This document shows positions 1 to 64,000 of a stretch of DNA of 64,000 nucleotides, piece after piece. Both the position numbers and the translations under genes were made by a program. The stretch covers positions 720,001 to 784,000 of the forward strand of contig NC_058062.1 of the NCBI RefSeq assembly GCF_020085105.1, written 5' to 3'. Position 1 is the stretch's first letter, and each line of letters opens with the position of its first letter. Under the pieces are notes generated by a model. That model searched no databases and had not been told where the DNA came from. It saw only the letters and a list, made by a program, of their open reading frames with translations. The DNA comes from Siniperca chuatsi (lineage: Eukaryota > Chordata > Actinopteri > Centrarchiformes > Sinipercidae).

Positions 1-1000
1 AAAATGAATGACGGCAGAAAGAAATCAAAAGAAATCTTATTTAAACTAATGTGGTCACTAAGTTCCAGACACCAGAGAGATTTAAACTATATCTATAAAA
101 CAACCTGTTACTGTTTGTATAATGATTGTCAGTCTACTGTTAGTACATAAGTTACTTTATAAGCAGACTACAGTTTAGTACTAACAGGAAGTGATGTCTG
201 CATCGGTGTGTAGTCTGAAACTGGGACACAGCTCCGCCTGCTGGCTCCTCATTGGTTGGTGGTTATGCTCAGGTTTTGAGGCAGCTGACCAATCAGAGAG
301 CAGAGAGTTCAGTTGGTTATGAGCCTCCAGTTTGGCCTACTTCTCCTCCTGTGACTCACCCTTTTCTGCCTCCACCTCTCGGTGTGAAAACCTCCCAAAG
401 ACACGGAGAATATATTAAATAATTATTATTATTATTTCTTCAGTAAAACTCCAGACACGATCTTTCTGTTTCATCGCGTTTCCTCTGAATATAAACTGAA
501 TCTCTTGGTGTGTTTGGACTGTTTTAGACTGAGTTCAAAGAATCAGTGAAAAAGAGAAAGAAGTTTGGTGCAGGAGGTGGTTGATCATTTAACTCGTGTG
601 GTGTTACTAACTAACTAAAACTGTTAATAACAATAAATATGAATAGTTGTATTTTTTAAATCGGGGATCCAAACATTAGATACAGATTGATTTTAATGCA
701 CAAGTAATAAACAAGTCAATTTAAAAAAAAATCTGTTTATTTCTTATTATTGTTTAAATCAAGTTTTGAAATATACTTTTCCTATTTTATGTTTTATTTT
801 GTTTTGTTGTCTTTTGTTTCCTCTGTTTTGTTCTTATTGGATTTAGTTTTATTAATGTTTTTAAATAACCTTTTTTTTTTGTCCTTTTGCATTGTACAGT
901 ATTGTACGGAGGACGAAAAGCAACAACATCTAATTCCAATAACAAATTACTTCGTGAAGTCAAATGAAAGAAAAACGACTCTGATGTGTATTTATATATA
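1..1000. other. AT-rich intergenic DNA, no gene seen
   Basis: No open frame here resembles a known protein, and the only long frame (750-1007) is low-complexity F/L/Y-rich sequence. An AATAAA-type signal on the minus strand near 736-741 could serve a transcript ending here. I see nothing else I can name. Confidence 0.5.
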
Positions 1001-1590
1001 TATTTAATGTCTTCACAACATAAAACACATTAAAATACAAACATCAGAATATCTCATGTCCATTAGATTCATTTCACACTCAACAGTTTCAAACCTTGTA
1101 CATACAGTTTGTGCTCCACGCACTTTTATACAGTCAGTATTTGCACAGGCATATATTCATGTTAACAAAAAATATAGATGTATAATATATCTTTGTGTGT
1201 CGAACACAGTTCTTCAAACAGTTCAAGCATAACTGGATATTTGTATATTTACAGTTTTTATACAGAAGATCTGTTTGAGGCTTCTCGCAGCAGCTCGCTG
1301 TAACGCCTGATTTTCTGATTTGTACGTAAACGCATCGCCCCTCCTCCTGCGCCTCATTGGTCAGCGGAGCTGTCCGTCACTGCTGTTCCTTCGTACTGTT
1401 GGCTGGTGTTGGCGAACAGACGTTCCTGCTTGAACGCTGAAAGTACGAGGATGAAGTTAAGATGAAGTTATTGATCCACACCAGAAGTCAGTGTGGTGCT
1501 TGGAAGTTCTGGATGTCCCCTTTTTCTCCTGGAAAAAGTTACTGGAAGAGTTCGACATTTTAATAAATCCTCTTGTTCTCGTTTGTTGTT

Positions 1591-2232
1591 TGTTTAGCCT
1601 AGCTTAGCACAAAGACTGAAAGCGGGGGAAACTGTTAGCCTAGCTCCACCTTCCAGCAACTCAAAGTCTGTCTGATTTACATGTTGTATGTTGTTAGCTA
1701 ACAAGCTCGTCACCATCCTCAGCAGGTTTAGTTCAGACAGAGCTCAGAGCTGACCTTAAAAACCCTTCATCCACGCACAGATCGCATTAAAGAGGGTTAG
1801 TTGGTTTTTAAGGGGTTAAAAAAAAACCTTTGGATGTACCAAATAGCATTAAATTAATTTATAGTGCCTTTAATTTTACATTTAAGCTTAAAATTCAGTT
1901 AAAAACTTCTTAAGCTGTACAAAATATATTACAACCCATTACACACATTACCATCTTATAATCACTTATTTATTAAAATATGTTAATTTCGTTATTATTA
2001 ATGAGTAAATAGTTTTATAAGGTAAAAAAAATAAAGTCTTCACTTTGATAGTGATAAAGTCAACAACTAGCTCCAATGCTAACTGCTGCTAAAACCACAA
2101 TGTCACCTGTTCAACATACAACATGTGACTCAAACAGACTTTTGGTTGTTGGAAGGTGGATTGTTTCTGTTTTGACGGAGCTAGGCTAACAGTTTCCCCC
2201 TGCTTCCAGTCTTTGTGCTAAGCTAGGCTAAT
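1591..2232. repeat. Palindromic MITE-like element (copy 1)
   Basis: The arm around 1591-1670 (gcctagcttagcacaaagac) returns as its inverse near 2150-2232 (gtctttgtgctaagctaggc), with an AT-rich middle. The same family occurs in nr1d1 intron 6 at about 4600-4935. It looks like a non-autonomous DNA transposon with long inverted ends, a type common in teleosts. Confidence 0.6.
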
Positions 2233-2505
2233 CACTCTGTACTGTATTCACAGAGATTAAACTACTAATGATCATCTCTGGGTAAAAACGCTAACAGGCA
2301 TTCTTAAAACGTCGGACTGTTCCTTTAAGTCGGCCATCGGGATGAAAGATGCAGACTCTTATTTTGGCGGTGTGCTGAACAGTTCTGGTGATGACATCAT
2401 CGCCGTGTCAGGTGTTGGCCGAGTGGCTCGATAACATCATCAGCACGTTGGGACGGTGATGTAATGAGCTGGCGTCATGGCGATGGAGAGCACCACAATA
2501 TCATA

Positions 2506-2511
2506 TTTATT
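2506..2511 (-). terminator. Candidate proximal poly(A) signal of nr1d1
   Basis: Minus-strand AATAAA about 90 nt downstream of the nr1d1 stop codon. It is a plausible short-UTR signal, but use is unproven. Confidence 0.4.
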
Positions 2512-2597
2512 ATCACCAGCGACCGCAGGAAGTGACGCTGACCTGAGTCTGAGCGGAGAGCGCAGTTACATCATCAGTGACATCATCAGTGAGGTCA

Positions 2598-5500
2598 TCA
2601 GGCGTCAATGCGGAAGGACAGCAGCTTCTCAGAGTGCATGTTGTTGAGCGTTCGCAGGTCGGGCAGCTTCAGCAGCAGTTTGGTGAAGCGCGGCGAGTCC
2701 ACGTTGTGATGGTTGTTGCCGGGGGCGACGGCCAGCTTGCTGACCAGTGAGCGCAGAGCTCTGATCAGGTTCTCCTGCAGCTGCTCCACCGACGCCACGT
2801 TCTCGATACCGGACCGGTCTGAGGAGGAGGAGGAGAAGAAGAAGAACATGAGGAAGAGTGTTCAGAACGTGTCATTGAGCGATATCAGTTCCTGAAAACT
2901 GTCCAATAGAGATGAAGTTCAAAAATCGCAGAATATTAGCGTCTAACATGTAGAGTTCGGTGTCGTCCCTCATTCGTCCAGGAGTGTTCTATCGTAGAAA
3001 AGGTTTCAGTCGTAGTCGTCTGGACGCTGTTTTCAGAATCAAGACGTTTCGGCTCCCATCCGGAAGTCATTCTCAATTGTGAAAATGGTCTGAGAACTCA
3101 GAAATGTAAGCTACTCTGTGTTGCTTAAGCCCCGCCCTCAGGAAGGAGTCTACCTGAGTATCTGTTGATTAGCTAGTTTCACCTGAAACTGACCTAATTG
3201 TTTCCATGATGGCCAGTAATCAGTAATCAGGCCTATTGTTTTCTGGCTGCACCTCCCTCATCACTGTTAAGTACCTGATTAGCATGTGATCGGCTTGACC
3301 ACGGTGTTAACACACTGTGGTAAACTTTGGGCAGGTTGAATCTCAGGCCACCATTTCTGTTCAAAGAGGGGTTTTCTTTTTTCACAAAAATGGCTTCTTT
3401 GACTCCTCTTTCAAACCAACTCTTCTCTCTACTTAGACTCTTCACCTCGCTGTCTTCAAATGTGCGGTTTGTAGCTTTCAGATGCAAATGCACGGCGCTC
3501 TGCAATCCTGAGTTAGCGTGTCGTCTGTGCTGATAAAGTCTTTTGTTATCAGCACAGACAACACGCTAACTCAGGATTACAGAGCGCCGTTGGTTTGAAT
3601 GGGGTGTCAAGGAAGCCAAGAAAACCCCTCTTTGAACAGAAATGGTGGTCTGAGATTCAATCTGCCCAAAGTTTACCACAGTGTATTAACACCGTGGTCA
3701 AGCCGATCACATGCTAATCAGGTACTTAACAGTGATGAGGGAGGTGCAGCCAGAAAACAATAGGCCTGATTACTGATTATTGAGCCATCTTGGAAACAAT
3801 TAGGTCAGTTTCAGGTGAAACTAGCTAATCAACAGATACTCAGGTAGACTCCTTCCTGAGGGCGGGGCTTATGCAACACAGAGTAGCTTAAATTTCTGAG
3901 TTCCCGTCCCATTTTTTCACAATTGAGAACGACTTCCGGATGGGAGCCGAAACGTCTTGATTCTGAAAACAGCGTCCAGACGACTACGACTGAAACCTTT
4001 TCTACGATATAACATGTAGAGTTACTGATTCATTGATCTGGGACTGTTTCAGAAGATTTGGTTGGACACATTTGAGAAACTGAGACTGAAACCAAGTTCT
4101 GTTGATGGTGAATCTGCCACAGTTCTCTCTGTAAATATGTGATAAAGCAGAAATAATGACAGGTTAGCAACAGTAACTAAGGGAGGCGGGGCCTAACGAC
4201 CTGACAACTCGGATGATGAAGGAGCATTTTGACCGACACCCCCGTCATCCCTCCGTCCTCACCTGCAGACACCAGCACCACGGCGGTGAACAGTCCCAGC
4301 TCCTGGGCGTTCAGCTCCAGTGCGGCCAGTTTGAGGCTGAAGTCAAACATGGCTCCCAGCAGCTCGCTCATCCCCATCGCCCTCAGCTCCTCCAGGCTGT
4401 AGGTGGCGCCAGAGATGAAGGTCACCGTCTGTTCCTTCATGTTGAACAGGGATGCAAAGCGCACCATCAGCACCTGAGAGGAGACAGACGATGTTGGAGT
4501 CAGTAAGCTGCAGTTCCTCTAAAGGCCACTAGCTGCAGAAAACATGGAAACATCCAGCTTCTCTCTACGGATATAAAGTCAGCACATTTATTGTCGACAA
4601 AATCAGGTCGCCATTTTGGGAAATCTGCTTATTCTGTTTCTTGTTGAGAGTTTAGCTGGTTAGCTTAGCATAAATATCGGAAACGGGGAAACAGCCTACC
4701 AGCAGCTCTAAAGCTCCCTGACGAACACCTTATATCTTCCACCTGTACACAAACCAAAGCCGCAAGCGACTTCCTGAGGTCTCCGCCGCTTGACGACAAG
4801 ATTTCATTACCTTTGGACAGAACCGGGCTAGCTGTTTCCCCTAGTCTTTATGCTAAGCTAATCTGAACACCTAACTCTCAGCAAGAAAAAGACCTGACTA
4901 AATATTGAACTATTCCTTCAACAGTAAAAGAGAGAACACCCATCACGACTATTTTAGTTTAGCGTCTCTCGCTCTCAGGTTACAGCGCGTCATACTGCTC
5001 CGCGCCCTTGAATTAAGTTTGTTTTACTAACTGACTAAAGGTGTGGCGAGCATTAGCATGACGCTACATCCGGCGTACCTCGAAGGTGCCGGCCTTGAGC
5101 AGGGTGACCTGGTCATTCTGGGACAGAGAACTGAATCCTGGGATGTGTTTGGCGAACTCCACCACCTCCCTGACGGCGGGGGTGAAGGACAGGGAGAAGT
5201 CCTCCCAGATCTCCTGAGGGGTCTTAGAGGGGTCGGCCTGAGGCTGCATGTTCATTGGACAGGCCTGGAGAAGAGAGGAGAGGTCGATCAAACTGTCAAT
5301 CAGTTCACCGTTTGCTAAACCCCTCCCCCCTGAACATCAACCGTCCAATCACAGCTTTTGATTGGTTCTTACCAGCACTATCCCCGTGCGGTTCTTCATT
5401 GGGCAGTTCTGCCCCTGGGTCACATGATCACCGAGCCCGTCTCCTCCAATCAGGTTACTGTTATGCAGGCTCCGCCTCCCGTTGCCATGGTGATTATGCG

Positions 5501-7783
5501 AGACGTTGCGGCTGTTGTCCGGCGGCAGGTAGCGCCCCGTCCCCAGGTTGTTGTTATGGTGATAGATGGTGTTGAGGCCGTTGGCATGGTAACCGTTGGG
5601 GCACCGGTTGGGTCCCCAGTGCTCTGCCTCCCCGTTGTGGTGGGGGGCGTGGTTATTCTGTTGCTGCTGCTGAGGTGGCGCGTGGGGATTGGCCAGCTTG
5701 TCGTGAGCGTACAGGAAGGTCTCACGGTGAGCGCGGGCAATGGCGCTGATGGTGGAGTCCAACCCGGGGCTGGGGAAGGAGGAGGAGAGGGCGCTCTGAC
5801 AGGGTGGGGGAGGCGGAGGAGAGGGTGAGGAGGAGGAGGCTGGGGCAGGAGGGGAGGGGGAGGAAGGGGCGAGTGGCAGGGCTGAAGGCTGGGGCTGGGG
5901 CGCGATGGTGACCCCTGGGCTGGGAGAGGAGGACGAAGAGGAGGAGGAGGAGGAGGAGAGGCTGGCGAGCTGGAAGTCATTCTGCAGCTGGTTGTTGACC
6001 ATGTTGTTCATGGCGCTCTGCATCTCAGCCAGCATCCTCTGCTTCTCACGCTTCGGGATCCGACCGAAACGAACCGCTGTGGAGGAGGAGGAAGAGGAGG
6101 AGGAAGAGGAAGAGGAGGAGGAGGAGGAGGAGGAGGAGGAAGAGGAGGAGGAGGAGGAGATGTCCGTACAGATCAGAGCTGTATGTTAACACTGTTTCTG
6201 TCGCTTCATTCTCCTGCTGTCAGAGTGTCAGACAGGTGCACAGACAGACAGGTGAGGGCTCACCGTCTCAGCTCATGCCCACAGACAGACAGGTGCAGAA
6301 ACAGACAGGTGCACAGACAGACAGGTGAGGGCTCACCGTCTCGGCTCATGCCCACAGACAGACAGGTGCACAGACAGACAGGTGAGGGCTCACCGTCTCG
6401 GCTCATGCCCACAGACAGACAGGTGCACAGACAGACAGGTGAGGGCTCACCGTCTCAGCTCATGCCCACAGACAGACAGGTGCACAGACAGACAGGTGAG
6501 GGCTCACCGTCTCAGCTCATGCCCACAGACAGACAGGTGCACAGACAGACAGGTGAGGGCTCACCGTCTCGGCTCATGCCCACAGACAGACAGGTGCAGA
6601 AACAGACAGGTGAGGGCTCACCGTTGCGGCTCATGCCCACAGACAGACAGGTGCACAGACAGACAGGTGAGGGCTCACCGTCGCGGCTCATGCCCACAGA
6701 CAGACAGGTGCACAGACAGACAGGTGCACAGACAGACAGGTGAGGGCTCACCGTCGCGGCTCATGCCCACAGACAGACAGGTGCACAGACAGACAGGTGC
6801 ACAGACAGACAGGTGAGGGCTCACCGTCGCGGCTCATGCCCACAGACAGGCACTTCTTGAAGCGACACTGCTGGCAGCGGTTCCTGTTGATCCTCATGAT
6901 GGTGCAGCTCTCGCTCTTCAGACACTTCTTGTACTGGATGTTCTGCTGGATGCTGCGCCGGAAGAAGCCCTGCAGGACGACACGCAGACAGACAGACGGC
7001 CGGTCAGTGTTTCGCTTCACGTCAGTATTAATATCATGTGACAGAAACACAATATAAAGTATCTGCGGCGGGACTCCGTTAACCCCTCTGTCAGGTACAA
7101 GTCTGGCGTCTGATACTTCTGAACCATTTTAGTTTGTTTAAGAAAGTTTACTTTAGTTTGATTAATATTTACAGTCTGTAGCTTATAGTGTTTCTCTTCA
7201 TATTTATATTGACATAAATATAATAGTCACTTACAGTTTAATACATGTGAGCATGTGATTTAAAGGAAGCTTAACCACCAAATTATTATGGCAGCTACTG
7301 AGACCTGCTAAGCTAGCTACCTTTATGCTAAGCTAGCTACCTTTAGCAGGAGTTTAGCTGCTTTCTTCTCCATTATGAACTGAATTAGCGGCTGCTTTAT
7401 TTAATTATGTGGAAAACAAACTGAAGAACCAGAACGTCCCTTTTCTCAGATAATATTTATTATATAGTAAAACCGACGTCAGAAAGTCGAAGATACGTTA
7501 AGACTCCATTTAGACCGAATATGTAGGTTTAGTTTTTGCGTTTTGCCTTTTGTAGAACAAACACGTGTTCTGGTCAGTGACGAGGTCATGTGATGTAAGT
7601 GTGTGTGTGTGTGATTATCTCACCTTGCAGCCCTCACAGGCGTGAACGCCGTAATGGAAACCTGAGGCCACGTCACCACAAACCTTACACAGCAGCACCA
7701 TGCCGTTCAGCTCTGACACACACACACACAGACACACACACAGTTAGTATCGAGGTGTCTACAAACACTGAACTAAAAAAAAA

Positions 7784-7830
<47 letters not shown>

Positions 7831-10800
7831 CACACAAGAAACTGGTTACAAATGACCTGAAGTGAACACGAAAAGAGTTTGTGAGTCTTTTAACTTCTGC
7901 GCTTGGATGAAGAATAATAATGTAATAATCCGTAACAATAATCTGTAATAATAATCAATAATAATAATCAGAAATAAGACGGTGTCGTCCCTGTGTAGTT
8001 CCTCGTCCAGCAGTGCTCCATCGTAGAAAAGGTTTCAGTCGTAGTCGTCTGGACGCTGTTTTCAGAATCAAGACGTTTCGGCTCCCATCCGGAAGTCATT
8101 CTCAATTGTGAAAAAATGGGACGGGAACTAGAAATTTAAGCTACTCTGTGTTGCATAAGCCCTGCCCTCAGGGAGGAGTCTACCTGAGTATCTGTTGACT
8201 TTATCAGCACAGACGACACGCTAACTCAGCATTGCAGAGCGCCGTGCATTCGCATCTAAAAGCTACAAACCGCACATTTGAAGACAGCGAGGTGAAGAGT
8301 CTCAGTAGAGAGAAGAGTTGGTTTGAAAGAGGAGTCAAGGAAGCCATTTTTGTGAAAAAAGAAAACCCCTCTTTGAACAGAAATGGTGGTCTGAGATTCA
8401 ATCTGCCAAAGTTTACCACAGTGTATTAACACCGTGGTCAAGCCAATCACATGCTAATCAGGTACTTAACAGTGATGAGGGAGGTGCAGCCAGAAAACAA
8501 TAGGCCTGATTACTGATTACTGGGCCATCATGGAAACAGTTAGGTCAGTTTCAGGTGAAACTAGCTAATCAACAGATACTCAGGTAGACTCCTCCCTGAG
8601 GGCGGGACTTATGTAACACAGAGTAGCTTAAATTTCTGAGTTCTCAGACCATTTTCACAATTGAGAATGACTTCCGGATGGGAGCCGAAACGTCTTGATT
8701 CTGAAAACAGCGTCCAGACGACTGCGACTGAAACCTTTTCTACGATAATCAATAATAATAATCAGTAATAATAATCAGTAATAATAATAATCAGTAATAA
8801 TGGGTTAGCTGTCAGGGTCTTACTGGTGAGACTGGCCACAGACTTGCTGGGCGACGCTCTCAGAGAGCCTCCGTCGTCTCGGCCTCGAGGTGAACCTCCT
8901 GCTGAGGAGGAGCCGTCTTCTCCTGCAGATCCAGAACTGGAGCTGCCGCTGAGGAAGGAGGAGGAGGAGGAGGAGGAGGTGAAGCCGGGCTGAGAGTTGG
9001 AGTTCTCGCTGTACATGGAGACTGGACTGGTACGGGTCGGAGAGCCTCCACGTGAACCCACGTAGGAGATCACACCTCCTGCAGAGAGAGAGGGGGACAG
9101 GAGCAGTGACCCAGCGTGGCGGCCATGTTGGAGGCAGCTGAGGGAACAGGGAAGAAGGAAACTGCTGCTGATGAAGGCACAGTAGTGTCACATACTGGCA
9201 GCTAAGTGGAGCTGATGGTCACCGTTTTAGCTTAGCATGTTAGCATGCTAACATTAGCTAATTAGCAGTAAACACAGAGTGCAGCTGAGGCTGATGGGAG
9301 CGTCAGCAGCTCTGCAGGTGTTTGGTCAGAAACCAAAGTGTCGGACACGTTAACATGTCGACCTGATGGTGGCGCTAGATGGAAAGTCAGAGGATCAGCT
9401 GCTCGTCTTTAAACTGTAGTTCTGTTCTCTCGACCTGCAGCAGCGACTGTTTCCCCCACCTGTCACTGCTGCAGGTGACACACACTGAACACACACTGAA
9501 CACACACTGAACACACACTGAACACACACTGAACACACACACACACACACACTGAACCCACACACACACACACACACTGAACACACACACACTGAACATA
9601 CACACACACTCAGGTTCTGATCGTGTCGACGGTTTTTTATAATTAAGATATTTCATTGAGCAGCTTTGAGAAACAGATTCGTCGCCGTGAAGGTTTAAAA
9701 TTTATATTCTGAACTGCGACCAGCTGCAACCAGCAGCTGCGTACAGCAGCTGCACAGCTGAGGACAGCTGCGAACAGCTGCACAGCTGAGAACAGCTGAG
9801 AACAGCTGAGAACAGCTGCACAGCTGAGAACAGCTGAGAACAGCTGAGAACAGCTGAGAACAGCTGCACAGCTGAGAACAGCTGCGAACAGCTGCGACCA
9901 GCTGCGAACAGCTGCACAGCTGAGGACAGCTGAGAACAGCTGCACAGCTGAGAACAGCTGAGAACAGCTGCACAGCTGCGAACAGCTGCGAACAGCTGCG
10001 ACCAGCTGCGAACAGCTGCACAGCTGAGAACAGCTGAGAACAGCTGCACAGCTGAGAACAGCTGCACAGCTGAGAACAGCTGCGAACAGCTGCGACCAGC
10101 TGCGAACAGCTGCACAGCTGAGAACAGCTGAGAACAGCTGCACAGCTGAGAACAGCTGCACAGCTGAGAACAGCTGAGAACAGCTGCACAGCTGAGAACA
10201 GCTGCGAACAGCTGCGACCAGCTGCGAACAGCTGCACAGCTGAGAACAGCTGAGAACAGCTGCACAGCTGAGAACAGCTGCGAACAGCTGCGACCAGCTG
10301 AGAACAGCTGCACAGCTGAGAACAGCTGCGACCAGCTGAGAACAGCTGCACAGCTGAGAACAGCTGAGAACAGCTGAGAACAGCTGCGACCAGCTGAGAA
10401 CAGCTGCACAGCTGAGAACAGCTGCACAGCTGAGAACAGCTGCACAGCTGAGAACAGCTGCACAGCTGCGACCAGCTGAGAACAGCTGCACAGCTGAGAA
10501 CAGCTGCACAGCTGAGAACAGCTGCACAGCTGAGAACAGCTGCACAGCTGAGAACAGCTGAGAACAGCTGCACAGCTGAGAACAGCTGAGAACAGCTGCA
10601 CAGCTGAGAACAGCTGCACAGCTGAGAACAGCTGCACAGCTGAGAACAGCTGCGAACAGCTGCACAGCTGAGAACAGCTGCGAACAGCTGCACAGCTGCA
10701 CAGTTGAGAACAGCTGCACAGCGTTCGGGACGAAGAGGACGTTCCCACCGCCGGGTTCAGCACGCCGGGTCGGCTGCTCTCACAGGAAGTACCGGCGTCT

Positions 10801-12802
10801 GCTTCCACGGCAGCAGGCGCTGCGAGTGTAAAGTGCTGAACCATCGTCGTCAGCTGACGCAGGTTTGAGTCTCTGCGTCACATCTACTGACAGGAAGAGG
10901 AACACGGAGAAGCTGAGGAAGATCAGCGACAGAAGGACCAGAAAGGCTATTAAAGGGCCGTGAGATGAGAGGCAGGAGTCTCACAGCAGAGTGTCAGTGA
11001 CGTCTGCCTCGTGCAGGGGGGGGGACTCGTGCCGTCGGCGGCCCCGCCCCCGGAGCCACGTGCCTCCTGCACACATCAGACTCTGCAACGGGACTCCAGA
11101 CCGCCCACACACACACACACACACACACACACAGGCCGGGCTGGTATACTTGTGAGGACCTGAGCACTACCTCCATGGATGGATTACTGAACTCGTCCAC
11201 AAGCAGACGCAGTGTCCCGCGTCTCTGTCAGTCTGGGTGTCTCCTCTTATGTTGGGGGGGGGGCGTTAACCCCAAACAGCCCAAACATTCGACTGAATGT
11301 CCTCACTCCTTAACTCTAACTGGTCCTCACAAAGATAGACATACGTGAGCAGACTGGATTCAACCCATGACGGTTTTACTGCCTTGCTCAGAGACACTGG
11401 TGTGAAATCTGATCATCCTGCACGTGATCTGTTATTGATTACCTATTAATCGTTTGGGGGGCGTGGGGGTCTGGACCCCCGGCTCCAGACGAGGGTTCGG
11501 GAGGGCGAGAAACATCCAGAGACGCCATGACGTTAATGTTAGAAGGAAAGCTGTGCCGCCGCAGGCAGCAGCTTCCTTCACGCTTCGCCATCATTCACAG
11601 CTACCAGCTGACTGCTAACGGCCAATCAGGGTCATGCAGGTGTGTAACACGGACGTTGAGAGGAAGAGGAGACCAGCTATAAGGAGGTGATGGGAAGCCA
11701 TCGACACGCTGCATTCTCCGATTAGTTTTATTATTAACGATCTGTTAAAAATGATGTCTGGAGCGGTGATATTAGTCTGTACATATTAATACGTGTTGTA
11801 TGAACCTGCTGTGCAGTAAAACAACAAATATTCACCATAAAAACGTGTTTTTAACGATAAAAATCTGCTTTTAGATGAAGAAGCGGCCCTGAGATCAGAG
11901 AGATCAACTTTCCTCTTGTTGATCATTCAGTTCTCTTATAATAATAATCAGATGATCGATTTCTGCTGCTTTCAGCTTCTAACAGGTGAAGAGAGGAAAC
12001 AGCTGATGGACAGGAGGAGGAGGAGGAGGAGGAAGAGGAGGGTTATGTAATGAGCTCAGTCTGAGCAGCAGCCAATCACAGCGCGGAGCTCAGTGACAAC
12101 AAAGCGCACATGGCGCGGTTCGCCGGTCCATGTGAGCCGGTGCACACGCGCCCTGCTGGTCCACCTGACACCGAGCGACCCAGCGACCGACCGCCGTCAT
12201 CATGACCCAGTTCCTCGAAGCACAACCGGAATCACGGTGCCGGTCCCCGTGATGACACGTGTCGGACTTGAAGACACTCCTCCTCCTCGCAGCGGAGTCC
12301 GTGTCGCGTCTCTACCGTGCGGGATCTGCGTGGAGCTGCAAAACCGCTAAAACGCACTCGGTGAAGACCAGAATGAGCTGTACGCGCCGCTCAGAGCCGC
12401 TGCCGCTCTTTAACGCGCGACACCGGGTCAAAACGCACCAACAGATCTGTCGTTTACCGGCTGACTTCCGTAGATTCCCCGTTTTACTGATCCACAGCTT
12501 CCCGTTAACCGGAGTCCAACCTTCAACAGTCCGCGCGCATAATCCGACACTGACGCACCAGACGCAGGTGCGTTTTGCCGCGCGGCGTGCCGCTCACACC
12601 TGCAGCTCATCCATCAAACCTTTAAACGCCGCAAGAAAACTGAAGTTCACAGTTTCCGCTTAAACAGCGCCGCGCCGCGCGCGCACCGCATCTGGCCTCA
12701 CCTGGCTTGCTTTGGGGGGAGGAAGGGGTGAGGAGGATGCGCGGGGGAGTGTTGATTACCTGTGTTGTTGTTGTTGTTTGTGTCCGCGGCAGTCGTCGTC
12801 AT
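2598..12802 (-). CDS. nr1d1: Rev-erb nuclear receptor (NR1D family), 8 coding exons, complete
   Basis: Haem-binding orphan nuclear receptor that represses ROR/RevRE-driven genes such as bmal1 through NCoR in the nucleus. Coding exons on the minus strand: 12760-12802, 8824-9078, 7624-7712, 6825-6969, 5373-6076, 5079-5264, 4263-4473 and 2598-2818. They sum to 1854 nt (617 aa plus stop; human NR1D1 has 614), all phases join, and every intron is GT-AG. Exon 1 starts MTTTAADTN and joins the conserved [10 protein letters not shown]. Exons 3-4 encode the two C4 zinc fingers ([14 protein letters not shown] and [17 protein letters not shown]). Exon 5 is the hinge, rich in Ser, Pro, His and Gln. Exons 6-8 form the ligand-binding domain. 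The protein ends [11 protein letters not shown] with no helix-12/AF-2 motif, the hallmark of Rev-erb. The C-terminus and the exon 1-2 junction favour nr1d1; the teleost paralogue nr1d4 is not excluded. Confidence 0.93.
2962..4015. mobile_element. Fold-back Penelope-like retroelement end (copy 1), nr1d1 intron 7
   Basis: Two inverted copies of one sequence face each other (about 2990-3535 and 3545-4010). Outer ends carry cgtagtcgtctggacgctgt and its inverse. The minus frame at 3233-3505 encodes a fragment with [19 protein letters not shown] and [14 protein letters not shown]. From memory of the family, this resembles the region C-terminal of the GIY-YIG endonuclease in Penelope-like elements. 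Related copies lie at 7981-8745 and 46911-47300. Confidence 0.55.
4600..4935. repeat. Palindromic MITE-like element (copy 2), nr1d1 intron 6
   Basis: The left arm (gctggttagcttagcataaa) is mirrored by tttatgctaagctaatctga near 4848-4868, with matching 'ggaaac..ggggaaacag' and 'ctgtttcccc' inner arms. It belongs to the same family as the element at 1591-2232. Confidence 0.6.
6079..6162. repeat. GGA/GAA polypurine tract at the nr1d1 exon 5 acceptor
   Basis: On the sense (minus) strand this is an uninterrupted run of about 80 CTC/CTT pyrimidines ending at the exon 5 acceptor. It is an unusually long polypyrimidine tract and a potential triplex-forming sequence. Confidence 0.75.
6236..6845. repeat. 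57-bp minisatellite built from the nr1d1 exon 4/intron 4 boundary
   Basis: About ten tandem units. On the sense strand each carries the end of exon 4 (ATGAGCCGxGACG) followed by GTGAGCCCTCACC and CTGTCTGTCTGTG/CACCTGT. The motif 'caccgt' lies at 6261, 6334, 6391, 6448, 6505, 6562, 6619, 6675, 6749 and 6822, and only the last is the true donor. Unit spacing is 57, with 73-74 variants caused by an extra 16-bp GCACAGACAGACAGGT segment. Confidence 0.93.
7785..7832. repeat. (TA)n microsatellite
   Basis: An uninterrupted TA run in nr1d1 intron 2, just upstream of exon 3 on the minus strand. Confidence 0.9.
7981..8745. mobile_element. Fold-back Penelope-like retroelement end (copy 2), nr1d1 intron 2
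   Basis: Starts with ggtgtcgtccc and tcgtagaaaaggtttcagtc and ends with the inverse gactgaaaccttttctacga, giving inverted ends. The plus frame at 8232-8429 encodes the same FEDSEVKSL / [10 protein letters not shown] / [14 protein letters not shown] fragment as copy 1. AT-rich AATAATAATC repeats flank both sides. Confidence 0.55.
9180..9375. repeat. Dispersed teleost repeat with gctaacatg motifs
   Basis: Contains ttagcatgttagcatgctaa followed by the phrase 'gctgatgggagcgtcagcag'. A related motif block lies at about 28940-29015. Family unassigned. Confidence 0.4.
9478..9610. repeat. (ACACACTGAAC)n / CA microsatellite
   Basis: Short CA runs punctuated by CTGAAC in nr1d1 intron 1. It is the inverse of the TTCAG-punctuated TG array at 55201-56733. 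Confidence 0.9.
9720..10716. repeat. About 1 kb CAGCTG (E-box) minisatellite, nr1d1 intron 1
   Basis: Composed of the units GAGAACAGCT, GCGAACAGCT, GCGACCAGCT and GCACAGCT, so that CAGCTG recurs every 8 or 10 bases, five to six times per 60 bases (roughly 90 copies). All three minus frames are open through much of it because the unit lacks stops; these SQLFSAVQ-type frames are not genes. Confidence 0.95.
11057..11426. promoter_or_regulatory. Intronic CACGTG E-boxes
   Basis: Canonical CACGTG at 11057-11062 and 11421-11426, plus another at 12256-12261 (ACACGTGT), all in the large first intron of nr1d1. Mammalian Nr1d1 is known to be driven by CLOCK/BMAL1 through promoter and intronic E-boxes, so these are reasonable candidates. 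Confidence 0.45.
11100..11350. repeat. Dispersed repeat with CA run and 'tgtgaggacc...ggtcctcac' arms
   Basis: A (CA)n run at 11103-11133 is followed by cttgtgaggacct, with ctggtcctcacaaagataga near 11319-11338. The same phrases occur at 44290-44490, indicating a dispersed teleost repeat. Confidence 0.45.
12043..12050. promoter_or_regulatory. D-box TTATGTAA
   Basis: A perfect PAR-bZIP/NFIL3 consensus in the 5' part of nr1d1 intron 1, about 750 bp downstream of the start codon. D-boxes are known inputs to Rev-erb genes; function here is inferred. Confidence 0.5.
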
Positions 12803-12839
12803 CCTGAGCTCCAATAGAGTCACGCACGAGAGCGTTTTT

Positions 12840-13350
12840 TAAAAAATCCCGGATATCTTCCGCTACGCCGACCGCATCACCACGCGGACAAAGTGCAACG
12901 GGGAGGACTAAACACCGCAGAAGAAGAAGAAGAAGCGTCCTCGTGAGATTCTACTCCATTACTCCATCTTTCTGCTCTTCCTCGGAGTGACTGTAACAGA
13001 AGTGATGACTGCCAGCCGCGAGGAGCCTGTCTTTCGCTGCACGCGCTCTGGATTTTTTTTTTTTCAAACAGAGCGCGCGCGCAGCCAGCAGGCTGGGATG
13101 TGAATGTGCGGGGGCCGTCGGGCCCGCACGCGGCAGAAAACGGGACCACGTGACCGCGCGGAGAGCCTCGTGCCCCAGTGACACACTTTCCCGCCCCTCC
13201 TCTCCTCCGTGTAGTAGATTCTTGTTTAAATCCCCGAGCACGTGGAGCAGCCCGCTGCTCTCCGACAGAGGGGGATTGTGGGAAGTGTAGGCGCGGAGGT
13301 TATCAGCGTAAAAGGAAAGAAAGGCGGGAGAGAGAGAGTTTAAATCCACA
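12840..13350 (-). promoter_or_regulatory. nr1d1 promoter and 5' UTR, CpG-rich, with two CACGTG E-boxes
   Basis: GC-rich sequence upstream of the nr1d1 ATG (12800-12802), part of a CpG-dense block from about 12050 to 13350. Canonical E-boxes lie at 13147-13152 (gaCCACGTGacc) and 13239-13244 (agCACGTGga), 92 bp apart. This fits CLOCK/BMAL1 control known for Rev-erb genes. The transcription start is not determinable by eye. Confidence 0.6.
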
Positions 13351-13374
13351 CTTGAAATATGTTTTTAAAACATT

Positions 13375-13740
13375 ATCTAGAGGTTTTTTTCCGATAGTAA
13401 TACTAGATTAATTCTTCTGTCACAGATTAATTAATTACTTGATTAATTTAGCAGTTTAAAGTGCTTTGTGGTGACCAAACTAAACACTAGAAATGCAGTA
13501 TAAACAGTAAAGCAATGGGAGACTAATGCACATGAAAATTATTTATAGAGAAGTATGTGTAAAATGTGATTAAAAAAATATGGAAAATATATGTAGAAAA
13601 TGGCCTTTAGAATAGATAAACAAACAAATAGCCATCAAACATTTGGTATATTATTAATAACCATATAGACAAATCTTAAAATCTTATATTACAGTATTAA
13701 ATGTAACGTTTGTTTAATGTAAATTATTATAACACAGTGA
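13375..13740. other. AT-rich intergenic DNA, nothing recognised
   Basis: Sharp drop in GC content upstream of the nr1d1 CpG block. No frame, repeat family or RNA gene is recognised. Confidence 0.4.
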
Positions 13741-13744
13741 GGTT

Positions 13745-14135
13745 GTCACGTTCAGTTCAAAAGAGGACCCAGATGCAGAACAAAAGATGGGTTTATTCCT
13801 CACATAACACAACACACCTCAGAGCGGCTGAGAAGTCCAGGTAAGTAAAACACAAAACAATAACAGCAGCCCGACAAAGGTAAATCCACACAGAGGCGCA
13901 GCAAAAGTACAGGACTGAGGATTAAACGCTCGTGGTTCATGGTACGACGACGATCTGACACCGAACAAAGGAAACACAGACTTAAATACACTCAGGTAGG
14001 GGAGACAACAGACACAGGTGAAACCAAAGAAAGCAATCAAAGACAGGAAGCAGAGCTACCAGACACCAGAGGGAGGGAGAATATTACAAAATATAACAGG
14101 AAATAATGAACAAAAAACCCCCAAACCATGACTGA
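13745..14135. mobile_element. Dispersed teleost repeat of uncertain class
   Basis: Runs from a gtcacgttcagttcaaaaga-type start through 'ggacccagatgcagaac', 'gggtttattcc' and 'gagggagggagaatattac' to 'caaaccatgactg'. These are phrases I recognise as recurring in fish genomes, perhaps a retroelement end. Class is inferred weakly. Confidence 0.4.
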
Positions 14136-14341
14136 GGTAAAGCCATTCTTGGGTAATTAACGTTTAATTTCCAGCATTCATATGGTTTCTGTTTTTTTAA
14201 AGAAATATTATTAAATAAAAATATTACATTTAACAAACTTTGGGAAAACCACTGTAATAACTACTGCATGGAAACTATTTCAACCAACCAAACATCACGT
14301 CTATTACACGCCATTCACAGGCATTTGATACATGAAAATCC

Positions 14342-14349
14342 ACAACTAT

Positions 14350-14386
<37 letters not shown>
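14342..14386. repeat. (TA)n microsatellite
   Basis: An uninterrupted TA run in intergenic DNA. Confidence 0.85.
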
Positions 14387-14389
<3 letters not shown>

Positions 14390-14788
14390 AAGACCTGTAA
14401 GACCAAGACAAGTCTGAGTCAAAACACCCTTGAGATCGTGGGGAGAGTTGTCCGCATCAAAACACAGATGAGACAAGTACTAGTCGACAGACTTACGTCA
14501 CATGACTTCCCACTACCTAACCAAGTAGTCTCTGAAGGCGTCTCCTACAGACGCTAAAGGTTACCATGTGCGTCTGTATACAACGCCGAGGGGCGTGACA
14601 AAAGGTTGGTAAATGACGCCCTGAGAATGAGAACAGGTTGGAAGTACTCACACTTCTGCCTGCTGTACCTGCGATCATAATAAGCCTCAAGACATTTCTC
14701 ATATTCGATACTATGAAGAGTCTTAACAGATATCTAGTATCGGGCTGCTTTAGGACATCCGTCTCTCTGGTACTGCACGTTTCTTCTA

Positions 14789-15480
14789 TCACTTGTGCTT
14801 TCTGAACAGCAGGTCCAGGTCGCTCAGGTAAGCAGGGAGGAGTCTCTCTACAGGGTCGCAGGTTTGAATCCCTCCGAGCCTCACCAGGTGAATCAGCATC
14901 TGGATGTGGAAGGCCGCCCCGTTCACCCAGGCCTTCGGAGCCTGAGACGACATGTGCCCGTCCCTCACCATGGAGTTCTTCAGCTTGGTGAGGGCGGCGC
15001 TCAGCTGGCCCTCGATCCGCTTGATGTCGCTCACCAGCTCGGCGTCGTCGTCGATGTTCATCACGCATCTCTTCAGGCACTCGTCGATCTGATCCCAGAC
15101 CTCGGAGGCCTTCTCCTCGGCAAACACGCAGCGCAGGGCGTCCTTCGGGCTCTCCTCAGGCCGGCTGAAGGAAACGATGTCGATGAGGACGCCGACGCCC
15201 AGCGCTCCGAGGCCCGACCAGTTCAGGAGCCGGTGTCAAGTCGCCAGGCTCTTGATCCAGTCTGCAGCGCAGTCGCCCGCCTCTTGTAGTCTTGTCTCAG
15301 GTTGAAAATTAGGTTGCACTTTAAGGTGATGCTTCTGGAAATTTCATCGGGCATTTTATCCGAGCTGTAGTGAAGTTGATCGCTGCGAATTGTCTCTTCG
15401 AGCGTTAAATGTTTTTTAAAACTGTTCTGCGATAAAAGAGATCCTCCAGAGAGGCCAGATGTGTTATTTAAGAAATATTT
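14789..15480 (-). pseudogene. Broken copy of a conserved-looking gene of unknown function
   Basis: Two open stretches read as one protein on the minus strand but are out of frame. The upstream part (about 15480 to 15290) contains LTLEETIRSDQLHYSSDKMP and ITLKCNLIFNLRQDYKRR. The downstream part (about 15300 to 14789) contains CAADWIKSLAT, an in-frame TGA at about 15237, then NWSGLGALGVGVLIDIVSF, ALRCVFAEEKASEVWDQIDE and a C-terminus DLDLLFRKHK. The short hydrophobic LGALGVGVLIDIV could be a membrane segment. Composition is clearly protein-like and not transposon-like. The frameshift near 15245-15290 plus the stop suggest a pseudogene or assembly errors. I do not recognise a named family. Confidence 0.6.
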
Positions 15481-15539
15481 GTGCCTTTACTCAGACTCTC
15501 AGTGTTTTTGACAACGCACCAGACTATTTGTTGGAACCA

Positions 15540-16260
15540 TTGTAAGCTGTTTCTTAACGCTTGAATCAGTGTTGGAAAACAGGGTTGGGTGGGACTTTGC
15601 TAACGTTGTCAAAATAAGAGTTGGTCATATTTTACGTCTTTGATGGCGTTGAGACAAATACAGCCTACGCATTGTTGACTGGTTCTGATGGACTCCAGTC
15701 TGGGCACTGCTTAGGAGCCTAGGCCACCGTCCAATCAAGTCCCGTTCCTGTTGGTTAGGTGCTATTTTACTGTCCACAAGTACCGCCGAGAGGCTCCTGT
15801 CCTAACACCTCTACCGCTAGTCCCTCTCTTGAGGAACAAAGATTAGCATTCCTAACGTTTTAGAGAATTGTGAGAAAACAAGGGGGATGAAAGGATCAGG
15901 TCCAGAGAATCGTCAGTCTTTCGATAGATCAAAATTATCTATCAAGTTTTATTAACCAAAGCTTCAAAACATACAAAGCCACGTCCAGAAACTTAACACT
16001 TTGAGCTAGAGGAGAATAAAAAGAGTAAAGAAACCAAACAAAATCCTAAAGTCTAAAAAGTCTGCAAAAATGCAAAAGGTCTGAGCAAAAAGGAAAAGAC
16101 CTAGAAGGTCTTCAAAAATCTGGCTTCCCTCAGATTGACTCCTTTTATAAAGCAGGGCTTCTACAACATACAGGTATATGGTCAAACTAAGCAACACAGT
16201 TATTCCTTACACAGGTACCTTATGTGTTTGTTTCTACATGTTTCCTAACATTATGTTTCT
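15540..16260. other. Intergenic DNA, nothing firmly recognised
   Basis: No coding frame resembles a protein. AT-rich sequence with 'aggaacaaagattagcattc' and a 'tttattaaccaaagc' block might be a decayed retroelement end, but I cannot assign it. Confidence 0.3.
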
Positions 16261-16403
16261 GACCACTGAAAAATAAAGAAAGATGATGATGATGATGATC
16301 AGTGATTCAGTTTTCACATGTTCAAACTGATCCAGGAGCTGACTTCAGATCCATCTTGTTATTGATCAGAGTCCATGTTAAAGACAGCTGCTGTGATCAC
16401 AGC

Positions 16404-16599
16404 TCAGAAGTCATGCTCATTGGTGACATCAGCAGCGACGTCATCATAATCTTCATCCAGTTGGTGACTTCCTCCGACACGCTGGTTCATCTCCATGGAG
16501 ACCGCAGGTTTGTTTCCTGTCGTCCTGCTGCAGCAGATCGACACCATCAGACCAGTAGAGACGCAGTATGGACAGATGACCGCTAGATGGCGGAAGAGT
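16404..16599 (-). pseudogene. Transmembrane plus cytoplasmic-tail exon of an Ig-type receptor (remnant)
   Basis: After a cag acceptor at about 16600 the minus frame reads LFRHLAVICPYCVSTGLMVS (membrane segment), then CCSRTTGNKPAVSMEM, then an acidic tail DEDYDDVAADV ending NEHDF and TGA (16404-16406). It resembles the last exon of teleost Fc-receptor-like/CD300-like genes, and the tail tyrosine sits in an acidic ITIM-like context. No Ig-domain exon lies between it and the small signal-peptide exons at 17.77-17.91 kb, so the locus looks like a remnant of a receptor related to the gene at 21-26 kb. It could alternatively be a distal exon of that gene. Confidence 0.5.
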
Positions 16600-17069
16600 C
16601 TGAGCACAGACAGAGCGGAGGCTGACGGAGGAGAAGAAGAAGCAGAATCAGGTTTATTTATTAAGTAGGTTTTCAACATACTATTACACATACAGTACAT
16701 ATTCATAGCGTATTTTTATAATATTTAAAATTATATAGTTGTGTTTATTGAGGTGGACAACTCATGTTCATCCCAGGAAGATAATAATTTTAATTTTAAT
16801 AATTGTATTTATTAGTATAGCATTTTTTAAGCTAGGAGCACAAAGTGCTTTCCAAAGACAGCTTATAAAACAATCACAAATGCAAAACGAGAAACACAAG
16901 AACTGCAAAATACAAGCACACAATTTAAAAGAAATTTACAAAAAAAACTATCATCAAAAGGGTAGAACAAGTTAAACTATTAAAACAAACTTAAAAACAG
17001 GTGGTTTCACAACAGATCTGTATCATGTGAACAAATAAGACTAGTGGTCAGGCGAAAAGACAAGTCTGT

Positions 17070-17400
17070 AAAAATGTGTCTTAAGACAGGATTTAAAAGC
17101 AGAAGCAGTGTCAGCAGATCGAATATGAACTGGAAGACTGTTCCAAAGCTGAGAAGCCAGTACAGCAAACCCTCGATCACCCTTTGGCCTTCACCTGGAC
17201 TCTGGAACGGCTAGCTATAACCCAGCACGTCGAAAAAGGCCTTTTTTGACAGTCAGGAGTTAAAAGTTCACTGATATATTCTGGCGCCTGGCCATGTAAA
17301 GCCTTGTAAGTCATGAGTACGATTTTAAAATGGATTCTAAAAGAAATTGGTAGCCAGTGCAAAGAGGCTAAAACTGGGGTGATGAGAGAGGACGTCTAAT
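17070..17400 (-). mobile_element. L2-type LINE 3' ORF fragment
   Basis: The minus frame reads LHWLPISFRIHFKIVLMTYK then ALHGQAPEYISELLTP, the conserved C-terminal region of L2/CR1-group LINE ORF2 proteins. Only the last part remains. The downstream AT-rich tail (17070-17175) is consistent with its 3' UTR. Confidence 0.75.
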
Positions 17401-17770
17401 ACAGCCTGTATTCAGCACCATTGATTGGTCAGAGATCTCTCCATGTTTGGTGGAACCACCCTCATCAAGACTTTTATGTCATTTTATGTTCATTTCACAC
17501 AGAAGGAACAAACAAATAAATGTCATTCATTGTGCTATCATGTTCCCAATATGACTTTCAATGAGAGATTTAATTGTTATTGTTTTGTCTCAGTTTGATA
17601 TCATTATGGTTCATGTTTGTATTTCTATAGTCAACACATGCTGTTTATGCTGTTTCTTTCTCCTCCGGGACTCTCCACCTGTGTTCGCTGATTTATTCTG
17701 CTGCTGTTGAACTTGTTCTGTACATCGTTTTTATAAATAAAGTTTAAATAATTAACTTTCATCAGCTCAC

Positions 17771-17809
17771 CTGCAGAAACAAGTAGTCCATACAGCAACA
17801 CCGCCACAC
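17771..17809 (-). pseudogene. Orphan signal-peptide mini-exon of an Ig receptor
   Basis: 39 nt flanked by a ttgcag acceptor and a GTGAGC donor, encoding a hydrophobic stretch (VAVLLYGLLVSA). It is homologous to exon 2 of the receptor gene at 21.0-25.9 kb (21731-21772). No Ig exon follows, so it is a leftover of a duplicated gene. Confidence 0.5.
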
Positions 17810-17889
17810 CTGCAATAGGTGGACAGAGGTCACTACAGGTCAGAGGTCAATAGGCAGACAGACAGACAGACAGACTTTCATCAGCTCAC

Positions 17890-17913
17890 CTGCAGCAGCC
17901 AGCAAACCGAGAC
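17890..17913 (-). pseudogene. Second orphan mini-exon of an Ig receptor
   Basis: 24 nt between a tttgtag acceptor and a GTGAGC donor, encoding LGLLAAA in the same phase as the neighbouring mini-exon. It is probably a shortened duplicate. Confidence 0.4.
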
Positions 17914-18188
17914 CTACAAAAGGAGAACAAGGTTTACTAAAGGTCAGAGGTCAGCAGGTTAACTTTGGATTGAACTACAGTGGTGTGCAAAAGTGTTTGC
18001 TCCCTTCCTGATTTCTTTGCATGTTTGTCACACTTAAATGTTTCAGATCATCAAACAAATTTAAATATTAGTCAAAGATAACACAAGTAAACACAAAATG
18101 CAGTTTTTAAATGAAGGTTGTTATTATTAAGGGAAAACAAAACCCAAACCTACATGGCCCTGTGTGAAAAAGTGATTGCCCCCTAAAC

Positions 18189-19091
<903 letters not shown>

Positions 19092-19319
19092 GTTTAGGGG
19101 GCAATCACTTTTTCACACAGGGCCATGTAGGTTTGGGTTTAGTTTTCCCTTAATAATAACAACCTTCATTTAAAAACTGCATTTTGTGTTTACTTGTGTT
19201 ATCTTTGACTAATATTTAAATTTGTTTGATGATCTGAAACATTTAAGTGTGACAAACATGCAAAGAAATAATAAATCTGGAAGGGGGCAAACACTTTTGC
19301 ACACCACTGTATATAATTC

Positions 19320-20240
19320 CTGTCTTTGTTTGCTTTTCCCTCCAGTTTTGATTGTTTGCCCCGCCCTAATTAGTTGCACCTGTGTCTTGTTGGAGTTTAG
19401 GGAGGTGTCCTCCAGCATTGAGAGACTTGATTCATCTATTAAAGGACATTCAACGCAGACTTTTTGTTAATTCATTAATGGAGAGAACAATTTTGTCTAG
19501 TCATTGGCCACCTCAAGCAAAGCCTACAGCCTTCATTCCAGTCTGCAAGCAACCAACATGCTAGCTGCCAGCCTGCATCCCTGCATATTAGCCCTCCATC
19601 AGTCAGGCTCGGGTACGTTAGCCTGCAACCTGCCTGTCCTGAGCCGGTCCCAGCTCCGAACGTGGTTACTTGCCTGGCTTTTGGGGGTCCTCGCAGCTAT
19701 CAGCTTGGTTCCCAGCCTGCTATCCGCCCGGCTAACCCCCAACCTGCTGCTCATCTGCCTGCACATCGGCCTGCTAGTTCCCAGTTGATATAGCTGCAGG
19801 CCTACCTCCTGTGTGCTAGCCTCCAGTCTGCGCCTCAGCCTGCTAACCAGCTTGCACCTCAGCCCGTTTCTGTCTTGGATGCAACTTCTGGAAAACCCCC
19901 AGAAGGAAGCGTGATTCCCACCAACGTCATGCCTGACCGCTGCTCGTCCTCAGGGGACATTCCGCCAGACCCCCGGTGGCCTTCGGTCTTCGCTGCGGGC
20001 ATCCTGTCATACCTCCAGATGGTTTCCGTGTTCGTCGCCGGTCTTTAGTCCGCCCTCCGGAGGGGTTTCACCTTTGTTGCGGACCTCATAAGTTGCTCTG
20101 CACGTCTCGTCGTGTTTCACTAAATCACTAAATGGTTGATCTGCACCTGCTCTACCTACCTGCATTTGGGTCCTTTCCCTGCTACCCTGCTTGACATACT
20201 ACAACAACCTAAGCTTTCAACGGCATCTCATGGTGTTCGT
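19320..20240. other. Possible decayed retroelement, unassigned
   Basis: Contains 'gattgtttgccccgccctaa', 'cacctgtgtcttgtt' and 'attaaaggacatt', phrases reminiscent of fish LTR ends, followed by a CT-rich low-complexity segment (agcctgc/ctgctag repeats). No intact protein is visible. Confidence 0.25.
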
Positions 20241-20977
20241 CAGTAAATGGAGTTGGCTCAGGTGTCATCATGTGACCTACAGGTACATCACATCTCCCCC
20301 CATATACAACCACCTGTTATCATGGGACTGAGGGTCTGTACCTCACATGACGACACCGTCTCCATAACTACGAAGCAAACGCCATTAACTTATAAAGACC
20401 ATGAGATGTGGTTGAAAGCTCTGGAAAAGCTATAAGTGGACATTGACTTAAGATTATATTGTCAGACCATTTAAAAATGTGTGATCTTGGCACGTCCCAG
20501 TGGTAGTAACAGAAATAACAGCAACAGTTTGAAACTACAAATTCTCTGTAGAGAAAATAAACTCAGAGAATCAAAGTCAGGAAGGTTTAAAGTAACAAAC
20601 ATTTCCATCCTGAAACTGAACAAGTGAAATTCAAACTCCAGTTTATAAAGCAGTGTTTTAGTTCAGACATCAAGCATCAGCTGCTTCACCATCATTGCTC
20701 AGGTGTAAAAGATGTGTGTGTACCTGCAGTGTGTTTCCTTTGAACAGATCGGACAGTATCTGGATCAGCAGGAAACAAACAGAGATCAATCAGTTTATTG
20801 GAAATGGAAATCAGAGAGCATTTCTCATTGAGCTGTGTGACATACGTGTCCTGAGGACGTCACTGATTGGACAGGAGTCCAACCAGTCACAGGCTGTTGG
20901 TTCAGTACAGACCTGCTGACTGGATCAGACACAGACTGGTTACAGTTCATATCAGGTGAGTCGGACAGCTTTCATAC

Positions 20978-23900
20978 CTGTTTGATTCCTGCAGAGCAAC
21001 ACCATTCCGACCAGGACCAGGACCAGGACCAGAGAACCCGCAACTGCTGCAACTATTAGGAAGCGAGAGGAGAGAGGAGGAGGAGGAGGAGCAGGAGGAG
21101 GAGGACCTAGAGGAGAAATCAGTAGAACCTGGTTCATTGCAGTGATCAGTTTATCGGGTCAGCAGGTTAGTTCATATCTTTAAACACAACTGTCAATCAT
21201 ATAAACAGGAAGTGATGTCAGTGTCCTGACCTCTGACCCTCAGCCAGCTCCGAGGAGATTCAACAGTCAGATCAGTATGACACTAGTAGAGACCTTGGTC
21301 TGATGGACTAAGTTAGTCCATCAGACCAGAGTCATAGACAGACATGAACACAGGATGCAACAACTTGCCTTTTGAATCAGTTACAGTGATGGTGATCTGG
21401 TGGCTCCTCTGTCCAGAACTGGTTTCACACCAGTAAACGCCGGTGTCTGATTGGGAGAGATTGGAGACGATGCAGGAGGAACCACCAAAGTCTTCATTGT
21501 GTCCTCCTGCTGTCCTCTTCACCGTCCATCCGTCAGCAGTCTGTCCAGCTTCAACACAACTCAGAGAGACCGACTCTTTGATAAAGAACTGAGGACGGTT
21601 TGGACTGAGCCTCAGAGAGACTGGAGGACAGACAGACAGGTGATCAGACAGACAGGTGATCAGACAGACAGGTGATCAGACAGACCTTATTATTTAGTGT
21701 CAGTGATTGTTTTCACTTCCATCAGCTCACCTGCAGAAACAGTCAGTCCAGACAGCAGCAGCACGGACACACCTGCAACAGGAAGTCAGAGGCCACTGAG
21801 GGTCAGAGGTCACTAAAGTAGCCAATGAAATGAGCTATAAAAAGTTTAATTTATTCCATCAACTGTTTGGAAATGAAGAATAAAAATGTTTGGTGTTTTT
21901 CATCAATGTGAAAGGTAAAAGGTCGATCTTTACATTTCTTTTGAAACTCCATTTTAATTATTTAACTGTTATTAATTGATGTATTATAGTTATATTTTCA
22001 ACTCGTCTGATGAACTTTTACTGCCTTTTGTCTGTTTCCATACATATTTGGATATAAGACATATCAAATATATCAAGCTACTTCAGAATCAGCTTTATTG
22101 CCAAGTAGGTTTTCACATACAAGGAGTTTGTCTTGGTATTTGGTGCATAACAATAAACATAGTAAGAGAAAATAGAAAACTAAAAAGCAAATACTGCAAA
22201 AGTCAATAACCCTAAATATAAAACAGAAACATTTACAATCCGAAATCTGAGAAAAAATATGAACAGTGTTTGTTTTTAAACTAAAGAGCTGTACAGCAGG
22301 AATGTGGAAAATATTGACCAGGGAATGTTCACAGTATGAAGAATATAAAATATGTGCAGAGGTGATAATCCAAGAGATGTGCATTAAGCAGAAGGACTCC
22401 ACAGTGCGGACTCTTTCCCACCCAATGAGGGTGGTGTCGTCCATAAAACTAGAGGAGCTTGAAAGACTGATGACTGGAGGTGCAGCTGTTGGTGTACAGG
22501 GAGAAGAGCAGAGGGGAAAGGAGGCAGCCTTGAGGGGAACCGGTGCTGATGGTCCGGGAGTCTGAGACATGTTTCCCCAGCTTCACGTGCGGCCTCCTGT
22601 CGGACAGGAAGTCTGTGATCCACCTGCAGGTGAGAGCTTGTCCTGTAGCAGATCCGGGATGATGGTGTTGAAGGCGGAGCTAAAGTCCACAAACAGGATC
22701 CTGGTTCCTGAGGAGTCTACGTGCTAGAGGATGAAGTGGAGGGCTATGTTTACTGCATGGTCTACAGACCTGTTGGCTCTGTAGGTAAACTGCAGGGGGT
22801 CCAGGAGAGGGTCTGTGATGGCTTTGAGGTGGGACAGCACAAGGCGCTCAAAAGATTATTATTATCCGGCTGCCCGAATACGTCCCTTAAGACTCTCCAG
22901 TTGATCCTGAATGCTGCGGCACGTGTACTGACAAGAACTAGGAAAAGAGATCATATCTCTCCAATATTAGCTTCTCTGCACTGGCTCCCTGTAAAATCCA
23001 GAATAGAGTTTAAAATCCTTCTCCACACCTACAAAGCTCTTAATGGTCAGGCACCATCATATCTTAAAGAGCTCATAATACCTTATTACCCGACTAGAAC
23101 ACTGCGCTCCCAGGATGCAGGGTTACTTGTGGTTCCTAGAGTCTCCAAAAGTAGACCGGGAGCCAGAGCCTTCAGGTATCAAGCTCCTCTCCTGTGGAAT
23201 CAGATCCCAGTTTGGGTTCGGGAGGCAGACACCATGTCCACATTTATGAGCAGGCAAGACTTTCCTCTTTGATAAAGCTTATAGTTAGGGCTGGCTTGGG
23301 TGAGTCCTGAACCATCCCTTAGTTATGCTGCTATAGGCCTAGACTTCTGGGAGACTTCCCATGATGCACCTCTTTCCTCTCTCCTCCTCTCCCTCTCCAT
23401 CTGGATGCATTTTTATCCCATTACTGCATGTTACTAACTCGACATCTTCTCTCTCCCATAGTTCTGTGCTTTCTCGTCTCTCTCCTCTCTCCTTCTGTCG
23501 CTTTCAGCAGGTATTTCTGCCTCCGGAGCTGCAGAGTCTGGATCTGTGGTTGTGGGCCACCTGCTGCCCCCATGTTGCTGCTTGACAACTGTTCCAGAAC
23601 AACTAGATCACATGACTTTAAAATGTTTTCACACCAGATGAAGAGCACCAGCGATCAAAATATGAAATCAAATCCTGTGCAAATTCCACGTGTTTGTTTA
23701 CCTTTTGCCAGCCCCTGAAATGTTGGCAATATGCTTCAGGAACTAACTCATATGCCTTCAAGAAAGCAGATTTTACCGTATTGTAATCTTTATCTAATCT
23801 TTATGTAATCTCAGAAGATGTGCTTGTGCTTTACCTGTAAAGACACACTGTAACGTTAAAGTTCACTCCTCATCAGGCCGGCCTCTTGCATCAGCAAAAC

Positions 23901-25940
23901 GCTCAAACAAGCAAAAGTTTCTACATTATTTTCATTAAACTTTGGCAACAACTTCAAGTTACCTGCAACATCAAAACGTGAACCAGTGGTTTCCTCATTG
24001 ACTGCAGATATTTTACCTTCCTTAATCAATGCGTTTTTCCAAATCCAGTGTCAGTTGTCCCTTTTTAATTTTTTCCAAACTCCTTTTCATGTTCTAACTT
24101 CAAAAGCAGCAGTTCTTTCTGCTGTTCAAGTGTTAAGCCAGCCATAGAAGTACTTATCCCACTCTTACCTCCCCCATCCATCAGTACACCACATTCTTCC
24201 AAGGTAGCCTTTACGATACTTTTCAGGTTTTCCTTTGTACGTTTGGGCTCAACTTCAACAAAGTAATGCTGAACAATCTTCATCAGCTGTTCGGTACATT
24301 GCTCCAGCACCTCATCAGAGAGAGACTGAATGAAATCTTCCACAATGTTAGCCATAACCACGAACCAAATCTAGCAATCAAATGCAAATTGATTGCCAAA
24401 TCTAGCTATGCAACAAGTGGCCAAAAGAACTGGATTCTCCCCATCCTAAACTAACTAGTAAGATTAACTAGCTACCTAGACTACTTGGGGCGGGTATTTA
24501 TTCACTGTAACCCAGTGGCACTGGAGGGCAACTGCATACAAACAGGGACCCCCCAAGAAACCCTGGATGTGATCCCGAACCAATTGCTCTGACCACTTTC
24601 TCCGTCACAGTAAAAAAACTCCCGCAACAGACCCTCTAGTAGAGCCTGCTGCTACGCCTCACAGAGGAGCTCTATGCTGTGCCAGAGTGGCAAGGAAAAA
24701 CTTCCTTTAAGAGGCAGAAACCTCGAGCAGAACCAGACTCAATGGTGGGCGGCCATCCGCCGCTGCCGTGTTAGGTTTTGGGGTACGGTTGGGGGGCTAG
24801 TTAGCTAGTTACCTTAGCCGTCTGTCACTCTGAGTGAGTATTTGGTCGTTTATCTAGCTAACGTTAGCCAACAATGCTAGGTTATCTAGCTATCAAGTTA
24901 TCAGATTGGTAACATTACTATCTCTTTTTGCAAACCTTGCATCTTGCACGTTGTGTCGGTCATTAGAGAGCCATGAAATATTAAATTACACTTGACCAGC
25001 ATTATTAAAACATATCAAACATCCTTTCAGTTAGCTGGCATACATGGAGAGAGACTGAACACGGGGAGAAAACTAAGAAAAGTATGTGAAAGTAAACAAA
25101 ACGTTGTGACACATCGACGCATATTAGAGCTACGTTGCGTCAACAGATACAGAAAATACATTTGCCGTTATGTTACATTACGTAGAAGATTATCCACGGA
25201 AGTTTTCTGTAACAATTATTTTCATTACACACAACACAATTCCATGACTTTTGCCAAAACTTTGAAGGATTTGACTTTTCCAGGCCTGGAAAACTAGATT
25301 TTGAAATTCCATGACTTTTCAACAACTGTGGGAACCCTAGTATTATTTTTTTTATTATATTATTTTACTATATTATTGTATATATATTATAATCTATTCC
25401 TATATTTTAACTTCTGCACTATTGTATGTCTTATGTCTTAGATTCTCTGCGATTTTCCTTCTATACTTATTGTTTGAGCGTTGAGGAGCCTGAGAATTCA
25501 GAATTTCATTGCCAACGACTGCGTCACTGTAATTGTTGTGCATATGACAATAAAAGATTTGAACTTGAACATTTAGAGCCTGATGAGACGAGGCAGAACG
25601 TACTGAATGTCCTTGATTTCACCTTAACGTCATTAATTATCTGTCTTCATCTTCTGCTTTTCCTTTCTGTGCATGTTGTTTTTATTTTTGTATATATGAA
25701 TTATATATTTTTAACATCTGGCCAGGGACGACAGAAATGAACATTAAACTCATTTGCAGTTTGCATACAATAGTAAAACTTTCTAATCTCTCATTTTGTA
25801 GTTCAAAAGTTAAACGAAGACAAACATGTTTCACAGTTAAACCTCAGATGTGTCAAAGTCATGTGGGATGAATGAGTGAATGAATGTAGAAGCTCTGTGT
25901 TGGACTCACCGAGCAGCAGAGACACAGGTGAAGCCTTCAT
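20978..25940 (-). CDS. Ig-superfamily membrane receptor (FcR-like/CD300-like), partial model
   Basis: Exons on the minus strand: 25910-25940 (ATG; MKASPVSLLL), 21731-21772 (VSVLLLSGLTVSA, end of the signal peptide), 21369-21620 (one Ig domain) and 20978-21106 (Pro-rich stalk plus membrane segment). All junctions are phase 1. The Ig exon shows SVSLSC, the conserved Trp in DGWTVKR and DTGVYWCE, so the disulphide cysteines are present. The membrane exon reads FLIVAAVAGSLVLVLVLVGM then CRNQTG. The cytoplasmic tail was not found with confidence; a possible small exon lies near 20710-20750. The Ig exon ends in a GC donor (AAAG|GCAAGT). Probably an immune receptor of the teleost FcR-like type; ligand unknown. 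Intron 1 is packed with transposon fragments. Confidence 0.65.
22083..22860 (-). mobile_element. LINE reverse-transcriptase fragment (Rex1/CR1-like)
   Basis: Minus frames contain TRILFVDFSSAFNTIIPDLL, PQGCLLSPLLF-like sequence split by frameshifts, and FMDDTTLIGW (the F-x-DD catalytic box). The low-coordinate end has the tail 'agaatcagctttattgccaa'. 5'-truncated and frameshifted. Confidence 0.7.
22858..23590 (+). mobile_element. L2-type LINE 3' end
   Basis: The plus frame reads LQLILNAAARVLTRTRKRDH, LHWLPVKSRIEFKILLHTYK and ALNGQAPSYLKEL, then PLLWNQIPVWVREADTMSTF, the C-terminus of L2-group ORF2. The 3' UTR follows to about 23590 and carries one copy of the 49-bp unit that is tandemly repeated in the copies at 27.1 and 29.5 kb. 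Confidence 0.8.
23640..24361 (-). pseudogene. LTR-retrotransposon gag fragment
   Basis: The minus frame starts MVMANIVEDFIQSLSDEVLE and, with frameshifts, continues through LKLLPKFNENNVETF, TLQCVFTGKAQAHLL, VKSAFLKAYELVPEAY and CQHFRGWQKVNKHVEFAQ. From memory, this resembles the SCAN-like gag of fish Ty3-type elements. No pol or LTR is recognised beside it, so it is a fragment inside intron 1 of the Ig receptor gene. Confidence 0.65.
24630..24790. repeat. Dispersed retroelement 3' UTR-like repeat
   Basis: Contains 'gtggcaaggaaaaacttcct' and 'gaggcagaaacctcgagcag', phrases I recognise as common in fish retroelement tails. Confidence 0.4.
25200..25575. repeat. Two adjoining repeats: 'tccatgacttt' repeat and a LINE 3' tail
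   Basis: 25230-25338 carries paired 'attccatgacttt' motifs and 'ttccaggcctggaaa', a DNA-repeat signature seen widely in teleosts. 25340-25575 is AT-rich and ends 'gcatatgacaataaaagatt', typical of a LINE 3' terminus with a short tail. Confidence 0.45.
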
Positions 25941-25949
25941 GTTGTCTGG

Positions 25950-26740
25950 ATGCAGACTGTCAGTCACTCTCAACAGCAGGGCGATGCCTTCAGCTTCACT
26001 ACTTCCTTTTTAACACAGTCAGCGCGTCATTGGCTGCGCTCCAGGTCACCCTGCTGCTCATGATTGTTGCTTCACAGCGAGGGCGGGGCTACCTGCTTTA
26101 ATGGAATGCAGTGTCACGTATGTAAGACGAAAATCCTCCTCTGCAGGTTCCTGTTACCACATCGTCTGCTGTAATGTGCTGTAGAGCTTTGATTCTCTGC
26201 CCGACTGGACCCGACCCGCCGGGTTCAGGCCCAAAACTAATGTTGTGGGTCGGGCTCGGACAGAAATGTAATGTTCCACTGAAGTGTGTGATTGTTGACT
26301 TACAACGCAGTCCCGCCTGAGTCTTTCTGGTTCCAGACCAAATCAGGCGCTGTGGCGAAAATACCAGTCTAGTGCGTTTAGGCTGAGGCGGTGGGGGCCA
26401 CAGGGGATGCCGGAAAAGACTTTTTGGGCTTGATCAAAGATCTAATGTGTTGCTCTCCACTGAATCAGGTAGCCCCGCCCTCAATGCTACGAACCAATCA
26501 CCACAGCAGAAAGGGTCACATGTCAGGTGACTGTTTGATTCCACTCAAGTCAGCTGTCTACATCACAAAGGGACAGTGTTCTGATTGGCTCATCGCTGAA
26601 ACTCTCCATCTTTGCATTCAGCTCCTGATCTGAAGATCCCTACACCTGATCAGCAGTTTGACTTATGTCCACCACAAGGTCAGGTGCAGAGTGTAGCACA
26701 GGATTACATCACCAACACCTGTAGAAGGGAAGCTCTGGGA
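25950..26740. other. Upstream region of the Ig receptor gene and intergenic DNA
   Basis: Sequence 5' of the receptor ATG (25938-25940). 'cccgactggacccgacccgc' and 'gggttcaggcccaaaactaa' near 26200-26240 look like a dispersed repeat. No gene is recognised. Confidence 0.3.
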
Positions 26741-26747
26741 CATTTGA

Positions 26748-27665
26748 ATCAGAATCAGAAATACTTTATTGATCCCTGAGGGGAAACTCTTTGTTACAGC
26801 TGGTCACTGTCACGTCAGTCACACAGGAAGAGAAGCACTAAGCAAAAAATATAATACAGGTCAGATAAATTAAGTACCAAGTGGGTATAAGTATAAAATT
26901 AAAATAAGGGTGAAGTACAAAGTGGATTTACCGGTTGATGATAATAATACGGTATAAGGTAACAGTGCTGGGGGGGGGGCACAATGCAAAGACCACGTAG
27001 AATTTTTTTTTTATAGTAGAATAGTAATTATAGCGTTAATATTAATAAATTACTAATAATAGGAATGACAGCTATAGGACTAATAATGTCAGTATCAGTA
27101 ACAGAGCCAATAACAACAACTGTAGCAGCAGTTGTCGAGCAGGAACACGGGGGCAGCAGGTGGCCCACAACCACAGATCCAGACTCTGCAGGAACACGGG
27201 GGCAGCAGGTGGCCCACAACCACAGATCCAGACTCTGCAGGAACACGGGGGCAGCAGGTGGCCCACAACCACAGATCCAGACTCTGCAGCTCCGGAGGCA
27301 GAAATACCTGCTGAAAGCGACAGAAGGAGAGAGGAGAGAGACAAGAAAGCATAGTATAATGAGACGGAGGAAATTGCACAGCAGTAATAGAAGTATGAAT
27401 AAATATCAATATCAATAAATAGGGAATTTTAAACTGAAAACAGAGAATATTGCACAATTATTATTAAGTATTGCAGAGATGTTAATGATCAATGTCCAGT
27501 TTAGTGACTTCGGGTCATACAGACTGACACTTAGAGGGAGGAGTTAAAGAGTCTGATGGCCACAGGCGGGAATGACTTCCTGTGGCGCTCTGTGGTGCAT
27601 TGTGGGGGGATGAGTCTTCCGCTGAAGGTGCTCCTTTGTTTGACCAGAAAGACAAAGCAACAAAC
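26748..27665 (-). mobile_element. Rex-like LINE 3' end split by an L2 fragment
   Basis: 26750-27000 ('actttattgatccctgaggg' onward) and 27425-27665 (up to 'gctcctttgtttgaccag') match, in order, the continuous copy at 42960-43500. The 27010-27420 interval is instead L2 3' UTR with the 49-bp VNTR. This indicates nested insertion. Confidence 0.65.
27143..27290. repeat. 49-bp VNTR, 3 units
   Basis: Three units of 'caggaacacgggggcagcag' plus 'gtggcccacaaccacagatc' plus 'cagactctg'. It lies in the 3' UTR part of an L2 LINE inserted in minus orientation; 1 unit at 23.5 kb, 7 units at 29.5 kb. Confidence 0.9.
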
Positions 27666-27999
27666 CCGTGGATGATGTATTTCAGTTTAACACAGAAGGC
27701 AGCACTGACACTCCTCCCTCCTTCAGAGAACCAGACAGGTACAAGGAGCCGTCACACGCCCCTCCCAGATTACACGACGGACAGCTGTGATCTCATTTGT
27801 TACGCACTAAAAGGTTGTCTGATATATGCTCGGCCTATTTATATTAATGTTTTTACAGGAGGAGCAATTCAATGACATTTAAAGTAATAATAAATATAAT
27901 AATATTATAAAGAGTTCTGTCTAGACCTGCTCTATAGGAAAAGTGCAATGAGATAACTTATAACGCTATATAAATAAAACTGCATTGAATTAAAGATAA

Positions 28000-29390
28000 T
28001 GAAAAAGAAATGGGGGACTTTAGAGTGACGCTGCAGTGATGAACAGTGCGAAATGAATTTCTCTGAGCTCACTTCTGCTTGTCATATCTTCACTGCACAT
28101 CTGCATCTGGTTTTAATCACACGTCACCATCAGGACACTGAACTAGTACAATAACACCGAGCTTAACAATGCAACACAATAACAGTAATGTAAGTGAGAC
28201 CACACAACGCTTGTCGTATGTTTTCTATCTATTATAATGTTGCAGCTCTTTCTTACAAAAACTAAAATAAATGAGAAGCTACTTACCGACTGGACCGTCC
28301 CAGAAGTCACTTTTGGTTCTAGCTAGAGCCGAACTACATACAAAGTAGGAGTTCTTGGTGGAGCTTCTGCGGGCAGCCGCATGAATTTGGGCTCCAAGAT
28401 TTTATACTTTTATTGCTCTATTTATTGATCTTAACAGTCTAGCTAAGAAATACATAGACAAATCGAATTTTTGAAAGACAACATGGGAAATCCGAGTGCC
28501 AAGACGGATAAAATCCACGTTTAGAGATTTTGGATGGATTTTAGGAAACGCAGACTTCTCCTTCATAGTGGATGTGGATGATGACTACTGCTAGAAATCT
28601 GTTGATACTGGCACAACTTGGATAAATCACCAATACACACTTCTTAAGGAGCCTGAGGAAATTCGTTACGCCCCTGGCCTTGGAAGTTCAGTCAGTTATG
28701 AAAAGAAATGGGGGGACTTGAGAGTGACGCTGCAGTGATGTACATGTGTACTCCAGGACACCGTGACATCACTGTTAGGTGTGGTCAGACGAGGACACTG
28801 CCTAGCCACTAAATTAAAGAAACAATATATTTTGTAATGAATCAACTGAAAATATTAGAAAGGCCATTAAAACAGGTCAATAAATATGACATGAAACTTT
28901 AAAAGTGAACCACTGCGAACCTGACTGAGTCTACAGTCATGCTAGCAGCTCTGTGAGGCTGCACTGAGACACAGTGGTGCTTTGAGCTAAATGCTAGCAT
29001 GCTAACATGCTGATGTATAGCAGGTATAATGTTTGTGAATCCAGATCCTGACCATCTCCCTTTATTATTGAATCACTGTCTCTTCTCTCATACAGCCACA
29101 TCAGGCGTTCTGATGCTGAGCTGAGGTTATTGATGCTAGAAACAGTCATATCAGTTGTATTAGTGACAGTAGCAGCTCCACTTTGACTGCAGTTATTGAT
29201 AATATGATCTGACTTGAAACTAAAACCATGAGAACGTGTTTGAACAGCGGAAACCACAGCGTGGGGAGTGTGAAATGAGCTCACTTCTGCTTTTTATATC
29301 TTCACTGCTCATCTGCATCTGGTTTTAACCACACGTCACCATCAGCACACTGAACTAGTACAATAACACTGAGCTTAATAATTCAATTTA
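28000..29390. repeat. Dispersed direct duplication around 28.0 and 29.3 kb
   Basis: The segment 28070-28180 ('gagctcacttctgctt' to 'taacaccgagcttaa') recurs at 29275-29385. 'gacttgagagtgacgctgca' near 28719 matches 'gactttagagtgacgctgca' near 28017. Between the copies I recognise no gene. Confidence 0.6.
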
Positions 29391-29399
29391 ATCTTATTT

Positions 29400-30150
29400 A
29401 TATCGCGCCAAGGGGGTGGGGGGTTGAAAATAATGTAATGTTAGTGGTAATATCAATATAATATTAATTATATATATATATATAAAATCAGTAATAACAA
29501 CAACTGTAGTAGCAGTTGTTGAGCAGAAACACGGGGGCAGCAGGTGGCCCACAACCACAGATCCAGACTCTGCAGGAACACGGGGGGCAGCAGGTGGCCC
29601 ACAACCACAGATCCAGACTCTGCAGGAACACGGGGGCAGCAGGTGGCTCACAACCACAGATCCAGACTCTGCAGGAACACGGGGGGCAGCAGGTGGCCCA
29701 CAACCACAGATCCAGACTCTGCAGGAACATGGGGGGCAGCAGGTGGCCCACAACCACAGATCCAGACTCTGCAGGAACACGGGGGCAGCAGGTGGCCCAC
29801 AACCACAGATCCAGACTCTGCAGGAACACGGGGGCAGCAGGTGGCCCACAACCACAGATCCAGACTCTGCAGCTCCGGAGGCAGAAATACCTGCTGAAAG
29901 CGACAGAAGGAGAGAGGAGAGAGATGAGAAAGCACAGAACTACGGGAGAGAGAAGATGTCGAGTTAGTAACATGCAGTAATGGGATAAACATGCATCCAG
30001 ATGGAGAGGGAGAGAAGGAGAGAGGAGAGAGGTGCATCATGGGAAGTCTCCCGGCAGTCTAGGCCTATAGCAGCATAACTAAGGGATGGTTCAGGACTCA
30101 CCCAAGCCAGCCCTAACTATAAGCTTTATCAAAGAGGAAAGTCTTAAGCC
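29400..30150 (-). mobile_element. L2-type LINE 3' end carrying a seven-unit VNTR
   Basis: Inverse of the 23260-23590 copy: 'agctttatcaaagaggaaag' near 30122 matches the inverse of the region after the L2 ORF stop at 23271. The VNTR occupies 29525-29870. ORF2 sequence itself is absent, so this copy is strongly 5'-truncated. Confidence 0.75.
29525..29870. repeat. 49-bp VNTR, 7 units
   Basis: Seven units of the same sequence as at 27143-27290, with G-run length variants (ggggg/gggggg) and one C-to-T change per few units. Confidence 0.92.
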
Positions 30151-30164
30151 TACTCTTTAATGTG

Positions 30165-30470
30165 GAGATGTTGTGGAGGAGAAGGAGGAGGAGGAGGAGC
30201 AGCAGGAGGAGAAGGAGGAGAAGGAGGAGGAGCAGGAGGAGAAGGAGAAGGAGGAGCAGCAGCAGGAGAAGGAGCAGCAGCAGCAGGAGGAGGAGGAGCA
30301 GGAGGAGAAGGAGGAGGAGCAGCAGGAGGAGGAGGAGCAGGAGGAGGAGCAGGAGGAGAAGGAGGAGGAGCAGCAGGAGGAGGAGGAGCAGGAGGAGGAG
30401 CAGCAGGAGGAGAAGGAGCAGGAGGAGGAGGAGCAGCAGTAGGAGGAGGAGGAGGAGCAGGAGAAATCAG
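30165..30470. repeat. (GGA)n(GCA)n polypurine repeat
   Basis: Trinucleotide-phased GGAGGAGAA/GGAGCAGCA array. Its right flank (30455-30545) copies the receptor-gene sequence at 21108-21200, including 'aaatcagtagaacc' and 'catatctttaaacacaactg', so it is an expanded duplicate of the Pro-rich stalk region. The minus frame encodes P/A/S-rich low-complexity sequence, not a recognisable gene. Confidence 0.8.
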
Positions 30471-30739
30471 TAGAACCCGGTTCATTGCAGTGATCAGTTT
30501 GTCGGGTCAGCAGGTTAGTTCATATCTTTAAACACAACTGTCAGTCTGCCATCACAGGAAGTGCAGGAATCTCCAGAATAACATTTTCACCTGAAGAAGA
30601 CCCCCCCCCCCCCCCACACACACACAGTGAGTTAATCAGACCAGAGTCTTATAGGCAGGCACATTTACAACATGTTGTTCTGTGTGGCCTCCTTTGACTC
30701 CGCTGCAGTGAACAGTTCGCCGTTCAGTCCAGCAGGCGG

Positions 30740-30861
30740 CGGTAGCGTTTAACAACGCAAACACAGCAGCCGCCATTTTGCTCGCAGCGGAAGGAGGAAG
30801 AGCAGAGGGAAAACATTAAACTCTTCAAGTAAAAATCCTTCAAAAATATATAATTTCTGTA
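30740..30861 (+). promoter_or_regulatory. med15 promoter/5' UTR with YY1-type site
   Basis: GCCGCCATTTTG at 30769-30780 matches the YY1 consensus (inverse of AAAATGGCGGC), typically placed just downstream of transcription starts in TATA-less housekeeping genes. It lies about 90 bp before the med15 ATG at 30862. Confidence 0.6.
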
Positions 30862-33800
30862 ATGGACGTCCCCGGACCGGACAGCGACTGGAGGAGCCCT
30901 CAGTTCCGACAAAAAGTCGTCGCTCAGATGTGAGATATTTACGTTTATGTTGTGCTTTTAGCTAAATCACTGGTTCTGTGTCTGTTGCGTTAGCCTGATG
31001 AGCTAAGCTAACGTTAGCTCGGCAGGAAAGAGCATGACGTCAAACCGGGCTTAAAAAATCGGTAAATTAAGACCAACTTGTAAAAAGGCAAACTTAACAC
31101 GGGTTCATAAATATATCAGAAACCATATTGCAAATGTGTCTGGTCCGCTGTTTAATTCGGTGTACGTAAAATGAATTAAACAATGCTTAATGGAAATTTG
31201 TATCAAATTTCATCATTAGCATTTTTAGCTGCTAACGCTAGCGAGTTAACTACTCGTTTCAGCGCTTACTTGGTTAGCATCACTCGTTACTTCTGTACTG
31301 AGGAGAGATGGACATTTATCATAAACCTTTATTGTAGTTGTGTGTGATTTAATTTCCTTATTCTCAAAATGTCAAACTAACTAACACATCGTATATAAAT
31401 ACATGATATATAAACAAACACATTACGTATTTGACGTCTTAGATGTAACGTAATTAAAAAAAGACAGCTATGTGTAGCATAAATATCACTTTGTATATAA
31501 ATAATAATTATGTAGAGATACTTGTATTTCTAATATACAACATGTTGTGCAATAATATAGGTGTGTAAAACAAGAATGACATTGTAGCGTAATCGTGCTA
31601 CCATGTGATCCGGGCGTTGGCATCCTTCATGCGGTGGAGCCACTGGAGGGGGCCATGGTCATACCCTCGACTGCCCACCGGATGGCCAGGCACTCTTTTT
31701 CGATCGTACTGTACCTGGCCTTCCGCTCTGACAGCTTCCGGCTGATGTATACGACCGGGCGGTCAACACCCTGCACCTGCTGGGACAAAACGGCCCCCAC
31801 TCCCCTGTTCGACGCATCAGTCTGCAGAACAAAAGGGAGAGAAAAGTTAGGTGTGTGGAGGAGAGGCTCCCCACAGAGGGCTTGCTTTACCCTCTCGAAC
31901 GCCAGTTGGCACCGCTCCGTCCACTGGACCGGATCTGGACCTCACCTCTTTTTTTGACTTAGGCTTTGGGCAGGCGGCAATCGCAGCCGTCTTGTCTACC
32001 TGGGGGCGCACCTGCCCTCCGCCCAAGTGGTACCCCAGATACCGTACCTCCCTCCGTCCAACCGCACACTTCTTCGGGTTGGCGGTGAGACCGGCCTGCC
32101 TCAATGACCCAAGCACTGCAGCCACCCGCCGCACATGCTCCGCCCAGCTGTCACTGTGGATGATAACATAATCTAGGTAGGCGGCTGCATATGCAGCGTG
32201 CGGACGCAGTACTCTGTCCATTAGGCGTTGGAAGGTGGCCGGCGCCCCAAACAACCCGAACGGAAGTGTGCCGTCTTTTCCTTAGACTCTGGAGACAAGG
32301 GAATCTGCCAGTAGCCCTTGGTCAAGTCCAGCGTCGTGAAAAAACGAGCGGTGCCCAACCGATCCAGGAGCTCATCGACCCGAGGCATCGGATAGGCATC
32401 AAATCGTGACACTTCATTTACCTTGCGGTAGTCCACACAGAACCGTATGGTCCCATCCTTCTTGCCTACAAGAACGATGGGGCTACACCAGGCACTGTTG
32501 GACTCTTCTATTACCCCCATCTTCAGCATGGCCTTTAATTCTTCCTGCACCATTTTCCGTTTGTGCTCAGGCAACCGGTATGGCTGTGAACGCACCGTCA
32601 CTCCCGGGTGAGTCTCAATGTGATGCTCTATGAAGTTGGTGCGACCAGGAAGGGGGGAGAACACGTCGGCAAAACGCCCTTGCAACTCGGCAACGTCTGT
32701 TCTCTGGGACAGTGTGAGATGGTTGTCAAAAGGGAGCGAGGCGGCACTGGTCGATTTTGAAACCTCAGGCCCGAACTCATCTCTCTCACCCACCGTCGTC
32801 ACCAAAGCAACAGGCTCCGCCTCACTCCATGCTTTTAGGAGGTTGAGGTGATAGATCTGCGTTGCCCCTCCCCTATCCGACCGCACCACCTCATAGTCCA
32901 CGTCGCCCACACGCCATGTGACCACAAAGGGTCCTTGCCACCTGGCGAGTAATTTGGAGCTGGACGAAGGGAGTAATACAAGCACTTTATCTCCCGCCGT
33001 GAATTGTCTTAATCTAGCCCCTCTGTTGTACAGGCGTTGTTGACACTCCTGAGTCTGGAGCAATCGGGATATCGAGTTGCATAGTTCACTAACACTAGCA
33101 CAAAGCGATATCCACGTGCGCTCCAGTAAAATGGCCCAATGAGGTCCATACCTAGGCGTTCAAATGGGACCTCCATCAATGGTAATGGGCGCAAAGGCGC
33201 TCTCGGGATGGCTGGTTGGTTAACCATCTGACATTCGGGACAATACGCACACCAACGGCGAACGTCTCCCCAAATCCCAGGCCAATAGAATCGGGCCATT
33301 ATCCGGTCTAGTGTTTTATTACACCCCATATGCCCGGCCATCGGGTTGTAATGAGCCGCCTGGAAAACTGTTTCCCAACGGCTTTTTGGTACCAACAATT
33401 GCGTTAATTCTTCCCCTGTCTGAGTGTCACGACTCACGCACCACATGACCATCAATTCTTGTCACTTGGTCGAAGGCAAAGCGTAGAGTGTCGTCACGAG
33501 ACTGCTCCAGTGGAAAATCTTCCGTGGAAGGTAACACAGGAGCCTGTGGCGTCTCCTGTGGAGGCGCCGCCGGTTCCTCCTCCCCATCTGCAGCATCAGA
33601 CAACCTCGCGTCACCACTAAGCACAGCACACACATCCCATGTCCCTGACGGTCGTGAACGCACCCCCACACAGTGCCTCACTAGCCTATCAAACCCAAGC
33701 CAATCTGTACCCAAAATCAGGTTGTGCGTCAGGCGGGAACTAACCGCTGCCTTAACACTAAACTTTCTCCCTTGATGTCTAATTTCCTCCGGCACTACAG

Positions 33801-36800
33801 GGTATCTGTGAATATCCCCATGTATACACTTAATATCCACCCAGCAAGCCTCCACCAAAGCCCTGGGTCGAACCAGGTTCTGGTGAATAATGGACTGTGT
33901 ACAGCCCGAATCCACCATTGCCCGGTGTATACCCCCTTGGATTCTTACCGGAACACAGTATGTCGCCCCTGGGCCGGGGGAGGGTGTTGGAGAGCCGGCA
34001 ACCCAAATCACTTGTCCGACCTCCATGAGTGGGCAGTCACGTCGGCAGTGTCCGGGCTGCCCACACCTCCAGCACTCCTGCCCCAGCGTTCGAGGAGCCC
34101 CCTGCAGGTCGTGAGCCGCAACTGTAGCAGCTGGGAAAAAGAGAGAGAAGAGAGAGGGTTAGCGCGTGGCATGGGGCTGGGACGTGCAGGTGGCCCTTGC
34201 AGCGGCCCCATGCCCCTTTTCCGCGGTGCTGGTGTTGGCCCGGCAGCCTCCAGGGGGCAGTCCTGCGATGTCTGGCTTCGGGGGTGTACAGCCAGGTAAT
34301 CCTCTGCCAGTGTGACCGCCGCCGTCAGATCCATGGGGTGGTGGCAATTCACCCACTCGGCCACCCCGGTAGGGAGCCCCTCCGCGAATTGCTCCTTAAT
34401 AATCGCGTCTATCAGCCGCCCCTCCTCCGAGGATTCCCCTGGCTGCAGCCACTTCGTCGCTGCATCTCTCAGTTGCTGTGCGTAGACGAACGGGCGATCC
34501 GCGGGCCCCAGCCTCATGCTCCAGAACCGGCGGCGGTGATCTTCGCTGGAGAATCCCAGCCGATCTAGCACGGCCCTCCTCACGTAAGGGAAGCTCTGCC
34601 GCGCGGCGGCCGGGAGTCCTAGCGCCGCTGTCTGCGCTTCCCCGGAGAGCAGTGGCAGCAGCCGCACAGACCACTCTGTCGCCGGCCATCCGCATGCCAC
34701 TGCCGTCGCCTCGAACATTTCCAGGAATGACTGGGGGTCATCCGCCGCCGACATCTTGTGGAGGGTGATGCCAGAGAGGGCGAGTGGTGGGGATGGCGGT
34801 AGTGCGGCCCCCGGCTGGGACACCAGGCTTGCCAGCAGCTGGGTCTGCTTATCTGCCTGTAACTGCATCCTTTCCAGCTGCTGCCTATTCCCCGCCGCCT
34901 GCTCCTGGTGCATCGCCACGATTTCACCCAGCATCTGGGCCAGCATCGCCACCGGCTGCACTTGCTGCAGATCAGTCATAGTAATCTCAGAGCTAAGTTA
35001 CGTTGGGCGCCAATTGTAGCGTAATCGTGCTACCGTGAGTTCCTCTTGGCCCTGAGACACCACGCTGACACCGGGGATTCAGTGTATGTTCATTTCTTTT
35101 GTTCTTTCTTTCTCTTCTTCCGTCCGCTCTCCAACCGCCTCTCTTCTTCTCCCTTGTCCAGCATGCTGCTGTATTTAAGGAGAGAATAATTAGTTAACCG
35201 GGTTCAGCTGTGCCAATTATCTCTCCTTGATGCTGCTCACCTGAGCAACTCCCTCACCTCTCCCTCTGCAGCTTAAAGCTACCCATACCCACCTCCACAG
35301 ACATCTACTGTGTAGCCCACAGGGATGTGGGCAGTGTCATTGGCAATTTTTAGTTTTAATGCAATGTATAATTGAAAGTGTAGGGTACCTGTTACTATGT
35401 TATGAATTATAAACAATTAAACTACAGAAAAGTGCTACTACATGACATATTTTACATATTACAAGTCCAGAAATATGGGTTTGTTAAAATGATTTGAAGT
35501 TATTAGCGTGTATTGATCATTGCGATTCCTGTCTCCTTCCAGTGAAGAGGCGATGAGGAAGGCTGGAACTGCACACACCAAGTCGAGCAATGACATGGAG
35601 AACCACGTTTATGTCAAAGCCAAATCCAGAGTAAGTACTGGGTCACTGCAGCAAGTTTTCAGACCGCAGCAAGTTTTCAGACCACAGCAAACTTGTTTTT
35701 AGGGAGTGAGTCTTGTTAAAGACTTGTAGTGAAGAATGTAATGTACTACAAAATAACAATCCTTTTCATGATGGTCTTCCTGTGTTGTAATAAATCTTTT
35801 TTTCTCAGGAGGAGTATTTATCTCTGGTGGCGAGGCTGATCATACACTTCAGAGACATCCGTAAGTATTTGACCCGCACGTGTGTTTGAAACGTGGACCG
35901 ATAGCATTAACACGTAACACTCTAAGTCTGGTCTGTAAGATGACTCACAACATGAGATCACGGTTAGTGGGCGGCCCCCGTCCTCGGCCATTCATCAGAC
36001 TGTGCTCCACAGTGATTTTAAAAAGGAATCAGAATGGAGTAGTTACTGATAACTTGTGTCTTATTTACAGACAAGAAGGCACTTGGAGGTCCAGGTAAGT
36101 GGACGTGTTTTGTTTTTTGTCTCTGTTTGGTTCATTTTGGTTTTTCTTTGCTGAGTTCTGTCCTCTGCTGGACCTGTCTGTACCAGACTCATGGTGTTCA
36201 GGACTTCTGCTGTGCATGTTGGAGCTGCGTAATATTGTCTGTTGTCTACCCTTCTGCTAGATCCCATGAATGCCCTGACTAACCTGACAGGGGTTGGAGG
36301 GGGACCGGGCGCCATTGGCATGGGGCCTCGCCCCACCGGTGCTCCAGTGGGTGGCATGGGGGCCATGGGGCCGATGCAGATAGGCCAGCATGCCATGGCA
36401 GGGGTGGCTGGAAACCCACAAGCCAGTGAGTGTTTCCTCCATGTGGTGTGTGTTTGCTGTACATCTTCAGAGCGTTCGATGGATGCTGGCTGCATATTTT
36501 GGCATCAGAGCTGGTCTTACTTTTAGTCTCTGCTTTGGCACGTTGTGTGTATTTGAGACTCCAGAGAGCTCCTCAGACTGGTTCTGAGCTGTAGACCGGG
36601 TCTGTCCTTCATCTTCTTCTCGCTCACTCTGCAGTAGGGGGCCCAGGCCAGATGCCGATGCAGCAGATGGTGCAGGCGCAGCAGCAGCAGCAGTCCATCC
36701 AGTTCCAGCAGTTCCAGCAAGCCCAGCAGCAGCAGCAGAACGCCATGCAGCAGCAGCAGCAGCAGCAGTTCCAGGTGCAGCAGCAGCTGAGGGTCCAGCA

Positions 36801-39800
36801 GCAGCTGCAGCAGCAGCACCACCAGAACCAGCAGCTTCAGCAGCAGCACCAAAACCAGCAGCAGGCCCAGAACCAGCAGCAGCAGAACCAGGTATACAAC
36901 CGTGCTAACACCAAGTTGGATGTAGCATTACACAGTGACCACTGGTGAACATCCTCATCTTAGCTCTGCTAACTAGCTGCTAACAACTTGAACTCCCAGT
37001 TACTCTCATGGCAGCAGACGTTTAGGTTTTTAGTTTCACAGTGACTATCTCTCGGTAACAGCTGGTAACATGGCTGCGGTGTGAGTTGGCTCACTGTAAA
37101 GTCACTAAACCCTGTCCCATGTGTTCTAAAACACTACAGGGATATTGCAGGAATGTTGAAATGGTCCTGAAATGATAAGTAAGTATGTAAACTAGTGCTC
37201 CAGATTTTTTAAATTTTAATTTTAAGTACTTGTTCGTAGCTTTTCCCAGCCGCATACTACTTTCATTTCTCATACAGTCCTGCTGAATAATATGACACAT
37301 CTTGGATTAAATAACCCCTCAGAATCACCACCTTAACGTAGTGAAGAGGTTTGTGTACCCCCAGTTGGGCAGCAGGCAAAGGTGCAGACCTTGGTGTGCT
37401 GATCCCAGGCTGTACAAGTATAAGGCAACAAAATGCAGTTTAGGTCGAACCAGAAGTGCAATAAGCAAATGCAGGATATAAAGTGTGGGCATAAATACAG
37501 GATAGAGCAGTATTATGAAAATATTTTACAAGTGGTGCTGTGGACATTATATACAGATGGCATTACTATAAACTGAAGTATAATGATGGATATGTACAGT
37601 AATGAACTGGACCGGGCAGAACAGCAGTGCAATGAATATAAAGTAGTGCAATTTATGGAAATAGTTACAGTGCAGTAGATGAGTTATTGCAGTGTTCATT
37701 ATGTAGTACTGCAGTGCACATGATGCAGTATATGTATAAATAAATAGTCCGGTAGTGTATGTGGTACATGTAGCAAAAACAATATAGCAGCATTTAAGTT
37801 AAGGTGTATGAGGGACAGTGGAGTCAGTGGGGGGCAGAGTTCAGCAGGAAGACAGCTCTGGGAAAGAAGTTGTTTCTCAGTCTGCTGGTCCTGGTCCGGA
37901 GGCGCCTGAGGAGAAACCAGTCTCTGGGCGGGGGGAGAGGAGTACTTAAGAAAGCTGCGGGCTCGATGCAGACAGTGTTTCCTCTGGATGTCCTCAGTGG
38001 CTGGAAGTGGAGTCCCTGTGATGCGCCGGGCAGGTTTCACCCCCCGCTCCAGAGCCCAGTTCTCTGCAGCAGAGCAGTTCCCATCCAGACTGAGACTCAG
38101 CTGGTCCGGATGCTCTCTACTGTGCAGCGACAGAAGTTCACCAGGACAGCTGAGGACAGTTGGTTCTTCTTCAGTGTCCTCAGGAGGAAGAGGCGCTGGT
38201 GAGCCTTCTTTATCAGGCAGGAGGTGTTGGTGGTCCAGGACAGGTTCTCCGAAATATGGGTCTCCAGGAACTTGAAGCTGGAGACACACTCAGCAGCCAT
38301 CCCGTTGGGGTCATGTGTGCCTTCTCTCTCCTTCCTGAAGTCCACGATGAGCTCCTTTGTCTTGGAGGTGTTAAGGAGCAAGTTATTGTCTGAGCACCAT
38401 GTGGCCAGGTGTGGACCTCCTCCCTGTAGGCCGTCTCATCGTTGTTGCTGATGAGACCAATCACCGTAGTATCGTCTGCAAACTTGATGATGTCGTTAGA
38501 TCCATGCGCAGGCCTGCAGTCGAGTGTGAAGAGGGAGTAGAGGAAGGGGCTCAGCACACAGCCCTGTGGTACGCCAGTGTTGAGTGTGATGGTGGTGGAG
38601 CAGTTGTGGCCTGACCTCACAAGCTGAGGTCTGTTTGTCAGGAACTCCATAATCCAATTGCAAATGGAGGCGTTAATACCCAGGTTTCCAAGTTTGGTGA
38701 TTAACTTGGAAGGGATGGCAGAGGGTGGCAGTTTCCCTGTTGTCTCTCTCGAAGCGAGCATAGAAGTCGTTAAGCTCGTTCAGGAAGGAGACGTCTGTGG
38801 CTGCGGGTGTGGAGGGTCTGGGTTTGTAGTTGCTGATGGCCTGGATGCCCTGACACATGCGTCGAGGGTCGGATTTGGAAAAGTGCTCCTTTAACTTTAG
38901 CTTGTAGCAGTGCTTGGCCCTCAGATTTGCCCTGGAAGTGCTGTAGGCCTGCTCGTCACCTGATCTGAAGTCAGTGTTGCGTGCCTTCAACAGGAGGCAC
39001 ACCTCCTTGTTCATCCGTGGCTTCTGATTTGGGTATGTGGTGATCTGCTTCTGAGTTGTAACACTGTCTATGGTGATGTTGATGTAGTCCAGTACAGAGG
39101 AGGTGTAGCTGTCTCTGTCCGAGCCACTGGTGGCCTGAGAGGCTGTGTGTTGAAACCTGTCCTGGAGTGTGGAGTCGACCCCCGCAGGCCAAACTTTAAT
39201 GGTCCTCACTGATGGCTTCACACGATTGATGAGGTGAATACTTGGGAGTGAGGAACAAAGAAAGGTGATCAGATTGACCCAGGTGGGGGAAGGGGGTCAC
39301 GGCGTAAGCCTCAACCATGTTTGTGTAGACATAGTCCAAAGTTTTGTTTCCTCTGGTGTGACAGGAAACATGAAATTTGAGGAGCACTGCCTTTAAGTTT
39401 GAGTGATTTAAAATCTCCCGCAACAATAAATGCAGACAGTCTGTTGTTTACTGATGGCCGCATAAAGTTCGCTCATAGCAAGCTTGGAATCAGCGTCCGG
39501 AGGAATATAAGCTGCTGTTATAATGGTGGAAGTGAACTCCCGTAGCAGATTAAACGGTCTACATTTAACCACGAGAAACTCTAGGTTAGCTGAGCAGTGT
39601 CTCCTAACAATAACAGAGTTATAGCGTCCGGAGTGTGTAGCGTCCAGTTAGCTCAATAACATTGTCCGGTATGCCGCTGTGTAGCCATGTTTCAGTGAAG
39701 ATCATGACATTGCAGTTCAAAAGTCTTATGCTGTTGATGATGCAGAGTCGAATCTCGTCCATTTTGTTCACCAATGATCGTACATTTGCGAAGAAAATGC

Positions 39801-41457
39801 TGGGTAAAGAGAGCCGGTGTGGTGTTAGCTTTAGCTTAGCCCTCTGCGCTTCCCCCGCCTTTGTTTATGATCTTGACGCCGCCTGCGAGCACTTCTGCCC
39901 GGCTGTGTAGGGTGCGTAGCATCGGGTGTTCTGGCGATCTCAGGGACGAGTCGAAGATTGCAGATAAAACTGCCAGGAGTGCGCAAACCAATATCCAAGA
40001 GCTCATGCCGGGTGTTAAGGCACAGCTGTTTTGCACGAACAGACCCGAGATGAGCAAGAAAAACACTGCATAATTGCAAAAACTGGAGAGATACTGAGCC
40101 TCGCGATGTACACGTGCCGCCATCTTGGTCGAAGAGCAGAGCTGACAACTAATCACTGCTTGGTGAAGTGGAGCAGAAAGAGGGGCGAGGCAGCCGGGTA
40201 GACCTGGTAGACCCAAACGTGTAGTGAGGGTAAAATGGGGGGAAGACTTGTTCATTTCTCTGGCAGAGGTCAGTGGGGTAGTTCCAACAAGGCACTGGGG
40301 TGGATGAGATTCGCCCCGAGATACTGAAGGCTGTGGACATTGTGGGGCGGTCTTGGTTGTCATGGAGGTCAGGGACAATGCCGGTGGACTGGCACACCCG
40401 GGTGGTAGTTCCCATTTTAGAAAAAAAGGTGTGCGACTATTGGGTTATCACACTGCTCAGCCCCCTGGAAAAGCTTACGTCAGGGGGCCGGAAAGGAGGG
40501 GTGATGGGAGTCCGCACATCTAGTCTACATGGGCTTTGTAGACTTGCAGAAGGCTGAAGGGGCCAACGGACTTGGTCTGTTCGAGCATAACCCAACCCTG
40601 ACTGTATCCCCCGGTGTATCTTGTGTGGGGTTCTGCAGGAGTACTGGGGCTGTTACCATGAGCCATTCGGTTCTCGTATAACTAGAGTGAGGCGGTATGA
40701 TGACCTCAGGATTGCTTTTTGTGGATGACGTGGTTCTGCTGACTTCGTCAGTCCGTGACCTCCAGTGCGGTGGGACAGTAAGTATCTAGGTGTCTTATTC
40801 ATCAGTAAAGGTAAGATGGAGCAAATGATGGACAGGCAGGTTACTGCAGTGTCAGCAGTGATGCGGGCTCTCAATTTACGGAGGTCACCTCTGAGATCAC
40901 AGATACAGGCGGCCAGAAATGAGTTTCCTTCGCAGGTTGTCTTTGCTCAGCCTCAGAGACAAGAGTGAGGACTTCTATAAGAACATTGTCACTTTATTTA
41001 GAATAATAAAATAGAAATAAATAAATTATTATTATATGTTGTGGTGGTGATATCAGTGGGTGAAATCAGGTGCGGAACTATAAATCAAAACCTATGCTGT
41101 AGTTATACCACAGCAGGACCGATGTCAACTATAAGCCCAGCTTTACTCTTTTGTTGGTATTCGTTTTCTCTCACTGATGATGAAGAAGTGATATCATCTT
41201 ACACCTTCCCGCACTGTTTGTCCCTGCGTCTGCAGATGCACCAGACGAGGATTCAGCAGCAGCAGATGCTGCAGCTCCAGCAGCAGCATGCTCAGGCCCA
41301 GGCTCAGGCTCAAGCCCAGGCTCAGGCCCAGGCTCAGGCTCAGGCCCAGGCCCAGGCTCAGGCTCAGGCTCAGGCCCAGGCCCAGGCTCAGGCTCAGGCT
41401 CAGGCCCAGGCTCAGGCCCAGGCCCAGGCTCAGGCCCAGACCATGCAGCACATGGTT

Positions 41458-41491
<34 letters not shown>

Positions 41492-44400
41492 TCCAGGCTC
41501 AGCCTCAGCCGGGTCAGATGCCTCCACACTCACAGCAGCAGCAGCAGCAGCAGCCGGGCATGGTGCCTCAGATGGCGTCCGCTCAGCACGTTCCCATGAA
41601 CTCGCTCAGTCAGCAGCAGCAGCAGCAGCAGCAGCACCAGCTCAAGTTGCAGGCCCTACAGGTAAGACTGAGCTGGTCCCTGCAGATGTGTTCAGGGTTT
41701 GGCTCCCTGCATAACTTCAGCCTGTAAAACCTTGCACTTGGATTATTATATGATTGTGGATTATTATATGATTGTGGATTATTATATGATTTATTGTGCA
41801 GCCTTTTTATCCGCTTCTGAAAACCCAAATCTGTTGACTTCAGAGGTAAAAGACGACAGGAGCACACTGATTCATTTACGGCATTTAATGGTGTTTAAAC
41901 ACTGCTGTGTCTTCATCAGTGTTAAAAGCCCATACACTATAATTACAACAGACTCGGTATTTGATGTCTGAAGAGTTGGAACTCTTTTATAAACTGCTGC
42001 AGCACACATGCTGTCTCTATGACCACAGATCTTTATGTTGGACAAACAAAAAGACCTTTAACAGAAAAACATACGTTAAAAATGTCGCCCTCTTTACACT
42101 ATAGGAGAAGCAGTTAGTGAGTTTGTGCTATTAAGGGATGGGTTCACCATTTTTTGTGTCTAAAAACAATAGTCCGTTACCTGAGTTCCTCCTGTTCACA
42201 CTGGCCATTAAAAGAGTCTTAATTTGCTTCCAACGTAAGCGATGGGGGACAAAAACCTCCTTCTGTGTAAAAGTATATTCCAAAGTTTATCTGAAGTTAA
42301 AATGAGGCTTCAGCAGTCTGAGGAAGAGAAATCAAGTGGGTCTTTTTAGTATAAAATTCCCTCTTAAGACAGACTTGAAAGATGGTGAAACCCCCCTTTA
42401 AAGGCTGCAAATCAATCAGTGTGATTCAGTGCGTTGTTCCCTCTGAAGTTTGCTGCCTTTGATCTGAGAAACACCTGATTCACCAAGAACCAAATCACCA
42501 AATCTGTTCGGCCAGCTGAAAAATCCCCACGTAGGGTTCCAGTAGTCGTGCTTACAACCCCTCTGCTTGCATGCTTTGCCTTGTGTGTGTGTGTGTGTGT
42601 GTGTGAAAGCAGGCCCGTGCAGCCTTGCAGCAGCATCAGCAGGCGCAGGCGCATGCGCAGCAAGCCGCAGCGCAGGTCAACGCAGCTGCCGCCGCCGCCG
42701 CCGCCGCCGCAGTACCCGGACAGGTGAGACTGCAGCCACCTGAACCTCAGGTGCTCCACTCTAAATGAAATCACATCACGCTGCAAACAACACCAGTATG
42801 TTCACTGGGACTTTGGGTTTTTTAGTTTCACCTCTTAACATCATCCTGAAAAATATTCATATATATATATTTGAAAGAATACATTACCCTATTTCTAGTA
42901 AATTATTTCTTATTTCATCATTTTAATTAAACCTAATTCTCACAAACCACTTTAATCTGCTCAGAATCAGAAAGACTTTATTGATCCCCGAAGGGAAACT
43001 CTTTGTTACAGCAGCTCGTCTTTACGTCAGAGCACACAGGAGAAAGTACTAGCAAACAATATAATACACTATAAAACAGGTCAGAAAATAAATAAAGTAC
43101 CAAGTGGGTTTACTGGTTGATGGTGAAGTACAGTATTAAATGCAATGTAACTAATTATGTAATAAATAATAGTAATAAGCGGAGCTGCATGTACTGTCGA
43201 GAGTAATTGAGGTATATAGTATCAATAACAATAAATAAGAAAAACTAACAAGGGGAAAACTAATATTGCACGGAGTAGTACACAGAATATTGCACAAATA
43301 TTATTAATTATGGCAGAGATGTTAATGATCAATGTCCAGTTTAGTGCCTTCGGGTCATACAGACTGACACTTAGAGGGAGGAGTTAAAGAGTCTGATGGC
43401 CACAGGCAGGAAGGACTTCCTGTGGCGCTCTGTGGTGCATTGTGGGGGGATGAGTCTTCCGCTGAAGGCGCTCCTTTGTTTGACCAGCACGTCATGGAGC
43501 GGGTGGGAGACGCTGTCCAAGATGGCGTGTAGTTTACCCAGCATCCTCCTCTCTGACACTCACCACACACACACACCTGCTTGCCCCGCCTCTTCCTGTT
43601 TCTCTGTCTCCCTGTCTGTGTTGACTTTCTTCATCAGCAGTATGTTTTTATAAAGTCGCCCAAAAAAACACAACTCACGCACGGGAGGAGTGCAGCGAGG
43701 CGAGACTGTCCACTAGTTAATCGATCGCGGAGGGCGCCGTTAATACACCTGGGCGGCCCGACCAGGTGAAGTCTGTGTGTGGGAAACACCGCTTGATCTT
43801 TTGTAACCAAACCACTTCCACTACTGTGTGGAACCAGCTGCTCCGCCGCGCTGCTTTCGCTTTCAGCCGCGCCTGTTGTTGCTGTGCGTAACGGTACGAC
43901 GTCATTACGTCACCAAGTCGCAGTGTCGCCATTATCACGATGTGTTTTTGAATCATATTATTATCGTGAACCATATGATATGGCACACCCCTACTTGTTA
44001 AGATGCTCTGAGCGTCCTGCAGGTGGGGAGGAGTCGTTCTTTAATCTACGATAACGTCTGACACTGAGTTCAGACAGGAAGTGAAGTCGGTAAATTGGCT
44101 TTTGGGGCGAATAAACAAACGCAAACGTGTGAATGACGTTTTCTGTCTGAACACGCGCGAAGAAGTCGTCTCAGAATTGGTATGTTGTCATAGCAACCAC
44201 CCCCACCCTAACCCCATGAGAGGGAGTGCACGGTTCCCAAGGCGAAACTCCAGCTGTGACTGTCCTCGAGACTGGAGCGGACAACATCTGTATCTCTGCG
44301 TGTGTGTGGGCTTGAATTGCTATCTTTGTGAGGACGAACTTTTTAAACCACCGCAGTGAGGACTTTTCTGCTTTGTGAGGACATTTTGGCCGTAGTGAGG

Positions 44401-44991
44401 ACTTTTCGAAGGTTAAGACGTTGTTTTAAGATTCAGGTTAGATTAAAACAGGGTCCTCACAAGTCAAGAAAGACAAACGCGTGTGTGTGTTGCAGTGTAG
44501 GGCCGGACGACATGACCGAAACTCTAAATCTCGATTAACTGAACGTTTTATTGACGATTAATGAACGAATATTTTGCGTTTGGGTTTTTTTGCCCTCATA
44601 GTTCACTGACGACGACGGACGCTGCGTTTTTTGGCAGCTGCTCCTGTCGCTCAGCTGACTCGCTGTTTGAGTCAGCTGGACGGGGCGGAGTCACGTGACT
44701 ACAGACGCGGTAGTGTGTTTTTAAAGGGGAAGTATTAACGGGATTAAAAAAACAAAATAACCGGCATGGAGGAAATTACGTCGGTTAGAGGTTCTGAGTT
44801 TCGGCTTCGATGACGTTTCGATTAATCGTCCCGCCCTGCTGCAGTGTACGTCTGCCTCCTCTCTGCTCACCTGTTGTCTCTGTTGTGTGTCCTCTGAAGT
44901 TGGCCCGTCCTGGGATATCGATTCAAGCCCGGTTGCCTCGAGTCAACCCGAACCCCTCCATCCCTTCTCCAAACGCTGCTGCCGCTGCCGC

Positions 44992-45022
<31 letters not shown>

Positions 45023-48000
45023 GCCGCTGCTGCTGCGGGAGGACAGCCAATGACACAGCAGGTATTTATCCCCAGTCTGACCTCTGACCCCTCACTGTCC
45101 TGTCCACAGCGTGCTTCTCATCGTGTCCTGCTGTTTCCACCTCGTCAGGGTCAGACAGTCAGCTAAGGGAACGCGTTTTCGTATGAATCCAAAACAGTGT
45201 TTGTAGCCCGGGTGGGGAAATATCACCAGCTGCCTCCCGAACGCTTCGAAACTAAACCAAAATAATCTCTGACTGTCCAGCTGACAGAGAGGAGCTGATC
45301 AACAGCGAGTGCTCCACTGATTCTTTCCCCTGGATTCTGCCTTGCAGGCTACATACAGGCTGTCCCATAACTTTTTAAAGCTGCGTCATGGCGCACAGAG
45401 TAACGCAGGGTAACAGCACGATAGGCTGCAAACCTTTACAATCTCAAAACGGCCGAGCCACAAAACTAACCGACAGCGGAGCGAGTGGTTTCCGTCCTCT
45501 CAGCTCCGGTGCTGAACGTCAGCGAAGTCGACTAAACTGCTTCTGAACCAGACGCTGGTACGACCTCCTCCACCCAGCTGACAGAGCTGCCGGCAGCCAA
45601 TCAGGAGAGAGGATTTTATACCTGAACTATGAGCAGGAAGCACACTTTTTATTTCTGCGTGTGGAAATCTGATGTTTTCACAACGCAGATGATCGACAAA
45701 GAATGAATAATATACTTCTCATAACTGAAGTTAAAGTGTGTTGAAGAAAAGACATTAGTAATAATGAGAATATCTACAGGTAAGAAAAGATGACAAATCA
45801 ACCCTTTTTCCTGTTTATTTAAAAGTGTGTATACGTTCAGTCGTGTAAGGCACGAGCAGGTAATTGAGGTCATTTGTTTCAGCACAACGTGGGTTATTTG
45901 AATATGTGTGCTGCAGTGATATCACATGATATTATAAAAACTATTTATTCATTTTCCAAACGATGTGGAAAAGTTTACATGCGTCTTCACGTGTGCAGCC
46001 CGATGCCTCTTTTACACAAACAGAACTATTTACATTTTTATCACAACTGTCCGTGTTCGTTTCTAAAACCGGAAACCGCGTCACTTCCGCCAAGCTGATC
46101 TCTCCGTTTCTCCGTTTCTGTTCCGTAATAAAACGTTTGCAAACAGAATAAAAGCACATATTCCACAGTTAGCGTAACGTACGCTGCAGCCATTGCCGAG
46201 CTCGCACGGGAGCGGGAACGTGTCTTTACGTAGCTCAGTACACTTCAGATAACTATCGTTCGACGCACGATTTACTCTCTGAAGGTCGCTTCGACCTTCG
46301 CTGCTGTGCAGCGCTTTGCTCACGCTTCACCGCCTAATAACACAGCTCGTGATTGGAGAGGAGAGAGTCAACACGTCTGCCAGCAGTCTTATTGTTTAGT
46401 GTAGTCTGCATCAAATAAATAAGTACATAAAACATCGAATTATTGCTGCTGTTATTTTTCAAACGTGTCCCAAAATAACGCAGTGTTTCCTTGATGGATT
46501 ATAAGAACACGTGATGGCTCGCTGTAACGGCTGTGCGCTGCAGGACAGTTTATAAAGTAAGTCTCTACATACATCCGTTACAGAGATATTATTAAAAGTA
46601 TTCAGGGAGTGCTTCTGTGATCGTAGAGGACTGATGCGACCCCCAGAGGGTTAAAGTACTGGCGTTGACCCCTAACTCCTGCCCCACGTCTATGCATCGA
46701 CTCTGAAAATCCTGATTCGGGTGCGTGCAGCCTGAGAGGAAGGCCTGCAGACGATACTCAGGGCTGAACAAAGCAACTTTGGGCTTAAAAAAGTAGTTTC
46801 TTCTGCCAAAAAAAGATAAGAATGCAGGTTATGAATGTAAATCTAATTAGAGCTGCAACGATTGGTTGATTCGTCAATGTAAAGAAAATTAATCGGCAAC
46901 TATTTTGAGACTATTCTGCCCAAAGTTTACCACAGTGTATTAACACCGTGGTCAAGCCAATCACATGCTAATCAGGTACTTAACAGTGATGAGGGAGGTG
47001 CAGCCAGAAAACAATAGGCCTGATTACTGATTACTGGGCCATCATGGAGACTATTAGGTCAGTTTCAGGTGAAACTAGCTAATCAACAGATACTCAGGTA
47101 GACTCCTCCCTGAGGGCGGGGCTTATGTAACACAGAGTAGCTTAAATTTCTGAGTTCTCAGATCATTTTCACAGTTGAGAATGACTTCCGGATGGGAGCC
47201 GAAACGTCTTGATTCTGAAAACAGCGTCCAGACGACTACGACTGAAACTTTTTCTACGATAGAACACTGCTGGACGAATGAGGGACGACACCGTCTTACC
47301 TATTTTGAGAATCGATTCATTGTGTAAGTCATTTTTTTGGGCTAAAGCACCAAACATTTGATGGTTCCAGGTTCTCACAGGGCGGGACGATTAATCGAAG
47401 CCGAAACTCAGAACCTCTAACTGACGTGATTTCCTCCATGTCGGTTATTTAGTTTTTTTAATCCCGTTAATACTTCCCCTTTAAAACACACTACCGCGTC
47501 TGTAGTCACGTGACTCCGCCCCGTCCAGTCAACAGCGAGTCAGCTGAGCGACAGGAGCAGCTGCCAATTAGTCGATAATAAAAGTAGCTGCAGCCCGCCC
47601 CTGCTCGACGTGACGGATCCACATTAAAGGAAGTGTTCTCGTCACTGACCGTGTGAAATTCGGTCGCGCTCTTTCATTCAACGACTCCGTTTGTTTATTT
47701 ATTTTTTGTCTAAACGCGTTCGTTGGTCTTCTCTCACCGTCCCATCGCTTTCCTCCACAGGTGCAACAGCATTCAATGATGTCATCGCCGTCACCGGGGC
47801 AGGTGCAGTCGATGCCTCCCCCTCCCCAGCCGTCACCTCAACCCCCCACCTCGCAGCCCAACTCAGCCAGGTACAACAGCTGTTCTCGGGGCTTTCATCT
47901 GAAAAGCTGACTGTGATGCTGTTTTTTTTTAAATCTGTCCCGCTTCCTGTCTCCAGCTCCGGTCCCACTCCGTCTCCGGGGGGGTTCCAGCCCAGCCCGT

Positions 48001-51000
48001 CCCCTCAGCCCTCGCAGAGCCCCGCCACCGCCCGAACCCCCCAGAACTACGGAGTCCCCTCTCCTGGACCGCTCAATACTCCAGGTGCACACACAGTCAA
48101 AAACCTTCATCCACAAAAAAGATAACAAATAAATAAAAAGATTTAGCTTTGTCCTCGTCCAGGCTTCACCTGTAGACGACGGAGCGCCGTTCAGGCTTTG
48201 TTGGAAGAGATTATTTCTCCAGAGTGTTTGCATACAGATTTCAGGGTTGTTTTGCTGTAAAACCAGAAAATAACATTTGTAGTTGTATTAATAATAAGAG
48301 TTGTCATTAAGAAAACACAGACCAGGATCAGGATTATAGAGCAGCTAACACTCAGACAATCCCAGAACACATGAAGAAATGTTTCTGCAGAATTAGAGTA
48401 AATAAATGAAAAGTGTATCTGGAGTCTATAAATATTATGAAATGAATGTGTTGGTGTTTTTAAATGTTGTTTTATAAGATTCAGCCATCTGTGATCAGGT
48501 TCTTCATGGAAATCCTGTAACTTCCTGTTCCGTAATATTATAATGAGCGATGTTTTATTCTGTCTGCCGCATTAAGAAAAGTCCAAAAATAGAGAAACAA
48601 CTTCCACAATCAAAACTTCAGACCTTCAACAAAAGTCATCACTGACAAGATGATTTACTATGTGATACAGGATCAATACTAGTTCAGTCATGCAGTCGTC
48701 TTTTCCAGGCTTTTGAGACAAAGTTAGCAAACTGAAACGCGTCAAAAGGAAACAGCCATTAAATGTTGCGATCATCTGAACTCCAGAACATTTCAGGCTT
48801 TTTCTCACTTCACGGACAGAAAACTAGCTGTGAAATCATCAGAGTCTGTACAGTACGAAAGAAAATGAGACTCACTTTCCCTCCTGTCCTCACCTGTCCT
48901 CACCTGTCCTCACCTGTCCCCTCCTGTCCTCACCTGTCCTCCCCTTTACCCTCCTGTCCCCTCCTGTCCTCACCTGTCCCCTCCTGTCCCTCCCTGTCCC
49001 CTCCTGTCCTCACCTGTCCTCACCTGTCCTCACCTGTCCCCTCCTGTCCTCACCTGTCCTCACCTTTACCCTCCTGTCCCCTCCTGTCCTCACCTGTCCC
49101 CTCCTGTCCTCACCTTTACCCTCCTGTCCCCTCCTGTCCTCACCTGCCCTCCCCTTTACCCTCCTGTCCCCTCCTGCCCTCACCTGCCCTCCCCTTTACC
49201 CTCCTGTCCCCTCCTGCCCTCCCCTTTACCCTCCCTGCCCTCCCCTTTACCCTCCTGTCCCCTCCTGTCCTCACCTGCCCTCCCCTTTACCCTCCTGTCC
49301 CCTCCTGTCCTCACCTGTCCCCTCCTGCCCTCACCTGTCCCCTCCTGCCCTCACCTGTCCTCCCTGTCCCCTCCTGTCCTCACCTGTCCCCTCCTGCCCT
49401 CACCTGCCCTCACCTGTCCCCTCCTGTCCCCCCGTCCTCACCTGTCCCTTCCTGCCCTCACCTGTCCCCCTTCTCTCCTCCTGTCCTCACCTGTCCCCTC
49501 CTGCCCTCACCTGTCCCCTCCTGCCCTCACCTGTCCCCACCTGTCCCCTCCTGTCCTCACCTGCCCTCCCCTTTACCCCTCCTGTCCCCTCCTGCCCTCA
49601 CCTGTCCCCTCCTGCCCTCACCTGTCCCTCCTGCCCTCACCTGCCCTCACCTGTCCCCTCCTGTCCTCACCTGTCCCCTCCTGTCCCCCCATCCTCACCT
49701 GTCCCTTCCTGCCCTCACCTGTCCCCCTTCTCTCCTCCTGTCCTCACCTGTCCCCTCCTGCCCTCACCTGTCCCCACCTGTCCCCTCCTGCCCTCACCTG
49801 CCCTCACCTGTCCTCTCCTGTCCTCACCTGTCCCCTCCTGTCCCCCCCCCTCACCTGTCCCTTCCTGCCCTCACCTGTCCCCCTCTCTCCTCCTGTCCTC
49901 ACCTGTCCCCTCCTGTCCTCACCTGCCCTCCCCTTTACCCTCCTGTCCCCTCCTGCCCTCACCTGTCCCCTCCTGCCCTCACCTGTCCCCTCCTGCCCTC
50001 ACCTGTCCCCTCCTGTCCCCCTCCTGTCCCCCCGTCCTGCAGGTAACCCCAGCTCAGTGATGAGTCCGGCTGGAGCCACGTCTCTGGAGGATCAGCAGTA
50101 CATGGAGAAACTCAAACAGCTCTCCAAATACATCGAACCTCTGCGCAGGATGATCAACAAGATCGACAAAAATGAAGGTCAGAGCTGCGGCCAAACGTTT
50201 CTGTACACGTCACAGGAAACCGAATCTCTGTGGGTTTTGGACGGACGGTGGATTTGAAGACGTAAACTTGGGCTCAAATTTCAGACGAAACAGTGAACCG
50301 ATAATGAAAGTTTGTTGCGGCCCCTCTCAGATCCACAAGATTAGACGCGTCTCTTTTGCGTCAGCATTGGTTTTTCGGGTTTGGTTCATTTTCCTTTTTG
50401 TTTTGCTTCTGTTCACAGACAGAAAGAAGGACCTGAGTAAGATGAAGAGTCTGCTGAATATCCTGACGGACCCAAACACCAGGTAACAGCTGACCGCTCA
50501 AGTCCAGCTCCGCATCAACACAGCCACTCACTTATTAAACTCCCGTGTGTCCTCTGACCTGCAGGTGTCCTCTGAAGACGCTGCAGAAGTGCGAAATCGC
50601 TTTAGAGAAACTGAAGAACGACATGGCCGTGGTGAGGAGGTCTTCTGTCACCGCGGGACGTCTCGCCGTCTCAGTTTTTATGTTGTTTTTAAAACAGAGC
50701 TGTCACTTTTTCACAACACGTAGCTCATTAGTCTGAGAACCTCCTGAAACGGCCACCAGGCTTCGTGTCCTTCCTGTAAATCTTCCGTCTGCTCGGCCTT
50801 TTTACGAGCCGCTGGCTCCTGAGGGTGACGGAGGGGAAAGGGTGCAGTCGGACGAGCTTGTACGGTTTTTAGTTTACATTTTTAAGAGCGCCCTCTGCTG
50901 GAGCGCAAGGCAAACTGACAGTCTGTTGTGTTTATGGACAGTTTATAGTAGTAGTGAATTCATTTGCTCCTGCAGTAACAGCTTTTCCTGTTGTTTCAGC

Positions 51001-53676
51001 CGACCCCCCCTCCCCCTCCGGTGCCCACTAAACAGCAGTATTTGTGTCAGCCGCTGCTGGACGCCGTCATGGCCAACATCCGCTCTCCGGTCTTCAACCA
51101 CTCTCTGTACCGAACCTTCGCCCCCGCCATGACCGCCATCCACGGACCCCCCATCACGTACGTGTCACCTGAGCAGAACATCTGGAGTCACGGGCAGATT
51201 AGATTTAAAGGTTCAGTTCAACCAAATAACAGAAAACATTGGAACTACTTTCTACAGAACAAATAGTCCCAAAGTCACATGCTCTGTTTCACAAACAGCG
51301 AAATGCCAGAGACAGATTTATCGCAGCAGCTGGACAAGTGAAACCCAAATTATGTGCATGAAGAGATGTTTGGGTGAACTGACCCTTTAACAGCTGACCT
51401 GACAGACAGCAGAGATGAAACAGGAAGAGACTAAACACCCTGAGGTTGCGTAAAACAGCGACAGTGATGAATGTTGTGTGTGTCGTCCTCAGGGGTCCCA
51501 ACGTCTCCGGAAGGAAGAGGAAGCACGAGGAGGACGAGCGGCAGACCATCCCCAACATCCTGCAGGGCGAGGTGGCTCGGCTCGACGTCAAGTTCCTCGT
51601 CAACCTGGATCCTTCGTTCTGCAGCAACAACGGCACCGTGCACCTCGTCTGCAAACTGGGTGAGCCTGACGGATACACGCGGCTCAGTTCTGCGCGGGCC
51701 TAAAACCGAGATCCGAACCCGAGCCACCTGGTACTGCTGAACCTGAGACCGAGACTACGTTTATTATTTCTTCTTCAAAGACAAAAAGTTATCTTTAGCT
51801 TTGGAAAGACTTCCTCACAAATATAAAACAACTAATCTGACGACAATATGGACCGAACGTACAGAACCTCTACCAGCTGATGACCCGTGTGACACCACAG
51901 CCTCCCAAAATAATCTGTCTCACTGTTAGCAGGTCAGCTTTTCCCAGAATGCTGCAGATGATCGTGTCTGTGAAACTCACTCCTGCATTTTGAAGCTTTT
52001 ACGTGTCTTAAAAAAGGCGGTTGCTAACAAGCGGCTAAATGAGACTACAGAGGTTGTCGGGGACATTAAGTCATCACGGCGAGCACTCATCTGCTCACCG
52101 CTCCGCCTCTACGGCCTCGCTGTGTCACGTTTGTGTGACGTTTTATTCGTCCGCGGTTTATACTCGCACTCTGCAAACTGTTGTAGGTCACGCTGAGACA
52201 GGGCTGTCAAACTCAAATACACTGCGGGCCAAAATTTAAAACTTGAACAAAGTCGCTGGCCAACATTGAACAAACAAACCTTTTGATATAATGACGCCAG
52301 AGTTTGACACCTGTGCGCTAAGAGGAAAGGCTTTTGTAGAAGAGGTAAGAGCACGAAATCAAAGCCAGCTCACGCTGTGCTGCACTTACAGCTGATCCTG
52401 ATCCACATACAATCACATTTCAAGTCCAGGTGTGGACCCGGTTCCTCCTGAAGACGTGTTTCTTGCTGTGGCAGTTACTGTCTGAATCCAGTTTGTTTCA
52501 GGTCTCGTGCTATCAGCAGCATGTTTTAACGTCGCCGTGTGTTTGTTCTGTTCTCAGATGATAAAAACCTTCCCAGCGTTCCTCCGCTGCAGCTCAGCGT
52601 TCCTGCTGATTATCCGGATCAGAGTCCATACTGGGCCGACGACGGGGACCAGTACGGTGAGACCAGCATCTTACTCCACAGCAGATCACTGTGCACGCAC
52701 AAACTGGCTCCTCACGCTGATTTCAGATCAGAAGAGCCGTTCCCCGTCTACGTGAGGAACGGCTCTTCTGATTGGCTGATGGTGCAGCAGCTGATTAAAA
52801 GGTGTGTCTGCGTCCGTCTACCGGAGTCATGAACAGCCCTCGGGGGAAGTGACAGGAAGCGAAGAGCTGAACTGTTGATGAAACACTAAAAGAAAAGCAG
52901 CCTGAAGACGTTTGATGCAGTTTTAAAACACAGAAAAGCAATTTAGATGCAGAAATAAATAAACGTGGAGCGCAGTGAGGTTTTCCATCAGCTGCTGAGA
53001 GTTGTCACTCGACGCCGGATTTGTTTCTTTTAGTCATTCGAAGGTGTGTGAAGCTCCGACAGGTGCTGAGAAACCTGAGGTCACATGTCCAAACTGTCCA
53101 AACAACTTCCACCTCGTCCTTCAGCTGTCGGCAGAGCAACACAAAGATCACATTCATCGCTGTTTAAATAAAGTTTAGACCTCTGAACCTGGATTTGTTC
53201 TGCGTCTACGTGCGCTCTGATGTCCTGGTTTTGACTCTGGATCTGATGTTCACATGGTTCATGAGAAACCTGGTTCTTCACGTCCCTGTTAACATGATCA
53301 GAACAGTATCCAGGTTTCTGAAGACTGTACAGAGACCTGGATCAGGTGTTTGCAGGCCACAGCGTCCTGGTTTCTGCGGAGTACTCCGGCCAGCTTGTTC
53401 AGGTTTCTCCGAACCGGGATGAGATGTTTACATGTGCAACACATAACCAGGACTCTCGTGCGCACGTAAACGCACTTATTGTCTGTATTTATTCATTCGC
53501 TGGTTTTGATCACATGACCCGGTCTGTCTGATCCTCCAGGTGCGAACAGCTTCCTGCAGACGGTCCACAGAAACATGACGTCCAAACTGCTGCAGCTGCC
53601 GGACAAACACTCGGTGACGGAGCTGCTCAACACCTGGGCTCAGAGCGTCCGCCAGGCCTGCCTGTCTGCTGCCTGA
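30862..53676 (+). CDS. med15: Mediator subunit 15, 18 coding exons, complete
   Basis: Mediator tail subunit that links activators to RNA polymerase II. Exons: 30862-30929, 35543-35630, 35809-35860, 36071-36094 (24-nt micro-exon), 36261-36425, 36635-36891, 41236-41661, 42613-42723, 44900-45061, 47761-47870, 47957-48084, 50043-50177, 50419-50482, 50565-50631, 51000-51157, 51493-51659, 52558-52656 and 53540-53676. Total 2418 nt, 805 aa plus stop; all GT-AG, phases consistent. The N-terminus ([20 protein letters not shown] to HFRDIHKK) is the KIX domain. The middle has poly-Q, about 26 alternating Ala-Gln pairs (exon 7) and two poly-Ala runs (exons 8 and 9). The conserved C-terminal half includes [60 protein letters not shown] and the end [10 protein letters not shown]. 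Confidence 0.96.
30930..31577 (+). other. med15 intron 1, proximal part
   Basis: AT-rich intron sequence with scattered 'gctaacgttagc' motifs. Nothing coding is recognised before the retrotransposon at 31583. Confidence 0.5.
31578..31582. repeat. Target-site duplication GACAT (left)
   Basis: Matches 35300-35304 exactly and directly abuts the TGTAGCG element end. Confidence 0.85.
31600..33063 (-). pseudogene. Gmr1-like element integrase tail, reverse transcriptase and RNase H remnant
   Basis: Reading from 33063: integrase C-terminal segment, then reverse-transcriptase fingers/palm with an F-T-T-L-D-L motif. After a frameshift near 32250, the box that is normally Y-x-D-D reads Y-L-D-Y. After another break near 31850-31880, RNase H-like sequence runs until it is cut off at the LTR stub. 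Several breaks and a mutated catalytic box show that it is dead. Confidence 0.8.
33060..34026 (-). pseudogene. Gmr1-like element protease and integrase N-terminal region
   Basis: An aspartic-protease active site (DSG context at about 33900) is followed, after a frame change near 33430-33455, by an H-x-H / C-x2-C integrase zinc-binding motif and the start of the integrase core with its first acidic residue. The rest of the core is deleted around 33065-33110, where the frame jumps to the integrase C-terminal part. Not functional. Confidence 0.75.
34008..34979 (-). pseudogene. Gmr1-like element gag region
   Basis: A 323-codon frame beginning about 20 bases inside the primer-binding site, with a Gln-rich N-terminus and a capsid-like region. 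A CCHC zinc knuckle (C-x2-C-x4-H-x4-C) is encoded at about 34029-34072 but in the protease frame, so gag and the knuckle are in different frames: either programmed frameshifting or damage. Confidence 0.75.
35001..35012 (-). other. Retrotransposon primer-binding site
   Basis: The minus strand reads TGGCGCCCAACG two bases inside the LTR. It is complementary to the 3' end of a lysine tRNA as used by several retroelements (known from the family, tRNA identity inferred). Confidence 0.7.
35015..35299 (-). repeat. Proximal LTR, 285 bp
   Basis: Bounded TG...CA on the plus strand (TGTAGCG to CTCCACA). The sequence 'gtatttaag' near 35171 may be the inverse of promoter/poly(A) features. The only matching second copy is the ~23-bp stub at 31583-31605. 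Confidence 0.85.
36892..37310 (+). other. med15 intron 6, proximal part
   Basis: Nothing recognised besides ordinary intron sequence and 'ctagctgctaac' motifs. Confidence 0.4.
37315..40985 (+). mobile_element. RTE/other LINE fragments interrupted by a second LINE
   Basis: 37315-37380 has the 'accaccttaacgtagtgaag' phrase seen in the 5' part of a common fish LINE. 40285-40985 contains [35 protein letters not shown], a decayed [16 protein letters not shown] catalytic box and [19 protein letters not shown], all plus strand but in several frames and with internal deletions. The interval between is the oppositely oriented LINE. Nested insertion is inferred; clade uncertain. Confidence 0.55.
37400..40150 (-). 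mobile_element. Rex1/CR1-like LINE, nearly full ORF2, frameshifted
   Basis: Minus strand from about 40100: ORF2 start, endonuclease ([63 protein letters not shown]), a linker ([18 protein letters not shown]), reverse transcriptase ([61 protein letters not shown]) and a 3' region to about 37400. The FADD box is intact, but there are at least four frameshifts or stops. It sits antisense in med15 intron 6. Confidence 0.8.
41741..41792. repeat. Three tandem 17-bp units
   Basis: 'ggattattatatgattgt' occurs three times in a row in med15 intron 7. Confidence 0.9.
42955..43500 (-). mobile_element. Rex-like LINE 3' end
   Basis: The minus frame at 43371-43559 reads [20 protein letters not shown], then FSGRLIPPQ and [14 protein letters not shown], the typical ORF2 C-terminus. 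The tail runs to 'actttattgatccccgaagg' at 42970. It is the continuous version of the interrupted copy at 26748-27665. Confidence 0.7.
43660..44000. repeat. DNA-transposon-like repeat with CpG-rich and 'attatcgtga' motifs
   Basis: 'gccattatcacgatgtgttt' and 'attattatcgtgaaccatat' followed by 'ggcacacccct' resemble a widespread teleost hAT-type non-autonomous repeat. Assignment from memory, weak. Confidence 0.35.
44290..44490. repeat. 'tgtgaggac' dispersed repeat (copy 2)
   Basis: Shares 'tttgtgaggac' and 'gggtcctcacaagt' phrases with 11100-11350. Confidence 0.45.
44515..44850. repeat. 'cgattaatcg' repeat, arm inverted relative to 47385-47575
   Basis: The segment with 'tcacgtgactacagacgcgg' and 'ggggaagtattaacgggatt' recurs as its inverse at 47385-47575 ('aatcccgttaatacttcccc', 'ccgcgtctgtagtcacgtga'). 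Both carry 'gattaatcg' motifs of a widespread teleost element. Confidence 0.75.
45062..46840 (+). other. med15 intron 9, nothing recognised
   Basis: No coding frames or clear repeats. A locally CpG-containing stretch near 46060-46330 is unremarkable. Confidence 0.4.
46911..47300. mobile_element. Penelope-like element end (copy 3) with 10-bp target duplication
   Basis: Begins 'ctattctgcccaaagtttac', ends '...tttttctacgatagaacact gctggacgaatgagggacga caccg'. It is flanked by TATTTTGAGA at 46901-46910 and 47301-47310. It lies inside a 'cgattaatcg' repeat (46846-46910 and 47311-47410), so it is younger than that repeat. Confidence 0.7.
47385..47575. repeat. Inverse copy of the 44650-44850 repeat segment
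   Basis: See 44515-44850; the two arms face each other across about 2.5 kb of intron 9. Confidence 0.75.
48870..50036 (+). repeat. 1.17-kb pyrimidine-rich minisatellite abutting med15 exon 12
   Basis: Built from CACCTGTCC, CCTCCTGTCC, CCTCACCTGCC and CCCTTTACC units. Scanning 48870-50040 line by line, I find no AG dinucleotide on the sense strand before the true acceptor cctgcag|gtaac at 50042/50043. The sense strand also contains dozens of CTCAC branch-point-like motifs. One plus frame is open throughout (48763-50046), a composition artefact. Confidence 0.95.
52199..52320. repeat. Short MITE-like element in med15 intron 16
   Basis: 'cagggctgtcaaactcaa' at the left and 'agagtttgacacctgtg' at the right form inverted ends, with 'gcgggccaaaatttaaaact' between: the signature of a common hAT-type non-autonomous repeat. 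Confidence 0.55.
53180..53480. repeat. Possible dispersed repeat in med15 intron 17
   Basis: Repeated 'cctggtt/ccaggtttctg' phrases in both orientations (53216-53235, 53273, 53311-53320, 53360-53375). Family not assigned. Confidence 0.3.
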
Positions 53677-54251
53677 AGCCCCGCCCACCACTCACCTGAC
53701 AGCGACACCACCTCTGACACACACACGTGTACGTGGATCTGGTCTCCGACAGGTTTCTGTGACAAACAAAAGCAACTGTCGTGGAGCGTTAGACTGTTGC
53801 AGATAAAGCGGCTCACCTGAGGCCGAGCACCTGTTGCACCTGTGTTTTTCATCCCAACATTTAGTTTGATTTTCACTGTCATAAATAATGAGCAGCCGTT
53901 GTTCCTGAACGCTTCACGCTGGCCGGGCTGATATCATGTGGTCTGATCCCGACGTTATTCCTGATGAATTCTGGGTAAATTAAGACTCTTCGCTGTGGCA
54001 GACGGAGCTGCTCACCTGCAATCTGTGTATATAATATTTACTCTCGTATGTTTCTGCAGTAACAGGAAACACAAAGGGAAGAAAGTAACTGTCATTTATC
54101 CTGAAGTATATTCTGCTCCCTGAATGCAACACGCGGCTCAGGTTTGTACCACAGAAGAGCGCTGTTGTAAAGAGAAACGCTAACAAAGGTTTGTACGCTT
54201 TGCTTTTCAAAGTGAAAATATAAATGTATTTTTTTTTTTTTTGCTATCATA

Positions 54252-54257
54252 AATAAA
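54252..54257 (+). terminator. med15 poly(A) signal
   Basis: AATAAA about 575 bases after the med15 stop, just beyond an 11-base T run. An alternative ATAAATAA lies near 53881. Confidence 0.5.
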
Positions 54258-54259
54258 AA

Positions 54260-55100
54260 CGTTTAAGTTCAACTTTTTAAATCCAGAAATCGGTTTCAGT
54301 CACTGAATGTGTCGCCGAGCGAAGTCGAACATCGACTTGAGGTTCACCGGCTGGCAGTTTAATTTGTGATAAACGCAGCTATGATGTATGTTTTTATAAC
54401 AACGCGTGAAGCGTCGGCGTCTCTGCTGCCGAACCTGCAGCTCGCTGTTCGTCTGCTGCTGCTCTGGTTCTTCTTCTGCTCTCAGCGCGTCGCTGCCAGA
54501 GAAGAAGAAGCCTCTGAACGCTTCCTGCTGAGCGGCGAACAGCAGCCAGACGCAGTCAGAGAGCAGCTGCTGAACGTAGCGGAGCATCTAGCTGCTAAAG
54601 AGCCAGATGTTTCCCTCAGCAGCTGCTGGAGACCGAACACAGAGCTGACGGAGAGAAGACCGGACTGACGTCCATCAGGAGACACAGACACGCCTCCTGA
54701 TGAAGCGTCACGTGACTCTGCAGCTGCTGGAGGCGGGAACAAGCTCAACATGTCAACTTACAGCTGATATGTTAATGTTGGGTTCACTGTTTCTGCTCAA
54801 AACAAGTACAACACTTATTACAGGTGTAACACGAGCCGACACCTTTTATCGCGTAGACAACTTCGCCTCAGTCAGACATTCGTTTTCTCTTTCGGGGGCA
54901 GAGAGGTGAGGTGACAGGTGCACACAGGAAGTTAGTTATTGTTTGTCAGCAGGTGGAGGAGATTCAGAAACCTCCTCAGAGTCGTCACTCAGGTCTGAAC
55001 TCTCATCGAGTCGCTCGGTGTGTCCTGATGTGCAACATTTCGAGTTTAGATGATTTTGTTACAAATAAAAAAACAGTTTGTAGAAAATGAGACAAAACAT
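54260..55100. other. Intergenic DNA between convergent med15 and thoc6
   Basis: No recognised gene. Overlapping frames on both strands at 54300-54750 have no family resemblance. Confidence 0.4.
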
Positions 55101-55106
55101 TTTATT
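55101..55106 (-). terminator. Candidate thoc6 poly(A) signal
   Basis: Minus-strand AATAAA just beyond the CA-repeat block. If used, the thoc6 3' UTR would be about 1.6 kb and almost entirely repeat. Confidence 0.4.
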
Positions 55107-55200
55107 ATCTTCAGACTAAATGATACAAAAGCCGAGTTTCAGTGAAAATACTGATTCATGATTCGAGCTCCGACTGTCAGACGCCAACACTCACGCCATC

Positions 55201-55515
55201 GCTGTGTGTGTGTGTGTTCAGTGTGTGTGTTCAGTGTGTGTGTGTGTTCAGTGTGTGTGTTCAGTGTGTGTGTGTGTGTGTGTGTGTGTTACTGTGTGTG
55301 TGTTCTCTGTGTGTGTGTGTTCAGTGTGTGTGTTCTGTGTGTGTGTTACTGTGTGTGTGTTTCAGTGTGTGTGTGTTACTGTGTGTGTGTGTTCAGTGTG
55401 TGTGTGAGTGTGTGTTACTGTGTGTGTGTGTGTGTTCAGTGTGTGTGTGTTCTGTGTGTGTGTTACTGTGTGTGTGTTCAGTGTGTGTGTTACTGTGTGT
55501 GTGTGTGTGTGCGTT

Positions 55516-55551
<36 letters not shown>

Positions 55552-55849
55552 TCAGTGTGTGTGTGTGTGTTCTCTGTGTGTGTGTGTGTGTGTGTTCAGT
55601 GTGTGTGTTACTGTGTGTGTGTTCTCTGTGTGTGTGTGTTCAGTGTGTGTGTTCTGTGTGTGTGTTACTGTGTGTGTGTTCAGTGTGTGTGTTCTGTGTG
55701 TGTGTTACTGTGTGTGTGTGTTCAGTGTGTGTGTGTTACTGTGTGTGTGTGTTCAGTGTGTGTGTGAGTGTGTGTTACTGTGTGTGTGTGTGTGTTCAGT
55801 GTGTGTGTGTTCTGTGTGTGTGTTACTGTGTGTGTGTTCAGTGTGTGTG

Positions 55850-55916
<67 letters not shown>

Positions 55917-56232
55917 TCAGTGTGTGTGTGTGTGTGTTCTCTGTGTGTGTGTGTGTGTGTGTTCAGTGTGTGTGTTCTCTCTGTGTGTGTGTTACTGTGT
56001 GTGTGTGTGTTCAGTGTGTGTGTGTGTTCTGTGTGTGTGTGTTACTGTGTGTGTGTGTGTGTGTATGTTCAGTGTGTGTGTGCGTGTGTGTGTGCGTGTG
56101 TGTGTGCGTGTGTGTTCAGTGTGTGCGTGTGTGTGTGTGTGTTCAGTGTGTGTGTATGTTCAGTGCGTGTGTGTGTGCGTGTGTGTTCAGTGTGTGCGTG
56201 TGTGTGTGTGTTCAGTGTGTGTGTATGTTCAG

Positions 56233-56263
<31 letters not shown>

Positions 56264-56303
56264 ATGTTCAGTGTGTGCGTGTGTGTGTGTGTGTGTGTAT
56301 GTT

Positions 56304-56339
<36 letters not shown>

Positions 56340-56343
56340 TCAG

Positions 56344-56376
<33 letters not shown>

Positions 56377-56381
56377 ATGTT

Positions 56382-56421
<40 letters not shown>

Positions 56422-56506
56422 TCAGTGCGTGTGTGTGCGTGTGTGTGTGCGTGTGTGTTCAGTGTGTGTGCGTGTGTGTGTGTGTTCAGTGTGTGTGTAT
56501 GTTCAG

Positions 56507-56537
<31 letters not shown>

Positions 56538-56543
56538 ATGTGT

Positions 56544-56576
<33 letters not shown>

Positions 56577-56622
56577 TCAGTGTGTGTGTGCGTGTGTGTG
56601 TGTGTGTGTGTGCGTGTGTGTT

Positions 56623-56660
<38 letters not shown>

Positions 56661-56664
56661 TCAG

Positions 56665-56699
<35 letters not shown>

Positions 56700-56700
56700 T

Positions 56701-56733
<33 letters not shown>
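55201..56733. repeat. 1.5-kb (TG)n array punctuated by TTCAG, TTACTG and TTCTC
   Basis: The plus strand is TGTGTG interrupted by TTCAGTG, TTACTG, TTCTCTG, GCGTG and TATGTTCAG. Higher-order order is visible: for example, the block around 55321-55500 repeats nearly identically at about 55681-55860. The open C/V-rich frames are composition artefacts. On the minus strand it starts at the base after the thoc6 stop. Confidence 0.95.
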
Positions 56734-56735
<2 letters not shown>

Positions 56736-59700
56736 AGAAGCGGAGGGAAAACGCTCTGTACGACAGGTTGGTGAACACGTCGATGTGGTCGCTGCTGCCT
56801 CCTGCCGTCAGCACCTGCACAAACACAAAACACACCTTTATTGGAAACTCAGGCGACATCCCAGAATATCTGTACTGTTCAGGAACTGAACCAGGACTCT
56901 GGGCTCCGGTCCTGCTCTTCAGATGCGGCTTCACTAATCCAGACTAACGTGCTGTAATCAGGCTACAATAATCCTGTTTATTCTCATCCAGATAATCCGG
57001 GTGTTTGAACCTGGCTCGGGTTCTCCTGAGTAACACTGCGCTCTTATTTTGAAATACAGGCTAAATGAGAGTAGAAACGTATGATTGGCTGAGTGCCGAT
57101 CATGTGATTGCAGGTACAGGCGTGTCGGGAACCTTCCCAGCATGCACCCTGTGATCTCTGTTCAACACCATATTACCGGCTGTGGAGATGAAACTTCTGC
57201 AGTTTATCAAGTTTCTGTTTTTAAACGTACAAACTTATTGTTGTATTTCCGATCATAATAACTTCATTATGAAAGTTAATCAATAACCTGCCCGTTATCC
57301 ATCTAAGAGAGCGGCCGTTTGTGTCTGAGGAGACGTCTTCTGATCCAGCTGCCAATAAGCTGCAGGTTTGGGCTGAAGGACTTGTTGCTACGACAACAGG
57401 TCCAGATGAATTCTAAACCAGCTAAAACCGGCAGCTTGTGACGGAAAATATCTGGTTCTTTGATTAAAGAGTCAACTACGACTCCCAGGGTGCATTTCGC
57501 TGACGAACGGCCTCCTCCTGATCTCATCGCGCGTCGTCAGGCCGAACGCCGCGAGAGGCAAAGCTAATGCTAATGCTAGCGTAGCAGAGAAGAGGATGCG
57601 ATGCGTTCAGGGTCTCACCCGGTGCTCGGTGCTGTTGGTGTTGAGCTGCAGCGTGTTGAGGCTCTGCGGTGAACAGGGGATCTGAGCTTTGACTTCTCCA
57701 CCCAGCAGACAGTGAGACACAAACGGACCTTCACCTACAGCCAGGATCTGAGGAAGAGGAGGAGGAGGAGGAGGTTAACATGTCATTTACACACAGTAAC
57801 ACACGCTAACAGTGTGACACGGCGACCTCACCATGTCCTGGTGGAAGGCGGCTTGTCTCTGGCAGCCTGTCAGAGGGAAGATGGAGGTCGGAGACAGAGA
57901 GCGGAGATGCCACAGAGACAGAGACGGACCTCCGCCACACAGCTGGAGGACGCAACAGTTAAGTTTAATAAACATACAAATAAGGCCAAAGAGATATTCA
58001 GCGTGTCGGTGCTTCCTCACCATCCAGTCGGAGTCCGTGGTCAGACAGCTGATCCATTTACCGTACTGAGGCCGCGCACAGCTCTGAAACGCACCAGACT
58101 CTGTTCACTTTTCTGCCGTTTTAACGATGAAACGTGACGAGCTGACAGCAAACGCCGACTACAGGTGAAGCAGCGCTGCAGCTTCATCACTTCCATCATG
58201 ACAACGTTCGTGTGATCTTTGATTATTGGTTATTTATCACATGTACGGGATGTTTTTCCCACAAACTGAAAAGAAATGTGTGAAGACAGTAAAGGACCTC
58301 GTGTTCTCACCTCGTACTTGTGGACCTCGATGCAGTGGACGGACTGACCCGTCCTGCTGTCTGATGGACAGGACGTCAGTATTATTATTAAAGAAACTGG
58401 TGTTTGTTCTTTTCTGATAGACGTGCGACCGACACGGCCGCCATCACTCACCCCACATCCTGACTGCTCCGTCCTCCCCGCCCGACAGGATCTCCGCCTC
58501 CCTCTCTCTCACGCTCACGCAGTGGACGTAGTCCGAGTGACCCTGAAGGACCGACTGAAAACAAGACACCGTCACACAGAGCTCGGCTGCAGCTCCAGAC
58601 ACAAAGCAGACGCCGCGGGCGTCTCTGCGCCGCCGCTGACTGAGAAACCTGACGGACCTTGAAGACCCCGTGCTCCAGGTCCAGGACGTGGATGTTGTTG
58701 TCTCCTCCGCCGACCACGAGACTGTTATCCTGAAACACAGAGAGGAAACGCAGCTGACCCGGCAGGTGAAGGTATCAGACGTCAACGCGTCACCAACCGT
58801 CGAGAACTGAAAGATTCGACTACGCCCTCTTCGTCCGCCCAGCGCGTTCACCTCCACCTGCTCAGATCCTGAACCGGCCTCTCTCTGAGGCCGAGCCACG
58901 CAGAACATGTAGAGAAGCCCCGCCTCTCGCATCATCATCTTATAACCTCGGCTTCGGGTGAAACGGTTAGAGGGCTGTAAGAATAACGCCTCAGCTCTCT
59001 AACCGTCTCGTCTCCGTCGCGGCTTCTGGTCTCAGAAGTTTGTCTTAATAATATTTAACAACTTTCTCTTCTTTCGGGTCATAAAAACACGGAGTCTTCC
59101 TAAAGCTGCTTCAGGGTCGGTTTAAGGTGGACCTGAGAGGTTCAGTGCATCGTGTGTCCGGACTCACTCTGGGGTTGGTGGCCATGGCGTTGATCTCTGG
59201 GATCTCCAGACTGGATCTGAGGACAGAGACAGAAACCTCAGTGACTCGGCAGACGACAAGCGAGCAGAAAAGACAGCGTGGGCGTCGTCTCTCACTTGTA
59301 GTTGGGTCTTTTTGTCCACAGAGGTTTGACAGTCTGCGGAAACAACAAGTCAGATATCAGTTCAGAGTGACGCTGAAAGCCCGGCCCTGACGGACGCCCG
59401 TCAGGACGGCCGGAGGCGGTTACCACAGTAACGGCGTTATGAGCCCACTTCCTGAATTTAAAGCGACAGTCACCTTCTTGATGAGCTCGGCCCAGCTCCA
59501 GCAGCTGACCTCGCCGTTCCCGGCGCTCAGCAGGTGACAGTCGGTGGACAGCAGAGAGAAGACGGGACCCTCGTGAGCTGACGGAGACAAGAAGACACCC
59601 GAGGACCAATCACATCCTTTCTTCGGTCAATCCAGCGATTCTCTGCTTTGCATCGTAACGGTAAACTACAGATTTAATGTAAACTGCCATCATTAACGCA

Positions 59701-61170
59701 CCTGAATTAGTAACGACAGCAGCACTTTTCTTTTAAAACTGGCCGAACTATAGAAACATTTGTTATAAAACCGAACTAAGATGTGGAACGAAGGGAAATG
59801 AAAACTAAACCCAGAAAAGGCTCCGAGACGCTGACTCGTCACATTTAAACAACTGTCTTCGCTCACCTGTGAACGTGAGAACCGGTTTCTGACTCAGTCC
59901 GGTCGCTTCTGGGCTCAGAGCTGCAGACAGGCTGCAACAGATCCACAGTCGTTATTAACAACAGCCGCCGCTAACACACCTGACGACAGCAGGCGCTGGA
60001 ATCTCAGCTGTTTCTGTCCCACCTGAAGACGGCGATCTCCCCGTAGTTGTTCCCAGCTGCCAGAAACCGACCGCAGGGAGAGAAACTCTGAGAGAAAACC
60101 GACATGTGGAGGAGCTGCAGGACACAAAGGAGAGTTCAGTCAGCTGTTCGCTCCAGCACAGGTTATCTACCGGTTACCTGGCAGGACAAGACAGTCCGTT
60201 ACGCGGTCAAGTACACAGGTACACAGGGTGTAGGCCACAGGCCACTAACATCAGTGTGATCAGAAATACTCTATTGATCCCTGAGGGGAAGCTCCCACGG
60301 TCCCGTGTCACGACGACATCAGATTGTGTGTGAAACAGGAACTTAAAGAACATTTTCTCTGTTTATGAAATGTGAACAAACGTTTGGAAGCGGAGGGAAC
60401 GGAAACACTGAAATGATGTTTGGAAAACTGAACGATAATAATGTTTATTGCGTTTATTTCATTCGTGGTTGACTCTTTAACAGCTCACGCGACTGTCAGT
60501 CCAAAATCTAGTTACAGTTTGTGAAACGTCTTACACCTGTGGCTAATATTTCGGTATGATAATCCTTTCTGAGGGGCGGCTTGGTGTCAGTTTAACGGGT
60601 GCATGCTGGGCTTTCCTTCCAGCCCAGGTGTAGGTCTCTCTGACGTAGACTCAGGTGACTTGAGCTTTTTTTTTTAAAATCGCACTGACACACATTTGTC
60701 TCCATTTTGGTTGATTTGTGACTATAGCGGCCTGGTAACTTCTTCCACCACAACCCGAATGACCCCGGAGATTCTCTTTAACACGACAGTATATTTCAAC
60801 TTGTTCTCCTAAGTGAGCTTTTTTTACTAATAAGCAAGAAAACGCAAATTTAGCAGAATTCTTAACGGAGTTTGGCCTAAAGCGCTCACTCTTCCTACGA
60901 AAGCGAACACAGACAGCAAAGAGATATTAATTAACGTTAAAATCATTAAGTATTCACTTATTGTACGTTATCTCTTACACCATCAGAGAAATGTATCGCA
61001 TGCTAACGGAAGTAGCCACATTTCCGACAACAACGCAACACAAAGCGCCAATCCAGCCAGAAGCTGAGAGCAGATTTAGCAACATGTCAGAGTCTTTAAC
61101 TCAGCTGAATAAAGATGATAAAGTTGATAAAGTTGATAAAGATGATAAAGTTGACCTCTACGGGACCCAT
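56734..61170 (-). CDS. thoc6: THO complex subunit 6, WD-repeat protein, 13 coding exons
   Basis: Component of THO/TREX, which couples transcription and splicing to mRNA export in the nucleus. Minus-strand exons: 61156-61170 (MGPVE), 60023-60114, 59867-59931, 59474-59577, 59296-59333, 59168-59216, 58658-58729, 58452-58554, 58311-58360, 58021-58083, 57832-57942, 57619-57747 and 56734-56814. Total 972 nt, 323 aa plus stop (human THOC6 341). Diagnostic stretches: [104 protein letters not shown] and the end VDVFTNL-like [17 protein letters not shown] blades fit a seven-bladed propeller. Exon 1 (15 coding bases, donor GAG|GTCAAC) and the GTCCGT donor after 58658 are the weakest calls. Confidence 0.93.
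60255..60300 (-). mobile_element. Short LINE tail fragment
   Basis: 'aatactctattgatccctga' plus 'ggggaagctcc' matches the 3' tail of the Rex-like copies at 26760 and 42970. It is only about 45 bp, in thoc6 intron 1. Confidence 0.5.
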
Positions 61171-61294
61171 CCTGCGACACCGGCGCCTCCGAAACCGCCT
61201 CAACCGGAGCACAAAGGCGGGGATTAAAGAAGTAAAGTCACGCACGGAGCGAAGAGGGAAACACTTAATGCTTCTTCTTCTTTGGTGAGTACAG

Positions 61295-61360
61295 GCGAGG
61301 GAATATGACGTCGTTACTGACGCAAGGGGTTCTGGGACACGTAGTTCGCGACCCAGTGGG
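61295..61360 (-). promoter_or_regulatory. thoc6 promoter with ZNF143-like and CRE-like motifs
   Basis: The minus strand carries AACTACGTGTCCCAGAAC (about 61329-61346), close to the ZNF143/STAF consensus ACTACAATTCCCAGAATGC. TGACGTCG lies on the plus strand at about 61306-61313. Both lie 130-180 bases upstream of the thoc6 start codon. Function inferred. Confidence 0.45.
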
Positions 61361-62780
61361 GTTTTTGATTTAGTTTGACAGGGCAGAGTATAATTCATAA
61401 ATATGAGAAATAAATAAGATAAGATACAACAAATAAAAAGATAAAAATGAAAAATATTTTTTAAATATTTTTAAAATATCTTATTAATATCCGCGATCTG
61501 TTTCGAGTTCGTCTTGATTTACGGAGGATGAAATGTGTCCGAATGTGTAAAGAAAAACAGGAGGAACGTGTGATTTTTGGACAAATGTGAAAGACAAATA
61601 AATAGAGGTATCAAAAAATACATTATTATTTTTTATATAACATACAAAATAAAAAGTCAATAAAATAAATTCATAAAAATAAAAACAAAAAGGTTTTTTA
61701 TGTCAAATTTACAAATTTTTTAAAGGAATAAAAATCAGTTTGTATGTATATGAACGTTGTTTTGTTTTTATATTGTATAAATATATTATATAATAATGTG
61801 TATTGTAAATTCTGTGCTTTGTGCTCTTTAATATTGTTGTAAGTTGCGTTCTCGTTAATTCACAAAGTTACCAAAGAGCGAGCCGCTTCCCGTCGCGTCG
61901 GGAACTCATTTTAAGAATATTTCCTGATTTGTCTCAAAAGGCTGAAACGTAATTTTTATTTTTAAATCTTTTGTACACGAGACAATCGGCCGCGCACTCA
62001 GGATGAACGAGGAGCTAAAATTAAAAACACCACGAAACGACTGACGAGCGTCACTGCACTTAGTGATGTCATGACGTCACACACACACACACACGCACAC
62101 GCGTTTTAGCGCTGCTGAATATTTGTGCAGACTCACCGTTACTGCTTCGCGTCAGCTCACGTCTCGACGGCCAGCAGATCAACATGCTCACTGATGTTTT
62201 TATTTCCGCTGCAGGAAACAGCGAGCGGCTCTTTAACGTTTTTAAAAGCATTTAAACGTGTAAATATTATATTTTACAGAAAATAATATGTTATACAGTG
62301 TATATTTTATGTGCTTAAATTGTAGTTTATTTAATTTAATGCATTAAACCTTTTCCGAAGCTGATTCCGTCCACAGGGCAGACATCTTTAAGCTGTTTTA
62401 AAGGTTGAAAGGTCCGGCGGCGCTTTGATTAAAGGACCCAACTTACTTCATTTCAGCTGCAGGTAAAGTCCTGTAGGCGGTGTTCACCTGGTAGGACTCG
62501 GTCCTCACAGCAGACTGAGCACCCACATCTGAAAACTCCTTTACCTGATGAAACAATGCGGGGGGGCCTGGGGGGCCCAACAGCAGAGGCCCGGTGGGCC
62601 GGGGGGGGCCCGGGGGGCCCCCAACAGCAGAGGCCCGGTGCCGGTAAACAGAGGAGCGTCTGTGGGAAACACTGCAGAGATCGATTACTGAATAAAACAG
62701 CACCAGACTCATTGATCTTGATCGTGAGCTGCGGACTCGGTTCTGTCCCGGGACGCCGCACGAGCCTCTCTGCAGGCAGG
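61360..62780. other. AT-rich intergenic DNA
   Basis: A very AT-rich stretch (61380-61800), a short CA run at 62078-62100 and G-run sequence at 62558-62640 ('gggggg..gcccggtgggcc', repeated 'cagcagaggcccggtg' twice). No gene is recognised. Confidence 0.4.
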
Positions 62781-62789
62781 CGCGAGCTG

Positions 62790-63980
62790 ATAAAATGACC
62801 TCGAAGTGTCATTTGTCCCGTGATCCGCCGCAGCCCGGCTCGGCCCGGCTCGGCTCGGCCCGGCGAGTCCCGACAGGCCGAGCAGCACCGAGTCTGCCTG
62901 TTTGTCTCAAACCTGCAACAACATGGACACAAATGACACAAATGAGGTCTGAGAGACACAAAGTGAGACCCGCGCGCCCCCCCGGGGAGCCCTCACCTGG
63001 CGCCGCCTCCGCCGCATGCCGCGCCGCGCCGCGCCGCACGCTTCTGCTGCGGGAGAAATGTCATTCTGCGCATGATGACGCGTCAAAGAGTGCGCTCCGG
63101 CGCCGCGCGGCTAGCAGCGGCAGCGGCAGGAAGTATGTTGTCGAAGCGGCGGTAGGGGAAAAGAGCCAAGAACCCAAAGTCGGTGGTTGAACAGCGGGAG
63201 GAACAAATAACCATGCCGAACCCGTGAAACCTGCACATTTTGCATCTCCACGCCGTGCATCGTTCACCTCGCGGGCGCAGAGGCCGATTGAGGGGTAAGT
63301 GTGGAGCGAAAAACGGCTCAAAAACGCGGTTTTCCATCAATGGGGGCCGCGGTGTGTTCGTCGAGATCTTTGTGTAGCTCCGGGCTAGCCTCGGGTTGCT
63401 ACGGCTAGCCGATGCTAACCTCTGCGAGCTCAAGCAGCCTCGACAGCCCTCACTCCGGGGCAGCCTCGGTGTGAAAACGCATCTTAGCGCTGTAGTAATG
63501 CGTGCGCGTTTGTGTTTGGGTTGTTTGTTGTTTTTGTTTACCGTTTTGTTGTTTCGGACTTCCGTTTTTACCCCCTTTCTCTCATCGCGGGGGGCTGCTA
63601 ACTAGCCAGGCGCCGATGCTAACGTTAGCTCGGCCGTGTACCTGCCTGCCTTTTTCACCTCGTATCCAACAAAATGGCATTTTTTTTATTAAAGATTAAA
63701 TTAATCGGGGTTACTCGTACTGTGTTGTGCATCTCGTTTTCAGCAGCTGAAGTTAGCCCCCGGCCGTTAGTGGCAGCCGGCGCGCTAGCAGCTTGTGTTT
63801 GCGGGGCTAAACAGCGATGCTAGCCCGTTAGCATGGGGGAAAATGGCTCGCTGCTAGAAAGCCATTTTCCGATGGAAATGGGGTCTCGGTGAAAGTGGGC
63901 TGATGGCTGAAGGTGTTGTCCCTGCTCTGTTGGTGGCATCATGTCGGAGATACTCCGCTAACACTACACTGTTTTCTACG
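62790..63980 (+). promoter_or_regulatory. CpG-rich promoter/5' UTR of a gene beyond the window edge
   Basis: Dense CpG from 62820 ('cggctcggcccggctcggct') through 63150 and again to 63900. A strong donor-like GGTAAGTG lies at 63294-63300, a possible acceptor 'ctcgttttcag' ends at about 63743, and CTACG|GTGAGC lies at about 63980. ATG codons here open only short frames (for example MSEILR at 63941). This looks like 5' UTR exons of a plus-strand gene; identity unknown. Confidence 0.5.
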
Positions 63981-64000
63981 GTGAGCCCCCCCCCCCCACA

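Follow-up and report, generated by a model that had tools for sequence, protein, structure and literature searches.

We analysed a window of 64,000 nucleotides (C21:720001-784000) from the genome of what its gene content suggests is a bony fish (719 Mb; 65 contigs, including 24 large ones of 19-38 Mb) and found nr1d1, a core clock repressor gene, on its minus strand; all splice coordinates given here are read in the minus-strand sense. When joined, exons 2-8 form an open frame of 602 aa through the end of exon 8 (exon 1 was not located). The product carries the Pfam domains zf-C4 and Hormone_recep, corresponding to the zinc-finger and ligand-binding domains. Its DNA-binding domain has a 92-residue match (E 3e-56) to 1a6y, a solved NR1D1 chain. 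Within intron 4, just 3' of exon 4, we detected nine tandem copies of the exon 4 end together with its splice donor.

A tandem array at the exon 4 boundary

The features of this region are listed below in window positions, all on the minus strand; each decoy row comprises the last 'exon' base and the GT that follows it, with the offset from the true donor in brackets.

6970..7623: intron 3, the flank upstream of exon 4, 654 nt
6825..6969: nr1d1 exon 4, 145 nt, encoding the second zinc finger and ending in GMSRD plus 1 nt
6819..6827: authentic donor ACG/GTGAGC, last exon base 6825, GT at 6824-6823
6229..6849: tandem array, which takes in the exon end and has nine decoy junctions (TRF rows combined with the unit list)
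6750..6752: decoy donor 1 (+73), exon end 6752, frame-shifting
6748..6750: in-frame TGA met on read-through, retained by decoys 2-9
6677..6679: decoy donor 2 (+146), exon end 6679, from the unit list
6620..6622: decoy donor 3 (+203), exon end 6622, GMSRN
6563..6565: decoy donor 4 (+260), exon end 6565, from the unit list
6506..6508: decoy donor 5 (+317), exon end 6508, GMS-stop
6449..6451: decoy donor 6 (+374), exon end 6451, GMS-stop
6392..6394: decoy donor 7 (+431), exon end 6394, from the unit list
6335..6337: decoy donor 8 (+488), exon end 6337, from the unit list
6262..6264: decoy donor 9 (+561), exon end 6264, GMS-stop; if used, the intron is 187 nt
6077..6263: remainder of intron 4 past the last decoy, 187 nt
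5373..6076: exon 5, beginning with the C-terminal extension of the DNA-binding domain

The unit list and TRF both bear out the preliminary description, which had placed nine copies of the exon's end with its donor after the true junction at 6825/6824 and had counted ten near-identical 5' splice sites; the donor 9-mer ACG/GTGAGC is in fact identical at 10/10 sites (the true donor and nine decoys). Successive junction copies are spaced by 73, 73, six times 57, and 73 bp, and the copied block consists of up to the last 25 exon nucleotides plus the intron start, giving the true junction and nine copies of it. Units one and two are the same 73-mer, and decoy 1 does not differ from the true donor over the 25 nt before the junction (-25 to -1, where the last exon base is -1) as well as over the whole 73-nt unit downstream. 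The donors were scored with an approximate splice-site matrix, on which all donor scores here rest: the donor 9-mer scored 4.53, equal for all ten sites, compared with -2.59 for the highest-scoring other GT in exon 4 and intron 4 and 1.72-7.17 for five other nr1d1 donors. The repeat both spans and copies the exon boundary, and splice signals are present in 9/9 copies, as expected of an exon-boundary ('mirage') minisatellite. With the true donor, intron 4 is 748 nt long, and in its remainder past the array CACCTGTCTGTCTGTG occurs once more, close to the beginning, while a pyrimidine tract (6081-6159) precedes the acceptor.

Several other repeats were observed in the window. Read on the plus (antisense) strand, the array at 6229-6849 contains ten CAG/GTGAGG sites that score 7.17 on the same approximate matrix, versus 4.53 for the sense donors. 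A plus-strand intron of MED15 holds a 1.15-kb pyrimidine-rich minisatellite (48879-50031; a 20-mer in 58 copies) that ends about 12 nt ahead of an exon acceptor read by eye (~50043), so that a giant polypyrimidine tract results; CAG/GTGAGG is repeated on the other strand, and Med15 domains lie in neighbouring frames. We also found a 49-bp tandem unit at 27139-27289, 29523-29872 and ~23343-23582, and again at 3553-3752 of locus L027, these places seemingly lying within copies of a single repeated element. In nr1d1 introns 7 (2990-4030) and 2 (7980-8760) there are related elements whose long inverted ends look, by eye, like the fold-back type, a CAGCTGCGAA-type simple array of ~1 kb (9734-10717) lies upstream of nr1d1 exon 2, and a 1.5-kb TG-rich tract spans 55203-56734.

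Origin of the unit and related arrays at chromosome ends

All nine decoys carry T at -26, versus C in the exon, and from -25 onward they match the exon, barring later substitutions; they read as intronic ACCTGTCTGTCTGTG running into exonic GGGCATGAGC. Because one exon/intron crossover is common to 9/9 decoys, a single founding duplication is the simplest account, with one founding junction probably formed at the shared CTGTCTGTG, a 9-bp match. The last 40 nt of the exon and the intron remainder have 9 nt in common, a match length that 11/2000 mononucleotide shuffles attained, and the match at the crossover sits within a CTCACCTGTCTGTC-type stretch. A duplication across the exon 4/intron 4 junction may have brought intronic CTGTCTGTCTGTG sequence up against the CTGTCTGTG that belongs to the exon, after which the 57/73-bp unit would have been amplified downstream through slippage or unequal exchange. 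The decoys have diverged little, with a mean pairwise difference of 2.8% and 5/60 variable columns.

A 23-mer of the cassette written with IUPAC codes was searched over the whole 719-Mb genome at up to 3 mismatches, yielding 15 matches, of which 10 were exact and all at the nr1d1 array, while 5 elsewhere had 2-3 mismatches; the reversed control gave 0. In this whole-genome search of one assembly, no second copy of the array locus was found. A dispersed element carrying the cassette was also considered, and we rejected it, as no exact match lies outside the nr1d1 array anywhere in the genome.

The motif CTCACCTGTCTGTC/GACAGACAGGTGAG also occurs in minisatellites elsewhere in the genome. After 81 matches, obtained with a query that itself contained GGTRAG, were merged by hand, 27/27 tested array-like places lay no more than 1.95 Mb from a contig end (C5:284736, 0.28 Mb from an end, is not among these 27), and six exon-homology places lay 4.07-13.5 Mb in. 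The exact 16-mer CAGACAGACAGGTGAG gave 191 matches versus 2 for the reversed control; the 100 matches listed out of the 191 were entered manually and, where no more than 10 kb apart, joined into 37 clusters, and 28/37 clusters fell within 2 Mb of an end, a zone that makes up 13.4% of the genome, and 9/37 did not. The nr1d1 array itself is 0.73 Mb from the end of C21, and it may have been amplified in a part of the chromosome, close to its end, where arrays sharing the motif are frequent. The earlier proposal that the expansion began at the functional splice site holds in that the block spans the junction and traces to one founding crossover, but the part shared with other places is the intronic CTCACCTGTCTGTC-type motif and not the exon end. 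The array suggests a way in which a splice junction can be taken over by an intronic motif that is prone to expand and lies close to a chromosome end.

Chromosome-end minisatellites with at least 12 GGTRAG donor-like sites on one strand were also seen at loci L018, L019, L023-L026 and L030-L036, with up to 167 such sites in the L034 array. Though many arrays hold GGTRAG, we found no support for the idea that splice donors seed minisatellites as a general class: the query contained GGTRAG, the MED15 array carries the motif opposite to the gene strand, and a GTGTG variant of the motif amplifies too (92 matches versus 6 for the control, 68/92 of them in one C9 array). Since this variant also forms arrays, donor likeness is unnecessary for expansion.

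Donor choice and the fate of decoy-spliced transcripts

Translation of the splice products agreed with the frames proposed earlier. Decoy 1 shifts the frame, escapes the in-frame TGA (located at 6750-6748) and stops after 9 whole codons of exon 5, and decoys 2-9 stop at that TGA in the extension past the true donor. Exon 4 would measure 218-706 nt through the decoys, versus 145 nt normally. The copies had been said to encode GMSRD in most cases, which is true by a narrow count (5/9), the others reading GMSRN (1/9) or GMS-stop (3/9). All nine decoys thus bring a premature stop, with three junctions more than 50 nt downstream of it for decoy 1 and four for decoys 2-9. By the usual rule, a premature stop more than 50 nt upstream of junctions leads to NMD, which makes NMD likelier than a stable truncated protein. 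The expectation that decoy use truncates Rev-erb after the zinc fingers therefore stands as regards the premature stop, and fails as regards a stable truncated receptor as the default; from the predicted reading frames, decoy-spliced transcripts are likelier to be NMD targets. If translated, such a product would keep the zinc fingers and lose both the ligand-binding domain and the C-terminal extension that follows GMSRD, which we take to contact DNA.

Local sequence cannot pick the donor, because decoy 1 is locally identical to the true donor, though position can. In one study of human splicing, transfected minigenes that offered a pair of identical donors and had introns of 365 nt were spliced exclusively from the upstream donor, and in human transcripts with donors of near-equal strength long introns favoured the upstream 5' splice site and short introns the downstream one (PMC9225289). 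The same study states that among near-equal-strength pairs the upstream site wins in just 60% of events overall, and that without a strength filter downstream sites are commoner in all four architecture classes (PMC9225289). If these human rules of intron and exon definition also apply in fish, introns as long as those on either side of exon 4 (654 and 748 nt) should lead to recognition across the exon and to splicing from the first donor, and on balance the true donor should dominate. Decoy 9 is 187 nt from the acceptor, near enough that intron definition could give it the advantage.

We also considered whether secondary structure could single out the true donor and rejected this, as predicted local RNA structure gave it no advantage. 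The mean unpaired probability of the ten donors was 0.14-0.35 across three window settings, against 0.44-0.54 over the whole stretch. Fold statistics were mixed: the 24-nt donor hairpin GGUGAGCCCUCACC had a folding z of -2.44 (5/200 shuffles as good), the 51-nt stretch -0.05 (89/200), the 97-nt stretch -2.11 (4/200), and the whole 615-nt array +1.57, with 20/20 shuffles at least as good.

We suggest, with a probability of roughly three in four (0.77), that the array is a tolerated exon-boundary minisatellite in which the first donor is used nearly always and rare decoy products go to NMD. The ten donors would look alike to U1 over 9 nt, and with both flanking introns longer than 600 nt exon 4 would be recognised across the exon, so that the donor closest to the upstream acceptor, the authentic one, would be used nearly always. 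Most likely the decoys are mostly ignored since the first site tends to win, and whatever rare transcripts use them would meet a premature stop and be removed by NMD, leaving the expansion probably neutral. As a natural experiment on how a 5' splice site is chosen, the array places ten donors with no difference across the U1-pairing window in one core clock repressor gene.

The preliminary description had raised both a tolerated expansion, which fits better, and copy-number-dependent control of the clock repressor, for which we found no positive support. Under the latter, some transcripts would use a decoy and be removed by NMD, and the unit number would set Rev-erb alpha dosage. Ten identical donors, stops with three or four junctions downstream in every decoy, and the usable repeat donors of IFI6 (PMC4526556) would all suit such control, but we consider it unlikely, as the cross-exon preference described in PMC9225289 predicts the first donor and conservation of the donor core is not above chance, with no signal of selection on the donors (0/5 variable columns inside the 9-mer, P 0.43). 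Regulated NMD (poison) splicing likewise agrees with the premature stops in 9/9 decoys and not with this lack of excess conservation. Furthermore, the four closest paralogues (on C9, C17, C10 and C2, called nr1d at 81-96% identity over 48 aa, with next matches at or below 62%) have a donor at the equivalent place and no repeated donor within 800 nt, where donor-like sites number 0 in three of them and one single site (+624) in the fourth.

A more elaborate version, which we regard as quite improbable, makes the array a self-buffering, copy-number-tunable splice switch in which unit number sets the leak into decoy-spliced, NMD-degraded forms. Intron 4 would shrink to 187 nt if the array were absent; by the human trends (PMC9225289), an intron this short favours the downstream of equal donors, and each extra unit would lengthen the intron toward exon definition, where the first donor wins. 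If this is true, individuals would differ heritably in Rev-erb alpha dosage and in how their clocks behave.

It is very improbable that the decoys serve, unused, as extra U1 landing sites that enhance exon 4 recognition from within the intron. Modified U1 particles aimed 2, 17 or 21 nt beyond a donor do promote inclusion of a defective exon (PMC4289686), and nine U1-like sites lie downstream here, but the nearest decoy is 73 nt off, beyond those distances, the authentic donor is not especially weak among the nr1d1 donors scored above on the approximate matrix, and the donors show no sign of conservation. We give still less credence to frequent decoy use in a weakened nr1d1 allele tolerated thanks to the remaining nr1d paralogues; these do exist in the genome, and the true donor cannot be told locally from decoy 1, but the frame is open over exons 2-8 and the closeness of the DNA-binding region to solved NR1D1 points to continuing constraint. 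An assembly error in the array or its unit number is hardly credible: tandem arrays are often mis-sized in assemblies and the first two units are identical, but units differ from one another by orderly point and length changes, and the 24 contigs of 19-38 Mb suggest a long-read assembly.

Comparison with known arrays

Among the top-ranked results of searches over openly licensed papers, no array in nr1d1 was seen, a weak indication that this one has not been reported before. As described by Turri in 1995, the human IFI6 (6-16) gene reportedly contains a minisatellite with multiple splice donor sites. Both there and in nr1d1 a minisatellite supplies several donors at an exon end, and the two are likened by arrangement, not by unit sequence. 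In IFI6, two downstream repeat units serve as donors (PMC4526556), making it a counter-example to first-donor use. Its downstream donors give three mRNA species encoding isoforms, whereas the nr1d1 decoys all give a premature stop.

Minisatellites in the amphioxus genes Adh3, BflGb6 and BflGb9, known as mirages, are said not to interfere with regular splicing, as judged by RT-PCR (PMC3087553). They are minisatellite-like tandem copies of exon/intron boundaries, with splice signals in many copies and with copies inside one array resembling each other, all of which are features of the nr1d1 array (PMC3087553). Mirages differ in having units of 10-160 bp at either exon boundary and known haplotype length variation in amphioxus (PMC3087553).

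The 37-bp repeats in intron 7 (IVS7) of human F7 belong to another gene and differ in unit from the 57/73-bp nr1d1 array with its nine decoys. In both, an authentic donor heads the repeat array (here at 6825/6824). The F7 report has the most upstream donor as normally the only one used, with downstream cryptic donors used once the first is weakened (PMC6627357), and by analogy the most upstream donor would be the expected winner in nr1d1 as well. The nr1d1 array is real and striking, but its kind has already been described.
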